Origin: Paratractidigestivibacter faecalis
Lineage (GTDB): Bacteria > Actinomycetota > Coriobacteriia > Coriobacteriales > Atopobiaceae
DNA length: 64,000 nt
Direction: 5' to 3'
Assembly (NCBI RefSeq): GCF_003416765.1
Contig: NZ_QSNG01000001.1
Span: 956,742-1,020,741, forward strand
Positions 1 through 64,000 of this stretch are shown piece by piece; the first letter of the stretch is position 1, and each line of letters opens with the position of its first letter. A model generated the notes under the pieces. The model had not been told where the DNA came from. It ran no database searches and saw only the letters and a list, made by a program, of their open reading frames with translations. Position numbers and translations under genes: made by a program.

Positions 1-1086
1 CTCCTTGGTCGCAGACGGCTCCTCGCTCATATCAAGCGCCGCGGCATATTCTCTGAGCTCCCTCGCACCGCCCACACCCAGCTTCTCGTAGCCACGATGC
101 CGATAGGTTGCGACAGTTGCCTGGGCAACTCCCAATTCGGTCGCAATGGAAACCACGGTGGCACCCATAGCGGTCCGAGCGAGCACGGCGGCCTCGCGTT
201 CGGTCAAGGGTATCTTTGCCGCTTTGGCAAGACGCTGCTCCATGCGCCGCTCAGCGGAATCGCCAGGGATATCCCGTTCCTCTTCCGCATACTCCCCGTG
301 CGCCAGAGGACCAGTCTCCCCCTCCCGCCGTTCTCCAGCCCCCCGCACCCGCACCAGCTGGACAAGCGTGAGCACGATCACAAGCACCAGAAAGAAGCCA
401 TAGAAGGCGGTGTTCGGAAGGCCGGCGTCCAAGAGGTCCGAACGATACTCGCCCACGAAGCTCCGGAATGCCAGAAACGCCATATGACCCGCGAGCAACG
501 CGGGGACATCCAAAGCCGAGCGACCCCTCGCCTGCCACCGCCGAGCACCAAGCAAGGCGAGCGCAAACACCGCAGCACACAGAGTGCATGCGGCAAAAGT
601 CGAATCAAAGCCCGGTGCGATCGCAACAAGGACGCATGCCGTCGGCCAGACTCCCCCAACGCCGAACAAGCCAATCAGCCGAGCGCGTGAGGGACTTTCC
701 CGCACGAGGCCCAGTCCCGCGGACGAAAGCGCCCAACAGGACACCGCCGCAATCACACACACGAACTCAACAAGCGACATGACGTCGTTAAAAGCAATCT
801 GCTCAACCGTGTCAAGTCCGACATTGCCCCGCACGAGTGCATAGACCTCGGCCGCAGCCAAACCGGCCGTGGCAACCCAGCCCACGCGCACCACAATGAG
901 GCGAGCCCGAGCAACAATCCCTTGCCACCCCTGTCCCAGGCAGGACGCGAGCAGAGCAATCACCACAAAGAGCATGACGGCAAGCCCGAAGGCCGCTATG
1001 CTCACTTGCCCGGGAATCAGCGGCCCAAAGCTATACACCCCATACGGCATCGCTGCCAGAACCGCCGTCCAGACGCACCAGACCAT
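1..1086 (-). CDS. LuxR-type regulator with membrane N-terminal half (partial)
   Basis: The minus frame is open from an ATG at 1086 to the window edge, so the last residues are missing. About the first 230 residues are a run of hydrophobic segments resembling 6-8 membrane helices (for example near residues 5-20, 27-47 and 100-125). A charged linker follows, and then a LuxR/GerE helix-turn-helix at about residues 288-345 containing LTEREAAVL and TVATYRHRGYEKL. This architecture, a membrane sensor fused to LuxR HTH, is common in Coriobacteriia. The ligand is unknown. The ATG has GGGGGA just upstream at tight spacing, and no other in-frame ATG lies between it and the pckA terminator. It likely binds DNA while membrane-anchored. 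Confidence 0.8.
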   Translation of the reverse strand, partial: MVWCVWTAVLAAMPYGVYSFGPLIPGQVSIAAFGLAVMLFVVIALLASCLGQGWQGIVARARLIVVRVGWVATAGLAAAEVYALVRGNVGLDTVEQIAFNDVMSLVEFVCVIAAVSCWALSSAGLGLVRESPSRARLIGLFGVGGVWPTACVLVAIAPGFDSTFAACTLCAAVFALALLGARRWQARGRSALDVPALLAGHMAFLAFRSFVGEYRSDLLDAGLPNTAFYGFFLVLVIVLTLVQLVRVRGAGERREGETGPLAHGEYAEEERDIPGDSAERRMEQRLAKAAKIPLTEREAAVLARTAMGATVVSIATELGVAQATVATYRHRGYEKLGVGGARELREYAAALDMSEEPSATKE

Positions 1087-1171
1087 ACGTCCCCCAAACG
1101 ACTGCCTTTCCCCTAAAACATAGCGCGCGGCCCACGCTCCCCCGCCGCACGAATCGGTGGGCGGGCCCACG

Positions 1172-1202
1172 CACAAAGAGGGCCCCGGACGATCCGGGGC
1201 CC
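1172..1202 (-). terminator. Intrinsic terminator of pckA
   Basis: A perfect 10-bp GC stem (GGGCCCCGGA / TCCGGGGCCC, 3-nt loop) is followed on the minus strand by TCTTTG. It sits 30 bp beyond the pckA stop. Confidence 0.8.
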
Positions 1203-1232
1203 CACAGCTCAGGCTTCTTGGAGGCTCGAGCC

Positions 1233-2837
1233 CTACGCCACCCCAAGCGGGTGCGGGCCGGCGTTTCTCACCTCGTCGGACATGGAGGTCAGGCGGGCGG
1301 CGGCGTTGTCGACGAACATCTGGGCCAGGGACTCGGCCACGCGGTCATACTCGGCGGGGTCGGCCCAGGTGCTGCGGGCGTCCAGGAGCTCGGAGGGGAC
1401 GTCCGGGCAGCTCGTGGGAACGTCGAGGTTGAAGCGCTCGTCGTGGACGAAGTCGTAGTCGTCGATGACGCCTGACTGGGCGGCCTCGACCATTTTGCGG
1501 GTGTACCTAAGCTTGATGCGGCTGCCCACACCGTAGGAGCCACCAGTCCAGCCGGTGTTGATGAGGTAGACGCGGGTGCCGCCGTGCTCGATCTTCTCGC
1601 CGAGCATCTCTCCGTAGACCATGGGGTCAAGCGGCATGAAGGGCTCGCCGAAGAGGGACGAGAAGGTGGGCTGGGGCTCCTTGATGCCGCGCTCGGTGCC
1701 GGCGACCTTTGAGGTGAAGCCGGTCATGAAGTGGTACATGGCGGCGTTCTTGTCGAGCTTTGAGATGGGCGGCAGCACGCCGAAGGCGTCTGCGGTGAGG
1801 AAGATGACCACGTCCGGGATGCGCTTGGCCTTGCCCTTGAGCACGGCGTTGTCGATGAACTCCACCGGATAGGCCACGCGGCCGTTCTCGGTGAGCGAGG
1901 TGTCAAAGTAGTCCGCAACGCGGCTCTTGGGGTCAAAGACCACGTTCTCGCAGATGGAGCCAAAGCGGATGGCGTTCCAGATCTGGGGCTCGGTCTCCGC
2001 GGTGATGTTGATGGTCTTGGCGTAGCATCCGCCCTCGATGTTGAAGACGGCGTCGTCGGCCCAGCCGTGCTCGTCGTCACCGATGAGCTTGCGGTTCTCG
2101 GCGGCGGAGAGTGTGGTCTTGCCGGTGCCGGAGAGGCCGAAGAAGACCGTGGTGCCGTGCGACACGGGGTTCATGTTGCAGGAGCAGTGCATGGGAAGCA
2201 CGTTGTCCTCGACGGGCAGCAGGTAGTTCATGACCGAGAAGATGGCCTTCTTGATCTCGCCGGAGTACTGGGTGCCCACGACCAGGACCACGCGCTCCTT
2301 GAAGTTGATGACCACGGCGGCCTCGGAGTTGGTGTGGTGCACGGCGGGGTCAAGCTTCAGGCGCGGGGCTGCCATGACCACGAAGTCGGCCAGGCCGTAG
2401 CTGGCAAGCTCCTCCTCGGTGGGGCGGACGAGCATCTGGTGGACGAAGAGCGCCTGGCTGGCAAGCTCGGTGATGACGCAGAACTTGCGGGAGTAGCGGC
2501 GGTCGGCGCCGGCGATGCCGTGGACAACGAAGAGTCGGCGCTCGGAGAAGTGCGCGATGACCTCGGCCTTGATGCGGGCGTAGTCGTCCTCGGACATGGG
2601 GACGTTGACCTCGCCCCAGGCGATCTTCTCGTGGACGTCCTCGGTGTCAACGACGAAGCGGTCGTGCGGGGAGCGGCCGGTGTACTGGCCCGTGGTTACC
2701 GCGAGCGCTCCGGTGCTGGTGAGGGTGCCCTCTCCCCTGTCCACGGCCTTCTCGATGAGGACAGCGGGCGAGCAGTCGATCCAGGTCATGTCGTCGGTGT
2801 GCGCGATGCCGTAGTGCGAGAGCTCCTCGATGATCAT
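1233..2837 (-). CDS. pckA: Phosphoenolpyruvate carboxykinase (ATP)
   Basis: This 534-residue protein matches ATP-dependent PEP carboxykinase, which interconverts oxaloacetate plus ATP with PEP, CO2 and ADP in the cytosol. Diagnostic segments are the P-loop GLSGTGKTTLS near residue 235, the substrate segment TGRSPHDRF near residue 55, and IGDDEHGW with the metal-binding aspartates. In fermentative anaerobes the enzyme often runs toward oxaloacetate and makes ATP. The start at 2837 is chosen over an ATG-equivalent 14 codons upstream because AAAGGAGG lies 5 nt before it. It is monocistronic with its own terminator. The divergent upstream region shares TTGATACCACG with the adhE upstream region. 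Confidence 0.97.
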   Translation of the reverse strand: MIIEELSHYGIAHTDDMTWIDCSPAVLIEKAVDRGEGTLTSTGALAVTTGQYTGRSPHDRFVVDTEDVHEKIAWGEVNVPMSEDDYARIKAEVIAHFSERRLFVVHGIAGADRRYSRKFCVITELASQALFVHQMLVRPTEEELASYGLADFVVMAAPRLKLDPAVHHTNSEAAVVINFKERVVLVVGTQYSGEIKKAIFSVMNYLLPVEDNVLPMHCSCNMNPVSHGTTVFFGLSGTGKTTLSAAENRKLIGDDEHGWADDAVFNIEGGCYAKTINITAETEPQIWNAIRFGSICENVVFDPKSRVADYFDTSLTENGRVAYPVEFIDNAVLKGKAKRIPDVVIFLTADAFGVLPPISKLDKNAAMYHFMTGFTSKVAGTERGIKEPQPTFSSLFGEPFMPLDPMVYGEMLGEKIEHGGTRVYLINTGWTGGSYGVGSRIKLRYTRKMVEAAQSGVIDDYDFVHDERFNLDVPTSCPDVPSELLDARSTWADPAEYDRVAESLAQMFVDNAAARLTSMSDEVRNAGPHPLGVA

Positions 2838-3053
2838 GCGAACCTCCTTTGGCCGGCGGGTGCCGGGCGGGTCTACCACATACTGAAGCGTTTGATACCA
2901 CGTGCGGTCACAAGGGTGATTGTCCCCCGCCGCCCGCGCGACGAGCGGTAAAGTTTACAAACGGCCGCCAAGCGCGCCCAAAAGGTACCGCTCACCCGCA
3001 AGCGGACGCCGCTTGCCGGAGGCCTAGCCCGCCAGCCACGGAAAGGAAGCGCC

Positions 3054-3941
3054 ATGTCAGAGCTGACCCGCATCTCAAAGGGAGACATCACCGCAACCGT
3101 CGACTCCATGGGCGCGCAGCTCATGAGCCTCACCTGCGCGGGAGGCGAGTACCTCTGGCAGGGAGACCCAAAGTTCTGGCCGCGCCGCGCCCCCGTGCTC
3201 TTCCCCATCGTCGGCTGCCTCAAAAACGACGAGGCCATGAGCGCGCAGGGGCCCGTGCGCCTCAAGCGGCACGGCATCGCGCGCACGCGCGAGCACTCCA
3301 TCGTGGAGAGGAGCGAGTCCTCCGTGACCTTCCAGCTTGACTCCGACGAGGCCACACGCGAGCTCTACCCCTTTGACTTCCGCCTCAACATGACCTACTC
3401 AACCGACGGCACCTCGCTCGCTCAGCGCTTTGCCGTGACCAACACCGGCGACGTGGACCTGCCCTTCACCCTGGGCGGCCACCCCGCCTTCAACGTGCCC
3501 ATGCCAGGGGCCGAGGGCGAGACCTTCGACGACTACGCGCTGGTCTTTGCCAAGGCGTGGAGCCCGTCCGTCCCGGCCATAGACGAGAAGGGCATCCACG
3601 ACTTCGGCCGCATGACCCAGCTCATGGAGGACTCCCGCGAGCTTGCGCTCTCCCACGAGCTCATCGACCGCCACGCCACGCTCGTCTTCCACGACGTGCC
3701 CCAGAGCCGCGTGGCGCTCGTCGGCAAGAGGAGCAACCACGGCGTGGAGCTGGAGTTCCCCGGCTTTGACTACCTGGGCGTATGGACGGCCAGCACTGAG
3801 GCGCCGTTTGTGGCCGTGGAGCCCTGGCACGGCTGCGCGAGCGCCTACGACGAGGGCGAGAGGTTCGAGGAGAAGCGCTCAACGATGGTGCTCGCGCCCG
3901 GACAGAGCCGAGAGCTCGCCTTCACGGTAACGCCGTTCTAA
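3054..3941 (+). CDS. Aldose 1-epimerase family protein (LacX-like)
   Basis: This 295-residue cytosolic protein belongs to the galactose mutarotase-like superfamily, probably the LacX/YeaD-like branch that acts on hexoses or hexose phosphates. Family-typical segments are GGEYLWQGDPKFWPRRAP near residue 23, the LFPIVG stretch, TLGGHPAFNVP near residue 139 and VEPWHG near the end, with the catalytic-type histidine in GGHPAF. The start has GGAAAGGAAG 5 nt upstream. It is transcribed divergently from pckA and ends at a strong hairpin, so it is probably a single-gene unit. The exact sugar substrate cannot be read from the sequence. Confidence 0.85.
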   Translation: MSELTRISKGDITATVDSMGAQLMSLTCAGGEYLWQGDPKFWPRRAPVLFPIVGCLKNDEAMSAQGPVRLKRHGIARTREHSIVERSESSVTFQLDSDEATRELYPFDFRLNMTYSTDGTSLAQRFAVTNTGDVDLPFTLGGHPAFNVPMPGAEGETFDDYALVFAKAWSPSVPAIDEKGIHDFGRMTQLMEDSRELALSHELIDRHATLVFHDVPQSRVALVGKRSNHGVELEFPGFDYLGVWTASTEAPFVAVEPWHGCASAYDEGERFEEKRSTMVLAPGQSRELAFTVTPF

Positions 3942-3956
3942 GTCACCGTCTTGCCC

Positions 3957-4033
3957 AAAAACCGAGAAGCCCCTTCCTACGCAAGTTACGCTCCGCAAAG
4001 AACTTGCTTAAGGAAGGGACTTCTCGCCTTTTT
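3957..4033. terminator. Bidirectional terminator hairpin
   Basis: Long imperfect inverted repeat: CGAGAAG, CCTTCCT and GCAAGTT pair with AACTTGC, AGGAAGG and CTTCTCG. It is flanked by an A-run on the left and CTTTTT on the right, so it can end transcripts from both sides. The loop ACGCTCCGCAAAG resembles the conserved core of the two hairpins near 46 kb. Confidence 0.75.
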
Positions 4034-4036
4034 GGG

Positions 4037-4180
4037 GCAGAAAGACAAACTCCGCTGCGCACGGACATTCAGGGGCTCGGAACGTCCCCCGATAACGGAG
4101 TTTGTCTGGTAGTAGGACAAACCCCGTCATTGGTGGACAGTCTTGGGGCCAAAACGTCCGTAAATGACGGAGTTTGCCCC
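4037..4180. repeat. Two diverged tandem copies of a long inverted repeat
   Basis: Each copy is about 65-70 bp. One arm reads ACAAACTCCG or ACAAACCCCGTCA and the other CGGAGTTTGT or TGACGGAGTTTG. The middles are related: CGGACATTCAGGGGC...ACGTCC and TGGACAGTCTTGGGGCC...ACGTCC. Read as minus-strand peptide, the copies repeat the pattern KLRxxxTF with FVLLP/FVFLP. No convincing start site or conserved protein is visible, so this is called a DNA repeat rather than a gene. Confidence 0.7.
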
Positions 4181-4204
4181 AAGGCGACGACAGAAGGGAA
4201 ACGG

Positions 4205-5347
4205 CTAGCCGCAGGCAATCTCGGAGACGGCATCGATGGCGGCAGCCACGTCCTCCTGCGTGTTGAACCAACCGAAGCTGAAGCGCACGACGCCCCGCTG
4301 CTCGGTTCCGAGCGCACGGTGCATGAGCGGTGCGCAGTGGGCGCCGGGGCGGGTTGCTATGCCGAAGGCTTGGGACAGCATGTCTGAGACCTCGCCGGAG
4401 TCGAGCTCTCCCACGTTGAGGCTCACGATGGCGGCGCGCGCGGGCTGGCCGAGGTCGCCATAGAGCGGAATGCCGGGAAGACCGCGGACCCCCTCGGCAA
4501 ACGCCGCGGCAAGGGCACGCTCGTGCTCCCCCACCGCCTTGGGGCCACCGGCCTTCTCGAGGTACTCCAGCGCGGCGGAGAGCCCGGCTATTCCATGGGC
4601 GTTGAGGGTCCCCGCCTCAAGGCGCGTCGGCCAGCTCTCCGGCTGCAGTGGCTCGAAGGAGCTCACCCCCGTGCCGCCCATGTTCCAGGGCCGCACGTCA
4701 ATGCCCTCGGCCACGGCGAGGCCACCAGTGCCCTGAGGGCCCATGAGCCCCTTGTGACCGGTGAAGCAGACCACGTCGATGCCCATCTCGCCCATGTCTA
4801 TGGGGATGCACCCCGCGGACTGCGAGGCGTCCACGATGAGAAGCGCACCGGCGTCGTGTGCGATCTGCGAAACGAGCCGCAGGTCAACCACGTTGCCGGT
4901 CACGTTTGACGCATGCGTGCACACCACGACGTCACAGCCGCCGGCGCAAAGGCGCCGCAGGTCATCGTAGCCAAGGCGGCCAAGCTCGTCCGTGCCGGCA
5001 TGCTCCACCCGCACGCCCCTCTCGGCCGCGAGGCGGTTCAGGGGGCGAAGGACCGAGTTATGCTCCATGACCGTTGTGACCACATGCGCACCGGGTTTGA
5101 CCAGCCCGTTTATGGCGGTGTTCAAAGCCGCCGTGGAGTTGGGCGCAAAGCAGACGTGGTCTGGGCGCGCACAGCCCAGAAGAGACGCGACCTTCTCGCG
5201 GCACTCCCAGACCACGCGACCGGCGTCAAGGGACTCGGCGCACGCCCCGCGGCCGGGGTTTCCTATGGTCGTCATGGCACGGCACACGGCGTCCACGACG
5301 CATTGCGGTCGCATGACGCTGGTGGCCGCGTTGTCCAGGTAGATCAT
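4205..5347 (-). CDS. Cysteine desulfurase-like PLP enzyme (class V)
   Basis: This 380-residue fold-type I PLP enzyme resembles the cysteine desulfurase / selenocysteine lyase family, which releases sulfur (or selenium) from cysteine (or selenocysteine) as a protein-bound persulfide. Visible features are YLDNAATS at the start, VMEHNSVLRP, the PLP lysine in CFTGHKGLMGPQGTGG near residue 205, and a candidate catalytic cysteine in GAHCAPLMHRALGT near residue 335. The ATG at 5347 overlaps the DUF3343 stop as ATGA, indicating translational coupling. It is last in the operon yedF-DUF3343-desulfurase. A paralogue lies at 7172. Whether sulfur or selenium is the real substrate is inferred only from neighbours. 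Confidence 0.9.
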   Translation of the reverse strand: MIYLDNAATSVMRPQCVVDAVCRAMTTIGNPGRGACAESLDAGRVVWECREKVASLLGCARPDHVCFAPNSTAALNTAINGLVKPGAHVVTTVMEHNSVLRPLNRLAAERGVRVEHAGTDELGRLGYDDLRRLCAGGCDVVVCTHASNVTGNVVDLRLVSQIAHDAGALLIVDASQSAGCIPIDMGEMGIDVVCFTGHKGLMGPQGTGGLAVAEGIDVRPWNMGGTGVSSFEPLQPESWPTRLEAGTLNAHGIAGLSAALEYLEKAGGPKAVGEHERALAAAFAEGVRGLPGIPLYGDLGQPARAAIVSLNVGELDSGEVSDMLSQAFGIATRPGAHCAPLMHRALGTEQRGVVRFSFGWFNTQEDVAAAIDAVSEIACG

Positions 5348-5607
5348 GCCGGATCCCTCACGAGCTCCCACAGCTGCACCACGTCGGCTGCCGCCCAGGG
5401 GATGCCGGCGTCGTCAAGCCCGGCGAGAAGCGCGTCCTTCTCGCCGGGCAACACGCGCCAGGAGAGTCCGCAGCCGGCAGAGATCTGGCTCGGCACGGGA
5501 ATCATGCGCCCGGGAAGCCCCTTGCTGTGACAGAGCTTCTCGCAGGCCATGGCCGCCGTCGTGGTGTCGAACGTGATGACGAGGTAGTCCCTCCTGACGC
5601 GTGCCAT
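5344..5607 (-). CDS. DUF3343 putative Se/S carrier-like protein
   Basis: This small cytosolic protein (87 residues) contains ISAGCGLS, the conserved cysteine motif of DUF3343 proteins, annotated elsewhere as putative Se/S carriers. It probably accepts or hands on persulfide or selenide between YedF and the cysteine desulfurase, with which it is translationally coupled (ATGA overlap downstream, 2-nt gap upstream). DUF3343 genes commonly sit beside YedF-type proteins and desulfurases. Biochemical function is not established, so the role is inferred from context. Confidence 0.8.
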   Translation of the reverse strand: MARVRRDYLVITFDTTTAAMACEKLCHSKGLPGRMIPVPSQISAGCGLSWRVLPGEKDALLAGLDDAGIPWAAADVVQLWELVRDPA

Positions 5608-5609
5608 GG

Positions 5610-6230
5610 CTACGGACGGACCAAGTTGGTGGCCTGCTCGAGCCTCTGGCAGATGACGTACATGTTGGTGACCTCGCCGACGACGAGCTGCTCGGTGAGC
5701 CCGTAGTGGTTGAGGCAGGTGCCGCAGGTGAGGATCTCTACGCCCTGCTCGGCAAGGGCGCGAAGGTCGTCGAGGCAGGGGGAGCCCTCGCAGGTGAGGC
5801 GCGCGCCACCGTTGTAGAAGAGCATGGTGCGCGGCAGCTCGTCCTGCTGCGTCACGGCGTAGACGAAGGCCTTCATCAGGTTGCGGCCAAGCTCGTCAGA
5901 GCCCGCGCCCATGGTGTCTGAGCTCACCTGGATGACAAGGTTCTTGGCGGCGGGCACCAGGCAGCTGGCCTGGTCGGCCTCGCCGTCGGCCACGGTCACG
6001 CTCTCCGGGGCGGAAAGCGTCACGCGGAAGCGCTTCTCGCCAAGCTGCTCGGAGGAGACCTCGCAGCCCTTCTCGTGCGCCATGCGAGTCAGGTTCTGGA
6101 CGGCCACCTCGTTGTCGACGAGGGTCTCGACGATGCCCGCGCCGCGGAGGGAGCCAAGGGCCTTCAAGGTCTTGACCACGGGGATGGGGCACGCGTCGCC
6201 AATGGCGTCTACCTGCACGTTGTTTGCCAT
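5610..6230 (-). CDS. yedF: Sulfurtransferase-like selenium metabolism protein YedF
   Basis: This 206-residue two-domain protein has a TusA/SirA-like N-terminal domain with the CPxP motif (DACPIPVVKTL, near residue 10). Its C-terminal DsrE-like domain carries FYNGGARLTCEGSPC and EILTCGTCLNHYGL near residues 145-185. This is the YedF architecture annotated as selenium metabolism in anaerobes and often found with selD/selA, which are not in this window. The start at 6230 is preferred over one 13 codons upstream because AAAGGAAG precedes it. It is first in the operon, behind a short leader with a terminator-like hairpin. Confidence 0.88.
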   Translation of the reverse strand: MANNVQVDAIGDACPIPVVKTLKALGSLRGAGIVETLVDNEVAVQNLTRMAHEKGCEVSSEQLGEKRFRVTLSAPESVTVADGEADQASCLVPAAKNLVIQVSSDTMGAGSDELGRNLMKAFVYAVTQQDELPRTMLFYNGGARLTCEGSPCLDDLRALAEQGVEILTCGTCLNHYGLTEQLVVGEVTNMYVICQRLEQATNLVRP

Positions 6231-6247
6231 GAGAGCTTCCTTTCCAC

Positions 6248-6298
6248 AAAGGGCCCCTCGCTTCTGCAAGGGGCCCAGAGCCAGATGAACTCAGTATA
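6248..6298 (-). promoter_or_regulatory. yedF leader: -10 element and terminator-like hairpin
   Basis: On the minus strand TATACT (6298-6293) is a good -10 box but has no clear -35. About 17 nt later comes the stem GGGCCCCT / AGGGGCCC (6251-6276) and then TTTGTGG, just before the yedF ribosome-binding site. The hairpin can end transcripts coming from the chimeric ORF or attenuate the operon. Confidence 0.5.
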
Positions 6299-6315
6299 GG
6301 TCGCAATGGCCTACG

Positions 6316-7023
6316 CTACTTGGAGGAGACGACCTCCTTGCCAGTGGTGACCTCGTCCCACTTGGCCAGGGTTGCCTCGCGCTCGGAGCCGAACTTGGAG
6401 AGGTCCTCGTCCATGAGCTGGGACGTGTCGAAGTCCAGCGTCAGGCCGGAGACCGTCGGCAGGGCCAGCAGCAGGGTGGTCTTCTTGTCGATGTCGGCAA
6501 GCGCCTTGAGGTTGTCGTCGCTGGAGAAGAGCCACTCGATGAAGAGCTTGGCGTCCTCGACGTCGTCGGCGTTGGCGAAGGCGGCCACGCCGTCGGGGAT
6601 GTAGGGCATGCCCTCCTTGGGGTAGACGACCTCGAGGGTGCCGTCGGCCAGAATGTCGTCGAGGGTGTTGTCGATGTAGGTGATGCCCACGGCGGCCTCG
6701 CCGGCGGCGACGCGGTCGAGCCGGGCCGCAAAGGCCGACTCGAACTGCCCCACCATCTGGGGCGTGAGGTCACGGTAGCGCGTGGCGGCATAGGGCATCT
6801 CGTCCGACATGCCGCATACGTGGAAGGGCAGCTCGGACGTGTTGAAGCGCACCGGGAAGACGAGCGTCTGGGCAGGCAGTGCGTCGGTGGCGTCGCCATC
6901 GTCTATGCCGCAGATGACGGCCGTAAGGTGGCTGGCCGCAACCTGGGCCGCGACGGTCTGGGCAAGGAAGGTCCCGCTGCCCGTGCCGTCGGGCTTCTGG
7001 GCGCTGATGTTCAGGATCCTCAC
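6316..7023 (-). CDS. Chimeric ORF: glycosyltransferase N-terminus joined to solute-binding protein C-terminus
   Basis: This is a 235-codon ORF from a GTG at 7023 preceded by GGGGAGAG. Residues 1 to about 100 (RILNISAQKPDGTGSGTFL, GMSDEMPY, TRYRDLTPQMV) look like the first domain of clostridial-type GT4 glycosyltransferases. From about residue 103 (VAAGEAAVGITY, YPKEGMPYIPDGVA, DAKLFIEWLF) it looks like the C-terminal lobe of an iron(III)-type ABC solute-binding protein. It has no signal peptide, no nucleotide-sugar-binding domain and no first SBP lobe. The simplest reading is a deletion that fused two genes in frame near 6720, giving a probable non-functional relic. Family assignments are from motif memory, not a search. 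Confidence 0.65.
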   Translation of the reverse strand: MRILNISAQKPDGTGSGTFLAQTVAAQVAASHLTAVICGIDDGDATDALPAQTLVFPVRFNTSELPFHVCGMSDEMPYAATRYRDLTPQMVGQFESAFAARLDRVAAGEAAVGITYIDNTLDDILADGTLEVVYPKEGMPYIPDGVAAFANADDVEDAKLFIEWLFSSDDNLKALADIDKKTTLLLALPTVSGLTLDFDTSQLMDEDLSKFGSEREATLAKWDEVTTGKEVVSSK

Positions 7024-7105
7024 GCGTCTCTCCCCTTCCGCCGAACCCGTGCTCCCGACCACCGATATAGCGGACGAGAAAGACTCATCATGACTTACAG
7101 TAGAA

Positions 7106-7134
7106 TAGACTAACAAATTGTAAGCCGTTATACT
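7106..7134 (+). promoter_or_regulatory. Promoter of the second cysteine desulfurase gene
   Basis: TAGACT (7106-7111), a 17-nt spacer and TATACT (7129-7134) lie 38 nt upstream of the ATG, in an AT-rich patch between divergent genes. Confidence 0.6.
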
Positions 7135-7171
7135 AGTCAAAGCATAACCAGCGTACATTGCGGGGAAGGCC

Positions 7172-8332
7172 ATGGCCGAGCACACCTACCTGGACAACGC
7201 AAGCACCACATTTCCAAAGCCGCCCTGCGTGGCAGAGGCCGTGTTCAGATACATGACCGAGGCTGGCACCAACGTTGGCCGCGGGGAGTACGCCGCGGCC
7301 TTTGACGTGGAAGACATGGTCTTTGACCTGCGAAGCTCGCTCTGCGAGCTGTTTGGAGGGGTAAACCCGTCGGACGTCGTCCTCACCAGGAACGTGACCG
7401 AGGCAATAAACCTCGTCCTCAAGGGATGGCTTGCGCCGGGCGACCACGTGGTCGTGACGAGCATGGAGCACAACGCCGTCATGAGGCCGCTCACGCAGCT
7501 CGCCGCCCGGGGGGTGACGTTCAGCCGCGCGCAGTGCGCCCAGGACGGCACCCTCGAGGCCGCCGAGGTGGAGCGCCTCATCACCCCGCGGACGCGGCTC
7601 GTGGTGATGACGCACGCGAGCAACGTCTGCGGCACGGTCCTGCCCGTCGACGCCGTGGGAGAGGTCTGCCACGCCCATGGGGTTCCGCTCGTGGTGGACG
7701 CGGCCCAGACGGCGGGCGTCATCCCGCTCGACATGCGGGAGTGCGGAGCCTCCGCCGTCTGCTTCACCGGCCACAAGGGGCTTCTGGGCCCGCAGGGAAC
7801 AGGCGGATGCGTGCTTGACCCGGCGTTTGCCGAGGGGCTTGAGGCGCTTGTCGCCGGGGGCACGGGAAGCAGCTCAGACAGCGAGGAGATGCCCTCCTTC
7901 ATGCCCGACCGCCTTGAGGCGGGAACCCCCAACCTCCCGGGCCTGGCCGGACTTGCCGCCGCGCTTGGGTGGCTCGAGAAGACGGGAATGGACGCGGTCC
8001 GCGCCCACGAGCAGGCGCTCTCCCAGCGGCTCATCGATGGGCTGGCGCCCCTCGCGGCCGCCGGACGCGTGCGCATGATGGGACTCCCCACCTCAGAGGG
8101 CCGAACCGGCGTTGTCTCCATCCAGACGCCCGGCCATGACCTCGCCCAGGTGGCCCACGACCTCGACGCCCGCTACGGCATCCAGACCCGCGTGGGCCTC
8201 CATTGCGCGCCCAGCGCCCACAAGACCCTGGGCACCTTCCCCGCCGGCACCATCCGCTTCAGCCTGGGCTGGGCAAACACCGAGGCCGACGTCGATCTGG
8301 CGATAAGCGCACTGGGCGAGCTGCTGGCCTAG
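7172..8332 (+). CDS. Second cysteine desulfurase-like PLP enzyme
   Basis: This 386-residue class V aminotransferase-fold protein is paralogous to the one at 4205-5347. Shared landmarks are YLDNASTTFPKPP at the start, SMEHNAVMRPL, the PLP lysine in CFTGHKGLLGPQGTGG near residue 200, and the loop cysteine in GLHCAPSAHKTLGTFPAG near residue 345. It likely mobilises sulfur or selenium from cysteine or selenocysteine. GGGGAAGG precedes the ATG. It is transcribed away from the yedF operon with its own promoter, so the two paralogues may be used under different conditions. Its stop overlaps the stop of the opposite-strand gene through the palindrome CTAG. Confidence 0.88.
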   Translation: MAEHTYLDNASTTFPKPPCVAEAVFRYMTEAGTNVGRGEYAAAFDVEDMVFDLRSSLCELFGGVNPSDVVLTRNVTEAINLVLKGWLAPGDHVVVTSMEHNAVMRPLTQLAARGVTFSRAQCAQDGTLEAAEVERLITPRTRLVVMTHASNVCGTVLPVDAVGEVCHAHGVPLVVDAAQTAGVIPLDMRECGASAVCFTGHKGLLGPQGTGGCVLDPAFAEGLEALVAGGTGSSSDSEEMPSFMPDRLEAGTPNLPGLAGLAAALGWLEKTGMDAVRAHEQALSQRLIDGLAPLAAAGRVRMMGLPTSEGRTGVVSIQTPGHDLAQVAHDLDARYGIQTRVGLHCAPSAHKTLGTFPAGTIRFSLGWANTEADVDLAISALGELLA

Positions 8333-9216
8333 CCGTCGAGCACGCGCGAGAGAATGGCCGCACTGGTCATGCGGTAGATGTCGGCGGCGTCCTGATCCTG
8401 AACAAAGACGTCGTACTGGCAGGCCTCGCCAAACGTCATCTCAGGCATGACGGTCTCGACCCAGGTACCATGGTCAAGCGTCTCCAAGGTGCTGTAGTCA
8501 ATGACGTCTATGCGCTCGGGATGCCCTGCCACGTCAACGGGAATCCGCGGGTAGGTGTGGTTGACCAGCAGGAAGAGACGGTCCCCCTCAGGCACGCCCA
8601 TCTCTACGGGAAAGTCCTTCTTCTCGAGGAAGAAGAGGTACTCCTGCCCCTCCCTCATGGGAGCCATGCCGTTGTTGTGGCAATCAGCCGTTGCAGAGAC
8701 CACGCGCTTGTCGGTGAAGATGCCGCCGCTGTCAGAGAAGAAGCCGGGCTGACGGATCTCATAGGGGTCATAGACAAAGATGAGGTCTCCCGCGGCAATC
8801 CCTTCTCCCCCAATGATCTCGGTTACCTCAACCTCGGATCGGAAGGCCTGATAAACGTAGGTTCTCTTACCAGTGAACCTTCCCGTGAGAATGACGGTTG
8901 CCAACCCCTCGACGTCCTCTCCAGGCAGGGTGAGAAGGCTTCTGGCCTCATCAAGCGAGTAGCTCGAAGGGTCAATGCCCTCGGCCTTCATCTCCTCAAG
9001 CACGCGCTCGGCACTGTAGAGCGAGACGATGTTCTTGGTCGATGGGGTCAGTTGGTAGCTCAGCGCGTCAAGCGCCCCCGGGTCGTCGTTGTAGTCGGTG
9101 AGGCTCATGCGCATGCCCGCCGCAGCTGCCGCGCAGACGCCAAGAAGTCCGAACGAAGCCGCAAGAAACGTCCTTCTCCCCATCTGGGGCAGCGTCAGGC
9201 TTCTGTACTCGCGCAT
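8329..9216 (-). CDS. Membrane-anchored extracellular protein of unknown function
   Basis: This 295-residue protein has a twin-arginine-like start (MGRRTFLAASFGLLG) and one hydrophobic segment at about residues 14-36, so it is probably exported and anchored by that helix. The rest is soluble and acidic. I recognise no domain; short landmarks are IFVYDPYEIRQPGFF, a lone HNNG, EYLFFLEKKDFP and LLVNHTYPRIP. It is the last gene of the ABC island, 1 bp after the ATPase gene with its own GAGG site, so it may serve the transporter as an extracellular partner or immunity-type protein. That role is inferred from position only. Confidence 0.7.
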   Translation of the reverse strand: MREYRSLTLPQMGRRTFLAASFGLLGVCAAAAAGMRMSLTDYNDDPGALDALSYQLTPSTKNIVSLYSAERVLEEMKAEGIDPSSYSLDEARSLLTLPGEDVEGLATVILTGRFTGKRTYVYQAFRSEVEVTEIIGGEGIAAGDLIFVYDPYEIRQPGFFSDSGGIFTDKRVVSATADCHNNGMAPMREGQEYLFFLEKKDFPVEMGVPEGDRLFLLVNHTYPRIPVDVAGHPERIDVIDYSTLETLDHGTWVETVMPEMTFGEACQYDVFVQDQDAADIYRMTSAAILSRVLDG

Positions 9217-9217
9217 G

Positions 9218-9859
9218 TCAGCTCACCTCTTTTGCCCGTCCGGCCTCCATCTGGAAGGTTCGGTCAAAGAGCGCCTCCACCGTTGGCTCGTTGTGGCTGG
9301 AGACAAGGACGGTTGCCCCGCGGCTACACTCCTCTTGGATGATATTTGCAACTATCGCGATGCCATCAACGTCGAGGGCGTTCGTAGGCTCGTCCATGAT
9401 GAGCAGCTGCGGCGCCTCCATGATGGCCTGTGCGATGGTGAGGCGCTGACGCATGCCCATGCTGTAGGCAGAGACGGGGCGTACGTCCTTGGGGTCAAGT
9501 CCGACGCGCTCCAAGGCGCACTCTGTCTCCTTGTTGCCCACGACACCCCTGATTGACGCAAGGTAAAACAGGTTCTGCAGGCCGGTCTTCTCATCCCAGA
9601 ACCCGCTCGACTCAAAGCAGAGGCCCATGTTGGAGGGAAAGTCCACGCCCTTGCCCACCTGCTCGCCAAAGACCTCGATGGTGCCTGACGTCAGATGGAT
9701 AAGACCAGAGATTGCCCTGAAGAGCATGCTCTTGCCCGAGCCGTTGACGCCGAGGAAGCCGTAGGCTCCCCCGCGCTCGAGGTCAAAGGTTACGTGGTCG
9801 AGCACGGTCCTTCCGCGAATGACCTTCGTCGCGTCCGCGACCCTGATGATGTCTGCCAT
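9218..9859 (-). CDS. ABC transporter ATP-binding protein
   Basis: This compact 213-residue ATPase has Walker A GVNGSGKS near residue 38 (followed by Met instead of the usual Thr/Ser), signature YSMGMRQRL near residue 132, Walker B LLIMDEPTNALD near residue 153 and the switch histidine in VSSHNEP. Its size and the GLCFESSGFWDE/TGLQNL stretch fit exporters of the CcmA/LanF-like ABC-2 class. It would drive the three polytopic proteins encoded just upstream (9872-12235). The whole group is one transcription unit with overlaps or gaps of 1-12 bp. Substrate unknown. Confidence 0.88.
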   Translation of the reverse strand: MADIIRVADATKVIRGRTVLDHVTFDLERGGAYGFLGVNGSGKSMLFRAISGLIHLTSGTIEVFGEQVGKGVDFPSNMGLCFESSGFWDEKTGLQNLFYLASIRGVVGNKETECALERVGLDPKDVRPVSAYSMGMRQRLTIAQAIMEAPQLLIMDEPTNALDVDGIAIVANIIQEECSRGATVLVSSHNEPTVEALFDRTFQMEAGRAKEVS

Positions 9860-9871
9860 GATGGCCTCCCG

Positions 9872-10681
9872 TCAGATGAGGTCGGTCCCTCGGACCAAGC
9901 GGATAAGGGCAAGGGCAAGTGCGGCGGAAAGTGCAAGGAGCACCGCGGCTGATACAGCAAGGCTCATGTCTACCGCCACGTCAGAGGCGTTGCCACACAG
10001 CTCGCAGAGGCTCAGGTGCCAGGCCGGAACGCCACGGGCGGACGGCAACCAACATGCGAGCGACTTGGCCACGTCGCCCGGCACGGCCGCCAGGGCAAGG
10101 AGCGCGGCAACATGCACGCCAGCGACCGTCGCAAAGGCGACAATCGTCTCTCTCCCAAGAGCGAGAAGGTTGGCGCACAAGAGAAGGGCGAGAAGAAGCG
10201 CGAAGTCGAGAAGTACGCACTGGAGCACGGGCAGAAGCAGTGCGGCAAGCACGGCCGGAGCGGCCCCAGACAAGAAGAACATCATCGCAAGCACCGCGGA
10301 CGCGGAGGCAGTCTCGTAGATGGCAACACAAGCCGCCAGCTGGAGGCACTTCTCTCCAGCCCAGAGCCTTCTGCCGCCGACCCTCGGAAGAGCAAATGAG
10401 GATTCTCTCCCCAGCGCCGACGGTACGCAATCCGAAAGCTGCAAGAGCGCCAAAAGGTCAGGAGCTACGCTCATGACCTGGACGAAGGGTTCGAAGCTCC
10501 CGATGAGCCTCGGCACAAGGGCACCGCCTGCAAGGGCAAAGAGCACGCACGTCCCCGGGTCACCGATGCCAATCCAGAGGAGAAGGGCCCCTCTGAGCAG
10601 GGCGCACACAAGCAGGCCCAATAGCGCGTTCCGACGCAGGCCGACGAGGCTGAGTCCGCCTTTGTCCCCTTTCCTACTCAT
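9872..10681 (-). CDS. Polytopic membrane protein of ABC island (permease 3)
   Basis: This 269-residue, very hydrophobic protein has at least six predicted helices, including long Leu/Ala-rich runs near residues 120-185. The start at 10681 is set by overlap: its ATG lies 8 bp inside the 3' end of the preceding gene, and AGGTGTCCC precedes it. A longer upstream frame is not supported. I recognise no named family. Position between another membrane protein and the ATPase suggests an ABC-2-like permease subunit. Confidence 0.75.
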   Translation of the reverse strand: MSRKGDKGGLSLVGLRRNALLGLLVCALLRGALLLWIGIGDPGTCVLFALAGGALVPRLIGSFEPFVQVMSVAPDLLALLQLSDCVPSALGRESSFALPRVGGRRLWAGEKCLQLAACVAIYETASASAVLAMMFFLSGAAPAVLAALLLPVLQCVLLDFALLLALLLCANLLALGRETIVAFATVAGVHVAALLALAAVPGDVAKSLACWLPSARGVPAWHLSLCELCGNASDVAVDMSLAVSAAVLLALSAALALALIRLVRGTDLI

Positions 10682-11390
10682 GGGACACCTCATAGAAGTC
10701 AACGCCTTGCATGAGCCGCCAGGCGGCAATGCCAAAGGCTGCGGCGAGGGCAAGAAGTCTGAGGAGCCCGCTTGCGGCAAGAAGCGGATTTGACGGGTCC
10801 GCATAGCCCATGAGCATCCAACCCGTCCACCAGCTGCCGTGGTAGTCAACAAGAATCGCGATGAACGTGTCAACTCCGCCGTAGACGACCGCAAAGGCCA
10901 ATGTCAGGGCATCTGACCCGGTCAGAAGCGCTGCAGTCAAGGCAATGAGCCCGACCACGAGAAAGTAGAGCACCTCGTAGACAAGCTGGAGAAAGGCGAA
11001 GGAAGCCCAGGAGCCAGCCGAAGCCGAGATGCCGGACTTCAGTGCCAGCGCAACAAGCGAGGGAACAAAGACCGCCAGGGCAAAGGCAAGCGCCACGTGC
11101 GCGACACGAAGGACGACGCAGCGGAGCGCTGCGAGACGGCTGCTATTGCGGCTGATCGAACAGGACGCGAGTGAGCGTCCAATGAGACCGCTGGCGCAGA
11201 TCGCGAAGAGTGGGACGTAAAGTGCCGTCGCCTGCCCAGGGCCAACAAACGTCAGATAGGCAGCCGCGAGTGTTCCCTCTGGCGAGATAAAGCCCTGCGG
11301 AGAGGCAACAATTACCCTGAGAATCCCAAACGCCAAGATCGCGGCGAGTGAGACGGCAAGGCGTCTATCTGTCGTAAGCCGCGCGCTCAT
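10674..11390 (-). CDS. Polytopic membrane protein of ABC island (permease 2)
   Basis: This 238-residue protein has about six predicted helices (for example LAVSLAAILAFGIL near residue 11 and LVGLIALTAALLTG-type runs near residue 150). It overlaps the preceding gene by 4 bp (ATGA) and the following gene by 8 bp, so translation is coupled. No conserved catalytic motif is visible. It probably forms part of the membrane domain of the exporter with its two neighbours. Three non-identical six-helix proteins served by one ATPase gene recall the LanEFG-type immunity transporters, although those normally have two. Confidence 0.75.
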   Translation of the reverse strand: MSARLTTDRRLAVSLAAILAFGILRVIVASPQGFISPEGTLAAAYLTFVGPGQATALYVPLFAICASGLIGRSLASCSISRNSSRLAALRCVVLRVAHVALAFALAVFVPSLVALALKSGISASAGSWASFAFLQLVYEVLYFLVVGLIALTAALLTGSDALTLAFAVVYGGVDTFIAILVDYHGSWWTGWMLMGYADPSNPLLAASGLLRLLALAAAFGIAAWRLMQGVDFYEVSHE

Positions 11391-12235
11391 AGGAGCACGT
11401 CCCTCTTGAGTAAGGACGAGAGGGCAACCGCCAACGCGGAGACTAGGGAGATGAGTGCTGGCGCCGCCATCATAAAGGCAACCGGCGCCACCTGATTCAT
11501 CCCGGGAAGCAGATGGTCGGCAAAGTTGTAGCCCTGTGGCATGACAGCAGAAGCAGCAAGGAAGATGACCGTCGGCAGGCCGAGGAGCAACATCCGATTG
11601 CCCTTGAAATAGATGGAGGCGGCATAAGCGGCAAGCGCCATAGCCCCAGCATAGAAGGCGTCATAGAGACAGTACGCAAGGTTGAGAAGGTAGCGATTAC
11701 CGAACAGCAGGGACGAGAGGGGTTGCGTTGCCAAGAGGGCAAACTCGTCTTGACTCGTTACCAACTGACCAAGGGCACCGTAATAGGCATCCGCCGATGT
11801 GCCAGCCGGAAAGGCCAGAAATGCCAGTGCCTGAGAAATCAGAAGCACGAAAAGCGTAGCGACAAAGGCCATGCCAAAGGAGCAGAGGGCACCCGAGCAC
11901 AGATAGCTCCGCATGGACGACCTAGGGGCAAGCATGTACGCGGCACGGGCCCTCTTGTCGTCAAAGAGGCACATGGAGAATATGGCCGAAGTCAAGGGAA
12001 AGAGGAGATATGAGACCAGAAAGGAGATGAGCTGAGCATTTGACCTCAACCCATTGCCCACCCATTGCGTCGCAGCAGAAGGGATCTCTCCCCTATCGTG
12101 CCCCCAGAACATGAGGCAGGACTGAACAAAGCAGACGGTCACAAGCGCCATCAAGGCAAGAATCGCATACGGCAGCGTCTTTGACTGCAAGGCCCGTCTG
12201 ATTTGGAGCTTCAGCATCCCGCTGCGGCAAATCAT
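11387..12235 (-). CDS. Polytopic membrane protein of ABC island (permease 1)
   Basis: This 282-residue protein has about six predicted helices: near 22-42, 75-100, 115-145, 185-215, 222-240 and 250-275. The start at 12235 is chosen because GGAGG lies 8 nt upstream; an alternative 12 codons earlier lacks such a site. It has a cytoplasmic basic N-terminus (LKLQIRRALQSKTLPY) typical of ABC-2 permeases. It is first of the five coupled genes, downstream of the small-peptide region. Confidence 0.75.
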   Translation of the reverse strand: MICRSGMLKLQIRRALQSKTLPYAILALMALVTVCFVQSCLMFWGHDRGEIPSAATQWVGNGLRSNAQLISFLVSYLLFPLTSAIFSMCLFDDKRARAAYMLAPRSSMRSYLCSGALCSFGMAFVATLFVLLISQALAFLAFPAGTSADAYYGALGQLVTSQDEFALLATQPLSSLLFGNRYLLNLAYCLYDAFYAGAMALAAYAASIYFKGNRMLLLGLPTVIFLAASAVMPQGYNFADHLLPGMNQVAPVAFMMAAPALISLVSALAVALSSLLKRDVLL

Positions 12236-12308
12236 CGCATCCACCTCCTCGATTGAATGGGCGGGCGACAAAGTGCCCGCCCCGAGTCAGTAGCTAAAAG
12301 GTTCAGTA

Positions 12309-12518
12309 CTAACGGACGTTGAAACGCCAGGTGCCCCAAATTGAGTATGGCGCAGACCCATCAGCCGTTCCCCAAAGCTGCGTTCCACCTGAATAGCTTG
12401 AAGTGAAGTACAGCTCTTTGGTAATACGAGGAGAAACCGACACAGCGCTTGTGCAACGACCTCCACCTACGACTTCGAACCAGAAGATGCCGCCCTTGGA
12501 GCAACCAGCATCAACCAC
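12309..12518 (-). CDS. Small Gly/Trp-rich peptide ORF
   Basis: This is a 69-codon ORF from a GTG, on the same strand and 73 bp ahead of the ABC island. The peptide has GGIFWFEVVGGG near residue 10 and ends SIWGTWRFNVR, with aromatic and glycine residues like a small secreted beta-rich peptide. No signal peptide is in this frame. A well-placed ATG at 12529 with GGGAGG reads MRRTWLMLVA in another frame and stops after 20 codons, which looks like the start of a signal peptide. The gene may have been broken by an indel or deletion, or start differently. Codons are less GC-biased than in surrounding core genes. I cannot name a family. Confidence 0.4.
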   Translation of the reverse strand: MVDAGCSKGGIFWFEVVGGGRCTSAVSVSPRITKELYFTSSYSGGTQLWGTADGSAPYSIWGTWRFNVR

Positions 12519-12831
12519 GTGCGTCTCATTGAACCTCCCAAAATGTCAAAAGATGACAGGACGGAAGCTCAACCGAAGACGCTTTAGCCTACACAAGATG
12601 ATAAAGAACTCATCCATTTCATGCCTCCCAATTACCGAGAGTCAATCAAAGGGCTTAGCGCTTAACTAGGGTTTAATCTAAATCACAGGTTACCTAATTC
12701 AGATACCACGTCAATATGGGTACGACATCGGATTATTAAATTTCGCAGATGGTAACTGTTTTAGTCGAACGGCATTCAGGAGTATTGAGGGAGACCCCAC
12801 ACCCAACCCGCCGGTAAGTTCGCTCGCCGCG
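12519..12831 (-). other. AT-rich promoter/leader region of the ABC island
   Basis: This stretch of about 310 bp is clearly lower in GC than the rest of the window. On the minus strand it holds TTGACG with TAACCT 16 nt later (near 12690-12715) and a 23-codon ORF (12617-12546) with GGAGG 6 nt before its ATG, in the same frame as the 69-codon ORF and separated from it by TGA. A second strong ribosome-binding site (GGGAGG, 12539-12534) follows. I see no longer coding frame. Confidence 0.4.
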
Positions 12832-12992
12832 CCGCCGGCGAGAAGTACGTCCGGATCAACGCAGCACGCGCCCGGGTGTTTCTCGTCGGCGACTTCCGCA
12901 GCTTCGCTCTTTGAAGCGAGGACTGAGCCGAAGAGAAACACTCAGACGCGTGCGACGGTCGGGCAAAACGTACTTCTCGCCTACCCGGCGGC
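12832..12992. repeat. 160-bp nested hairpin
   Basis: Three successive arm pairs nest: GCCGGCGAGAAGTACGT with ACGTACTTCTCGCC...CCGGC; GCACGCG plus GTGTTTCTC with GAGAAACACT plus ACGCGTGC; then GCTTC with GAAGC around a 7-nt loop. It lies between the ABC island promoter and the 3' end of the amidotransferase gene, so it could be a terminator or a structured RNA. The segment CAAAGAGC recurs in the 46-kb hairpins. Confidence 0.7.
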
Positions 12993-13004
12993 GCTGCGAC
13001 CGCC

Positions 13005-13769
13005 CTATTCGGCGGCTGCGGCCACGAACGCCCTCCACAGGTCCATGTCGGGCTCCGAGCGGTACCACGTGTACTCCGGGTGCCACTGCACGCCGAGCAC
13101 AAAGTGCCTGTCCGGGCGCTCGATGCACTCGGGCACGCCATCGTCGGAGTGGGCCGTGAGGACCAGGCCCTCGCCCAGCTCGTCCACGCAGCAGTGGTGC
13201 GCGGAGTTGACCTGGTAGCCGGTGCGGCCGCCGTTGGCGCGCCACAGGAGGCTCCCCTCGTCGACCTCGACGGGGTGCGAGGTCTGGTGCAGGCTGTTTA
13301 CGTGGTCGTGCACCTCGGCGCCCGGCGTGCGCGGGTAGTTAGGGACGTCCATGCAAAGGGTGCCGCCCAGGGCGACGTTCAGCGCCTGGGTGCCGCGGCA
13401 GATGGTGAAGAGGGGCTTGTCCACCTCGACGGCGTAACGAAGAAGCGGCAGCTCGAAGGTGTCTCGCGCGGGGCAGAAGGTGCAGCCCTCGTAGTCCTTC
13501 TCGTCACCCCAGCACGTCGGGTGCACGTCGGGACCGCCCGGAAGGCAGATGCCGTCAGCCAGCTCCACGTACTCGTGCATGAGCTCCTCGGCCTCCATGA
13601 GGTCGTTGGGGAGGTTCATCATGAGGGGAAGGCCGCCCGCCGCAAAGATGGCGTCAACGTAGCACTTGGTGGTGGCCTCGTTGGGGCTCAGCTGCTCGTC
13701 ACGGTAGATGCGGCCGGGCTCGAAGCGTGGGGCGACCAGGATGAGCGGGCGAGAAGTGCGGCGGGACAT
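13005..13769 (-). CDS. Gamma-glutamyl-gamma-aminobutyrate hydrolase family protein (class I amidotransferase)
   Basis: This 254-residue cytosolic protein of the peptidase C26/PuuD-like group hydrolyses gamma-glutamyl amides. The nucleophile cysteine is in LFTICRGTQALN near residue 120. The His/Glu pair is in LGVQWHPEY near residue 230, and LPGGPDVHP precedes. It is AAGGAAAGG-initiated. It lies 67 bp upstream of a polar amino-acid ABC transporter on the same strand with no clear terminator between. This suggests a link between gamma-glutamyl compound breakdown and uptake, but co-transcription is inferred. Confidence 0.88.
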   Translation of the reverse strand: MSRRTSRPLILVAPRFEPGRIYRDEQLSPNEATTKCYVDAIFAAGGLPLMMNLPNDLMEAEELMHEYVELADGICLPGGPDVHPTCWGDEKDYEGCTFCPARDTFELPLLRYAVEVDKPLFTICRGTQALNVALGGTLCMDVPNYPRTPGAEVHDHVNSLHQTSHPVEVDEGSLLWRANGGRTGYQVNSAHHCCVDELGEGLVLTAHSDDGVPECIERPDRHFVLGVQWHPEYTWYRSEPDMDLWRAFVAAAAE

Positions 13770-13836
13770 GAAGCGACCTTTCCTTTGATGAAGTTAGTTA
13801 TCAGATGGAGCCTAGCGCACCTGGGACGAGCGGACC

Positions 13837-14595
13837 CTAGTGCCCCTTGATGGAGTTGAGGAAGTCACGGGCGCGCTCGGTCTTGGGGTTGTCGAAGAAC
13901 TCGTCGGGCGTGCCCGTCTCGACAATCTGGCCGTCGGCCATGAAGATGACGCGGTCGGCCACGCGGCGGGCGAAGTTCATCTCGTGCGTGACCACGATCA
14001 TGGTCATCCCCTCACGGGCAAGCTTAACCATGACGTCCAGGACCTCGTTGATCATCTCGGGGTCAAGGGCGCTCGTGGGCTCGTCGAAGAGCATGGCCTT
14101 GGGGTGCATGGCAAGCGACCGGGCGATGGCCACGCGCTGCTGCTGGCCACCGGAGAGCTGGGCCGGCACCTTGTGCGCCTGCTCTGCCACGCCAACGCGG
14201 GTCAGAAGGTCCATGGCCACCTTCTCGGCCTCCTCCTTCTTCATGCCCAGGACCTGGATGGGGCCGAGGGTCACGTTCTCGAGGATGGTCATGTGCGCAA
14301 AGAGGTTGAAGCTCTGGAAGACCATGCCAAGCTCGGCGCGCATCTGAGTGAGCTCACGGCCCTCCTGCGGCAGAGGCTTGCCCTCGATGAGAATCTCGCC
14401 GGAGTCGATGGTCTCCAGGCGGTTGATGGTGCGGCACATGGTTGACTTGCCGGAGCCAGACGGACCGATGACCACGAGCACCTCGCCGCGGTCGACCTCG
14501 AGGTTGATGTCCTTCAGGACGTGAAGGTCGCCAAAGTGCTTCTCCACGTGGCGGAGCTCGATGATGGGCTCTTTGCCCTGGTTGTTCTGGGTCAT
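13837..14595 (-). CDS. Amino-acid ABC transporter ATP-binding protein (GlnQ-like)
   Basis: This 252-residue ATPase has Walker [10 protein letters not shown] near residue 42, Q-loop MVFQSFNLF, signature LSGGQQQR near residue 145, Walker [14 protein letters not shown] and VTHEMNFAR. The MNFAR motif is typical of the polar amino-acid (PAAT) family. The start at 14595 is preferred over a TTG 5 codons upstream because GGAGA precedes it. It is the last gene of the SBP-permease-permease-ATPase operon. Confidence 0.95.
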
Positions 14596-14619
14596 GTCTC
14601 TCCTATCCAAGTGGGCGGG

Positions 14620-15450
14620 CTAGCGGATGATCTTGACGCCCATGCGGTGCGAGACGTACACGGAAGCCTTGTTGATAAGGTAGTTGATGAGGATGTAGAT
14701 GACGGCCACCACGAGGTACGTGGAGACAAGCGCGTCGTAGTTGGTGCGCAGGACCTGGGCGTTCTGCATGAGGTCGGGGAAGGTGACCACATAGGCAAGG
14801 GCCGTGTCCTTCACCACGACCACGAGCTGGCTGATGAGCGACGGAATGACGAAGCGGATGGCCTGCGGCAGCACGATCTTGGTCTTGACCTTCCAGCGCG
14901 AGAGTCCGATGGACAGACCCGCCTCGGTCTGCCCACGCGGCACGGCGTTGACGCCGGCGCGGAAGACCTCGGCGAGGACGCCGGACGCGGCAAGCGAGAT
15001 GGGGATGGTGAGCATCCAGAAGGAGTCCATCTTGAGCCCCAGGCTCGGCACCACGAAGAAGAAGCCGTAGATGAACAGCAGGCTCGGGACGCCGCGGAAG
15101 AAGTTGGTGAGGATGGCGCAGAGGACCGAGAGGGGCCTCACGTGGCTGATGCGCCCTAGCATGAGGAGCATGCCCAGCACGAGCGAGATAACGCCCGCGG
15201 TGAGGGCCACCTGGAAGGTGCCCACCAGGCCGCGGCCGAGGTAGATCCACGTGGTCCTCCAGCTGAAGAGCTCCCAGTACCTGGAGGAGAGCTGCCCCGT
15301 CACCCAGAAACGGTACACCGCGAAGGCGAGAAGCGCGACCACGGCGGCAAGCGAGACCACGGTGCCCACGACCATCTTGCGGCGGGTCTTGGGGCCGGGC
15401 GCCTCGTAGAGGGCGTCGCGCATGGTCATAGTGGACTGCGTCTTGGCCAT
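14620..15450 (-). CDS. Amino-acid ABC transporter permease 2
   Basis: This 276-residue inner-membrane protein of the His/Glu/Gln/Arg/opine permease group has a first helix near residues 30-50, a loop containing the WELFSWRTTWIY stretch, and the EAA-type cytoplasmic loop EVFRAGVNAVPRGQTEAGLSIGLS near residue 160. Its ATG shares a base with the stop of the previous permease (TAATG), so translation is coupled. The two permeases form the heterodimeric channel used with the ATPase at 13837. Confidence 0.93.
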   Translation of the reverse strand: MAKTQSTMTMRDALYEAPGPKTRRKMVVGTVVSLAAVVALLAFAVYRFWVTGQLSSRYWELFSWRTTWIYLGRGLVGTFQVALTAGVISLVLGMLLMLGRISHVRPLSVLCAILTNFFRGVPSLLFIYGFFFVVPSLGLKMDSFWMLTIPISLAASGVLAEVFRAGVNAVPRGQTEAGLSIGLSRWKVKTKIVLPQAIRFVIPSLISQLVVVVKDTALAYVVTFPDLMQNAQVLRTNYDALVSTYLVVAVIYILINYLINKASVYVSHRMGVKIIR

Positions 15451-16109
15451 TAGCGCATCACCCTGACCTTCTGGTCGATCTTGTTGCCCACGAAGCCGGC
15501 GACAAGGGCGGTGCCGATGTAGCCGCACGCGGAGAGCGCGAAGGTGACCACGCCGGCGGACTCGCGCGTGTTGATGTAGGAGACCAGGCCGGTGAGCTCC
15601 TGCGGGGTCATGGGCACCTGGGAGCCCAGGGCCGTGGTGAGCATGACGGCGATGAACAGGTTGGTCATGGGCAGCACGGTGGAACGCAGCGCCTGCGGGA
15701 TGACCACATGACGCAGGATCTGCGTGAAGGAGAGGCCGATGGAGCGCGCGGCCTCGATCTGCCCCACGCCGATGGTGTTGATGCCCGTCATGAAGTTCTC
15801 GGACCCGAAGGACGCACCCAGAAGCACCGTGCAGAGCACGACGCTGGGCTCGTAGTCAAGCACGAGCTTGAGGTGCGGCAGCGCGTACACCACGATGAGG
15901 ATGAGGACCGCGCCGGGGATGTTGCGGAACACCTGCACGTAGAAGTCGCCGAAGACGCGCAGCGGCTTGAACGGGCAGACGCGCAGCACCGTGATCAGGA
16001 TGGAGAGCGCCATGACGAGCACGAACGAGACGGCCGTGATCCGCCAGGTAGTGAGAAGGGCCGTGAGGTAGTTGGGCCCGTAGGTTGAGAGAAGCTCTGA
16101 GAGCCCCAT
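15450..16109 (-). CDS. Amino-acid ABC transporter permease 1
   Basis: This 219-residue membrane protein of the PAAT permease group has helices near residues 15-40, 55-75 and 185-210. The coupling loop near residues 115-140 contains GINTIGVGQIEAARSIGLS, matching the EAA motif. It follows the substrate-binding gene after a hairpin that probably lowers permease expression relative to the binding protein. It is coupled to the next permease by TAATG. Confidence 0.93.
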   Translation of the reverse strand: MGLSELLSTYGPNYLTALLTTWRITAVSFVLVMALSILITVLRVCPFKPLRVFGDFYVQVFRNIPGAVLILIVVYALPHLKLVLDYEPSVVLCTVLLGASFGSENFMTGINTIGVGQIEAARSIGLSFTQILRHVVIPQALRSTVLPMTNLFIAVMLTTALGSQVPMTPQELTGLVSYINTRESAGVVTFALSACGYIGTALVAGFVGNKIDQKVRVMR

Positions 16110-16128
16110 CGTTCCTCCTTACATGCGA

Positions 16129-16162
16129 GGGGCCTTCCGTCTTCGCTGGGACGGAAGGCCCC
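16129..16162 (-). terminator. Intra-operon hairpin between binding protein and permeases
   Basis: A perfect 13-bp stem GGGGCCTTCCGTC / GACGGAAGGCCCC with an 8-nt loop and no strong T-run fits a partial terminator or 3' stabiliser that sets high binding-protein to permease ratios. Confidence 0.65.
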
Positions 16163-16218
16163 GGATGGCAGCCTGGGCCGCCGGTCATCTTTGGTTATAT
16201 GCCCAAAGAATCAAAAGG

Positions 16219-17202
16219 CTAGGCACCAATCGCAGGAGGCTCGGGAACGGTGGAGACGCCCGTGCGATCGGCGATGCAGATCTTGTAGAAGTCGGCCCAC
16301 TTGCCGTCCTTCTCGAACTTCTCGAGGAAGGCGTTGACGAAGTCCACGCCGTCGGAGCCGAGCTTGAGGCCGATGCCGTACTTGTCCTCGGGGCCGAAGG
16401 CGTCGCCGGCGATGCGGTACTTGCCGGGGTTCTTGACGACGTTGCCCATGTGGAGGGTCATGTCGACCACGTAGGCGTCGACGCGGCCCTGCTCCAGGGC
16501 GGCGCGGCACTCGTCGTCCTTGGAGAACTCCTGGAGCTCGGCCTCGGGGGCGAACTCCTCGACGACCTGCGGGCCCGTGGAGCCGGACTGGACGGCGACC
16601 TTCTTGCCCTTGAGGTCGTCGAGGCCGTTGATGTCCTGGTTGTCGGCGGCAACGAGGATGCCCTGCTGGGTGGTGAAGTACGGACCGGCGAAGGAGATGA
16701 CCTCCTTGCGCTTCTCGTTGATGGAGTAGGTGGCAAAGACGGCGTCCACGTTGTCGTTCTGAAGGACCGACTCGCGGGTGTCGGAGGTCATCTGGGTGTA
16801 GTCGTACTTGGTCTCGTCGCCCAGGATGTAGCGGACGAGGCTCAGGTAGATGGCGGCGTCAAAGCCGTAGACCTTGCCCGTGGTCTCGTCAAGCTGGGAG
16901 AAGAGCACGGAGGTGCGGGTGGCACCCAGGCGGAAGGTGCCAGCCTCCTTGATGGCCTTGGCCCAGGCGTTGGCCTCGATGGTCGCGTCATCGGCGGGCT
17001 CGACGGTGGCGACAAGCTTGTCGAAGGCGTCCTTGTCGATGTCGGTGTTGGAGGTCTGGGCGGCGTCGGAGCCGCCGTTGGAGGCGGGCTCGGAGGGGCC
17101 GTCGGAGCAGCCGGCCAGGGTGGCCAACGCGGCGGCGCCAAACATGCCGGCGCCGAGGCCCAGGGCCTGGCGGCGGTCAAGCATGAGGTTCTTCTTGTTC
17201 AT
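16219..17202 (-). CDS. Amino-acid ABC transporter substrate-binding lipoprotein
   Basis: This 327-residue protein has a lipoprotein signal peptide, with DRRQALGLGAGMFG then a lipobox LAGC near residue 31. A disordered Ser/Asn/Gly linker follows, and then a type II periplasmic-binding fold of the polar amino-acid family: YGFDAAIYLSLVRYILGD, FAGPYFTTQQGILVAADN, LKGKKVAVQSGSTG. The RR pair before the hydrophobic core also allows Tat export. It feeds the permeases and ATPase downstream. Glutamine or glutamate is a likely ligand but not determinable here. Confidence 0.93.
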   Translation of the reverse strand: MNKKNLMLDRRQALGLGAGMFGAAALATLAGCSDGPSEPASNGGSDAAQTSNTDIDKDAFDKLVATVEPADDATIEANAWAKAIKEAGTFRLGATRTSVLFSQLDETTGKVYGFDAAIYLSLVRYILGDETKYDYTQMTSDTRESVLQNDNVDAVFATYSINEKRKEVISFAGPYFTTQQGILVAADNQDINGLDDLKGKKVAVQSGSTGPQVVEEFAPEAELQEFSKDDECRAALEQGRVDAYVVDMTLHMGNVVKNPGKYRIAGDAFGPEDKYGIGLKLGSDGVDFVNAFLEKFEKDGKWADFYKICIADRTGVSTVPEPPAIGA

Positions 17203-17342
17203 GAGTGTTCCTCCCTGATCTTGTCCCCTGATACAGAGCTGGTCGGGACGTTAGACGTTACTTTACCCAACCGCAGTGGTGTCTAATTCCTACCTGGCGG
17301 CTACGTAATAGAGCGTTCACGGTGCGCACACCGGGAATGGGA

Positions 17343-17381
17343 CAAAAAAGGCCCCCGCGCCGAGAAGGACGTGGGGACCTT
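17343..17381 (-). terminator. Intrinsic terminator of ackA
   Basis: On the minus strand AGGTCCCCACG pairs with CGCGGGGGCC, followed by TTTTTTG, 25 bp beyond the ackA stop. Confidence 0.8.
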
Positions 17382-17404
17382 GAGGCGCTTCGTTGAAGAG
17401 GAGC

Positions 17405-18577
17405 CTACTTGCCGAGGAGCTCCTTGACGTCAAGGGCGATCATGTACTCCTCGTTGGTCGGGATGACCCAGACGTGAATCTTGGAGTCGGGCGTGGAGAT
17501 CTCGCGCGGGTCGTCGGAGCGGACGGCGTTCTTGTCATCGTCAATCTGGACGCCCATCCAGGCGAGGCGGTTCACAACCTCTTTGCGCATGCGAGCGGAG
17601 TTCTCGCCCACGCCGGCGGTGAAGACCATGGTGTCGACGCCGTTCATGGCCTGGACCATGGTGGCGAACTGGGAGGCCACGCGGTAGCTCCACATGTCAA
17701 TGGCCATCTGGCAGCGCTCGTTGCCCTCGTTGGCGCCGGCCTCGATGTCACGGCAGTCGCTGGAGACGCCGGAGATGGCGGCCAGGCCGGACTGCTTGTT
17801 CATCATGGTGTCGATCTCGTCGATGGAGTAGTGGCCCTCGCGAGAGAGGTAGAAGACGGTGGCCGGGTCGACGGTACCGCAGCGGGTGCCCATGATCAGG
17901 CCGTCGAGCGGGGTGAGGCCCATCGTGGTGTCCATGCACTTGCCGTCCTCGATGGCGCACAGGGAGGCGCCGGAGCCGAGGTGGCAGCTCACGACCTTGT
18001 GGGCGGTGTGGCCGGAGGCCTCATCGACGGAGCGCCAGATGAAGCGGTGGCTCGTGCCGTGGGCGCCGTACTTGCGGATGTGCAGGCTGTCGACGACCTC
18101 CTTGGGCAGGGCGTAGTTGTGGGCCTCGGCCGGCATGTTGTAGTGGAACGCGGTGTCCGGGACGATGACGTTGCCCAGCTCGGGGAACATGTCGCGGCAG
18201 ATCTCGATGACGTCGGCCTCGGCGTAGTTGTGGAGGGGAGCCAGAGGCGCGACCTCGCGGACCCAGCCCAGGGTCTCGTCGGTGACGACGGCGGACTCGG
18301 GGAAGTACCAGCCGCCCTGGACCACGCGGTGGCCGATGCCGTCGATGGGGGCGTCCACGGCCTTCAGGATCTCAAAGACGTGCTTGATGGCGGTCTTGTG
18401 GTCGGGAAGGGCGACCTCGAGCTTCTGCTTGCCGGAGCCGTTCTCCTCGTGGCCGATGAAGGAGCCGTCGATGCCGATGCGCTCGCAGTTGCCCTTGGCG
18501 TAGACCTCGCGGGTGTCCACGTTGAGCAGCTGGTACTTAAGGGACGAGCTGCCGGCATTGATGACTAGGACGTTCAT
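17405..18577 (-). CDS. ackA: Acetate kinase
   Basis: This 390-residue protein starts MNVLVINAGSSSLKYQ, the ASKHA phosphate-1 motif of acetate kinase. It also has HRVVQGG near residue 90, the catalytic-type FHYNMP segment near residue 178, RYGAHGTSH-like RKYGAHGTSHR near residue 203 and VFTAGVGENS near residue 325. It makes ATP from acetyl phosphate in fermentation. The pta gene that usually accompanies it is not in the window. GAGAGGAG precedes the ATG, and an 18-bp perfect palindrome lies just upstream. Confidence 0.97.
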   Translation of the reverse strand: MNVLVINAGSSSLKYQLLNVDTREVYAKGNCERIGIDGSFIGHEENGSGKQKLEVALPDHKTAIKHVFEILKAVDAPIDGIGHRVVQGGWYFPESAVVTDETLGWVREVAPLAPLHNYAEADVIEICRDMFPELGNVIVPDTAFHYNMPAEAHNYALPKEVVDSLHIRKYGAHGTSHRFIWRSVDEASGHTAHKVVSCHLGSGASLCAIEDGKCMDTTMGLTPLDGLIMGTRCGTVDPATVFYLSREGHYSIDEIDTMMNKQSGLAAISGVSSDCRDIEAGANEGNERCQMAIDMWSYRVASQFATMVQAMNGVDTMVFTAGVGENSARMRKEVVNRLAWMGVQIDDDKNAVRSDDPREISTPDSKIHVWVIPTNEEYMIALDVKELLGK

Positions 18578-18588
18578 TGCTCTCCTCT

Positions 18589-18624
18589 CGTGTGAGGAAT
18601 CGATTCCTCATGAACATACACACG
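18589..18624. promoter_or_regulatory. Palindrome upstream of ackA
   Basis: TGAGGAATCGATTCCTCA (18593-18610) is a perfect 18-bp palindrome 16 bp before the ackA ATG, flanked by CGTGTG and CACACG that can extend the stem. It could be a repressor operator or a 5' leader hairpin ending at the ribosome-binding site. Confidence 0.55.
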
Positions 18625-18717
18625 TAGACCTAGGATAGCCCCTCGCGGGGCTATCACAGGACTTTCACTTGGCGAGAATTGCCCGCGGCGCGTGCCAAGG
18701 GGAACGGGGCGCGTCGG

Positions 18718-19134
18718 CTACTCGGCGTCGGCGAAGACGACGTCCTCGAGGATGCGGGCGGCGTTCTCTATGCACTGGGGGCAGGAGCACAGCACCTGGC
18801 CCGTCTCGACGCCCTTGAGGTCGGCGCAGCGCGTGGCGCCCGAGACCTCCGCAAAGCGGCGGACGAGCTCGCGGGAGACCTTGTAGGTGGCCGCCTTGCT
18901 GGTGGGGGCCTCCAGGTCGGCGCAGCTGTTTGCCAGGCCGCAGATCACGCAGGCGCCGGAGAGCGCGCCGCAGGTGCCCTGCATGCCGCCCATGCCAAGG
19001 CCCAGGCCCTCGGTGGCGGCGAACATGGTCTTCTCGTCGGCGCCGACGAGGTCGGCGTAGGTGCAGGCGATGGCCTGCGCGCAGTTGAAGCCGCGGGCGT
19101 GGCGGGCGGCGCAGTCGGAGACGCGTGACTCCAT
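18718..19134 (-). CDS. C_GCAxxG_C_C family putative redox protein
   Basis: This 138-residue protein has the spaced-cysteine pattern of the C_GCAxxG_C_C family: FNCAQAIACTY near residue 17, GTCGALSGACVICG near residue 54, and a CSCPQC cluster near the end. Such proteins are cytosolic, common in anaerobes and presumed to bind metal or carry out thiol redox chemistry. Reaction unknown. Its ATG is 1 bp from the stop of hinT, so the two are co-transcribed. Length and cysteine spacing fit the family. Confidence 0.8.
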   Translation of the reverse strand: MESRVSDCAARHARGFNCAQAIACTYADLVGADEKTMFAATEGLGLGMGGMQGTCGALSGACVICGLANSCADLEAPTSKAATYKVSRELVRRFAEVSGATRCADLKGVETGQVLCSCPQCIENAARILEDVVFADAE

Positions 19135-19135
19135 G

Positions 19136-19486
19136 CTAGGCCTCCTTGGGAAGAAGGCCCTCGCCGAGCGGGGCGCCGCCGAGGACGTGCATGTGCAGGT
19201 GCATGACGGTCTGGCCGGCCGTGGCTCCTGTGTTCATGATGCAGCGGAAGCCGGAGTCCCTGATGCCCTCGGAGGCAGCCACGGCCTCAACGGCATTGGC
19301 CATGGACTTCAGGACCTCGGCCGGAACTCCGTCCACGATGTTTGCGTAGTGGGCCTTGGGGACCACCAAGACGTGGGTGGGTGCCTGCGGGTTGAGGTCG
19401 CGGAAGGCTACCACGTTGGCGTCCTCGTAGAGGAGGTCCGTGGGGATCTCCCCGTTGGCGATCTTGCAGAAGATGCAGTCAGACAT
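19136..19486 (-). CDS. hinT: HIT family purine nucleoside phosphoramidase (HinT-like)
   Basis: This 116-residue histidine-triad protein starts CIFCKIANGEIPTDLLYED, the Cys-x-x-Cys HinT opening, and ends with the triad VMHLHMHVLGG near residue 97. HinT hydrolyses AMP-linked phosphoramidates. The start has GGAGAGAACC upstream. It sits in a run xseA-xseB-hinT-C_GCAxxG on one strand. Confidence 0.93.
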   Translation of the reverse strand: MSDCIFCKIANGEIPTDLLYEDANVVAFRDLNPQAPTHVLVVPKAHYANIVDGVPAEVLKSMANAVEAVAASEGIRDSGFRCIMNTGATAGQTVMHLHMHVLGGAPLGEGLLPKEA

Positions 19487-19537
19487 GGGTTCTCTCCTTG
19501 CTATGCTCGCGGCCCGGCGGGCCGGCGTGCCTTGATT

Positions 19538-19804
19538 CTAGTCGTCCAGATAGGCCGTGGAGGGCGCGGAGGCGGTGTCGGTGGTGACGGCGGTCTCCCC
19601 CGCCTCGTCGAGGAGCACGCGGACTTTCTGCTCCGCGTTGGACAGGCGCTCCCTCAGGCTGCGCAGCAGCTCGACGCCGCGGCCGTAGCGCTCGAGGGAC
19701 TCCTCGAGCTCGAGGTCTCCCGCCTCGAGCGAGCGCACGATCTGCTCCAGCTCGATGGAGGCCTCCTTAAACGTCATGTCCTCGATGCTCTTCTGGTCTG
19801 CCAT
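19538..19804 (-). CDS. xseB: Exodeoxyribonuclease VII small subunit
   Basis: This 88-residue protein contains MTFKEASIELEQIVRSLEAGDLELEESLERYGRGVELL in overlapping pieces, the helical signature of XseB. A tail of about 20 residues lies past the conserved part. The start at 19804 (GAGGAGAACC upstream) is preferred to one 21 codons earlier, which would overlap xseA. It partners XseA to degrade single-stranded DNA into oligonucleotides. Confidence 0.95.
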   Translation of the reverse strand: MADQKSIEDMTFKEASIELEQIVRSLEAGDLELEESLERYGRGVELLRSLRERLSNAEQKVRVLLDEAGETAVTTDTASAPSTAYLDD

Positions 19805-19863
19805 GGTGGTTCTCCTCTCAGGGAAATCTGATGCTTGGACAAAAAAGGGATCATCCCCTTTTC

Positions 19864-21192
19864 TCACTCTACTGAGGTGACCTGCGCGCTGACGCGGCCC
19901 GAGCCCAGGCGGATGCCCACGGGCTGGCCGGGGCGGAGCTCCGAGGCCTCCTTGATGACGTGGCCGGCCTCGTCGGTGGCTATGGCGTAGCCACGCGAGA
20001 GGACCTTAAGCGGGCTCAGGGCGTCGAGGGTCCCGGCAAGCCGGCCCAGCTCCGCCTCGGCCGGGCGCAGCATGCGCGGGGCAAGCCCGCGCAGCCGCGA
20101 CGCCTGGCCCGAGAGCTCCTCGGCCTTGCGGGAGAGGCTCCTGGGGATGGCGTCGTGGAGGCGCTCCTCGGTCTGGGCGAGGTCGGCCGCGCGGGACTCC
20201 AGCGGGGCCATGGGGTCCTGCAGGCACCTGCGGGCGCCCAGCCCCTCTACCTGCACCTCCAGGCGAGAAAGGCGCGCGCCCATGGCGTTTGCCGAGAGAC
20301 GCGCGAGCGACTCCACGGACGCCTCGCGCGTCTCGAGGAGCGCCGCCATGGAGCGGCCGAGACGCACGTGTCTCTGGTTCATCTGGCGCTCCACCTCGTC
20401 GATGGCCGGAGCCACGGACTCGGCAGCCGCGGTGGGCGTGGAGCAGCGGCGGTCGGCCACCATGTCCGCGATGGTGACGTCGGGCTCGTGGCCGATGCCC
20501 GTCACCACGGGCACGGGGCAGTCGGCGATGGCACGCGCGACCTGCTCGTCGTTGAAGCACATGAGGTCCTCCAGGGACCCTCCACCACGAACGAGAAGGA
20601 TGGCGTCGGGGCGCGACGCCGCGGCGACACCGAGGGCGCGGACGATGGAGGCGGGTGCCTGCTGGCCCTGGACGCTCGCGCCCGCCACGTCGATGAGCAC
20701 GAGCGGGTTCCTGCGGGCCAGTGTGCGCTTGACGTCCTCGATGACGGATCCGGAGAGCGACGTCACCACGCAGACGCGCGAGCAGAAAGCCGGGATTGGC
20801 CGCTTGCGGCGGTCGTCCATCAGGCCCTCGACCTGGAGCCTGCGAGCGAGCTCGGCGATGCGCTGGCGCAGCAGGCCCTCGCCCGAGGCCTCCACGCGGC
20901 TGGCGACGAAGGACATGCGGCCGGAGCCCTTGTAGATGTCGAACTTGCCCGTGAGCTGGACCTCGAGACCGTCCCTGAGCTCAAAGGAGAGCTTCTGGTG
21001 GGTGCCGCGCCAGACGATGACGGACATCGAGGCGCCGCCGTCCTTGACCTCGAAGTAGCAGTGGCCGCTTCGGGCGTTGGGCCCACGGAAGCCCGAGACC
21101 TCGCCCACGACGGTCATGGACGGCCAGCGGGAGACCTGGCCCTTCGCAAGCTCGACCGCGTCCGAGACGGAGAGCGTGACGTCCTCGGCCAT
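19864..21192 (-). CDS. xseA: Exodeoxyribonuclease VII large subunit
   Basis: This 442-residue protein has an N-terminal OB-fold (VSRWPSMTVVGEVSGFRGPNARSGHCYFEVKD near residues 18-50, in pieces). The XseA catalytic region follows: VVTSLSGSVIEDV near residue 130, DAILLVRGGGSLEDLMCFN near residue 190, and VVTGIGHEPDVTIADMVAD near residue 225. A long coiled-coil-like helical stretch follows. The C-terminal SPLKVLSRGYAIA motif is typical. GGGAGGAGCG precedes the ATG. It is co-transcribed with xseB, and its start is next to the stop of the protease gene. Confidence 0.96.
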   Translation of the reverse strand: MAEDVTLSVSDAVELAKGQVSRWPSMTVVGEVSGFRGPNARSGHCYFEVKDGGASMSVIVWRGTHQKLSFELRDGLEVQLTGKFDIYKGSGRMSFVASRVEASGEGLLRQRIAELARRLQVEGLMDDRRKRPIPAFCSRVCVVTSLSGSVIEDVKRTLARRNPLVLIDVAGASVQGQQAPASIVRALGVAAASRPDAILLVRGGGSLEDLMCFNDEQVARAIADCPVPVVTGIGHEPDVTIADMVADRRCSTPTAAAESVAPAIDEVERQMNQRHVRLGRSMAALLETREASVESLARLSANAMGARLSRLEVQVEGLGARRCLQDPMAPLESRAADLAQTEERLHDAIPRSLSRKAEELSGQASRLRGLAPRMLRPAEAELGRLAGTLDALSPLKVLSRGYAIATDEAGHVIKEASELRPGQPVGIRLGSGRVSAQVTSVE

Positions 21193-21193
21193 G

Positions 21194-21895
21194 CTAGCGC
21201 TCCTCCCTGTTTGCATAGCGCTGCAGCAGGTACACGAGCTGGATCACCGAGACGAGCGCAGAGGCCACGTAGGTGAGCGCAGCCGCCACGAGCACCTGGC
21301 GGGCACCCCTCTGGTCTAGGCCGGTGCCGCGGTCCCTCAGGAAGGCGACGGCGCGGCGGGAGGCGTCGATCTCCACGGGAAGCGTCACCAGCGAGAAGAG
21401 CACGGTGGCCGCGTAGAGCGCGATGGCGACCTTCACCAGGCCGAAGGCGTTAAGGAAGACGCCGGCCAGAAGGACGACGGTCCAGAGGCTCTCCGCGGCG
21501 CTGACCACGGGCACCAGCGCCGTGCGAAGGCGGTACATGGCAAAGCCCCTCTGGCGCTGGACGGCATGTCCCGCCTCGTGGCACGCCACGGCGACGGAGG
21601 CCACCGAGGAACCGCCGAAGTTGGCGTCGGAGAGGTGGAGCTTCTCGTCACGCGGGTCAAAGTAATCGGTGAGCTCGCCGCCGACGCGGGTGATGCCCAC
21701 GTTGGAGGCGCCGCCCTCGTCGAGCATGCGGCGCGCGACCTCGGCGCCGGTGCCAGGGATGGAGGCGCTGACGTTTGACCACTTGCGGTACGTGGACTTG
21801 ATGAAGGCCTGCGCGAGGCCTCCCAGGACGATGGAGGCGAGAACCACGGCATAGTAGCCGAGGTCAGCGCCGTAGTAGTAGCCGTAGTAGGGCAT
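21194..21895 (-). CDS. Zinc-dependent membrane protease, YugP-like
   Basis: This 233-residue protein of the putative neutral zinc metallopeptidase (YugP) family has an N-terminal helix, the motif VACHEAGHAVQ (HExxH) near residue 98 and two or three C-terminal helices. Its Tyr/Gly-rich start MPYYGYYYG is usual for the family. The start at 21895 is the second Met, chosen because the preceding nine codons are not typical. It is a membrane-embedded protease with unknown substrate, first in the run leading into xseA-xseB-hinT. Confidence 0.9.
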   Translation of the reverse strand: MPYYGYYYGADLGYYAVVLASIVLGGLAQAFIKSTYRKWSNVSASIPGTGAEVARRMLDEGGASNVGITRVGGELTDYFDPRDEKLHLSDANFGGSSVASVAVACHEAGHAVQRQRGFAMYRLRTALVPVVSAAESLWTVVLLAGVFLNAFGLVKVAIALYAATVLFSLVTLPVEIDASRRAVAFLRDRGTGLDQRGARQVLVAAALTYVASALVSVIQLVYLLQRYANREER

Positions 21896-21954
21896 GCGAT
21901 GCTCCAATCGAAGTGACAGCACGTTCTCTTATACCCCAAGGGCCGGACGCAAAC

Positions 21955-21992
21955 GAGGGGCGGCAGGGACCTCTCCCCACCGCCCCTCGCGG
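21955..21992 (-). terminator. Terminator of rnd
   Basis: On the minus strand GCGAGGGGCGG pairs with CCGCCCCTCG and is followed by TTTGCG, about 40 bp past the rnd stop. Confidence 0.7.
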
Positions 21993-22027
21993 ATGGTGCC
22001 GGGCGCGTCGCAAGCCGCCCAGGTGGC

Positions 22028-23194
22028 CTAGAGCATCTCTATGCGGCCGTCCTTGACCGTGAGGCCGACCTCGCCGTCGAGCAAGCGCGCCAGCGTGGAG
22101 CCGGCAAGCTCCCAGCGCCAGGAGGTCGAGAGGCGCGACTTTCCGCGGTTGGTCACGAAGTCCTGCAGGTCGTCCCTGGTGGCGATGAGCTGGGTGGCCA
22201 CGCCGGTCTTCTCGGAGATCACGCGCAGCATGGCGTACATGAGGTCGATGACGCTCTCCGTCTCTGCGGAGGGGCGCACGTGGCGCTGGACCTGGGGGCA
22301 CTCGCCCGCGGGGCAGGCCACGCCGCGCGAGACGGCGGCCACGAGCTCCTCGGCGTCGCGCGGCGAGAGCTGCTCGGTGCCGCGGATGCGGCGCAGGCGG
22401 TCGGTGCCGCGCGGGACGCGCTTGCAGACCTCGACGATGACCTCGTCGGAGAGCACCCACTTGCGGGGGACGTCGCGAGAGGCGGCGAGGCGCTCGCGCC
22501 AGGCGCAGGCCTCGCGGGCGATGGCCAGCTGGCGGCGGGTGAGGGAGCCGGAGCGCTTGAGGCGCAGGTAGGCCTCCTCGGGGGCGCGCGTCACGTGGGC
22601 GGGGTCGGTCAGGGCCTCCATCTCGGGCGCCACCCAGGCAAGGCGGTCGCGCTCGATGAGCTCGGAGACCATGCGCTCGTAGATGCCGGGGAGGTAGCGC
22701 ACGTCGTCCTCAGCATAGGTGAGCTGCTCGGGGTCGAGCGGGCGGCGCGACCAGTCCGTCAGGGACTCGGCCTTGGCAAGGTGCACGTCGCAGTAGGACT
22801 CCACCAGGGAGCCGTAGCTGATCTGCTGGCGCAGGCCGAGGAAGGCGGCCGCGAGCTGGGTGTCAAAGACCGAGCGGCAGGTGCAGCCCATGCCCGACTG
22901 GATGACCTCCAGGTCCTGGCTGCACGCGTGGAAGACCTTGGTGACCTCGGGGTCCTCGAAGATCCTCGCCAGAGGGGCGAGGTCGCCAATGAGGATGGGG
23001 TCGATGGCGGCGATCTTCTCGCCGGCCCTCACCTGGACGAGGCACAGCTTGGGGTAGTAGGTCTTCTCGCGGAGAAACTCGGTGTCGACGGCAATGACGC
23101 GCTCGCCGGCGGCCTCGCGGCAGAAATCTTCGAGCTCCCCTTGGGTTGCTATGTACACGTGGTCTCGATTCAGGACGCAGAGTTTGGGTACCAT
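22028..23194 (-). CDS. rnd: Ribonuclease D
   Basis: This 388-residue protein has the DEDD exonuclease motifs (VIAVDTEFLREKTYYPKLCLVQ near residue 34, KVFHACSQDLEV near residue 85, LTYAEDDVRYLP near residue 175). Two HRDC domains follow. It trims the 3' ends of tRNA and other structured RNAs. The ATG at 23194 has only a weak ribosome-binding site (CACCTG). Further upstream starts exist but add low-complexity Ala/Arg codons. It is divergent from the lipid kinase at 23279 and is monocistronic. Confidence 0.92.
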   Translation of the reverse strand: MVPKLCVLNRDHVYIATQGELEDFCREAAGERVIAVDTEFLREKTYYPKLCLVQVRAGEKIAAIDPILIGDLAPLARIFEDPEVTKVFHACSQDLEVIQSGMGCTCRSVFDTQLAAAFLGLRQQISYGSLVESYCDVHLAKAESLTDWSRRPLDPEQLTYAEDDVRYLPGIYERMVSELIERDRLAWVAPEMEALTDPAHVTRAPEEAYLRLKRSGSLTRRQLAIAREACAWRERLAASRDVPRKWVLSDEVIVEVCKRVPRGTDRLRRIRGTEQLSPRDAEELVAAVSRGVACPAGECPQVQRHVRPSAETESVIDLMYAMLRVISEKTGVATQLIATRDDLQDFVTNRGKSRLSTSWRWELAGSTLARLLDGEVGLTVKDGRIEML

Positions 23195-23278
23195 CAGGTG
23201 GTGCGCGGCCGCGGCGCGGCCCGCCAAGCGCATAATCATAGCCGCAACCACCTGCGACGGAAACCTGGGGAGGAAGCC

Positions 23279-24250
23279 GTGCGCACGCTCATCATTCATA
23301 ATCCAAAATCCGGCTTTGGCTCGGACGCCGTCTACCAGTTCCAGCGCTCCGTCGTGAGGCCGGGGGACGAGTGCGTCTTCCGGCTGCTGAAGGACGACTT
23401 CGACCCCAGGGAGGCCGTGCGCGACGCGACGGACTTCGACGTGGTGGTGGCCTCAGGTGGAGACGGCACGGTGAGCGGCGTCATGCACGCGCTTGCGGGC
23501 ACGGGGGTTCCGGTGTGCGCCTTTCCCTCCGGAACGGCCAACCTCTTCAACGCCAACCTGGGAAACACGCCCGAGCCGCAGTCGCTCGCGCGCGCCTGCC
23601 GCATGGGCCAGGTGGCCGACCTCGACCTGGGATCTCTCAACTGGGTTGACGTTGACGGCGCCTCCCACGAGTGCGGCTTTGCCCTCATGAGCGGCACGGG
23701 ATACGACGCCCAGCTCATGCAGGCGGCCCTTCCCAACAAGGCGCTCATGGGCGAGGCGGCCTACTACGCCGCGGCCCTTGCCAACCCGCGCCCGGACGTC
23801 GTGGGCTTCCGCATCACCGTGGACGGCCAGACCTACGAGCGCGAGGGCATCATGTGCCTGGTGGCAAACGCCGCCATGATCCAGGGGGACGTGCAGATCG
23901 TGCCGGACTGCCACATGGACGACGGCGCGCTCGACGTCATAGTGGTAGAGGTCGGCAGCGTGGCCCAGCTCGCGGGCCCGGTGCTCTTTGCGCTCCTGGA
24001 CCGCGAGGGCAACAAGATCGGGCGCCCGCACATCGAGAGCTTCCACGGCGCGGACATCGTGGTGGAGTGCTCGAAGCCCGTGCCCATCGAGGTGGACGGA
24101 GACTCGCAGCCCGCCCTGGTCACGCGCTACGAGGCCCACGCCCTGCCCGGGGTGGCCCGCGTGGTGGTGGACTCCATGAGCCCCTACGGCCAGCGCGCCG
24201 AGCAGGCCTCCCGCTTCGGCGGCACCGACGACGTGGCGTTTCCCAAGTAG
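23279..24250 (+). CDS. Diacylglycerol/lipid kinase family protein (copy 1)
   Basis: This 323-residue protein of the DAGK catalytic family (DgkB/YegS-like) starts RTLIIHNPKSGFGSD and has the nucleotide-binding motif VVASGGDGTVSGVMHAL near residue 58, GTANLFNANLG near residue 87 and the C-terminal EVDGDSQPAL element near residue 278. It phosphorylates diacylglycerol or a related lipid at the membrane. A GTG start with GGGGAGGAAG is chosen because the longer upstream frame runs antisense through rnd. A paralogue is at 61724. Confidence 0.9.
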   Translation: MRTLIIHNPKSGFGSDAVYQFQRSVVRPGDECVFRLLKDDFDPREAVRDATDFDVVVASGGDGTVSGVMHALAGTGVPVCAFPSGTANLFNANLGNTPEPQSLARACRMGQVADLDLGSLNWVDVDGASHECGFALMSGTGYDAQLMQAALPNKALMGEAAYYAAALANPRPDVVGFRITVDGQTYEREGIMCLVANAAMIQGDVQIVPDCHMDDGALDVIVVEVGSVAQLAGPVLFALLDREGNKIGRPHIESFHGADIVVECSKPVPIEVDGDSQPALVTRYEAHALPGVARVVVDSMSPYGQRAEQASRFGGTDDVAFPK

Positions 24251-24268
24251 GACCTGACCGCGGGACGC

Positions 24269-24337
24269 CGCGGTTTGCATGTGAATGTGGTCGCCGGGAG
24301 ACATCCCGTCGACCACTTTTGCATGCAAACGGCGGCG
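24269..24337. terminator. Bidirectional hairpin between convergent genes
   Basis: Imperfect inverted repeat: CCGCGGTTTGCATG, then GTGGTCGNCGGGA, pair with TCCCGTCGACCAC and CATGCAAACGGCGG. It lies between the lipid kinase and oxidoreductase stops. Confidence 0.6.
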
Positions 24338-24360
24338 AGAGGGGCGCCTTGCCGTGGGCG

Positions 24361-25422
24361 CTAGGCCAGGTCAGCCGGGAAGGTGACGCCGAGCTGGCGA
24401 CGGGCCTCGTCCATGACGTGGGCGGTGTCGAGCGTGACCTGGCGGAAGCGGGCCACCATCTGCGCGGTGCCCTTCTCGCCCAGGACGGCGTCAACGAAGT
24501 CGGCGATCTCGCAGGCCATGTCGTTGGCGGGGCAGGGCGCCACCTCGACGGGACGGCCCTCGCGGGCCTCCTGGCGAAACACCATCCCCTTGTCCTCGTG
24601 GTCAAAGACGCGCAGGTTCTCCGGCGCCTCGACGTGGTCCCAGACCAGGGTGGCCTTCTCGCCCTGCACCTGGCAGGAAAGCTGGTCGTCGGAGAGCTTG
24701 CCGTAGGAGAGCGCCACCGCGGCCTCGGGGTAGCCCAGGGAGATGCTTCCGGCCAGGTCGATGGTGTTGAACTGGTCGTCGTCCGCCGTGCCGGGCACGC
24801 GCGTGGTGACGCCGCAGGCGGCCACGCGCTCGGGGCGGCCGAAGAGCGCCACCACGGGGGCGACCGTATAGACGCCCATGTCGCACAGGGCCCCCGCGGC
24901 CATGCGGGGGTCAAAGATGTTGAGGCGCTCCCCCGCCCGGAGTCGGGCGATGCGGCTCGTCACCTTGGAGAAGGACATCTGGGCCAGGCGGACCTGCCCC
25001 AGGGCAGCGACCTCGCGCTCGATGGCGGCAAAGCCGGGCGTATGGAGGTTGCGCATGGCCTCCATTGCCACGACGCCGGTCTCGTCGGCGGCACGGAAGA
25101 GCCCGGCTGCCTCGCGCTCGTTGGCGCCGAGGGACTTCTCCACCAGGACGTGCTTCCCGGCGGCCACGAGGACCTTGGCCTGGCTGACGTGCAGCGCGTT
25201 GGGGCTTGAGACGTAGACGGCATCCACCTCGGGGCAGGCGGCGAGCTCCCCGAGCGAGTCAAAGGCCAGCCCGGCGCCATGGGCGTCGGCAAACTCGCGG
25301 GCCTTCTGGCCGCTCCTGGAGTAGCAGCCCGTCAGCGCGGCCCGGGGCTCCCTGGAAAGGGCGTCCAGGAACCTCTCGCAGATCTTGCTCGTGCCGATGG
25401 TCGCAAACCTCACCATGCCCAT
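24361..25422 (-). CDS. Gfo/Idh/MocA family oxidoreductase
   Basis: This 353-residue NAD(P)-dependent dehydrogenase has a Rossmann start VRFATIGTSKICERFLDAL in which the glycine motif is GTS rather than GxG. It has YVSSPNALH near residue 72 and HVLVEKSLGAN near residue 95, with the family lysine in EKS instead of EKP, and the C-terminal sheet domain. Members oxidise or reduce sugars, inositols or biliverdin; the substrate here is unknown. The first of two close ATGs (25422) has GGGGGACAC directly before it. It is monocistronic. Confidence 0.9.
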   Translation of the reverse strand: MGMVRFATIGTSKICERFLDALSREPRAALTGCYSRSGQKAREFADAHGAGLAFDSLGELAACPEVDAVYVSSPNALHVSQAKVLVAAGKHVLVEKSLGANEREAAGLFRAADETGVVAMEAMRNLHTPGFAAIEREVAALGQVRLAQMSFSKVTSRIARLRAGERLNIFDPRMAAGALCDMGVYTVAPVVALFGRPERVAACGVTTRVPGTADDDQFNTIDLAGSISLGYPEAAVALSYGKLSDDQLSCQVQGEKATLVWDHVEAPENLRVFDHEDKGMVFRQEAREGRPVEVAPCPANDMACEIADFVDAVLGEKGTAQMVARFRQVTLDTAHVMDEARRQLGVTFPADLA

Positions 25423-25518
25423 GTGTCCCCCATTGTTCGCATTTGGCTGTAGTTGCGATTCTAACAGCCGCCCAGGGCCGCCAAGCTGATAAGGTCTTAT
25501 GTGGAAAAAGGAGGTCAC

Positions 25519-26235
25519 ATGTACTCATTTGACGGTCGCGTGCGCTACAGCGAGTGCGACGAGGACGGGCGCCTGAGCCTTGTCTCCATGATGAACTACC
25601 TGCAGGACTGCTCGACCTTCCACTCGGAGGCGACGGGGGTCGGGCTTGGCTGGCTGGGCGAGCAGGGCCTTGGCTGGATCTTGGGCAGCTGGCTCATAGA
25701 GATCGACGAACTCCCCCGCTTTGCCGAGAAGATCCGCACGAGCACCTGGTGCTACAGCCTCAAGGGCCTGCACGCCCAGCGCTGCTTCTCCATCGAGGAC
25801 TCCACGGGCCGCCCGGTCGTCCGCGCGGACTCGCAGTGGTTTCTCTTTGACCGCAACGCCGGCAAGGTCTGCCGCATCCCTGACTCCCAGCGCGTCTACC
25901 TCAGCGACGAGCCCCGTGCGGACCTGCCTGCCATGGAGCGCAAGATCAAGGTGGAGGGCGAGGGCAGGCAGGCCTCGCCCATCCAGGTGAGCGAGCAGCA
26001 CCTGGACACCAACCGTCACGTCAACAACGCGCAGTACGTCATGTTTGCCCTGGACGCCCTCGCCGAGCTCGGGCATGCCCTTGACGTGCACCGCATTGCC
26101 GTCCAGTACCGCACCATGGCCTGGCTCGGCGACAAGGTCCACCCCTCGGTGCACCCCTGCGAGGGCGGCTTTGCCGTGGAGCTCACCGACGGCGCGGACG
26201 TCACGTACGCCGTCGTCAAGCTGCAGGAGGCGTGA
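25519..26235 (+). CDS. Acyl-ACP thioesterase
   Basis: This 238-residue double hot-dog protein of the FatA/FatB family has RVRYSECDEDGRLSLVSMMNYLQD near residues 8-31 (in pieces) and the catalytic-type Asn/His segment LDTNRHVNNAQYV near residue 160. It releases fatty acids from acyl carrier protein. AAAGGAGG precedes the ATG at 25519, which rules out the earlier in-frame Met. It is followed closely by a NUDIX gene whose start overlaps its ribosome-binding region. Confidence 0.92.
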   Translation: MYSFDGRVRYSECDEDGRLSLVSMMNYLQDCSTFHSEATGVGLGWLGEQGLGWILGSWLIEIDELPRFAEKIRTSTWCYSLKGLHAQRCFSIEDSTGRPVVRADSQWFLFDRNAGKVCRIPDSQRVYLSDEPRADLPAMERKIKVEGEGRQASPIQVSEQHLDTNRHVNNAQYVMFALDALAELGHALDVHRIAVQYRTMAWLGDKVHPSVHPCEGGFAVELTDGADVTYAVVKLQEA

Positions 26236-26237
26236 GG

Positions 26238-26660
26238 ATGAGGACCGTTCGCGTGGCCGCCGCCATCATCAAGTCCGACCAGGGGATTCTGGCCTGCAGG
26301 AGGGCCGACGCCCAGGGAGACGGCGGCTGGGAGTTTCCCGGTGGCAAGGTCGAGGAGGGCGAGTCCGCGGAGGCAGTCTGCCGCCGCGAGGTGGCCGAGG
26401 AACTCGGCTGCCGCCTGCAGCTCGCGTGGCCCTACGACGTCGTGGAGGCCGACTACCCGGACTTCCACCTGGTCATGGAGTGCTTCGCCTGCACGCTCGA
26501 GCCGGAAGAGGAGCCCGTGGCAACGCCCGGCGTCCACTCCGAGCTGCGCTGGGTCGACCGAGACGGCCTCATGGGCATTGACTGGCTGCCCGCCGACCGT
26601 ACCCTTGCCCAGAGTCTGGGCATGAACTGGGACGCCGCATTTGGCGCGGAGTTCCTCTAG
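26238..26660 (+). CDS. NUDIX hydrolase, MutT-like
   Basis: This 140-residue protein carries a complete Nudix box, GGKVEEGESA...REVAEELG, near residues 34-56. The VAAAIIKSDQGILACRRAD opening is usual for 8-oxo-dGTP or CTP pyrophosphohydrolases. The ATG at 26238 is 7 nt after GGAGG; a GTG two codons earlier is too close to it. It is in an operon with the thioesterase. The exact nucleotide substrate is unknown. Confidence 0.9.
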   Translation: MRTVRVAAAIIKSDQGILACRRADAQGDGGWEFPGGKVEEGESAEAVCRREVAEELGCRLQLAWPYDVVEADYPDFHLVMECFACTLEPEEEPVATPGVHSELRWVDRDGLMGIDWLPADRTLAQSLGMNWDAAFGAEFL

Positions 26661-26741
26661 TCCAGACGGCACAACGGGGCCAGGCCCCGGGCGCCGCAAG
26701 GCCCGCACCCTCACCCAAGCACGCGACCAAGGGAGGACCGC

Positions 26742-27590
26742 ATGAGCAAGGCAGACAAGATCTTTGTCGCCATGTGCGAGGACATCATCAACAACGGAAC
26801 CACCACCGAGGGGCAGAAGGTCCGCCCGCACTGGGAGGACGGCAGCGCCGCCTACACCATCAAACAGTTTGGCGTCTGCAACCGCTATGACCTGCGCGAG
26901 GAGTTTCCGGCCCTCACGCTGCGCCGCACGGCCCTGAAGTCCGCCATGGACGAGGTGCTCTGGATCTACCAGAGGAAGTCCAACAACATCCACGACCTCA
27001 AGAGCCACATCTGGGACGAGTGGGCGGACGAGGCCGGCTCCATCGGCAAGGCCTACGGCTACCAGATCGGCGTGAAGTCCCACTACCCCGAGGGGGACTT
27101 CGACCAGATGGACAAGGTCCTCTACGACCTGCGCAATACGCCCTTCTCGCGCCGCATCATGACCAACACCTACGTCTTTGCGGACTTGAGCGAGATGAAC
27201 CTCTATCCGTGCGCCTACTCGGTGACCTACAACGTCACCCAGCGCGCCGACGATGAGCGCCCAACGCTCAACATGGTGCTCAACCAGAGGAGCCAGGACG
27301 TGTTGGCGGCAAACAACTGGAACGTCTGCCAGTACGCCATCCTGCTCATGATGGTGGCCCAGACCGTGGGCATGGTGCCGGGCCAGCTCGTCCACATGAT
27401 CGCCGACGCCCACATCTACGACCGCCACGTGGACATCGTCCGCGAGCTCATCTCGCGCCCGCAGCACCCCGCGCCACGCGTGAGCCTGAACCCCGAGGTC
27501 ACCGACTTCTACGCCTTCACCACCGACGACCTGCTGGTGGAGGGTTACGAGCACGGCCCGCAGGTCAAGAACATCCCCATCGCCGTCTAG
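26742..27590 (+). CDS. thyA: Thymidylate synthase
   Basis: This 282-residue protein has the catalytic cysteine in MNLYPCAYSVTYNV near residue 153, the dUMP-binding LNQRSQDVLAANNWN near residue 182 and HIYDRHVD near residue 224. It methylates dUMP to dTMP using methylene-tetrahydrofolate and leaves dihydrofolate, which the next gene, folA, reduces. GGGAGGACCGC precedes the ATG, and only 8 bp separate it from folA. Confidence 0.97.
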   Translation: MSKADKIFVAMCEDIINNGTTTEGQKVRPHWEDGSAAYTIKQFGVCNRYDLREEFPALTLRRTALKSAMDEVLWIYQRKSNNIHDLKSHIWDEWADEAGSIGKAYGYQIGVKSHYPEGDFDQMDKVLYDLRNTPFSRRIMTNTYVFADLSEMNLYPCAYSVTYNVTQRADDERPTLNMVLNQRSQDVLAANNWNVCQYAILLMMVAQTVGMVPGQLVHMIADAHIYDRHVDIVRELISRPQHPAPRVSLNPEVTDFYAFTTDDLLVEGYEHGPQVKNIPIAV

Positions 27591-27598
27591 GAGGCCTC

Positions 27599-28081
27599 AT
27601 GGACGCAATAGTTTCAGTCACGACGGACTGGGCCATCGGCAAGGACGGGGGGCTCCTCGTGCCCAACCGCGCCGACATGCGCCGCTTCGTGCAGCTCACC
27701 CGCGGCTGCACCGTGCTCATGGGGAGAAAGACCCTCGAGAGCTTCCCGGGAGGGCCGCTCAAGGGCCGCCGCAACGTGGTGGTCTCGCGCCAGGAGGGCT
27801 ACGCTCCGGAGGGGGTCGAGGTCTTCCCCACGCCGGAGGGGGCGCTTGAGGCCACGAACGCTGACGAGAAGGTCTGGCTCATCGGCGGCGCCTCCATCTA
27901 CCAGGCGCTTCTCGACAAGTGCGAGCGTGCCTACGTCACCGTGAACGAGTGCGTGCGCGAGGCGGACGCGTGGTTTCCCAACCTGGACGAGAGCCCGGAC
28001 TGGGAGGTCGAGATCCGCGGGGAGAGGGGCGTCACCGAGGCCGGCGTGCCGTTTGAGTTCGTGACCTACCGTCACAGATAG
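27599..28081 (+). CDS. folA: Dihydrofolate reductase
   Basis: This 160-residue protein begins MDAIVSVTTDWAIGKDG and has the NADPH-binding segment VLMGRKTLESFPGGPLKGR near residue 39 and WLIGGASIYQALL near residue 89. It reduces dihydrofolate to tetrahydrofolate after the thymidylate synthase reaction. It ends at a strong bidirectional terminator. Confidence 0.96.
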   Translation: MDAIVSVTTDWAIGKDGGLLVPNRADMRRFVQLTRGCTVLMGRKTLESFPGGPLKGRRNVVVSRQEGYAPEGVEVFPTPEGALEATNADEKVWLIGGASIYQALLDKCERAYVTVNECVREADAWFPNLDESPDWEVEIRGERGVTEAGVPFEFVTYRHR

Positions 28082-28105
28082 GCAACGCCGCAAGAGGCCC
28101 GACAA

Positions 28106-28160
28106 GGGGGGCGGGGGTGAGTGGCACACGCGCTTGGCGTGTCACTCACCCCCGCCCCCC
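28106..28160. terminator. Bidirectional terminator, 17-bp stem
   Basis: GGGGGGCGGGGGTGAGT pairs perfectly with ACTCACCCCCGCCCCCC around a loop that itself pairs CACACGC with GCGTGT. It lies between folA (+) and the lipoprotein gene (-). Confidence 0.8.
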
Positions 28161-28174
28161 TCTGTCACGACAGG

Positions 28175-28810
28175 CTACTCTGCCTGGGGCGCCAGGCCGT
28201 TGATGACGTCGGAGCCGCCGTAGAGGGCGCTGAAGAACTCGGGCGTGCCGTTGACAGACCAGTTGCCGTCCCCGTCCTTGGAGAGCGAGACGGCCACCGT
28301 CGTGGTGACGGGGCTCTCGTTGGCGTCGAGGCGCGCGTAGAGAAGCTCCACGAGCTTGTCTACCAGGGCCTGGCGGCCGGACTCGGCGTAGGCCTGCTGG
28401 GACTCCTCGGTCTCCGCCCAGGCCGCGTAGTCGGAGGCAGCGGCGTCAGCAGCCACGGAGAGGCTCTGGTTGGTCACCGTGACCGAGACGCTGGCGGAGT
28501 CCCCGTCGACCGTGGCATCGCCCACCTCGAAGGAATAGTTCTTGAAGCAGTGCCCGTGGTACTCGTAGTCGCGCACGCCATAGGCGGTGAGCTGCGTCAT
28601 GGTGGCGTCGTCGCCGTAGATGGGCTCGACGGCGTCCTTGTCCCTCTTGGCGTCCGCCTGGTCATCGGCGGCCACGGAGTAGGACTCCATGGTGCGGGTC
28701 ACGAGGTCGACGACCTTGTCCTTGTCGGACTTGCAGCCGGTGGTGCCCAGAAGGGCGAGCGTGCAGGCAAGCAGGACGCAGAGGGTCGGAACAGCGCGCT
28801 TGGTGTGCAT
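28175..28810 (-). CDS. Putative lipoprotein of unknown function
   Basis: This 211-residue protein has a type II signal peptide: basic KR, the hydrophobic stretch VPTLCVLLACTLALL and lipobox LGTTGC with Cys at about residue 26. The mature part is acidic and alpha/beta-like, with KVVDLVTRTMESYSVAA, YGVRDYEYHGHCFKNYSF and VSVTVTNQSLS. This resembles DUF5105-type exported lipoproteins, but I am not certain. It is monocistronic between two terminators. Extracellular; function unknown. Confidence 0.75.
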   Translation of the reverse strand: MHTKRAVPTLCVLLACTLALLGTTGCKSDKDKVVDLVTRTMESYSVAADDQADAKRDKDAVEPIYGDDATMTQLTAYGVRDYEYHGHCFKNYSFEVGDATVDGDSASVSVTVTNQSLSVAADAAASDYAAWAETEESQQAYAESGRQALVDKLVELLYARLDANESPVTTTVAVSLSKDGDGNWSVNGTPEFFSALYGGSDVINGLAPQAE

Positions 28811-28865
28811 GGGAATGACTCCAGACTTCGATTCTTGACATCAGGAGCTTAGCGCAAACGCAGAA

Positions 28866-28899
28866 GGGGCGGGCGAGCCAAACCAGGCTCGCCCGCCCC
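28866..28899 (-). terminator. Terminator of the APH-like kinase gene
   Basis: GGGGCGGGCGAGCC pairs with GGCTCGCCCGCCCC, a perfect 14-bp stem 50 bp past the stop at 28949. Confidence 0.75.
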
Positions 28900-28948
28900 C
28901 GCTTACTGCCATCAGGCCAGACGCAGCCGCGTCCGTGGCCTCTCTTTC

Positions 28949-29716
28949 CTACTCGTAGTCGTTTGCGACGTCGATCCAGCTCTTGAGGAACTCCTCGCTC
29001 TCCTTGCGGTTGCGGGAGAGCTCGGCCGCGGCCACGACGGGAACCCAGTAGTGAATCTTCTGCTTGGGGACGTCGGCCTTCTTGGAGTAGAGGTCGAGGT
29101 AGGCCTCGGCCTTCTCGGGGTACTCCACGTTGAAGAGGATGTAGGTCATGGCGGCGTCGGCCTCGGGCAGGCCCTGGGTGACGTGGGCCCAGTCGCAGAC
29201 GTAGAGCTCGCCGTCGTCACCCACGATGACATTGGTGGGGTTGAAGTCGCCGTGGCAGACGGACTTGCCGGCGGCCATGCGGTCGGCGCGCATCTGCAGG
29301 TCGTAGCGGACGGAGGGGTCAAGCTCCTTGACGCGGCCGATCATGGACGCGACCTTCTCCTTCTGCTTGGAGAGAAGCGCGGGAGCCGGCGTGTTCTGGA
29401 CGGCCACCTGCAGGTCGACGAACTTCTCCAGAAGGGCGTCGAAGTCCGCGCCCTCCTCGGCCATGAGGGCCGCCAGGGTCTTGCCGGGGACGTACTCGGT
29501 GGCCAGGGCCCAGGAGCCGTCGGCCACCTGGGAGACCTCCAGCACGTGGGGGTGCTTGATGGGCGTCTCCGCGATGCGGGCCACGTTGAGGGCCTCGTTG
29601 AAGACGTCGCCGGCGGGCTTGGTGCCGTTGAACACCTTGACCACGCGGTTGCCGTCCTGGTAGACGACCTTGTTCTTGCGTGCGACGAGCTCGACCTTGC
29701 TATCAGACAGTTCCAT
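28949..29716 (-). CDS. Phosphotransferase of the aminoglycoside/choline kinase superfamily
   Basis: This 255-residue APH-fold kinase has the catalytic loop VCHGDFNPTNVIV near residue 147 and the metal-binding YVCDWAHV near residue 168 (DW in place of the common DFE/DW). The N-lobe is short, with RVVKVFNGTK. The closest type I recall is the TIGR02172-like putative sugar or amino-alcohol kinases of anaerobes rather than resistance enzymes. GGAGGCAGCACC precedes the ATG. It is monocistronic, downstream of the adhE terminator in the opposite sense of gene order. Substrate unknown. Confidence 0.85.
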   Translation of the reverse strand: MELSDSKVELVARKNKVVYQDGNRVVKVFNGTKPAGDVFNEALNVARIAETPIKHPHVLEVSQVADGSWALATEYVPGKTLAALMAEEGADFDALLEKFVDLQVAVQNTPAPALLSKQKEKVASMIGRVKELDPSVRYDLQMRADRMAAGKSVCHGDFNPTNVIVGDDGELYVCDWAHVTQGLPEADAAMTYILFNVEYPEKAEAYLDLYSKKADVPKQKIHYWVPVVAAAELSRNRKESEEFLKSWIDVANDYE

Positions 29717-29778
29717 GGTGCTGCCTCCTTTGTGGCAACGTGCTTAGAACCATTACGAGCGAGCATGCAAAGCGAGAA

Positions 29779-29801
29779 GGGGGCGGGACGTGCCCGCCCC
29801 C
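29779..29801 (-). terminator. Terminator of adhE
   Basis: GGGGGCGGG / CCCGCCCCC stem with a 5-nt loop, about 20 bp past the adhE stop. The T-run is weak (CTTCTCGCTTT). Confidence 0.6.
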
Positions 29802-29822
29802 TCAGGGGAAACGCAAGAGGAG

Positions 29823-32447
29823 CTAGTCCTCGTAGGAGCTGGCCTCGCGGCCGTAGTAGGCGTCGAGGTAGAGGCTCTTGATCTCGGACACGAGCGGGTA
29901 GCGCGGGTTGGCGCCGGTGCACTGGTCGTTGAAGGCGTTCTCGGACATCTCGTCCAGGGTGTCCAGGAAGTACTTCTCGTCAACGCCGAACTCGGCGATG
30001 GTCTTGTGGACGCCCACGTGCTCCTTGAGCTCCTCAATCTTGGCCAGGAACTTCTCGAAGACCTCGGCGTCGTCCTTGCCGGTCACGCCGCAGAAGCGGG
30101 CGGCCTCGGCGTAGCGGTGCAGCGTCTTGGGGTGGTCGTACTGCGGGAAGGTGCCCATCTTGGTCGGGCGCTCGGCGGCGTTGTAGCGCATGACGCGGGT
30201 GAGGATGACCGCGTTGGCCCAGCCGTGCGGGATGTGGTGGTAGGCGCCGAGCTTGTGGGCCATGGAGTGGTTGACGCCCAGGAAGGCGTTGGCGAAGGCG
30301 ATGCCGGCCATGCAGGAGGCGTTGGCCATGTGGTCGCGGGCCTCGACGTCGTTGGGGTTGTCGTAGGCGCGCGGCAGGTACTCAAAGACCAGCTTCATGG
30401 CGCGCAGGGCGAGGCCGTCGGTGTAGTCGGAGGCCATGACGGAGACGTAGGCCTCGAGGGCGTGGGTGAGCACGTCGACGCCGGAGGCGGAGGTGAGGCC
30501 CTTGGGCTGGGTCATCATGTTGTCGGTGTCGACGATGGCCATGTTGGGCATGAGCTCGTAGTCGGCCAGCGGCCACTTGGTGCCGGTCTCGGCGTCGGTG
30601 ATGATGGAGAACGGCGTCACCTCGGAGCCGGTGCCGGAGGAGGTGGGGATGGCCACGAAGAAGGCCTTGGTGCCGCTCTTGGGGTACTTGTAGACGCGCT
30701 TGCGGATGTCCATGAAGTCCATGGCCATGTCCTCGAAGCGCTCCTCGGGGTGCTCGTACATGGTCCACATGATCTTGCCGGCGTCCATGGCGGAGCCGCC
30801 GCCGATGGCGATGATGCAGTCGGGGTTGAAGGCGCGCAGCAGCTCCAGGCCCTTCAGGCAGTCCTGCAGCTTGGGGTCGGGCGAGATGGACCAGAAGCTC
30901 GTGTGGGTGATGCCCTGCTCGTCAAGAGACGCCTCGATCTTCTTGGTGAAGCCGGAGGTGTAGAGGAAGGAGTCGGTCACGATGAAGGCGCGCTTCTTGC
31001 CGTAGACCTCGGAGAGCTCGCGCAGGGCGACGGGCATGCAGCCCTTCTTGAAGAAGATCTTCTCGGGGGTACGGAACCACAGCATGTTCTCACGCCTCTC
31101 TGCGACGGACTTGATGTTGAGCAGGTGCTGGGGGCCGACGTTGCCGGAGACGGAGTTGCCGCCCCAGGAGCCGCAGCCCAGCGTGAGGGAGGGAGCCATC
31201 TTGAAGTTGTAGAGGTCGCCGATGCCGCCCTGGGAGGAGGGGGTGTTGATGAGGATGCGGCAGGTCTTCATGGCCTCGTAGTGCTTCTGGATCTTCTCCT
31301 TCTCATTGACGTTGACGTAGAGGGAGGAGGTGTGGCCGTAGCCGCCGTCGGCGACGAGGCGCTCCGCCTTGGCGATGGCCTCGTCGAAGGTCTTGGCCTT
31401 GTACATGCCCAGGACCGGGGAGAGCTTCTCGTGCGCCATCTCCTCGGAGGGGTCAACGCTCTCGACCTCGCCGATGAGGATCTTGGTGCTCTTGGGCACC
31501 TCGACGCCGGCGATCTGGGCGATGGTGTGAGCGCTCTGGCCGACGATCTTGGCGTTGACGGAGCCGTTGATGATCACGGTCTTGCGGACGCGGTCCAGCT
31601 CGTCGCCCTTGAGGAAGTAGCAGCCGCGGGCAGCGAACTCGGCCTTGACGGCGTCGTAGACATCGGCGAGGACGGTCACGGACTGCTCGGAGGCACAGAT
31701 CATGCCGTTGTCGAAGGTCTTGGAGTGGATGATGGAGTTGACGGCCAGCTTGACGTCGGCGGTGGAGTCGATGATGACCGGGGTGTTGCCGGGGCCGACA
31801 CCCAGGGCGGGCTTGCCGGAGGAGTAGGCGGCGGAGACCATGCCCGGGCCACCAGTGGCCAGGATGATGTCGGCGTCGTGCATCAGCTCGTTGGTGAGCT
31901 CCAGGGACGGCACGTCAATCCAGTCGATGATGCCCTTGGGGGCGCCGGCGGCCTCGGCGGCGTCGCGGACGATGCGGGCGGCCTCGGCGGTGCACTTCTT
32001 GGCGCGCGGGTGCGGGGAGATGAGGATGGCGTTGCGGGTCTTCAGGGCCAGCAGGCACTTGAAGATGGCGGTGGAGGTGGGGTTGGTGGTCGGGATGACG
32101 GCGGCCACGATGCCCATGGGCTCGGCGACCTTCTTGAAGCCCATGGCGGGGTCGTCCTCGATGACGCCGCAGGTCTTCATGTCCTTGTACTTGTTGTAGA
32201 TGTACTCAGCGGCGTAGTGGTTCTTGATGACCTTGTCCTCCATGACGCCCATGCCGGTCTCCTCCACGGCCATCTTGGCCAGGGGGATGCGCTGCTTGTT
32301 GGCGGCCATGGCGGCCTCGTAGAAGATCTTGTCGACCTGCTCCTGGGAGAAGGTGGCGAACTCGGCCTGCGCGGCTCGCATCTCCTTGAGGCGGGCCTGC
32401 AGCGCCTCGACGCTGTCGATGGTGGTGGTCTGGACCTTCTTAGCCAT
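29823..32447 (-). CDS. adhE: Bifunctional acetaldehyde-CoA/alcohol dehydrogenase
   Basis: This 874-residue protein has an N-terminal aldehyde dehydrogenase domain with catalytic Cys in MICASEQSV near residue 250. Its C-terminal iron-type alcohol dehydrogenase domain shows [15 protein letters not shown] near residue 545, [15 protein letters not shown] near residue 595 and the metal-ligand histidines in [16 protein letters not shown] near residue 735. It turns acetyl-CoA into ethanol via acetaldehyde, reoxidising two NADH, and such proteins form spirosome filaments. The start is preceded by AATAGGAGGAAGA. A perfect 16-bp inverted repeat lies 155 bp upstream. Confidence 0.97.
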
Positions 32448-32600
32448 TCTTCCTCCTATTGTCCTGGCCGCGCGTCCAAGGGGTGCGCGCGGTCACACAG
32501 AGAACCGGGCTTTGGGCGGGAGACCGGGCCACACGGGCCCTCTGACGTCCCCGTCCTTCCGTCTAGCCCGAGTATAACAAGGCGGAAATTGGCAAGAAAC

Positions 32601-32638
32601 GTGGGATTGATACCACGGGGCGGTGGTATCAATCCCAC
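32601..32638. promoter_or_regulatory. Perfect 16-bp inverted repeat upstream of adhE
   Basis: GTGGGATTGATACCAC, GGGGCG loop, GTGGTATCAATCCCAC. It may be the terminator of the PLP-fragment gene or an operator for adhE. It contains TTGATACCACG, also found upstream of pckA. Confidence 0.6.
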
Positions 32639-32702
32639 AGCTGGCGGCAGGTGTCGCCCTTCCTCTTTGATTGCATGCTTGATGCCGTTCACGGCAGCTT
32701 TG

Positions 32703-33077
32703 CTACCGCTCGGCGAGAAGTTCCTCCAGACGGTAGACCCATGCGGAGGCGTCTGCGTCGGTGACGTCGAGGCGGAGCCAGCCGGGCTTCTCGCCACCCG
32801 CAGGGCAGACGTCAACCCACGGGCCAAAGCCGCAGCGCAGCGTGGATGAGGCGCGCTGGTAGTCAGGGTCGGACGTGAGGCCGGGGTAGCGCACGGCGGC
32901 CACGCGCGGATGGCAGGCGAGGTAGCAGGCCACGGCTTGGGCAGCGTCGGAGCGGGCGCGCCACTCCCCCGCCGGCATGGACTCGGCGAGCTCGGCCAGC
33001 CGGTCAAGCGGCGGGCCGCCCGCGGCGACTGCCACGAGCGGCCCGAACTGAGCAGCGTTGTTCGATGGGGCGCCCAC
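32703..33077 (-). CDS. Small protein resembling the C-terminal part of Cys/Met-metabolism PLP enzymes
   Basis: This is a 124-codon ORF starting at a GTG right after the thrS stop, with AGGAGC six nt upstream, so it is likely co-transcribed with thrS. Residues near 45-100 (QAVACYLACHPRVAAVRYPGL, then SSTLRCGFGPWV) match the HPxVxxVxYPGL and GFG elements in the C-terminal domain of cystathionine synthases/lyases. The PLP-binding domain and lysine are absent, so it cannot be such an enzyme. It is either a relic or a domain kept for another role. GC-rich core-like codon use argues against very recent decay. Confidence 0.6.
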   Translation of the reverse strand: MGAPSNNAAQFGPLVAVAAGGPPLDRLAELAESMPAGEWRARSDAAQAVACYLACHPRVAAVRYPGLTSDPDYQRASSTLRCGFGPWVDVCPAGGEKPGWLRLDVTDADASAWVYRLEELLAER

Positions 33078-33078
33078 C

Positions 33079-34842
33079 CTAGCTCCTGCGCTCGGCGACC
33101 TCGGCCAAGACGTCCGCGATGAAGTCGTCAAGCTCGCGCTGGACGGTCTCGTTGGAACGGTCGCGGACGGAGATGTTGCCGGCCTCGACCTCCTTCTCGC
33201 CCAGGATCAGCATGTAGGGCACGCGGTCGGTGGAGCGGGCCTCGCGGATCTTGTAGCCGATCTTCTCGTCGCGGTCGTCGCAGGCCACGCGGATGCCGGC
33301 CTCCTCGAGCCTGGCCGTGACCTGGTGCGCGTAGTCACGGCTCTTCTCGGAGACGGGAAGGACCTTGACCTGGACGGGAGCGAGCCACGTGGGGAACTTG
33401 CCGGCGTAGTGCTCGATGAGGATGCCAATGAAGCGCTCGATGGAGCCAAAGCAGACGCGGTGAAGCATGATGGGGCGCTTCTTGGAGCCGTCGGCGTCGG
33501 TGTACTCGAGGTCGAAGTTGATGGGCATCTGGAAGTCGAGCTGGACGGTGCCGCACTGCCAGGTGCGACCCAGGGAGTCCTCCAGGTGGAAGTCGATCTT
33601 GGGGCCGTAGAAGGCGCCGTCGCCCTCGTTGACCTCGTAGTCCATGCCGAGCTTGGTGAGGGCGGTCTTCAGGCCCTCCTCGGCGCGCTCCCAGTCCTCG
33701 TCGGAGCCCATGGAGTCCTCGGGGCGCGTGGAGAGCTCGACGTGGTACTTGAAGCCGAACTTCTGGTACACGGAGTCGATGAGGTTGACCACGCCGACGA
33801 TCTCGTCGGTGAGCTGGTCGGGACGGACGAAGAGGTGCGCGTCGTCCTGGTTGAAGCAGCGCACGCGGAACAGGCCGTGCAGGGCACCGCGCAGCTCGTG
33901 GCGGTGCACAAGGCCGATCTCGCCGGCGCGGATGGGCAGCTCGCGATAGCTGTGGGGCTTGGAGGCGTAGACGAGCACGCCGCCCGGGCAGTTCATGGGC
34001 TTGATGCAGTACTCCTCGTCGTCGATGACAGTGGAGTACATGTTGTCCTTGTAGTGGTCCCAGTGGCCGGAGGTCTTCCAGAGCTGCTTGTTCATGATGA
34101 GCGGCGTGGAGATCTCCACATAGCCGGCCTTGTGGTGGATCTCGCGCCAGTAGTCGAGCAGCGTGTTCTTGAGAATCATGCCGTTGGGCAGGAAGAACGG
34201 AAAGCCGGGGGCCTCGTCGCGCATCATGAAGAGGTCCATCTCGCGGCCGATCTTGCGGTGGTCGCGCTTCTTGGCCTCCTCGAGCAGGCGCATGCGCTCG
34301 TCGAGCTCGTCCTTGGTGGCAAAGGCGATGCCGTTGATGCGCGTGAGCATCTTGTTGTTCTTGTCGCCCTTCCAGTAGGCGCCGGAGACGCCCGTGAGCT
34401 TGAAGGCCTTCAGGGCCTTGGTGTAGGTGAGGTGCGGGCCGACGCACATGTCGATGTACTCGCCCTGCTGGTAGAAGGTGATGCGGGCGTCCTCGGCAAG
34501 ATCGCCGATGTGCTCCACCTTGTACTTCTCGCCGCGCTCCTGCATGAGGGCGACGGCCTCCTCGCGGGGAAGCTCGAAGGTGGTGAACTTGAGGTTCTCC
34601 TTGCAGATCTTCTTCATCTCGGCCTCGATGGCGGGGAAGTCATCCTCGGAGATCTTCTTCTCGCCGAGGTCCACATCGTAGTAGAAGCCGTTGTCGGTGG
34701 CGGGGCCGTAGGCAAAGTCCGCCTCGGGATACAAGCGCTTGATGGCCTGGGCCATGATGTGGGCCGCGCTGTGGCGGATGACGTGGGTGACCTCGTCAGC
34801 CGGGCACTCGTCCACGTGGCCGTCGTTGTAGAGAACCTTCAT
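33079..34842 (-). CDS. thrS: Threonyl-tRNA synthetase lacking a full TGS domain
   Basis: This 587-residue class II synthetase has the editing-domain signature HSAAHIMAQAIKRLYP already at residue 25 (HxxxH) and MCVGPHLTYTK near residue 135. Motif 2 is RHELRGALHGLFRVRCFNQDD and motif 3 is RFIGILIEHYAGKFPTWLAP. The usual ThrRS is about 640 residues with a TGS domain of about 60 residues; here the N-terminus is only about 20 residues before the editing domain, so TGS is missing or rudimentary. The start at 34842 follows AGGAAGAGG. A possible Thr leader peptide and terminator lie upstream. Confidence 0.96.
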   Translation of the reverse strand: MKVLYNDGHVDECPADEVTHVIRHSAAHIMAQAIKRLYPEADFAYGPATDNGFYYDVDLGEKKISEDDFPAIEAEMKKICKENLKFTTFELPREEAVALMQERGEKYKVEHIGDLAEDARITFYQQGEYIDMCVGPHLTYTKALKAFKLTGVSGAYWKGDKNNKMLTRINGIAFATKDELDERMRLLEEAKKRDHRKIGREMDLFMMRDEAPGFPFFLPNGMILKNTLLDYWREIHHKAGYVEISTPLIMNKQLWKTSGHWDHYKDNMYSTVIDDEEYCIKPMNCPGGVLVYASKPHSYRELPIRAGEIGLVHRHELRGALHGLFRVRCFNQDDAHLFVRPDQLTDEIVGVVNLIDSVYQKFGFKYHVELSTRPEDSMGSDEDWERAEEGLKTALTKLGMDYEVNEGDGAFYGPKIDFHLEDSLGRTWQCGTVQLDFQMPINFDLEYTDADGSKKRPIMLHRVCFGSIERFIGILIEHYAGKFPTWLAPVQVKVLPVSEKSRDYAHQVTARLEEAGIRVACDDRDEKIGYKIREARSTDRVPYMLILGEKEVEAGNISVRDRSNETVQRELDDFIADVLAEVAERRS

Positions 34843-34891
34843 CGCTAAAACCTCTTCCTTTGGGCAATGAGCCAACTCAGTGTACTAGACA

Positions 34892-34981
34892 TGAAAAAAG
34901 CCCGCACGCCGGGAGAACCCGGTGCTGGGCGATTATGTGGCGCCTGTCACGTGGCCTCGCGGCCCTTGAGGGACAGACGCC
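34892..34981 (-). promoter_or_regulatory. Attenuator-like leader of thrS
   Basis: On the minus strand, just after the leader-peptide stop, GGCGTCTGTC pairs with GACAGGCGCC (34981-34939). A terminator follows: GCCCAGCACCGGG with CCCGGCGTGCGGGC and TTTTTT (34930-34892). The layout of leader peptide, pause-type hairpin, terminator and structural gene fits transcription attenuation. Confidence 0.6.
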
Positions 34982-35025
34982 TAGATAGTCTGGGTGGTAC
35001 GGATGCCCTGGTGCGGCATAGACAT
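34981..35025 (-). CDS. Putative 14-residue thrS leader peptide
   Basis: The ORF reads MSMPHQGIRTTQTI and stops. AGGAAAGG lies 9 nt before the ATG. Three of the last five residues are Thr, with Thr-Thr-Gln-Thr-Ile immediately before the stop, as expected if stalling at Thr codons controls the downstream hairpins. It is too short for any domain, and its role is inferred from position, composition and the terminator before thrS. Confidence 0.5.
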   Translation of the reverse strand: MSMPHQGIRTTQTI

Positions 35026-35128
35026 GCTGGATTGCCTTTCCTGCGACTGCATTGCCCTCTGGTTTACCACAAACGCGCGTCGCTTAGCCACCGGGCAACA
35101 AACGCGTAGCAAATCACCGCCTGCCCGC

Positions 35129-35171
35129 CCCCGCAAATTGGGGACGTGTTCAATTTTGCGCAAATTTGAAC
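35129..35171. repeat. REP-like palindrome copy A, left part (split by IS)
   Basis: CCCCGCAAATTGGGGACG, TGTTCAATTTTGCGCAAA, TTTGAAC. Together with 36614-36632 it rebuilds a nearly perfect palindrome of about 62 bp once the IS and one AAC duplication are removed. Confidence 0.85.
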
Positions 35172-36610
35172 GGGGGTGCGGACGAAAAGTTGGACGCCGA
35201 CAGGCGTCCGGATTGGAGCCCGCAATGTACTCGAGCGACGAGAGGGACGCCATCCTGGGGCTCTGGCGCGAGTCCGGCCGGCCGGCCCACAGGTTCGCCA
35301 GGGAGTCGGGGCTCGCCTCCGCCGAGTCGATCAGGCGCTGGGCGTCCGGCGACCTGGGCGTCGGCTGGCACGCCCCCTATACTCTTGCCCAGAGGGCCGA
35401 CGCCGCGCGCAGGGCGCTCGCCGGGGAGGACCCCGCCGAGGTCGCCGCGTCGATCGGCTGCCACCCGGAGACCGTGCGCGGCTGGGCCCGCGCCGCGGGG
35501 AGGGAGGGCGAGGTGTCGCTCGCGAACGGACGGGGCGCCCCGCGCGTGCCGCCGCCGGCCGACCCCGGGGACCTGGAGGCCCTCAGGGCCGAGAACCGGG
35601 CCCTGAGGCTGGAGCTCGCCAGGGCCGAGGCGGTGTTGGACGTCCTAAAAGGAGGCGGCCCGGGGCGGGGCCCGGACTCGCTGACGGCGGCGGAGAGGGC
35701 GCTGGTCGCCGACGCCCTTAGGCCCGGGTTCGGCCTGGAGGACGCCCTGCGCGCGGCCGGCGTGGCGCGCAGCACCTACTACTACCACCGCGCCCGCAGG
35801 GGCGCCCCCGACCGCCTGGCCGCCCTGAGGGCGCGGGTGCGCGCCCTGTTCGAGGCCGGGGGCGGGGCCTGGGGCTACCGCACGATATGGGCGAGGCTGC
35901 GCCTGGACCCCGACGAGCCCCTGGCGGTCTCCGAGAAGGTCGTGAGGCGCGTCATGCGCGAGGAGGGGCTCGAGGTGCGCTACCTGAGGCGCCGCAGGCG
36001 CTGGAGCAGCTATGCCGGCGAGGTCTCCGAGGCCCCTCCCAACCTGCCGCTGCGCCCCGACGGCACCCACGACTTCTCCGCCTCGCGCCCCAACGAGCTG
36101 TGGGTCACCGACGTCACCATGTTCACGATAGGGTCGGGGCGCTGCTGGCTGTCGCCGGTGGTCGACTGCTTCGACGGGGCGGTCGTGGCGTGGACCCTGT
36201 CGGAGTCCCCCGACGCCCGCATGGCCGACTCGATGCTGGAGGCGGCGGCCTCGACGCTCGCGGCCGGCGAGCGGCCCGTGGTCCACACCGACCGCGGCTG
36301 CCACTACAGGTGGCCGGGCTGGGCGGCGATATGCGAGCGCCACGGCCTGGTGCGCAGCATGTCGAGGAAGGGCCGCAGCCCCGACAACGCCGCGGCCGAG
36401 GGCTTCTTCGGCCGGCTCAAGCAGGAGTTCTACCACGGCAGGGACTGGTCCGGGGTGGGCTTCGAGGAGTTCCGGCGGCGCCTGGCGGGCTACCTCGCCT
36501 ACTACAACTCGGGCAGGATCAAGCGGAGCCTGGGGTGGAGGAGCCCGGAGCAGTACCGCAGGGACCTGGGGTACTCTCTCCGTAGTGTCTAAGAAATTGT
36601 CCGCACCCCC
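35172..36610 (+). mobile_element. IS3-family insertion sequence, 1439 bp
   Basis: The terminal inverted repeats begin GGGGGTGCGGAC at both ends. A 3-bp direct duplication AAC flanks it (35169-35171 and 36611-36613). It holds one transposase gene. The target is a REP-like palindrome, whose two halves lie outside the ends. The ends, the 3-bp duplication and the DDE transposase all agree with IS3-family transposition. Confidence 0.92.
35225..36592 (+). CDS. IS3-family transposase (single ORF)
   Basis: This 455-residue protein has a helix-turn-helix region near residues 1-95 (SAESIRRWASGDLG, IGCHPETVRGWARAAG) and a short coiled-coil (LRAENRALRLELARAEAVLDVLK near residues 120-142, in pieces). An HTH_21-like segment follows, and then a DDE integrase core with Asp in VTDVTMF near residue 295, Asp in VHTDRGCHY near residue 355 and Glu in NAAAEGFFG near residue 392. 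IS3 elements usually make OrfAB by frameshifting; here OrfA and OrfB regions are in one continuous frame. It appears intact, with a Met start 53 bp inside the left end. Confidence 0.92.
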   Translation: MYSSDERDAILGLWRESGRPAHRFARESGLASAESIRRWASGDLGVGWHAPYTLAQRADAARRALAGEDPAEVAASIGCHPETVRGWARAAGREGEVSLANGRGAPRVPPPADPGDLEALRAENRALRLELARAEAVLDVLKGGGPGRGPDSLTAAERALVADALRPGFGLEDALRAAGVARSTYYYHRARRGAPDRLAALRARVRALFEAGGGAWGYRTIWARLRLDPDEPLAVSEKVVRRVMREEGLEVRYLRRRRRWSSYAGEVSEAPPNLPLRPDGTHDFSASRPNELWVTDVTMFTIGSGRCWLSPVVDCFDGAVVAWTLSESPDARMADSMLEAAASTLAAGERPVVHTDRGCHYRWPGWAAICERHGLVRSMSRKGRSPDNAAAEGFFGRLKQEFYHGRDWSGVGFEEFRRRLAGYLAYYNSGRIKRSLGWRSPEQYRRDLGYSLRSV

Positions 36611-36632
36611 AACACGTCCCCAATTTGCGGGG
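36611..36632. repeat. REP-like palindrome copy A, right part
   Basis: AAC duplication followed by ACGTCCCCAATTTGCGGGG, the mirror of the left arm at 35129-35148. Confidence 0.85.
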
Positions 36633-36645
36633 CGCAGCGGCAGCA

Positions 36646-36684
36646 AAAGGCCAGGCGAGAAGAGCACGCTTCTCGCCTGGCCTT
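36646..36684 (-). terminator. Terminator of the zinc-ribbon membrane protein gene
   Basis: AAGGCCAGGCGAGAAG pairs with CTTCTCGCCTGGCCTT over 16 bp, followed on the minus strand by TTTTGC. Confidence 0.85.
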
Positions 36685-36708
36685 GGGTGCGGGGGTGATG
36701 CGCGGCCG

Positions 36709-37140
36709 CTACTGGATGCGGGTGCGGCAGTAGGGGCAGACCTTCCAGTCCGCGTTGAGCGGGCGGTGGCAGGTGGGGCAGACGTTGCGGACCTGCGTGT
36801 TGCAGATGGGGCAGACCACAAAGTCACGGTCGATGGGGGCGCCGCACTTGGGGCAAATGCCGTAGTGGGAGAGCTGGTGCTCGCGCAGGGCGATGTCCAG
36901 GTCCTGCTCCTCGCGGTCGATGAGGTAGGAGCTCGGACGCAGGATGACGTAGGCGAGCAGGCCCACGATGGGGATGACGGAGATAATGGCCCACATCCAC
37001 CAGGGCTCGGCGCCGCGGCGCTGGGCGTCGCGGATGACGTAGACGATGGAGAGGATGTACAGCATGACGACGCAGATGACCATGAGGTAAAGCACCATGC
37101 GAACCTCAGGGGTGATGAGCTGGTCGAGCAGTTCCTGCAT
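36709..37140 (-). CDS. Membrane protein with double zinc ribbon
   Basis: This 143-residue protein has two N-terminal helices (near residues 16-36 and 48-68, the latter WWMWAIISVIPIVGLLAYVI in part). A cytosolic tail follows with four CxxC pairs: CPKCG, CPICN, CPTCH and CPYCR near residues 95-140, the spacing of a double zinc-ribbon domain. The first part resembles phospholipase D-nuclease N-terminal-like membrane domains. Function unknown; probably a membrane scaffold or sensor. Monocistronic. Confidence 0.8.
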   Translation of the reverse strand: MQELLDQLITPEVRMVLYLMVICVVMLYILSIVYVIRDAQRRGAEPWWMWAIISVIPIVGLLAYVILRPSSYLIDREEQDLDIALREHQLSHYGICPKCGAPIDRDFVVCPICNTQVRNVCPTCHRPLNADWKVCPYCRTRIQ

Positions 37141-37217
37141 GTTTGGGACTCCTTCTTGTGACTTCAGTCAGGCGGCCGTGACGCATGCCGCGGCAACTCG
37201 CACGATTGTAGCAGAGC

Positions 37218-38624
37218 CTACGCCAGAAGGCCTGCGACCTCGCCCGCAAGGGTGATGGAGCCGCAGGCAACGTAGGATTCTCCACACAAAGCCGACGTTG
37301 CGCAGGCCACGTCCGGGTACTCGGCCGTGACCGTGGCGCCGGCCTCGCGGAAGAGCCCGGCGAGCTCGTGGGCCGCAAGAGCGCGTGGCGAGGCGGTCTG
37401 GGTCACGCAGACCGAGGGGAACGCGGGGGCCAGCAGACGCACGATGCCGGCCACGTCCTTGTCGGCCAGGACGGCGCAGAGAAGCTGCGGGCGGCGGGCC
37501 ACGTCAGGCTCCACGGCCACGACGGCGGCGAGAAACGCCTCGACGCTCTGCGGGTTGTGACAGGCGTCGATGAGGACGGGCGGCTCCGGGCGCAGCAGCT
37601 GGAAGCGGCCGGGCGCGGGACAGGTGACCAGAGACTCGAAGAGGGCGTCCTGGGCAAGGGCGCGGCCGAGGTGTGCCTCGGCCAGCGCGACGGCGCAGGC
37701 CACGTTGGCGGCCTGGTAGCCGGGCTTGAGGCAGGCGAGCTCCACGTAGAGGGAACGCGGGGTGTTGACGGAGAGCTCGAGCGGGGCGCCCAGGCGGTTC
37801 GGCCGCTTGGTAACGCCAAAGCTGGCCTGCGGCAGGCCGGCGTGCTCGCGCGCGATGCCGGGGTGCATCTCGCCGGCCACGTCGGCGCGGTCGAGCGCGC
37901 GCACGAGGGTGGGCGTGACGCCGGCCGCGCGGCACTGCTCGAGGAAGACGTCCTCCACGCTCGTGGGCGTGGCGCAGCCGACGCCCAGGACGCAGGCGCG
38001 GCCGGGCTTGATGATGGCGGCCTTCTCGCCCGCGATGGCCTCCAGGGTGTCGCCGAGGATGCGCGTGTGGTCAAGGCCGATGCCGGTGACAGCCACGCTG
38101 CGGATGGACTTCATGGCCGAGGTGGCGTCCCAGCGGCCGCCCATGCCGCACTCCAGGACGGCCACGTCGACGCCGGCCTCGGCAAAGACCACGGCGGCGG
38201 CCACGGTCAGGGTGTCGAACTCCGTGACGTCGTAGGGGCGCTCGCCCGCGGTGGCGCGGCGGGCGTTGACGCGGCGGCCGGCCTCGGCCGCGGCGGCGAT
38301 GCCATGGGCGAAGGCGGCCTCGCTCACGGGGGCGCCGCCGACCTCCATGCGCTCGGTGTAGCTGACGAGCTCCGGCGAGGTGTAGAGCGCCACGGACAGG
38401 CCCTCGCCCGCCAGGATGGCGGCGGTGAAGCGCGAGGTGGACGTCTTGCCGTTGGTGCCGGCTATCTGGACGCAGTCGTAGCGGAGGTCGGGGTCGCCCA
38501 GCTCGGCGAGCATGTCCTCGACGGTCTCCAACATGGGGCAGATGCCAAAGCGCAGCGCCGAGTGGAGCTGCTCCAGCGCCTCGTCATACGTGAGGTCCGC
38601 GACCTCGAAGGGAACCCTGTACAT
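37218..38624 (-). CDS. folC: Folylpolyglutamate synthase / dihydrofolate synthase
   Basis: This 468-residue Mur-ligase-like protein has the P-loop IAGTNGKTSTSRF near residue 52, the ECGMGGRWDAT segment near residue 155, GLDHTRILGDTLEAIAGEKAAI near residue 175 (in pieces) and the C-terminal DACHNPQS near residue 350. It adds glutamates to folates, and in bacteria often also makes dihydrofolate. The start has CAGGAGGAAAG upstream. It is last in the folate/C1 gene series but separated from folE by a large palindrome, so it may be read separately. Confidence 0.95.
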   Translation of the reverse strand: MYRVPFEVADLTYDEALEQLHSALRFGICPMLETVEDMLAELGDPDLRYDCVQIAGTNGKTSTSRFTAAILAGEGLSVALYTSPELVSYTERMEVGGAPVSEAAFAHGIAAAAEAGRRVNARRATAGERPYDVTEFDTLTVAAAVVFAEAGVDVAVLECGMGGRWDATSAMKSIRSVAVTGIGLDHTRILGDTLEAIAGEKAAIIKPGRACVLGVGCATPTSVEDVFLEQCRAAGVTPTLVRALDRADVAGEMHPGIAREHAGLPQASFGVTKRPNRLGAPLELSVNTPRSLYVELACLKPGYQAANVACAVALAEAHLGRALAQDALFESLVTCPAPGRFQLLRPEPPVLIDACHNPQSVEAFLAAVVAVEPDVARRPQLLCAVLADKDVAGIVRLLAPAFPSVCVTQTASPRALAAHELAGLFREAGATVTAEYPDVACATSALCGESYVACGSITLAGEVAGLLA

Positions 38625-38651
38625 CTTTCCTCCTGACAGGACAGCGGGGAC

Positions 38652-38764
38652 GTTGTTAGTTACCTGGGAAAGGGGACACCCTTGGCAGGTGCCTGGCGGA
38701 CGCCCTCTGCCGGGAGCCTGGCTCTTCTCGCCAGGAGTGTCCCTTTTACCAGGTAATAATCAAC
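38652..38764. repeat. 113-bp imperfect palindrome between folE and folC
   Basis: The left arm GTTGTTAGTTACCTGG, GAAAGGGGACAC pairs with GTGTCCCTTTTACCAGG, TAATAATCAAC (22 of 28 match). An inner CCTGGCG pairs with CGCCAGG. It shares the AAGGGGACA-type motif with other intergenic repeats of the window. It may end the fhs-folE transcript. Confidence 0.7.
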
Positions 38765-38783
38765 GCCCCCCAGCGTCTGGTGG

Positions 38784-39377
38784 CTAGCGGTTGCTGCCGA
38801 GCATGAGCTGCATGGCCTCCTGGCGGCACTTGATCTCCTTAAGGCAGCCGCGGACGGCGGACGTTGTGGTCTTGGAGCCCGCGGAGCGCACGCCGCGCAT
38901 GGTCATGCAGGTGTGCTCGGCCTCCAGGACCACGAGGACGCCCAGCGGGTCGAGCTCGCGCACCATGGCATCGGCGATCTGCGCGGTCAAACGCTCCTGC
39001 AGCTGGGGGCGCTTGGCGTATCCGTTGACGCAGCGGCTAATCTTGGAGAGGCCCGTCACGTGCCCGTCGCGCGGGATGTAGCACACGTGCGCCTTGCCGA
39101 CGAAGGGCAGCAGGTGGTGCTCGCACATAGACGAGAAGGGGATGTCACGGACAATGACCATCTCCTCGTTGCCCGGCTCGTGGAACTGCTTGCGCAGGTG
39201 CGCGCCCGGGTCCTCCTGCATGCCGCCGAAGATCTCCTCGCAGGCGCGCGCCACGCGGTCGGGCGTGCCCTGCAGGCCCTCGCGGTCCGGGTCCTCGCCT
39301 ATGGCGAGAAGGAACTCGCGGACGGCGGCCTCCACGCGGGGCTTGTCGAGCTTGGAATAGCGAAGGTCCTGGCTCAT
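38784..39377 (-). CDS. folE: GTP cyclohydrolase I
   Basis: This 197-residue protein has the zinc/catalytic segment [22 protein letters not shown] near residues 80-101 (in pieces), [10 protein letters not shown] near residue 107 and the C-terminal zinc Cys in [11 protein letters not shown] near residue 155. It opens GTP to dihydroneopterin triphosphate, the first step of folate synthesis. Its ATG overlaps the folD stop (ATGA), so it is coupled to the C1 genes. Confidence 0.96.
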
Positions 39378-40246
39378 GCGCGGACGCTCCTCTCGGCTGC
39401 CGCGCGCTCCGCGGCCTCGATGACGTGCCTGGCAAGAATCGCCGTGGTCACGGCGCCCACGCCGCCTGGGACGGGCGTGATCGCGGCCACCACGGGCTCG
39501 GCGGCGTCAAAGTCCACGTCCCCCACCAGGCGCCGGCTCTTCTCGTCCCAGTTGATGCCCACGTCAACCACAACCTGGCCGGGCGCCACGCAGTCCGCGC
39601 CCACGGTGCCGGCGTGCCCGGCGGCCGCCACCAGGACGTCCGCGCGGCGGCACTCGGCGGAAAGGTCCGCCGTGCGCGTGTGGCACATGGTGACGGTGGC
39701 GTTTCTGGCCTGGAGCATGAGCGAGACGGGCTTGCCGATGACCAGCGAGCGCCCGACCACGGTCACGCGCGCGCCCTCGAGCGCAACGCCATAGTGGCCG
39801 AGCACCTCGAGGACGGCCTCGGCCGTGCACGGGGCAAACTCGCCCGCACGGCCCGCGAGCGTGGACAGAAGCGAGGCGTCGGTCATGCAGTCGACGTCCT
39901 TGCCCGGGTCAAGGGCGGCCGCGGCGACGCGCTCGTCAAGCTGGGACGGCAGCGGCCGGAACATGAGGCAGCCGTGCACGGAGGCATCGGCGTTGACGTC
40001 GGCCACGCAGGCGAGAAGCTCCTCCTGCGTGCAGCCAGCGCCAAGGACGCGCACGTCGGCGTCTATGCCGACCTTCTCGCAGCGCTTGAGGAGGCCGCGC
40101 TCGTAGGAGAGGTCGTCGGGGCGCTCCCCCACCCGGATGACGGCAAGTCGCGGTGTGACGCCGGCGGCCTTGAGAGCATCGGCGCGGGCGGAGAGGCGCT
40201 CGGTGAGCGCGCGGGCGACGGGCGCGCCCTTCAACAGCTCGGCCAT
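39374..40246 (-). CDS. folD: Methylenetetrahydrofolate dehydrogenase/cyclohydrolase
   Basis: This 290-residue protein has the catalytic Tyr/Lys region [19 protein letters not shown] near residue 46, [10 protein letters not shown] near residue 90 (PLP motif), DVDCMTD near residue 107 and the NADP loop [16 protein letters not shown] near residue 155. It interconverts methylene-, methenyl- and formyl-tetrahydrofolate. The start is fixed by TGATG overlap with the upstream cyclodeaminase gene; a longer frame upstream is antisense noise. Confidence 0.96.
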
Positions 40247-40893
40247 CAGGACTCCCTTCTGACCTTGGCGGTCGTGGCGGCAGACAGCTTGCGAGCGCGG
40301 GGCACCCACTCGCACAGAAGCGCGTCGCACTCGCGCTCCAGCTCGGCGGCGCGGGCGCGGTCGCGCATGGAGGCCGTGTTGACGTAGACGTTGACCGAGG
40401 ACGCCTCCATGGCGGCGCGGCAGAGGTGCGCTCCGCACGCCACGTCGGAAAGGAGCATGCACGAGCCCTTCTGGCCCAGCTCCTCCAGGGCCATGAGGGC
40501 CCTGGCGCAGCTGACCATGGTGCGGTAGGGCGGCAGCGCGGCCTCGTGCAGGGCCGCCTCCACGGCGTCGGCGCGGGCGGGGTCCTCCCGCGGCAGGGCG
40601 TAGGCGGCGGAGACGAGGCCATAGGCCCGCGCGTCCTCGTCCACCAGGACAAGAAGCTCGTGGCGGATGCGCTCGGCCTGCGCCAGGGCGAGGCGAACGT
40701 CGGCCTCGACCGCAGCGTAGCGAGACTTGCCCACGGTGTAGTTGGCGACCATGGACGCAAGCGCGGCGCCCAGGGCGCCCACGAGCGCCGCCGCGCCGCC
40801 GCCTCCGGGAACGGGCTCGCGCGCGGCGAGGCGCTCGGCGAAGTCGGCGGCGGCAAGCGCCGCCAGGCCGGTGGAACTGGTTTCAGAAAGCAT
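40246..40893 (-). CDS. fchA: Cyclodeaminase/cyclohydrolase family protein
   Basis: This 215-residue protein of the formiminotransferase-cyclodeaminase family starts [30 protein letters not shown] (in pieces, residues 16-45), the diagnostic glycine-rich folate-binding segment. In acetogens and purinolytic anaerobes the stand-alone form (FchA) converts methenyl- or formimino-tetrahydrofolate. It sits between fhs and folD, completing the formate-to-methylene-THF route. Because folD can also carry cyclohydrolase activity, one activity may be redundant. Confidence 0.88.
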   Translation of the reverse strand: MLSETSSTGLAALAAADFAERLAAREPVPGGGGAAALVGALGAALASMVANYTVGKSRYAAVEADVRLALAQAERIRHELLVLVDEDARAYGLVSAAYALPREDPARADAVEAALHEAALPPYRTMVSCARALMALEELGQKGSCMLLSDVACGAHLCRAAMEASSVNVYVNTASMRDRARAAELERECDALLCEWVPRARKLSAATTAKVRRES

Positions 40894-40951
40894 GTAACTC
40901 CGAAGCGTTTTGAAACAGGAATGAGAAGAAGAAACTGTCCCTTTTTCTCAA

Positions 40952-42625
40952 CTAGAACAGGCCGGTGATGCGGCCGTCGGGAGTGACGTCGATCTTCTCG
41001 GCGGCCGGGACGCGCGGCAGGCCGGGCATGGTCATGATGTCGCCCGTAAGGGCCACCACGAAGCCGGCGCCGGCGCTCACGCGCAGGTCACGCACGGTGA
41101 TGCGGAAGCCCTCGGGGGCGCCCAGGCGCTTGGGGTCGTCCGAGAAGCTGTACTGGGTCTTTGCCATGCAGACCGGAAGGCCGCCAAAGCCCTGCTCCTC
41201 GAGCTGCCTCAACATGCGCGCCGCCTTGGGGGCAAAGTCAACGCCGTCGGCGTGGTAGACCCTCGTGGCAATGTCCTCGACCTTCTTGGCCAGTGGCTCG
41301 TCCAGCTCGTAGGCAAAGCGGAAGTCGGACGGCTCGTCGCAGAGGCGCAGGACCTCCTCGGCCAGGGCGCGGCCGCCCTCGCCGCCCTTGGCCCAGACCT
41401 CGGAGAGGGCCACGTTGACGCCGAGCTCGTTGCACCTCTGCTCAACGAGAGCCAGCTCGGCGGGGGTGTCCGTCGGGAAGGCGTTGATGGCCACCACCAC
41501 GGGCAGGCCCCAGACGTCCTTGATGTTGGAGACGTGGCGCAGCAGGTTGGGCATGCCGGCCTCGAGGGCATCGAGGTTCTCCTCGGTGAGGGCGTCCTTG
41601 GCCACGCCGCCGTTGTACTTGAGTGCGCGGACGGTGGCAACCAGCACCACGGCCGATGGAGCAAGGCCCGTGGCGCGGCACTTGATGTCCAGGAACTTCT
41701 CCGCGCCGAGGTCAGCGCCAAAGCCGGCCTCGGTCACCACGTAGTCGGCGAGCCTCATGGCCGTGGTCGTGGCCTCCACGGAGTTGCATCCGTGGGCGAT
41801 GTTGGCAAAGGGGCCGCCGTGGACGAAGGCGGGGTTGCCCTCGAGCGTCTGGACCAGGTTGGGCTTGATGGCGTCCTTGAGAAGGGCGGCCATGGCGCCC
41901 TGGGCGTGAATGTCGGCCACGGTGACCGGCTGGCGGTCGTAGGTGTAGGCAATGACCATGCGGCCAAGGCGGTCACGCAGGTCCATGAGGTCGGAGGCCA
42001 TGCAGAAGGCCGCCATGACCTCGGAGGCCACGGTGATGTCAAAGCCATCCTCGCGCGGCATGCCGTTGGCGATGCCGCCCAGGCCGTCCACGACGTTCCT
42101 GAGCTGGCGGTCGTTCATGTCCACGCAGCGCTTCCAGACGATGCGCCGCGGGTCTATGCCGAGGCTGTTGCCCTGCTTGATGTGGTTGTCCAGCATGGCG
42201 GCGCACAGGTTGTTGGCCGCGCCGATGGCATGGAAATCGCCGGTGAAGTGGAGGTTGATGTCCTCCATGGGAACCACCTGGGCGTGCCCGCCGCCGGCGG
42301 CTCCGCCCTTGACGCCAAAGACGGGGCCGAGCGAGGGCTCGCGCAGGCAGAGAAGCGCGTTCTTGCCCATGCCGCACAGGGCGTCCGCAAGGCCCACAGA
42401 CGTGGTGGTCTTGCCCTCGCCGGCGGGCGTGGGGTTGATGGCCGTAACCAGGACGAGCTTGCCCTTCTGGGGCAGGTCCTTGAGGCTGTGGATGTCAACC
42501 TTGGCCTTGTGGCGGCCGTAGCACTCGAGCTGCTCCTCCGCGAGGCCGGCCTTGGCGGCCACCTCGGTGATGGGGAGCATCCCTGCTTGCTGGGCGATCT
42601 CGATGTCAGAAAGGTACTCGGCCAT
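40952..42625 (-). CDS. fhs: Formate-tetrahydrofolate ligase
   Basis: This 557-residue protein has the ATP loop [19 protein letters not shown] near residue 65, [20 protein letters not shown] near residue 97 and [14 protein letters not shown] near residue 270. It joins formate to tetrahydrofolate with ATP. It is first of the C1 operon fhs-fchA-folD-folE. GAGGAGGACCGC precedes the ATG. A TATAGT -10 box lies about 55 bp upstream, close to the end of an IS element that has entered the REP palindrome here. Confidence 0.97.
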
Positions 42626-42643
42626 GCGGTCCTCCTCAAAGAC

Positions 42644-42703
42644 GGCGCCGGGCGGCAGTGCGCTGACCTTCCACTATAGCCCGCCCTCCCCGCAAATTGA
42701 ACT
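42644..42703 (-). promoter_or_regulatory. fhs promoter region abutting an IS end
   Basis: On the minus strand TATAGT (near 42678-42673) is preceded after 17 nt by TTCAAT. That hexamer spans the IS end and the target duplication, so the -35 position was changed by the insertion. Confidence 0.4.
42689..42697. repeat. REP-like palindrome copy B, left part
   Basis: CCCGCAAAT, with the last three bases being the AAT target duplication, continues at 44147 as TGGGGACG after removal of the IS. Confidence 0.75.
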
Positions 42704-42735
42704 GCACCCCAAAACTTGGACGGCTTAAATAAGAA

Positions 42736-43645
42736 CTACGCCGCAAGGGACTGTCTCCGGAACTCCTCCGGGGTCAGTCCCTTCAGTTTAACCTGGCGCC
42801 TCCTCGTGTTCCAATGGACCACGAAGTCGTCGAGGTCCGCCTTGAAGGACTCGAAGTCCGGCCACGTCCTTCCACGGAAGAACTCGTCCTTGATGTGGCC
42901 GAACACCTGCTCCGTCGCGCCGTTGTCGATGCAGTTGCCCTTCCGGGACATGCTCTGCACCACGCCGGCCTCCTCCAACCGCCTGCACCAACCGGCCTGC
43001 TGGTACTGCCAGCCCATGTCCGAGTGCAGGATCGGCCTGGAGCCCTTGGGCTTCTTGGACACGAGCTGGTCGAGCAGCTCGTGCTGCTGAGCCATGTTGG
43101 GGTGCAGCGACGTGGACCAGGCGACGATCTCCTTGCTGCCGAAGTCGTAGACCGGCGCGAAGTAGGCCTTGCCCCAGGGCTGCTTGAACTCGGTGACGTC
43201 GGTGCCCATCTTTTCCCACGGCCCGTCGGCGGCGAAGTCCCTGCCGATGACGTTCTCGAAGGTCTTTCCGACCTTGCCCCTGTACGAGTTGTACCTGTGG
43301 TAGTCGGTCTCGCGGCGGATCCCGCAGCTGATGCCCATCTCGCGCATCATCTTCAGCGTCGTCTTGTAGGCTATGCGCACGCCCTGCTCGGCGCGCAGGC
43401 ACATGGCGATCTGCCTGTGGCCGCACCCGTTGGCGGTGCGCGAGAATATCTCGGCGGCGGCCTCCCAGAGCTCGGGCCTGGTGGGAGCCTTCGGGTGCGA
43501 CAGCGCGTAGTAGTAGCTGGACCGGGCCATGCCGGCGCACTCCAGCAGGCGCCCCAGCCCGTGCCCCTCTTCGCGCAGGACCCTCACGGCCTCGACCTTC
43601 GCCCTGGTCAGAGCCCGTCCCTCTCGACCAGGGCACGCAATTTTT
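42736..43645 (-). CDS. IS3-family transposase OrfB
   Basis: The frame holds a complete IS3 OrfB: LECAGMARSSYYY, an HTH_21-like segment (NGCGHRQIAMCLRAEQGV), then the DDE core with Asp in KMGTDVTEFK near 43200, Asp in ILHSDMGWQYQQAGW near 43025 and Glu in NGATEQVFG near 42910. A GTG at 43587 is the first plausible free start, but OrfB is normally made as an OrfAB fusion through an A-tract. Here the tract (43640-43645) is A6, which does not join this frame by a -1 slip. Confidence 0.85.
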
Positions 43646-44098
43646 TAGGTAGGCCACCTCGGTCTCGAGCCTTCGGCAGCGCTCCTCGAGCTCCTCCTCG
43701 CGGGTCCGCGGCCTCGCCTTGGAACCGCTCGGCCGGCCCTTGGGCCTCGGGCGCAGGGCCTCCGCGCCGCCCCGGCGGTATAGCGCGCACCACTTCTTGA
43801 GCGGCGACATCGACATTATGCCGAACGCCGCCATCGCCTCGGCCTTCGTCATGCCGCCGTCGACCACGGCGGAGGCTGCGGCGACCTTCTGCTCGTATGT
43901 GTACCTGGCCTGCTTGCCGTCCATGGATAGCAGCACCCCGCTTCCGAACGACCGGTATACGCAGAGCCATTGTCTCACGGTTCCGCGCGGGACCGACAGC
44001 GCCTTCGCCGCAGACTTGTAGCCGTTGCCTCGCTCGAAGAGCCCGATCGCCGCCTTCCTGGCCTCGATGTCGTGCTTCACCCTCAAGTCGACACGCAT
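43608..44098 (-). pseudogene. IS3-family OrfA with apparent one-base deletion in the A-tract
   Basis: From the ATG at 44098 (GGGAGG six nt upstream) the frame encodes the usual helix-turn-helix OrfA (ERGNGYKSAAKALSVPRGTV; MTKAEAMAAFGI) and the coiled-coil LEERCRRLETEVAYLK. At CCTAAAAAATTG the expected continuation KKLRALVERDGL-stop lies in the next frame. With A7 the normal OrfA end would be restored, and A_AAA_AAA would allow -1 slippage into OrfB. With A6 the frame runs on in nonsense. It could be a sequencing error. Confidence 0.6.
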
Positions 44099-44143
44099 AA
44101 AAAGCCTCCCATTTCTCGTGTCCAAGAAATGGGAGGCAGTTCA

Positions 44144-44189
44144 AATTGGGGACGTGTTCGTTTTTGCGCAAAGTGGGGACAGGTTGGGG
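44144..44189. repeat. REP-like palindrome copy B, right part
   Basis: AATTGGGGACGTGTTCG then TTTTTGCGCAAAGTGGGGAC and AGGTT. This is identical over about 42 bp to copy C at 45118. Confidence 0.85.
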
Positions 44190-44242
44190 CGGCAGACGGC
44201 GCAGAAGGCTCGTCCGGCCGCGCCGCCCCAGGAAGCAAGCCC

Positions 44243-45103
44243 CTACAGCAGGCCGCGGCGCTCCTCCACCAGCGGGCGGAAGAAGTCGATGGTCGCGGGG
44301 TCGGACGGGTCGATGAAGGTGCCGTGGCCCGTGTCCAGGGCCTCGATGGCGGCCACGTCCTCGGCCGCGAGCTCGAAGTCAAAGACGTCGAGGTTCTGGC
44401 GCATGCGCTCCTCGTGCGTGGACTTCGCGAGCACCACGATGTCGCGCTGCAGGAGCCAGCGCAGCACCACCTGCGCAGTCGTCTTGCCAAGGCGCTCGGC
44501 GATGCCGCAGATGACGGGGCTGTCCAGGACGCCGGCCGCGCCCGCGCCCAGCGGGGCCCAGGCCTGGTGCTGGATGCCGGCGGCCACCATGTAGTCGTGG
44601 GCGGCGCGCTGCTGGCAGAGCGGGTTTGTCTCCACCTGGTTCACCTGCGGCGCCATGCCGCCAAAGGCCGCGAGGTCGGCCAGACGCACTGGCAGGAAGT
44701 TGCTGGTGCCGATGGCGCGGACCTTGCCCTCCTCGTAGAGGCGCACGAGATCGCGCCAGGCGCCGTAGTAGTCGGCAAAGGCCTGGTGGAGAAGGACGAG
44801 GTCCAGGTAGTCGGTCTTGAGGCGACGCAGGGAGCGCTCCACGGAGGCGTACGTCTGGCCCTCGCCGTAGCAGCCGATCCAGACCTTGGTGGTGAGGAAG
44901 ATATCGGAGCGGTCCACCGGCGAGGCCTGGATTGCGGCTCCGACCTGCTCCTCGTTGAAGTAGCACTGGGCCGTGTCAAGGTGGCGGTAGCCCACCTCGA
45001 GGGCCTTTTGAACAACCGGCTGGCACTCCTCGGCCGGCACGCGGTAGACGCCAAAGCCCACCTTCGGCATCCTGACTCCGTTGGAAAGCGTCGCGAACTC
45101 CAT
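44243..45103 (-). CDS. Aldo/keto reductase
   Basis: This 286-residue NADPH-dependent reductase has a TIM barrel with the catalytic Asp/Tyr/Lys/His set visible as GYRHLDTAQCYFNEEQVG near residue 41 (Asp, Tyr), LTTKVWIGCYGEG near residue 73 (Lys) and DLVLLHQAF near residue 105 (His). It ends with VVLAKSTHEERMRQNLDVF, close to the PKS motif. The start at 45103 follows AGGAGGAG at six nt; an ATG two codons earlier is too close to it. It is bracketed by two directly repeated REP-like sequences. Confidence 0.93.
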   Translation of the reverse strand: MEFATLSNGVRMPKVGFGVYRVPAEECQPVVQKALEVGYRHLDTAQCYFNEEQVGAAIQASPVDRSDIFLTTKVWIGCYGEGQTYASVERSLRRLKTDYLDLVLLHQAFADYYGAWRDLVRLYEEGKVRAIGTSNFLPVRLADLAAFGGMAPQVNQVETNPLCQQRAAHDYMVAAGIQHQAWAPLGAGAAGVLDSPVICGIAERLGKTTAQVVLRWLLQRDIVVLAKSTHEERMRQNLDVFDFELAAEDVAAIEALDTGHGTFIDPSDPATIDFFRPLVEERRGLL

Positions 45104-45117
45104 GCTCATCTCCTCCT

Positions 45118-45161
45118 CAAATTGGGGACGTGTTCGTTTTTGCGCAAAGTGGGGACAGGTT
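45118..45161. repeat. REP-like palindrome copy C
   Basis: CAAATTGGGGACGTGTTCG, TTTTTGCGCAAAGTGGGGAC, AGGT, in the same orientation as copy B and directly upstream of the aldo/keto reductase ribosome-binding site. Confidence 0.85.
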
Positions 45162-45220
45162 TGGCAAGAACCGCAAAGCGAGCCCCCCACGTGTATCCTA
45201 AGCTGCGGGGCATTCAAGTC

Positions 45221-45266
45221 CGTCCCAAATTTGCGCAAATTCGAACACGTCCCCAATTTGCGGGGC
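45221..45266. repeat. REP-like palindrome copy D
   Basis: CGTCCCAAATTTGCGCAAAT, TCGAACACGTCCCC, AATTTGCGGGG, inverted relative to copy C and ending 15 bp before the tcdA start. C and D are about 60 bp apart and could pair with each other. Confidence 0.85.
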
Positions 45267-45280
45267 GGCGGGAGGGCGGC

Positions 45281-46012
45281 ATGACGCAGGCGGAGACGAC
45301 CAAGGACAGGCTGAGGCTCATTCTGGGCGAGGAGGGGCTCGCGCGGCTCGACGGGGCGTGCGTCATGGTCATTGGCCTGGGCGGCGTTGGCTCCAACTGC
45401 GTGGAGGCGCTCGCCCGCGGCGGCGTGGGCAACCTGGTGCTGCTCGACCGCGACGTGGTGGCGCCCAGCAACGTCAACCGCCAGGCCGTGGCCTACGCCA
45501 GCACCATCGGCCGCCCCAAGGCCGACGTGGCCCGCGCCATGGTGCTGGACATCAACCCCGAGGCCCGCGTCACCGCGGTCCAGGCGTTTCTCCCCAAGGA
45601 CGGCATAGAGCAGACGCTGGCGCCCCTCCCCCGCCCGGACTACGTGGTGGACGCCATCGACACCGTGGCCCAGAAGCTGCAGCTGGCGGCCTGGTGCCAG
45701 GAGCGCGGCTACCGCGAGATTTCCGCCATGGGCGGCGGCAACAAGCTCGACCCCACCAGGCTCAGGTTCGCCCGCATAGAGGAGACGGTCAACTGCCCGC
45801 TCGCGCGCGTCATGCGCAAGGAGTGCAGGCGCCGCGGCATCCGCGACCTGCAGGTCCTCTACTCTGACGAGCAGCCCGTCCGCATGGAGAAGATCTCCGA
45901 CGAGCAGTGGCGCGAGTCCGGCAGCCTCCTGGGCACCATGAGCTACTTTCCCCCCATCATGGGGCAGATGATCGCCAGCCGCGTGATCCGCGACCTCCTG
46001 GGCTGGGCGTAG
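45281..46012 (+). CDS. tcdA: tRNA threonylcarbamoyladenosine dehydratase (TcdA/CsdL-like)
   Basis: This 243-residue E1-like protein has the ATP-binding VMVIGLGGVGSNCVEALARGG near residues 29-49 (in pieces), LLDRDVVAPSNVNRQ near residue 54, DAIDTVAQK near residue 122 and ISAMGGGNKLDPTRL near residue 146. It cyclises t6A in ANN-decoding tRNAs. The start (GGAGGGCGGC) is immediately after REP copy D; the long frame upstream is antisense to the aldo/keto reductase. Related MoeB/ThiF enzymes are alternatives, but the length and the GGNKLDP segment favour TcdA. Confidence 0.9.
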   Translation: MTQAETTKDRLRLILGEEGLARLDGACVMVIGLGGVGSNCVEALARGGVGNLVLLDRDVVAPSNVNRQAVAYASTIGRPKADVARAMVLDINPEARVTAVQAFLPKDGIEQTLAPLPRPDYVVDAIDTVAQKLQLAAWCQERGYREISAMGGGNKLDPTRLRFARIEETVNCPLARVMRKECRRRGIRDLQVLYSDEQPVRMEKISDEQWRESGSLLGTMSYFPPIMGQMIASRVIRDLLGWA

Positions 46013-46022
46013 GCACTCCGGC

Positions 46023-46109
46023 GGCGAGAGGGGTGGGTGTTTCTCGCAAAGCTACGGACGCAAAGGGCGCGTCCAAAGAGCTTTGCCGAGAAAACCCACC
46101 CCTCTCGCC
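46023..46109. repeat. Structured hairpin element, copy 1
   Basis: Outer stem GGCGAGAGGGGTGGGT / ACCCACCCCTCTCGCC. The conserved core is TTTCTCGCAAAGCTACG, inner stem GGACG/CGTCC, then CAAAGAGCTTTGCCGAGAAA. It lies just after the tcdA stop. Confidence 0.8.
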
Positions 46110-46231
46110 TGCGTTAACGCTGCCGCCCAGGCCAGGAGGCCACCGCAACGGCAGGCCATGCATGCTGGTAAAGCCTCACAAGTACAATTAGGCACCCTAC
46201 TTGCGCAGTGGGGTGCGTTCGCCACATGGGA

Positions 46232-46312
46232 GGAGCCCCGGCGGTTTCTCGGCAAAGCTCTTTGAGCGCGGTCTTTGCGCTCGTAGCTTTGCGAGAAAAC
46301 CGCCGGGGCTCC
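46232..46312. repeat. Structured hairpin element, copy 2 (inverted)
   Basis: Outer stem GGAGCCCCGGCGG / CCGCCGGGGCTCC. On the minus strand the core is TTTCTCGCAAAGCTACG, inner stem GAGCG/CGCTC, then CAAAGAGCTTTGCCGAGAAA. Both stems differ from copy 1 but pair, while the core is the same. It lies just after the valS stop. Confidence 0.8.
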
Positions 46313-46333
46313 GGACAGGTCTGCGAAACCGCC

Positions 46334-49018
<2,685 letters not shown>

Positions 49019-49115
49019 GGTGGTTCCTCTCGCATGTGGCATAAAGAGCAGGTATAACAATCGGTATAGCAACCTTAGAGAATACCACGGCAGACGGCGG
49101 GAAGATGAGGCGAGC

Positions 49116-49946
49116 ATGACTGTTGGCGGCGCAGAAGGCAAGAAGGCCCCGGCCCTCTTTGACGCCCACTGTCACCTTGACTGGGAGGCGGCCCCCGCGG
49201 CCGTGGCCCGCGCATGCGGGCAGAGGGGCGTGGCGCTGGCCTGCTGCACCGTGACGCCCCAGGCCTTCCTGGCGGCGCGGGGCGCGCTGGCCGCGCCCCC
49301 CAACGTGGTCCTCGGCGTGGGCGCCCACCCCTGGTGGGTGGCGGACGGCCGCGTGGGCAAGCAGGACGTGGACCTTGCGGCCGAGCTTGCGGCGGAGGCG
49401 CCCCTCGTGGGCGAGGTGGGCCTGGACTTCAGCCCGGCACGCTCCAACGCCGCGGGCAACCAGGCGCAGGTCAGGACCCTCACGCGCATCTGCGAGGCCG
49501 CCGCCGTGGGCGCCGGGGGCGACCCCGCGGGCCAGAGGGCCATCTCCCTTCACGCCGTGCGCTCCGCCGGCGCCTGTCTGGACGTCCTGGAGGCAACGGG
49601 CGCCGCCGCCCGCTGCCGCTGCGTCATGCACTGGTTCAGCGGCAGCTCAGACGAGCTCGGCCGCGCCCTGCGCCTGGGCTGCTCCTTCTCCGTGGGCGAG
49701 CGCATGCTGGCAACCAGGCGCGGCCGCGAGTACGCCCGCCAGCTTCCGGCGGCCCGCCTGCTGCTGGAGACCGACCTTCCCGACGGAGCCGGCCAGGGCG
49801 TGGGGGCAGACGGGCTTCTCGCCTCCCTAGACCGGGCGCTCACGGCGCTGGCGCAGGTCAGGGGTGTCGACAAGGACGAGCTTGCCGCAACGCTTGCCGC
49901 CAACGCGCGGACGCTTGCGGACGGCGTTTGCACCCTTGCGGTGTAG
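49116..49946 (+). CDS. TatD-like metal-dependent hydrolase
   Basis: This 276-residue TIM-barrel protein has FDAHCHLDW near residue 15 (HxH metal motif), GVGAHPWW near residue 67, VGEVGLDFS near residue 97 (metal Glu), MHWFSGSSDELG near residue 168 and LLETDLPDG near residue 217 (Asp). TatD enzymes are 3'-5' DNases or hydrolases. The usual HCFSG is HWFSG here. GAGG precedes the ATG at 49116. It is divergent from valS. Confidence 0.88.
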   Translation: MTVGGAEGKKAPALFDAHCHLDWEAAPAAVARACGQRGVALACCTVTPQAFLAARGALAAPPNVVLGVGAHPWWVADGRVGKQDVDLAAELAAEAPLVGEVGLDFSPARSNAAGNQAQVRTLTRICEAAAVGAGGDPAGQRAISLHAVRSAGACLDVLEATGAAARCRCVMHWFSGSSDELGRALRLGCSFSVGERMLATRRGREYARQLPAARLLLETDLPDGAGQGVGADGLLASLDRALTALAQVRGVDKDELAATLAANARTLADGVCTLAV

Positions 49947-50029
49947 GTGAGGGTTTCCTTAGGCGGCCGCGCTCGGGCGCATGGTAAAGTTTTCTTCGCA
50001 ACCTGCTGTCTCACACAGAGAAGGGGCCC

Positions 50030-51154
50030 ATGAAGCCACTACGCAAGACGACGCCCTGCCGCAGCGCGCTCTCGAGCACCATGCTCGCCAGCTCGTCGCG
50101 CGAGCTCGGCCTTCCGCTCGACGACGTCGTCATCGTCTTTGCCTGCAGCGAGAACTTTGTCCCGTACCTCTCCGTTGCGGTGCAGTCCATCGTGGAGAAC
50201 GCAAGCGCAGCCAGGCGCTATGACATCATCGTGCTCACGCGCGACCTCTCCCCCACCAGCATGATCACGCTCACGCGACAGACCAAGTCGGCCAACGTGG
50301 GCGTTGGCTTCCTGGACGTTGACGCCGCGCTGGGAGACATCAAGCTCCCCCACCACGGCCACTTCAGGCCCGAGACCTACTTCCGCCTTCTGGCCCCCTC
50401 GCTTCTGCCCGGCGTCAAGAAGGCCATCTACTTGGACTCCGACCTCATCGTCAACGCGGACATTGCGGAGCTGTTTGACACCGACGTGACCGGCTACCTG
50501 CTGGGCGCCACGCGCGACGCCGACACGCTCGGCCAGATGGATGGCTACGACGTCACCGTGGGCCCCTACCTGGAGAACGAGCTCGGCATGACCGACGCCC
50601 ACGACTACTTCCAGGCGGGCGTGCTTCTGATGAACCTGGCCGAGATCCGCCGCCAGGTGAGCCCGGAGCAGTTCCTTGACCTGGCCACGCAGCGCATGTG
50701 GCGCTGGCTTGACCAGGATGTCCTCAACCGCGTGGCCGACGGCGAGTACGTGCGCATCCATATGAAATGGAACTACCTCATGGACTGGCAGCACCTGCGC
50801 CGCACGCATATCGTCAAGAACGCCGCGCCCGATGTGCGCCAGGAGTACGAGGAGGCCCGCCAGGACCCCAAGATCGTGCACTTTGCAGGCCCCGACAACC
50901 GTCCCTGGCTCTACCCGGACGCGGACGGCGCGGACCTCTTCTGGCGCTACGCCATGCACTCCCCCTACCTGGAGGAGATCCGCGCCCAGCTTGAGGAGTC
51001 GCGCGACTCCGTGGCAGGCCTGGCCAAGCGCCTGCAGGTCATCATGCTCTACAAGGGCATCATGCCGGCCTTCGACAAGACTTGCCCCGGCGGCACCAAG
51101 CGCCGCAGCGCCATCATCCGCATCTACGACAAGCTCGGCGGCACCCGCCTCTAG
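50030..51154 (+). CDS. Glycosyltransferase family 8 protein
   Basis: This 374-residue GT-A-fold transferase has VIVFACSENFVPYLSVAVQSI near residues 35-55 (in pieces), the DxD motif in AIYLDSDLIVNADI near residue 138 and DYFQAGVLLMNLAEIR near residue 192. KIVHFAGPDNRPW near residue 283 supplies the conserved HFxGxxKPW-type ending. It transfers a hexose from a nucleotide sugar onto a surface glycan or similar acceptor. It starts AGAAGGGGCCC-ATG and is monocistronic. The acceptor is unknown. Confidence 0.92.
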   Translation: MKPLRKTTPCRSALSSTMLASSSRELGLPLDDVVIVFACSENFVPYLSVAVQSIVENASAARRYDIIVLTRDLSPTSMITLTRQTKSANVGVGFLDVDAALGDIKLPHHGHFRPETYFRLLAPSLLPGVKKAIYLDSDLIVNADIAELFDTDVTGYLLGATRDADTLGQMDGYDVTVGPYLENELGMTDAHDYFQAGVLLMNLAEIRRQVSPEQFLDLATQRMWRWLDQDVLNRVADGEYVRIHMKWNYLMDWQHLRRTHIVKNAAPDVRQEYEEARQDPKIVHFAGPDNRPWLYPDADGADLFWRYAMHSPYLEEIRAQLEESRDSVAGLAKRLQVIMLYKGIMPAFDKTCPGGTKRRSAIIRIYDKLGGTRL

Positions 51155-51261
51155 CCGAGAAGCGCTTCACGCCGTGAACGCCTGCTGCCGCAATTCAGCC
51201 GTTCACTGAACGCCTGAATCGAAGCCCCAGGTGTTCACGACAACCGCCACCCAAACGCAAA

Positions 51262-51295
51262 GCGGGGCCGCAGCCATTCCAGGCTGTGGCCCCGC
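51262..51295 (-). terminator. Terminator of the tig-clpP-clpX cluster
   Basis: GCGGGGCCGCAGCC pairs with GGCTGTGGCCCCGC (13 of 14) and is followed on the minus strand by TTTGCGTTTGG, 24 bp past the clpX stop. Confidence 0.8.
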
Positions 51296-51318
51296 CTCAA
51301 CTTCTTGCCCAGCCGGCG

Positions 51319-52626
51319 CTAGTTGGCGTGCTTGGCGTGGCTCTTGGACACGATGGTGGGCTTGGCGCCACCGCCGACGGACTCCTTGGTCACCACAACG
51401 CGGGTGATGTCCAGGTCGCTCGGCAGGTCGAACATGGTGTCCTGCAGCGTGGACTCGCAGATGGCGCGCAGGCCGCGGGCGCCGGTGCCGCGGGAGAGCG
51501 CCTGGCGAGCAATCTCGCGCAGGGCCTCGTCCTCAAACTCCAGCTCCACGCCCTCGAGCTCGAACATGCGGCGGTACTGCTTGACCAGCGCGTTCTTGGG
51601 CTCGGTGAGAATGCGCACCAGATCGTCCTCGGTGAGCTCCTTGGTGCTCGTTATGACCGGGATGCGGCCGATGAACTCGGGGATCATGCCAAACTTGTGC
51701 AGGTCCTGCGGCATGACCTCGGCCATGAGGGCGTCCTCGTTCTCCTCGACCTTCTGGCCAAGCTCGGCGTTGAAGCCGATGCCCTTCTTGCCAATGCGGT
51801 CCGCCACGATCTTGTCCAGGCCGACGAAGGCGCCGCCGCAGATGAACAGGATGTTGGTGGTGTCGATGCGAATGAGCTCCTGCTGGGGGTGCTTGCGGCC
51901 ACCCTGGGGCGGAACGCTGGCCTCGGTTCCCTCGATGATTTTGAGAAGGGCCTGCTGTACGCCCTCGCCGGAGACGTCGCGCGTGATGGAGAGGTTCTCG
52001 GCCTTGCGGGCGATCTTGTCGATCTCGTCCACGTAGACGATGCCCACCTGCGCACGCTCCACGTCGCCGTCGGCGGCGGTGATGAGCTTGAGCAGGATGT
52101 TCTCCACGTCCTCGCCCACGTAGCCGGCCTCGGTCAGCGTGGTGGCGTCGGCGATGGCGAAGGGCACCTCGAGGAAGCGCGCCAGGGTCTGGGCAAGGAG
52201 GGTCTTACCCGTACCGGTGGGTCCGAGCAGCAGGATGTTGCTCTTGGCGATCTCAACCTGCTCCTCGCCCTCCTCGACCTCGTCGTTGCCGGAGAGGATG
52301 CGGCGGTAGTGGTTGTAGACGGCCACGCTCATGGCGCGCTTGGCCTGCTCCTGGCCCATGACGTACTGGGAGAGCTCGTCGTAGATCTCGTGCGGGGTGG
52401 GAAGCTCCTTGATGGGGGCCTCCTCGGGAACCTCCACGATGTCGTCCACGTCAAGCTCGTCCACGGGCTGGCCGATCATGTCGGCGCAGGCGCGGATGCA
52501 CTCGTCGCAGATGAAGACGCCGTTGGGGCCCTGGACCAGCTTGCTCACCTGGCTGCGGCTCTTGTGGCAGAAGGAGCAGTGCATCTCCTGGTGGCCGAGG
52601 TCGCCGTTGTTGTCCATGGATGCCAT
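51319..52626 (-). CDS. clpX: ATP-dependent protease ATPase subunit ClpX
   Basis: This 435-residue AAA+ unfoldase has an N-terminal C4 zinc domain (CSFCHKS...CDECI near residues 17-45), Walker [11 protein letters not shown] near residue 135, Walker [14 protein letters not shown] near residue 200 and GFGF-type pore and sensor segments. The long tail ends SKSHAKHAN. Its ATG overlaps the clpP stop (TAATG). It unfolds tagged proteins for ClpP. The order tig-clpP-clpX is the common conserved cluster. Confidence 0.97.
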
Positions 52627-53243
52627 TAGCGCTCCTGGCCGTCGTTGCGGGAGGAGATGACCTTGTCCACCAGGCCGTAGGCGCAGGCTTCCTCGGCGCG
52701 CATGTAGTTGTCGCGCTCGGTGTCGGCATTGATGCGCTCGATGGGCTGGCCCGTGGCCTCGGCGAGAAGCTCGTTCAGGTGCTGGCGGATCCAGCGGGTC
52801 TCGTCGGCGACGATCTGGATGTCGGTCTGCTGGCCGGAGACGCCGGAGCTCGGCTGGTGGATGAGCACCATGGAGTTGGGAAGCGCCAGGCGCTTGCCCT
52901 TGGCGCCGGAGGCCAGGATGGCGGCGCCCATGGAGGCGGCCATGCCCACGCAGATGGTGGAGACGTCGGGCTTGATGAAGTTCATCGTGTCGATGATGCC
53001 CAGGCCGGCGTAGACGTCGCCGCCCGGAGAGTTGACGTAGAGCGAGATGTCCTTGTCGGGGTCTGCGCTCTCGAGCTGCAGGAGCTGGGCGATGACCAGG
53101 TTGGCGGAGTCGCGCGTGACCTCCTCGCCCAGAAAGACGATGCGGTCGTTGAGCAGCCTCGAGTAGATGTCGAAGCTGCGCTCGCCGCGCGGGGTCTGCT
53201 CGACCACGTACGGGATGAGCGGGGTGTTGGTGGGATAGTGCAT
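52626..53243 (-). CDS. clpP: ATP-dependent Clp protease proteolytic subunit
   Basis: This 205-residue serine protease has the active-site Ser in [13 protein letters not shown] near residue 101 and the His in VLIHQPSSG near residue 126; the Asp of the triad is expected near residue 175. It has the handle region and a C-terminal tail. AACAGGAGGACCA precedes the ATG. It is coupled to clpX and separated from tig by a hairpin. Confidence 0.97.
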
Positions 53244-53263
53244 TGGTCCTCCTGTTCATTGAA

Positions 53264-53299
53264 GCATGCCCCGGGAGAGACGGGCTCCCCGGGGCATGC
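53264..53299 (-). terminator. Hairpin between tig and clpP
   Basis: GCATGCCCCGGGGA pairs with TCCCGGGGCATGC over about 13 bp with no strong T-run. It may be a partial terminator or 3' stabiliser inside the cluster. Confidence 0.55.
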
Positions 53300-53324
53300 G
53301 AGAGGTGCAGGTGAGGAGACGAGC

Positions 53325-54665
53325 CTACTCGGCGGACTCGGCCTTCTGGGCCTCGGCACGCTCGGCGACCTCGTCCTTGACGGTCACCTTGGCGTTCTCG
53401 ACCAGGTAGTCGAGGGCCTTGGTGCGCTTGATGGAGTCGCGGATGGCGGGCAGGCGGCCCTGGTCCTTCCACTGCTTGACGGCAGCCTTGACGTCCTCGA
53501 TGCCGGCGCGCTCGAACTCGGCCTCGACGTCGGCCTCGGTGGCCTCGAAGCCCATCTTCTTGGCGACGGCGTCCAGGGCCAGAGACTGGCGGGCGCGCTC
53601 GTCGGCCTGGGCGTGGAGGTCGGCGATGAAGTCATCGGCCTTGACGCCACGGGCGGCAAGGTACATGTCAAGGGAGATGTTCTGGCGCTGGAGCTGGGCC
53701 AGGAACTCCTGGGCGAGCTCGTTGAAGATCTCGTTCTTGTAGTTCTCGGGGACCTCGTCGAGCTGCAGGCGCTTGCCCATCTCCTCGACGACGCGGTCCT
53801 CCTTGAGCTGCGGCAGAGAGGTCTTCTTGTCGGCCTCGATCTCCTCCTTGACGGCCTCGCGGAGCTTCTCGACGGTCTCGTAGCCAAAGTTCTTCTTGGC
53901 GAGCTCGTCGGTGAGCTCGGGGGTGACGGCCTTCTTGATGGCCTTGACGGTCACCTTGACGGAGAACTTGTGCTCGTGGACCTCGCCCTCGTGCTCGTGG
54001 GACTTGACCCACTCGACGTCCTTGGTCTCGCCGGGCTTCATGCCGACGATGGCCTCCTGGAGCTCGGCGGGGAGCTGCATGCCGTTCAGGGTGACGGTGC
54101 GGTTCTCGGCGGCGAGGTGGCCGGCGCCCTCGACGTTCTGGATGTCGACGCCGATGACGTCACCCTCGGCGACCTCGCGGTCCTCGTCGGTGTCCTCGTA
54201 GGTCATCTGGTAGGAGAGGAGCTGGTTGAGCTGCCAGTCGATCTCTGCCTCGGTGACCTCCTCGGGGGGCATGTTGACCTCGGGGGCGTCATAGCTCTCG
54301 AGCTCGGCCTCGGGGCGGACGTCGATGGTGACGGTGGCCTCGTAGTCGGAGTGCTCCACGACGAGGGCGGGCTCGTCGCCGAAGGAGATCTGGCCCAGCG
54401 GGGTGACGTCGAGCTCCTCGACGATGGCGGGGTCGGCGGCGTTGAGCAGGTCGTTGGTGGCCTGGGCGAGGATGGACTCGAGGCCCATCATGTTGTTGAT
54501 GATGGGGCGGGGAACGTGGCCGCGACGGAAGCCCTGGAAGGCGTACTTGTTGGCGATCTCCGCGTAGGTCTTCTTGATGGCCGCGTCGACGTCGGCGGCA
54601 GAGATGGTGACCTTGGCGGTCAGCTTGTTGTCCTGAGGCTGCTCAGGGGTGACGGTGATGTTCAA
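53325..54665 (-). CDS. tig: Trigger factor
   Basis: This 446-residue ribosome-associated chaperone has the ribosome-binding loop [14 protein letters not shown] near residue 43 (FRxGxxP signature), a PPIase-like middle domain ([15 protein letters not shown] near residue 165) and a helical C-terminal domain. The start is taken as TTG at 54665 because GGAGG lies 4 nt before it and no ATG is in place. The frame upstream runs through the tRNA-Leu gene and is not coding. The tail is Glu/Lys-rich. Confidence 0.93.
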
Positions 54666-54734
54666 CGTTCCTCCAGTGTCTCGTACCTCGGCGGGCTTCT
54701 CCCGTCGAATGAATGCCCTGTTGAACGTGCGCAT

Positions 54735-54821
54735 TGGTGCGGGCGAAAGGACTCGAACCTTCACGGGGTCTCCCCCACTGGAACCTAAATCCAGCGTGTC
54801 TACCAGTTCCACCACGCCCGC
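54735..54821 (-). tRNA. tRNA-Leu (UAG anticodon)
   Basis: Class II tRNA with acceptor GCGGGCG / CGCCCGC, discriminator A and encoded CCA. The anticodon arm CTGGA-TTTAGGT-TCCAG gives anticodon TAG. It has a long variable arm (GTGGGGGAGACCCCG region) and T-arm GGTTCGAGTCC. Confidence 0.95.
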
Positions 54822-54897
54822 ATTACGGCGCACAGCCTTTGAATGATACCAAACTTCAGGGTCTGGTATACCCTCGCGCACCACTCCCACAAGATAA

Positions 54898-54928
54898 GGG
54901 CCGCGCAGGCGAAAAGCCCGCGCGGCCC
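54898..54928 (-). terminator. Terminator of carAB
   Basis: GGGCCGCGCAGGC / GCCCGCGCGGCCC stem with GAAAA loop, followed on the minus strand by TTATCTTG, 27 bp past the carB stop. Confidence 0.8.
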
Positions 54929-54954
54929 CAGGGGTCAAGCCGGAGCGCAGCTCC

Positions 54955-58169
<3,215 letters not shown>

Positions 58170-58170
<1 letters not shown>

Positions 58171-59423
58171 TAGAAGCGCCTCCCCTCGCGGACGTCGATG
58201 GCAAGGTAGTCCTCGACCCCGTCCATGAGGCGCGCGAAGGCGGCGAAGGCGTACGTCGAGTCGTTGGGGCCGGGCTTGGCCTCGGGGTGGTACTGCATGG
58301 AGAACGCGGGCAGGTCGAGGAACTGGATGCCCTCGGGCGTGCCGTCGTTGAGGTTGACGTGCGTGAGGCGGATGCGGCCGTAGCGCTCGCTCATGACCAC
58401 CGGCGCCACGTGCCTGGAAGACCAGAAGCGCAGGTCGGAGGGGTGCTCGGTCACGCCGTCGGAGAGCTCGGGCACAAGCGGGCCGAAGGTCGGGAAGACC
58501 GGGCCGTAGTTGTGGTTCTGGGCCGTGATCTCAACCTTGCCGGTGAGCAGGTTCATCACCGGCTCGTTGCCGCCGTGGTGGCCGTATGGGAGCTTCTCCA
58601 CCTGGCCGCCGGCGGCAAGGGAGATGACCTGGTTGCCCAGGCAGATGCCAAAGACCGGGAGCTTGCCCAGGCAGGCGCGGACGGCCTCGACCACGGGCGG
58701 GACGGTCTCGGGGTCTCCGGGGCCGTTGGAGAAGAACACGCCGTCGGGGTCGAGGGCCAGTGCCTTCTCGGCGGGGGTGTCCCAGGGCACGACCGTGACC
58801 TCGCAGCCAACGGCGGCAAGGCGCTTGGCGATGCCGGCCTTCTCGCCGCAGTCGTAGGCCACCACCTTGTGGCGGCACTCCCCCTTTGCCGGGATGACGC
58901 AGGGCTCCTTGCAGGAGACGTCGGCCACGTAGTTGTGGTCCGCGATTGCCGCGGAGGCCTGGACGCGGGCCACGAGGCTCGCGGGGTCGAGGTCGGTGGT
59001 GGAGATGGCCGCCTTCATGGCACCGCCCTCGCGGATGCGCAGGGTGAGGGCGCGCGTGTCCACGTCCTCGATGGCCACTATGCCGCGCTCGGCGAGGAAG
59101 TCCGGCAGGGACTTCACGGACTGCCAGTTGCTGGGCTGGTAGCACATGTCATGGACGATGAGGCCGGCAAGCGCGAGCTCGCGCGACTGCATGTCGACCT
59201 CGTTGATGCCGTAGTTGCCCACCTGCGGGTAGGTCAGGGTGACGAGCTGGCCGGCGTAGGAGGGATCGCTCACGATCTCCTGGTAGCCCACCATAGAGGT
59301 ATTGAAGACGACCTCACCGAAGGTCTCTCCCTCGGCACCTGCGGAGCGACCGAAGAAGTAGCTCCCGTCCTCCAAGGCGAGAAGCGCCTCGGGGTGCCTG
59401 CCGCCATCGACGAGCAGATTCAC
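58170..59423 (-). CDS. carA: Carbamoyl-phosphate synthase small subunit
   Basis: This 417-residue glutamine amidotransferase has an N-terminal domain ([29 protein letters not shown] near residues 21-50, in pieces). The class I GATase domain has nucleophile Cys in FGICLGNQ near residue 285 and HPEA with the catalytic His/Glu near residue 392. The GTG at 59423 is preferred because GGAAAGGACGG lies upstream and no ATG fits. It is preceded by a terminator-like hairpin and an operator-like array, suggesting pyrimidine- or arginine-linked control. Confidence 0.94.
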
Positions 59424-59481
59424 AGCAACACCGTCCTTTCCATGCGTGCGCCCGTAGGGCCGCCGGAGCTGAGAGCCCATA

Positions 59482-59513
59482 AAAAACGGAGCACCGTTGC
59501 AACGACACTCCGA
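59482..59513 (-). terminator. Attenuator-like terminator ahead of carA
   Basis: On the minus strand CGGAG...CTCCG encloses CGTTGCAACG and is followed by TTTTTTATGG. It lies 60 bp before the carA start and downstream of TATACT (59589-59584), as for attenuated pyrimidine genes. No PyrR site was recognised. Confidence 0.65.
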
Positions 59514-59668
59514 AAGGCTCTGTCAGGTTCTGACGCTATGGACGCCTTTTCGGTATCTCGTACCGCGTTTAAAGGTCTTTGCAAGTATAGCGACATGTCT
59601 CGCAATGCAAGCCGCAATCAATCAGACTGCAACATTACTCACTCTACCTGCGCATTTACAAATGGTAT

Positions 59669-59693
59669 GTTAGCCTGACTAACATTTAGTTAG
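59669..59693. promoter_or_regulatory. Three-half-site operator array upstream of carAB
   Basis: GTTAG-N5-CTAAC-N5-GTTAG: half-sites at 59669, 59679 and 59689 alternate in direction at exactly 10-bp steps, so all face one side of the helix. It lies in the AT-rich region upstream of carA. Confidence 0.55.
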
Positions 59694-59724
59694 TATCAAT
59701 TTGGCAAGTTCTTCCCAGCAAGGA

Positions 59725-59759
59725 AAAGGACCCGGGAAGAAGGTCTCCCCGGGTCCTTT
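59725..59759 (-). terminator. Terminator of gdhA
   Basis: AAAGGACCCGGG / CCCGGGTCCTTT, a perfect 12-bp stem followed by TTCC on the minus strand, 30 bp past the gdhA stop. Confidence 0.85.
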
Positions 59760-59790
59760 GGACGTGCTCTGCGGCTGCGGCCGGATGGCG

Positions 59791-61146
59791 CTAGCAGACG
59801 CCCTGGGCCATCATGGCATCGGCGACCTTGAGGAAGCCGGCGATGTTGGCGCCCATGACGAAGTTGCCCTCGTGGCCGTACTCGCGGGCGGTGTCGTCCA
59901 CGTTGTGGAACATGCCGCGCATGAGCTGCTCGAGCTTGCCGTCGACCTCCTCGAAGGTCCAGGAGAGGTGCTCTGCGTTCTGGGACATCTCCAGGCCGGA
60001 GACAAGCACGCCGCCGGCGTTGGCAGCCTTGCCGGGCATGAAGGCGACGCCGTTCTTCTGGAAGTACTCGGTGGCCTCGATGGTGGTCGGCATGTTGGCG
60101 CCCTCGCCCACGACCTTCACGCCGTTGGCGACGAGGGCCTCGGCGTCCTCGAGGTGCAGGGTGTTCTCGCGGGCGCAGGGAAGCGCGATGTCACAGGGGA
60201 CCTTCCAGACGCCGCGGCCGTCCTCGGCGTGCCAGGTGGCACCGGGACGCTCCTCCACGTAGAGGGCGAGGGAGACGCCCTTGTCGTGGCCGGAGCGCTT
60301 CTTGTTGTAGATGCCCTCCAGGACCTTGTAGTCAATGCCGTCGGGGTCCTCGACCCAGCCCTTGGTGTCGGAGCAGGCCAGGACCTTGCCGCCGAGCTGG
60401 GAGACCTTCTGGATGGCGTAGATTGCAACGTTGCCAGAGCCGTGGACGACGACGTTCTTGCCCTCGAAGGAGTCGCCATTGCTCTTGAGGTACTCGTCCA
60501 CGAAGTAGACCAGGCCGTAGCCGGTGGCCTCGGTGCGAGCCAGGGAACCGCCGAAGGAGAGGCCCTTGCCGGTCAGGACGCCGGTCCACTCGTTGCGGAT
60601 GCGCTTGTACTGGCCGAACATGTAGGCAACCTCGCGGCCGCCGACGCCCAGGTCACCGGCGGGGACGTCGGTGTTGGGACCGATGTGGCGGCAGAGCTCG
60701 GTCATGAAGGACTGGCAGAAGTGCATGATCTCGTTGTTGGACTTGCCCTTGGGGTCAAAGTCGGAGCCGCCCTTGCCACCGCCCATGGGAAGGGTGGTGA
60801 GGGAGTTCTTGAGGATCTGCTCGAGACCCAGGAACTTCAGCATGCCGAGGGTGACCGTGGGGTTGAAGCGCAGGCCGCCCTTGTAGGGTCCAATGGCGGA
60901 GTTGAACTCGACGCGATAGCCGCGGTTGACCTGGACCTTGCCCTCGTCGTCGACCCAGGGCACGCGGAACATGATGACGCGCTCGGGCTCGACGAAGCGC
61001 TCCAGCAGGGATGCCTCCTCATACTCGGGGTGGGCGTCCAGCGCGGGCTGGATGGTGCCGAGGATCTCGGTCGCGGCCTGGAGGAACTCGGTCTGCTCGG
61101 GGTAGCGCTGCTTGAGCTCCGCCAGGACCTTCTCGGTGTAGGACAT
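59791..61146 (-). CDS. gdhA: Glutamate dehydrogenase (NADP-type, hexameric)
   Basis: This 451-residue protein has the substrate segment GPYKGGLRFNPTVTLGMLKFL near residues 86-106 (in pieces), catalytic-type LPMGGGKGGSDFDPKGKS near residue 118, DVPAGDLGVGGREVAYMFGQYK near residue 160 and the coenzyme loop VVHGSGNVAIYAI near residue 233. The small-type sequence is typical of the NADP-linked biosynthetic enzyme, which fixes ammonia onto 2-oxoglutarate. The ATG at 61146 has GGAG at six nt; an upstream TTG is less likely. Monocistronic. Confidence 0.96.
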   Translation of the reverse strand: MSYTEKVLAELKQRYPEQTEFLQAATEILGTIQPALDAHPEYEEASLLERFVEPERVIMFRVPWVDDEGKVQVNRGYRVEFNSAIGPYKGGLRFNPTVTLGMLKFLGLEQILKNSLTTLPMGGGKGGSDFDPKGKSNNEIMHFCQSFMTELCRHIGPNTDVPAGDLGVGGREVAYMFGQYKRIRNEWTGVLTGKGLSFGGSLARTEATGYGLVYFVDEYLKSNGDSFEGKNVVVHGSGNVAIYAIQKVSQLGGKVLACSDTKGWVEDPDGIDYKVLEGIYNKKRSGHDKGVSLALYVEERPGATWHAEDGRGVWKVPCDIALPCARENTLHLEDAEALVANGVKVVGEGANMPTTIEATEYFQKNGVAFMPGKAANAGGVLVSGLEMSQNAEHLSWTFEEVDGKLEQLMRGMFHNVDDTAREYGHEGNFVMGANIAGFLKVADAMMAQGVC

Positions 61147-61283
61147 GCCATGCTCCAATCATTGAGCTAAAAACGTCATTGAGAAGAATACGTTTGTCCG
61201 ACTTCTTGAAAGGCAAAGTGACCCGACGCGTAACTTTTTGTTGTGGCGGGCGAAACATTCCATACATACGCCCAGCTAGACAA

Positions 61284-61306
61284 CAAAAAAGCCCGCTTGC
61301 GCGGGC
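61284..61306 (-). terminator. Terminator of the tRNA-Pro/tRNA-Gly unit
   Basis: GCCCGC/GCGGGC stem with a short loop and TTTTTTG on the minus strand, 13 bp past tRNA-Gly. Confidence 0.8.
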
Positions 61307-61318
61307 CCTTAGGATCTA

Positions 61319-61392
<74 letters not shown>

Positions 61393-61397
61393 GAAGG

Positions 61398-61475
61398 TGG
61401 TCGGGGCGACTGGATTCGAACCAGCGACCCTCTGCTCCCAAAGCAGATGCGCTACCAAGCTGCGCCACGCCCCGG
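61398..61475 (-). tRNA. tRNA-Pro (UGG anticodon) with 8-nt anticodon loop as read
   Basis: 78 nt with acceptor CGGGGCG / CGCCCCG, discriminator A and encoded CCA. D-arm GCGCAGCTTGGTAGCGC is typical of tRNA-Pro. The anticodon stem TCTGC/GCAGA encloses TTTTGGGA, one T more than the normal TTTGGGA. Five bp separate it from tRNA-Gly, so they are co-transcribed. Confidence 0.9.
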
Positions 61476-61524
61476 AACCGAGGGTTAAGTATAGAGGAGG
61501 CGGGCCGCGAGGGCAAGCGAGGAA

Positions 61525-61563
61525 GTCGCGAACCCAATTCAAGATGCGATTTGGGTTCGCGCC
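61525..61563. repeat. Inverted repeat of the GTCGCGAACCCAA family, copy 1
   Basis: GCGAACCCAA (61528-61537) pairs with TTGGGTTCGC (61551-61560). It is preceded by GGAAGTC, which recurs in copy 2. Confidence 0.75.
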
Positions 61564-61642
61564 CGGGGCATAGGCGACGGCCTTTTGGCATCCGACTCCC
61601 AGCGACCTGCGGTTTTCTCGCCGCGTATACTCAGGGGGTCGG

Positions 61643-61710
61643 AAGTCGCGAACCCAAAACGTCAGGAAGAGGCCCTCAAGGTGCCTGGGCTCGCACGTTT
61701 TGGGTTCGGG
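61643..61710. repeat. Inverted repeat of the GTCGCGAACCCAA family, copy 2
   Basis: CGAACCCAAAACGT pairs perfectly with ACGTTTTGGGTTCG across a 32-nt middle. The right arm ends 13 bp before the lipid-kinase ATG. GGAAGTCGCGAACCCAA occurs exactly 120 bp after the same sequence in copy 1. Confidence 0.8.
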
Positions 61711-61723
61711 AAAGGGGCAAAAC

Positions 61724-62653
61724 ATGCTTGGCTCGCCGCTTGGGCGCACGCTCGTCATCGCAAATCCCACAGCTCACAGTGGCCGCGGCGAGGACGGCGC
61801 CCGATTTGCCCAGGAGTTCCTCCAGAGCTACGCCTCGGCCACCCGAGGCTTCGAGGTCATGCGGACGCAGGGACCCGCAGACGCCACGCGCATAGCCAGG
61901 GGCGCCCGCGGATTTGACACCATCCTTGCCCTCGGCGGGGACGGCGTGATCCACGAGGTAGTCTGCGGCCTCATGGCCCTTCCGCGCGAGGCCCGCCCCC
62001 AGCTGGGGGTCATCCCCCTCGGCTCCGGCAACGACTACGCCCGCACGCTGGGCATGGCAAGAAACGACGTGGAGGCCGCGCTGGCCCAGCTCGTGCGCGG
62101 CCGCGCACGCCACGTGGAGGTGGGCCGCGTCAACGGCATGCCCTTCATGCAGACCCTCTCGTTTGGCCTGGACGCCGCCATCGCGCTGGACACCACGAAC
62201 CGCCGGGCCGCAGGGACCTCCCAGGAGGGCGAGGCGCTCTTTGTCACGTCGGCCCTGCGCATTCTCTCCAACGCCCGCGAGGGCTTTGCGGTCCGCGCCT
62301 CCTTTGACGGAGAGAAGACGCAGGACCTCTCCACCATCATCTTTGCGGTGCAGGTGGGCCCCTCCTACGGCGGCGGCTTCAAGATCTGCCCCAATGCAGA
62401 CCCCACCGACGGCCTTCTGGACGTCTGCTACAACGTCAAGCTGCCCGCTCTCCCCCGCCTCATGTCGCTGCTCGCCCTGGCAAGGCTCGGCCGCCACACG
62501 GGCTCCTCGGTGGTGAGGCTCAGGCGCTGCCGCTCCCTCACGCTGGACTTTGAGCGCGAGACGCCCTGCCAGGCAGACGGCGAGAAGGTCTGCGGCACGC
62601 ACTTTGACGTGCAGGTCGCGCCCGACGCACTTGGCGTCATCTTCCCAAGCTAG
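61724..62653 (+). CDS. Diacylglycerol/lipid kinase family protein (copy 2)
   Basis: This 309-residue DAGK-fold protein has TLVIANPTAHSGRGED near residue 9, ILALGGDGVIHEVVCGLM near residue 67 and IPLGSGNDYARTLGMAR near residue 98. The C-terminal element is QADGEKVCGTHFDVQV. Length and motifs match YegS/DgkB-like lipid kinases. The ATG at 61724 follows AAAGGGGCAAAAC; an upstream TTG lies inside the repeat arm. It is distinct from the paralogue at 23279, sharing motifs but not overall sequence. Monocistronic. Confidence 0.9.
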   Translation: MLGSPLGRTLVIANPTAHSGRGEDGARFAQEFLQSYASATRGFEVMRTQGPADATRIARGARGFDTILALGGDGVIHEVVCGLMALPREARPQLGVIPLGSGNDYARTLGMARNDVEAALAQLVRGRARHVEVGRVNGMPFMQTLSFGLDAAIALDTTNRRAAGTSQEGEALFVTSALRILSNAREGFAVRASFDGEKTQDLSTIIFAVQVGPSYGGGFKICPNADPTDGLLDVCYNVKLPALPRLMSLLALARLGRHTGSSVVRLRRCRSLTLDFERETPCQADGEKVCGTHFDVQVAPDALGVIFPS

Positions 62654-62682
62654 GCCCGCCCACGCGGTCACGCGCAAACAGA

Positions 62683-62716
62683 GAGGCGCCCCAGGCCACG
62701 TGACCTGGGGCGCCTC
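62683..62716. terminator. Bidirectional terminator between lipid kinase and ptsI
   Basis: GAGGCGCCCCAGG / CCTGGGGCGCCTC, a perfect 13-bp stem followed on the plus strand by GTTTGGTT and on the minus strand by TCTGTTTG. Confidence 0.85.
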
Positions 62717-62748
62717 GTTTGGTTCAGAGCAGCTCGCCGGAGAATGTC

Positions 62749-64000
62749 CTAGCGGGCAGCGGCCTGCAGCATTGCCTTGACCTCAGTGGCGGTCTTGAGC
62801 TGCATGACCTTCTCGGTGAGGGCGTCGGCGTCGGCCTTGCTCCACTCGGAGATGATGCGACGGGTGCGCAGGATGGACGGCGCGGAGACGGAGAACTCGC
62901 CCAGGCCGAAGGAGAGCAGCACCGGGATGAGCAGCGGATCGGCCGCGGCCTCGCCGCACATGCCGACCATGATGCCAGCCTTGTTGCCCTCCTCGATGAT
63001 GCGCTTGAGGGAGCGCAGGACGGCCGGCTGGTAGACCTCGTAGAGGTAGCCAACCTTGTCGTTGCCGCGGTCGGCGCACATGGTGTAGCCGATGAGGTCG
63101 TTGGTGCCGATGGAGAAGAAGTCGCACTCGGCGGCGAGGTCGTCGGCGATGAGGGAGGCCGCGGGGGTCTCGATCATGGTGCCAACCTCGATGTCCTTGT
63201 TGTAGGACACGCCACGGGCGTCAAGCTCGGCCATGCACTCCTTGACGAGGGCCTTGACCTGGCGAATCTCGTCGATGTTGGTTACGAGCGGCACCATGAT
63301 CTTGATGTCGCCGAAGGCGGACGCGCGCAGAAGGGCCGTGAGCTGGACCTTGTACTGGTCCGGGTTGTTCAGGCAGTAGCGGACGGCGCGGAAGCCCATG
63401 AAGGGGTTCTCCTCCTTGACGAGGTGGAGATACGAAATCTCCTTGTCGCCGCCCACGTCGAGGGTGCGGATGATGACCGGCTGGTCCTTCATGCGCAGCG
63501 CGACCTTCTGGTAGGCCGCGAACTGCTCGTCCTCGGAGGGGAGCTCCTTGGCGTCCATGAAGAGGAACTCGGAGCGGAAGAGGCCGACGCCCTCGCAGTC
63601 ATGCTCGGAGGCGACGTTGGCGTCGTCCGGGTTGCCGATGTTGGCGACGAGCAGCTTCTTCTCGCCATCGGCGGTCACGGTCTCCTTGCCGCGGTAGGCC
63701 TCGAGGGCGAGCTTCTCCTCGGCGTACTGCTTGGCCTTGGCACGGTAGTGCTCGAGGTCGTGGTCGGACGGGGTGGGGATGACCTTGCCGTTGGTGCCGT
63801 CGACGACGACCATGTCGCCGTTCTTGATGTTGGAGGTGGCGTCGGCCACGGAGAGGACGGCCGGGATCTCCAGCGCGCGGGCGATGATGGCGGAGTGGGA
63901 GGTGCGGCCGCCGGTCTCGGTCACGATGCCGGCCACGTTGTCCTTGTCGATGTCGGCGGTCATGGACGGGGTGAGCTCGCGCACCACGACGATGGAGTTC
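62749..64000 (-). CDS. ptsI: Phosphoenolpyruvate-protein phosphotransferase (enzyme I), N-terminus cut
   Basis: The frame is open to the window edge, so the first part of the protein is missing. Visible are the phosphohistidine domain (TETGGRTSHSAIIARALEIPAV, His in GGRTSHSA), then the PEP-binding TIM barrel with GVGLFRSEFLFMD, GFRAVRYCL, GTMIETPAA, DFFSIGTNDL and the catalytic Cys in MVGMCGEAAADP. Enzyme I takes phosphate from PEP and passes it to HPr to start PTS sugar uptake. The upstream ptsH would lie outside the window. Confidence 0.97.
   Translation of the reverse strand, partial: NSIVVVRELTPSMTADIDKDNVAGIVTETGGRTSHSAIIARALEIPAVLSVADATSNIKNGDMVVVDGTNGKVIPTPSDHDLEHYRAKAKQYAEEKLALEAYRGKETVTADGEKKLLVANIGNPDDANVASEHDCEGVGLFRSEFLFMDAKELPSEDEQFAAYQKVALRMKDQPVIIRTLDVGGDKEISYLHLVKEENPFMGFRAVRYCLNNPDQYKVQLTALLRASAFGDIKIMVPLVTNIDEIRQVKALVKECMAELDARGVSYNKDIEVGTMIETPAASLIADDLAAECDFFSIGTNDLIGYTMCADRGNDKVGYLYEVYQPAVLRSLKRIIEEGNKAGIMVGMCGEAAADPLLIPVLLSFGLGEFSVSAPSILRTRRIISEWSKADADALTEKVMQLKTATEVKAMLQAAAR

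Follow-up and report, generated by a model that had tools for sequence, protein, structure and literature searches.

A probable threonine-sensing, ribosome-mediated attenuator upstream of thrS in Coriobacteriia

The threonyl-tRNA synthetase gene (thrS) of Paratractidigestivibacter faecalis is preceded by a short leader rich in Thr codons, a hairpin (SL1) that starts at the leader stop codon and an intrinsic terminator, and comparison with related genomes makes this unit a likely threonine-sensing, ribosome-mediated attenuator of thrS. The leader, its Thr codons, the covarying SL1, the terminator, the fixed spacing and the tie to thrS are all read directly from the sequences. On this comparative evidence, the arrangement of Thr leader, SL1 and thrS is not due to chance, and it is tied to thrS in two families of the order.

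Organization of the thrS leader region

The window analysed here is a stretch of 64,000 nucleotides of the P. faecalis genome, on the minus strand of which the locus is laid out as follows (window positions).

35073-35061, minus strand: conserved block TTTGTGGTAAACC 5' of the leader, possibly part of a promoter (weak), carried also by the sister species L010, with similar versions in related genomes
35041-35035, minus strand: leader SD, GGAAAGG; a GAAAGG-type SD stands 5' of the leader ATG in most relatives
35025-34981, minus strand: leader ORF, MSMPHQGIRTTQTI-stop (UAG), 14 codons (ATG TCT ATG CCG CAC CAG GGC ATC CGT ACC ACC CAG ACT ATC TAG), from sequence and from conservation of length, start, SD and C-terminal T-x-T across two families
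34998-34993, minus strand: Thr codons ACC ACC within the leader ORF
34989-34987, minus strand: Thr codon ACT within the leader ORF, codon -2, the invariant and putative sensing position
34983-34981, minus strand: leader stop UAG
34981-34939, minus strand: hairpin SL1, 5' arm GGCGUCUGUC, 3' arm GACAGGCGCC, first base the G of UAG, from covariance (model R1, 55.9 bits)
34938-34931, minus strand: SL1-terminator linker of 8 nt; 4-8 nt in 54 of 61 terminator-bearing loci
34930-34900 (stem) and 34899-34894 (T6), minus strand: intrinsic terminator, fold of -19.3 kcal/mol followed by TTTTTT
34858-34851, minus strand: thrS SD, GGAAGAGG; relatives similar
34842-33079, minus strand: thrS, threonyl-tRNA synthetase, type A, without an N-terminal TGS domain (TIGR00418, 702 bits; Pfam SAD, core and anticodon-binding domains only)

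An earlier sequence-only reading of the window had described a 14-codon ORF with a ribosome-binding site that ends Thr-Thr-Gln-Thr-Ile-stop, a hairpin starting at its stop codon and an intrinsic terminator with T6 ahead of thrS; all three were confirmed on the minus strand, the hairpin as a covarying stem and the gene downstream as thrS by its TIGR00418 match. The SL1-terminator stretch folds with a z of -4.3 against dinucleotide shuffles, 1 of 200 of which folds equally well, and promoter prediction called none at the thrS leader region. About 100 bp upstream of the leader, from window position 35129 to about 36600 on the plus strand, lies a transposase-bearing repeat; pieces of at least 130 bases recur at ten further places in the genome and end pieces of about 40 bases at many more. 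Block TTTGTGGTAAACC is retained between this repeat and the leader.

Conservation of the leader peptide and its Thr codons

Within the window, Thr accounts for 5.0% of codons in the genes, and at least three Thr in six codons has a p of about 0.002 for a single try, which leaves the window leader alone only suggestive and makes conservation decisive. Loci for codon counts were chosen by the SL1 hairpin alone, with the codons ignored (n = 81). Thr stands at leader codon -2 in 81/81 of these and at codon -4 in 75/81, and occupies both positions in a further seven loci upstream of a second thrS type (type B, below). The alignment of related genomes called for by the sequence-only reading thus recovers conserved Thr codons, and the outcome that would have spoken against attenuation, loss of the ORF or its Thr codons with the terminator kept, did not occur. 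Identity at codon -4 among 47 diverged representatives is 0.91, 0.94 and 0.47 by position, showing that the third base is free. Codons -1 and -3 are variable, and Thr is nearly absent from codon -1 (1/88). Relatives carry runs of up to six Thr codons, as in PTTTTTTI-stop and RTTTTVTI-stop. The choice of codon is also unusual, with ACU making up 3 of the 153 Thr codons in window genes versus 78 of 81 at leader codon -2.

Across most of the window's group and of family f10 the leader has 14 codons and an SD, its N-terminal half being variable, and in one locus (L252) the stop is shifted one codon upstream with the Thr kept. Given Thr codons conserved as codons and the kept SD and length, the leader looks translated, and the locus has the short ORF with cognate codons that characterizes leader-peptide attenuators. 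At codon -5, just before the Thr codons, 45 of 81 loci carry CGA, which provides 1 of the 177 Arg codons in window genes and is perhaps a slow-down site. A hairpin within the leader, CAGAC:GUCUG, was rejected: many sequences could form it, but L067, L156 and L182 lack it.

Structure and distribution of SL1

The stem of SL1 shows double changes in 6 of 10 pairs, with 98.3% of cells paired; these covariation values were reached by 0 of 500 shuffles, and slid versions pair at less than 50%. SL1 is an RNA structure. Its apical loops are variable.

Of 299 genomes of the order, a covariance model of SL1 alone (R1, 47 positions from UAG onward) matched 79, all belonging to family f1 or f10, and did so at one place per genome with one exception. 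Of 20 matches fetched, 19 lie 118-177 nt upstream of thrS; the remaining one (L239) is not before thrS and is without Thr codons. Searches of a class sample and a phylum sample (296 genomes of the phylum) with the same model added no family beyond f1 and f10, and many members of the same family are without the element. A close ThrRS occurs in 130 of 140 family genomes, and the named relatives include Olsenella, Thermophilibacter, Collinsella and Atopobium. The upstream core that relatives share consists of a short ORF ending (R)T-x-T-I-stop, UAG, GGCGYCUGUCC...GGACAGGCGCC, usually a terminator, and then thrS. In the genome of P. faecalis itself, no similar element was seen upstream of homoserine dehydrogenase.

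T-boxes

Detection of a T-box by covariance search would equally have told against a leader-peptide attenuator. The T-box family (RF00230) gave no match at the window locus up to an E value of 10, Rfam returning only noise there. This negative is fair only for the permissive scan: clostridial thrS T-boxes, which served as positive controls and stand before close ThrRS homologues, reach 47-88 bits where the gathering score is 93, so that a default Rfam scan misses them and is uninformative, whereas the permissive scan detected them. Elsewhere in the same genome, three T-box hits were found (G000:C1:644758-644999, 217190-217336 and 692311-692490; L290-L292; 58, 37 and 27 bits, all under the cut-off), and the genes after them are read as ileS, pheS and ilvD. 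These hits point to the coexistence of T-boxes and the leader-peptide system in one genome.

Coupling of ribosome position to transcription

When charged tRNA-Thr is scarce, the ribosome would stall at the leader Thr codons, chiefly at the rare ACU at -2, and transcription would enter thrS; with Thr-tRNA plentiful, the ribosome would reach UAG and transcription would end ahead of thrS. Three parts of this model are inferred: that the leader is translated in vivo, which way control runs, and how the ribosome is coupled to transcription. A terminator between leader and gene, as expected of a leader-peptide attenuator, is present in the window and, as a terminator-like hairpin with a T-run, in 61 of 81 loci. 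About 20 of the 81 have no detected terminator, which suggests that the output varies among loci; the terminator step of the model cannot apply to them, and Rho or another output must be assumed.

The most familiar coupling step would be that of a classical trp-type attenuator, in which a stalled ribosome frees the 3' arm of SL1 to pair with the 5' arm of the terminator as an antiterminator. The order of leader, first hairpin and terminator is the classical one, and the freed 3' arm folds with the terminator 5' arm at -4 to -15 kcal/mol, which could act kinetically. However, shuffling the terminator arm gives equally good folds (mean z +0.5), and under equilibrium folding the predicted terminator probability averages 0.86-0.96 at all ribosome positions, with no ribosome-dependent loss. 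In genus g9, moreover, the terminator is invariant while SL1 covaries, and the geometry is shifted, in that the 3' arm would be freed by a ribosome at the stop rather than at Thr. An antiterminator of this kind is consequently improbable, and the mutually exclusive hairpins that the sequence-only reading had suggested looking for in related genomes did not emerge. Of its proposal of leader-peptide attenuation, the kept Thr codons, the terminator in about three quarters of loci and the lack of a T-box stand, but the classical antiterminator switch is not supported.

We tentatively put forward an alternative that is modelled on distances, which would be attenuation without an antiterminator: SL1, placed at the leader stop, would shorten the mRNA tether between ribosome and RNA polymerase, and ribosome position would be read as tether length. 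When Thr(-2) occupies the A site, the codon lies five nucleotides (AUCUA) from the SL1 stem, a spacer at which SL1 plausibly stays closed, judging by general ribosome geometry. The folded SL1 would then absorb about 44 nt of slack and hold the stalled ribosome so near RNA polymerase that the terminator hairpin could not form. Advance of the ribosome to the stop would melt SL1 and return the slack, and the terminator would fold. The distance from the P site to the end of the U-tract is 25 nt (10-90%: 23-26) with both hairpins folded versus 68 nt with SL1 open; these spacing values are partly set by the shared ancestry of the loci, and the reference distances are those of E. coli. Published values put the minimum from P site to polymerase active site at 28 nt and show the two machines as largely collided up to 37 nt (PMC11711091), and a collided ribosome-polymerase complex does not tolerate a termination hairpin (PMC7858274). 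In E. coli, an intrinsic terminator is repressed by a ribosome positioned within 27 nt (PMC4824070). Since a tether of about 25 nt falls below the 28-nt minimum and collided complexes exclude hairpins, the stalled ribosome is proposed to exclude the terminator. Tether shortening fits the fixed Thr(-2) and the rarity of Thr at -1, as well as the place where SL1 sits and the lack of an antiterminator. Two relatives (L102 and L188), in which the Thr codons and SL1 are kept and CGAG replaces UAG with loss of the leader stop, count against the attenuator explanation as a whole.

SL1 might instead be a pause hairpin that keeps RNA polymerase in place for the ribosome to catch up, termination being blocked by other means such as Rho or another factor. 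Stable hairpins in this position are typical of attenuator pause signals, and pausing would explain pairing conserved over sequence and would also suit the terminator-less loci, but on its own pausing accounts neither for a block to termination by a stalled ribosome nor for the tight linker between SL1 and terminator. We regard it as doubtful as the sole function; a pause role of SL1 may be combined with the tether or attenuator explanation. That ThrRS or another protein binds SL1, with the ORF incidental, appears very unlikely given the coding-type conservation of the leader Thr codons. E. coli thrS is autorepressed, and type-B relatives carry a loop like the tRNA-Thr anticodon near the thrS SD, but no such hairpin was seen by eye in the window leader, the SL1 apical loops vary, and the divergence of type-B SL1 stems weakens the case for sequence-specific binding. 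Terminator-less loci do require a non-terminator output, and a hairpin 5 nt 3' of a hungry rare codon resembles frameshift signals; yet an output by frameshifting or readthrough of UAG at a hungry Thr codon, or by masking of the thrS SD, is scarcely credible, as the -1, +1 and post-stop frames hardly differ in how far they stay open and the predicted SD accessibility is unchanged by ribosome position.

Relation to known attenuators

Leader-peptide attenuation of synthetase genes is known; what differs here is the sequence, the layout and the absence of a supported antiterminator. A thrL leader before thrS has been proposed in Streptomyces lividans TK24 (PMC8079986), likewise a short ORF with Thr codons directly 5' of thrS in an actinobacterium and read as a leader peptide. 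In contrast to the leaders described here, that peptide (MKRVRPFLETTPGFVPAR) has TT mid-peptide with no Thr at -2 or -4, is leaderless, and is followed by a single hairpin without a U-tract, no comparative support being given. Attenuators of leuS and trpS are known in Streptomyces (PMC1262725); the authors of that study saw no RNA structure conserved at actinobacterial threonine operons. The view that leader control of thrS would be unusual thus holds as to rarity, but not as to precedent, given the S. lividans proposal and the Streptomyces leuS and trpS systems.

The leuS and trpS attenuators and that of pheST resemble the present locus in having, ahead of the synthetase gene, a leader peptide with cognate codons followed by a first hairpin and a terminator, but their antiterminator competes with the terminator, which is unsupported at Coriobacteriia thrS. 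The LEU element of actinobacterial leuA (PMC1262725) similarly joins a cognate-codon leader peptide to a conserved RNA structure, but that structure is a terminator-less pseudoknot with a base stem formed between the leucine codons and the SD of leuA. The clostridial thrS T-box also places thrS under control of Thr-tRNA charging, by an element that the window locus lacks. Under the tether model, a parallel would be E. coli pyrBI (PMC4824070), where the ribosome itself blocks terminator folding with no antiterminator. That system, however, senses nucleotide through polymerase pausing and has its terminator inside the leader gene; in the window, about 51 nt lie between the end of the thrS leader and the terminator, a gap that the hairpin closes, and the computed distance fits pyrBI-type occlusion only with SL1 folded.

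No report of the Coriobacteriia thrS leader element was found in the literature searched, chiefly open-access main text, and an unnamed listing in the supplements of PMC8040213 is possible. With this element, thrS of a major group of gut and oral bacteria would join the genes under leader-peptide control, one Thr sensor standing before two different types of the gene. Its tight spacing, together with the lack of an antiterminator, makes experimentally approachable the question of whether ribosome proximity alone can run an amino-acid attenuator.

Type-B thrS and genus g9

The type-B ThrRS is about 47% identical to the window's type and belongs to the same family, with a longer, TGS-like N-terminal part. 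Upstream of type-B thrS (L256, L257, L259-L263), the leader has the same Thr ending, and the SL1 stems differ but still pair. Retention of the leader before type B suggests, at the level of sequence, either replacement of thrS behind the leader or transfer of the leader. A hairpin, CGGCC-AU(C/U)GU(G/A)A-GGCCG, lies directly 5' of the type-B thrS SD (L256-L263 and L285; G012, G013, G015, G017, G019, G023, G029 and G030). Its 7-nt loop, with U33 and an anticodon CGU or UGU plus a purine, is like the tRNA-Thr anticodon loop and recalls the E. coli thrS operator; other matches to this pattern in the class are not 5' of thrS.

In genus g9 the leader has eight codons, M(N/S)RRTQT(F/S)-stop, and a -10-like box stands about 7 nt 5' of the ATG, so near that the g9 leader is probably leaderless, which would leave no upstream RNA available to take part. 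In the g9 loci L257, L260, L262 and L263, the SL1 5' arm can also pair with a stretch about 85 nt downstream, past the terminator, which the pairing encloses. This alternative pairing covaries (GGCGUGCGCUGG/CCAGCGCGCGCC and GGCACCCGUCGG/CCGACGGGCGCU) and is possible in read-through RNA only.
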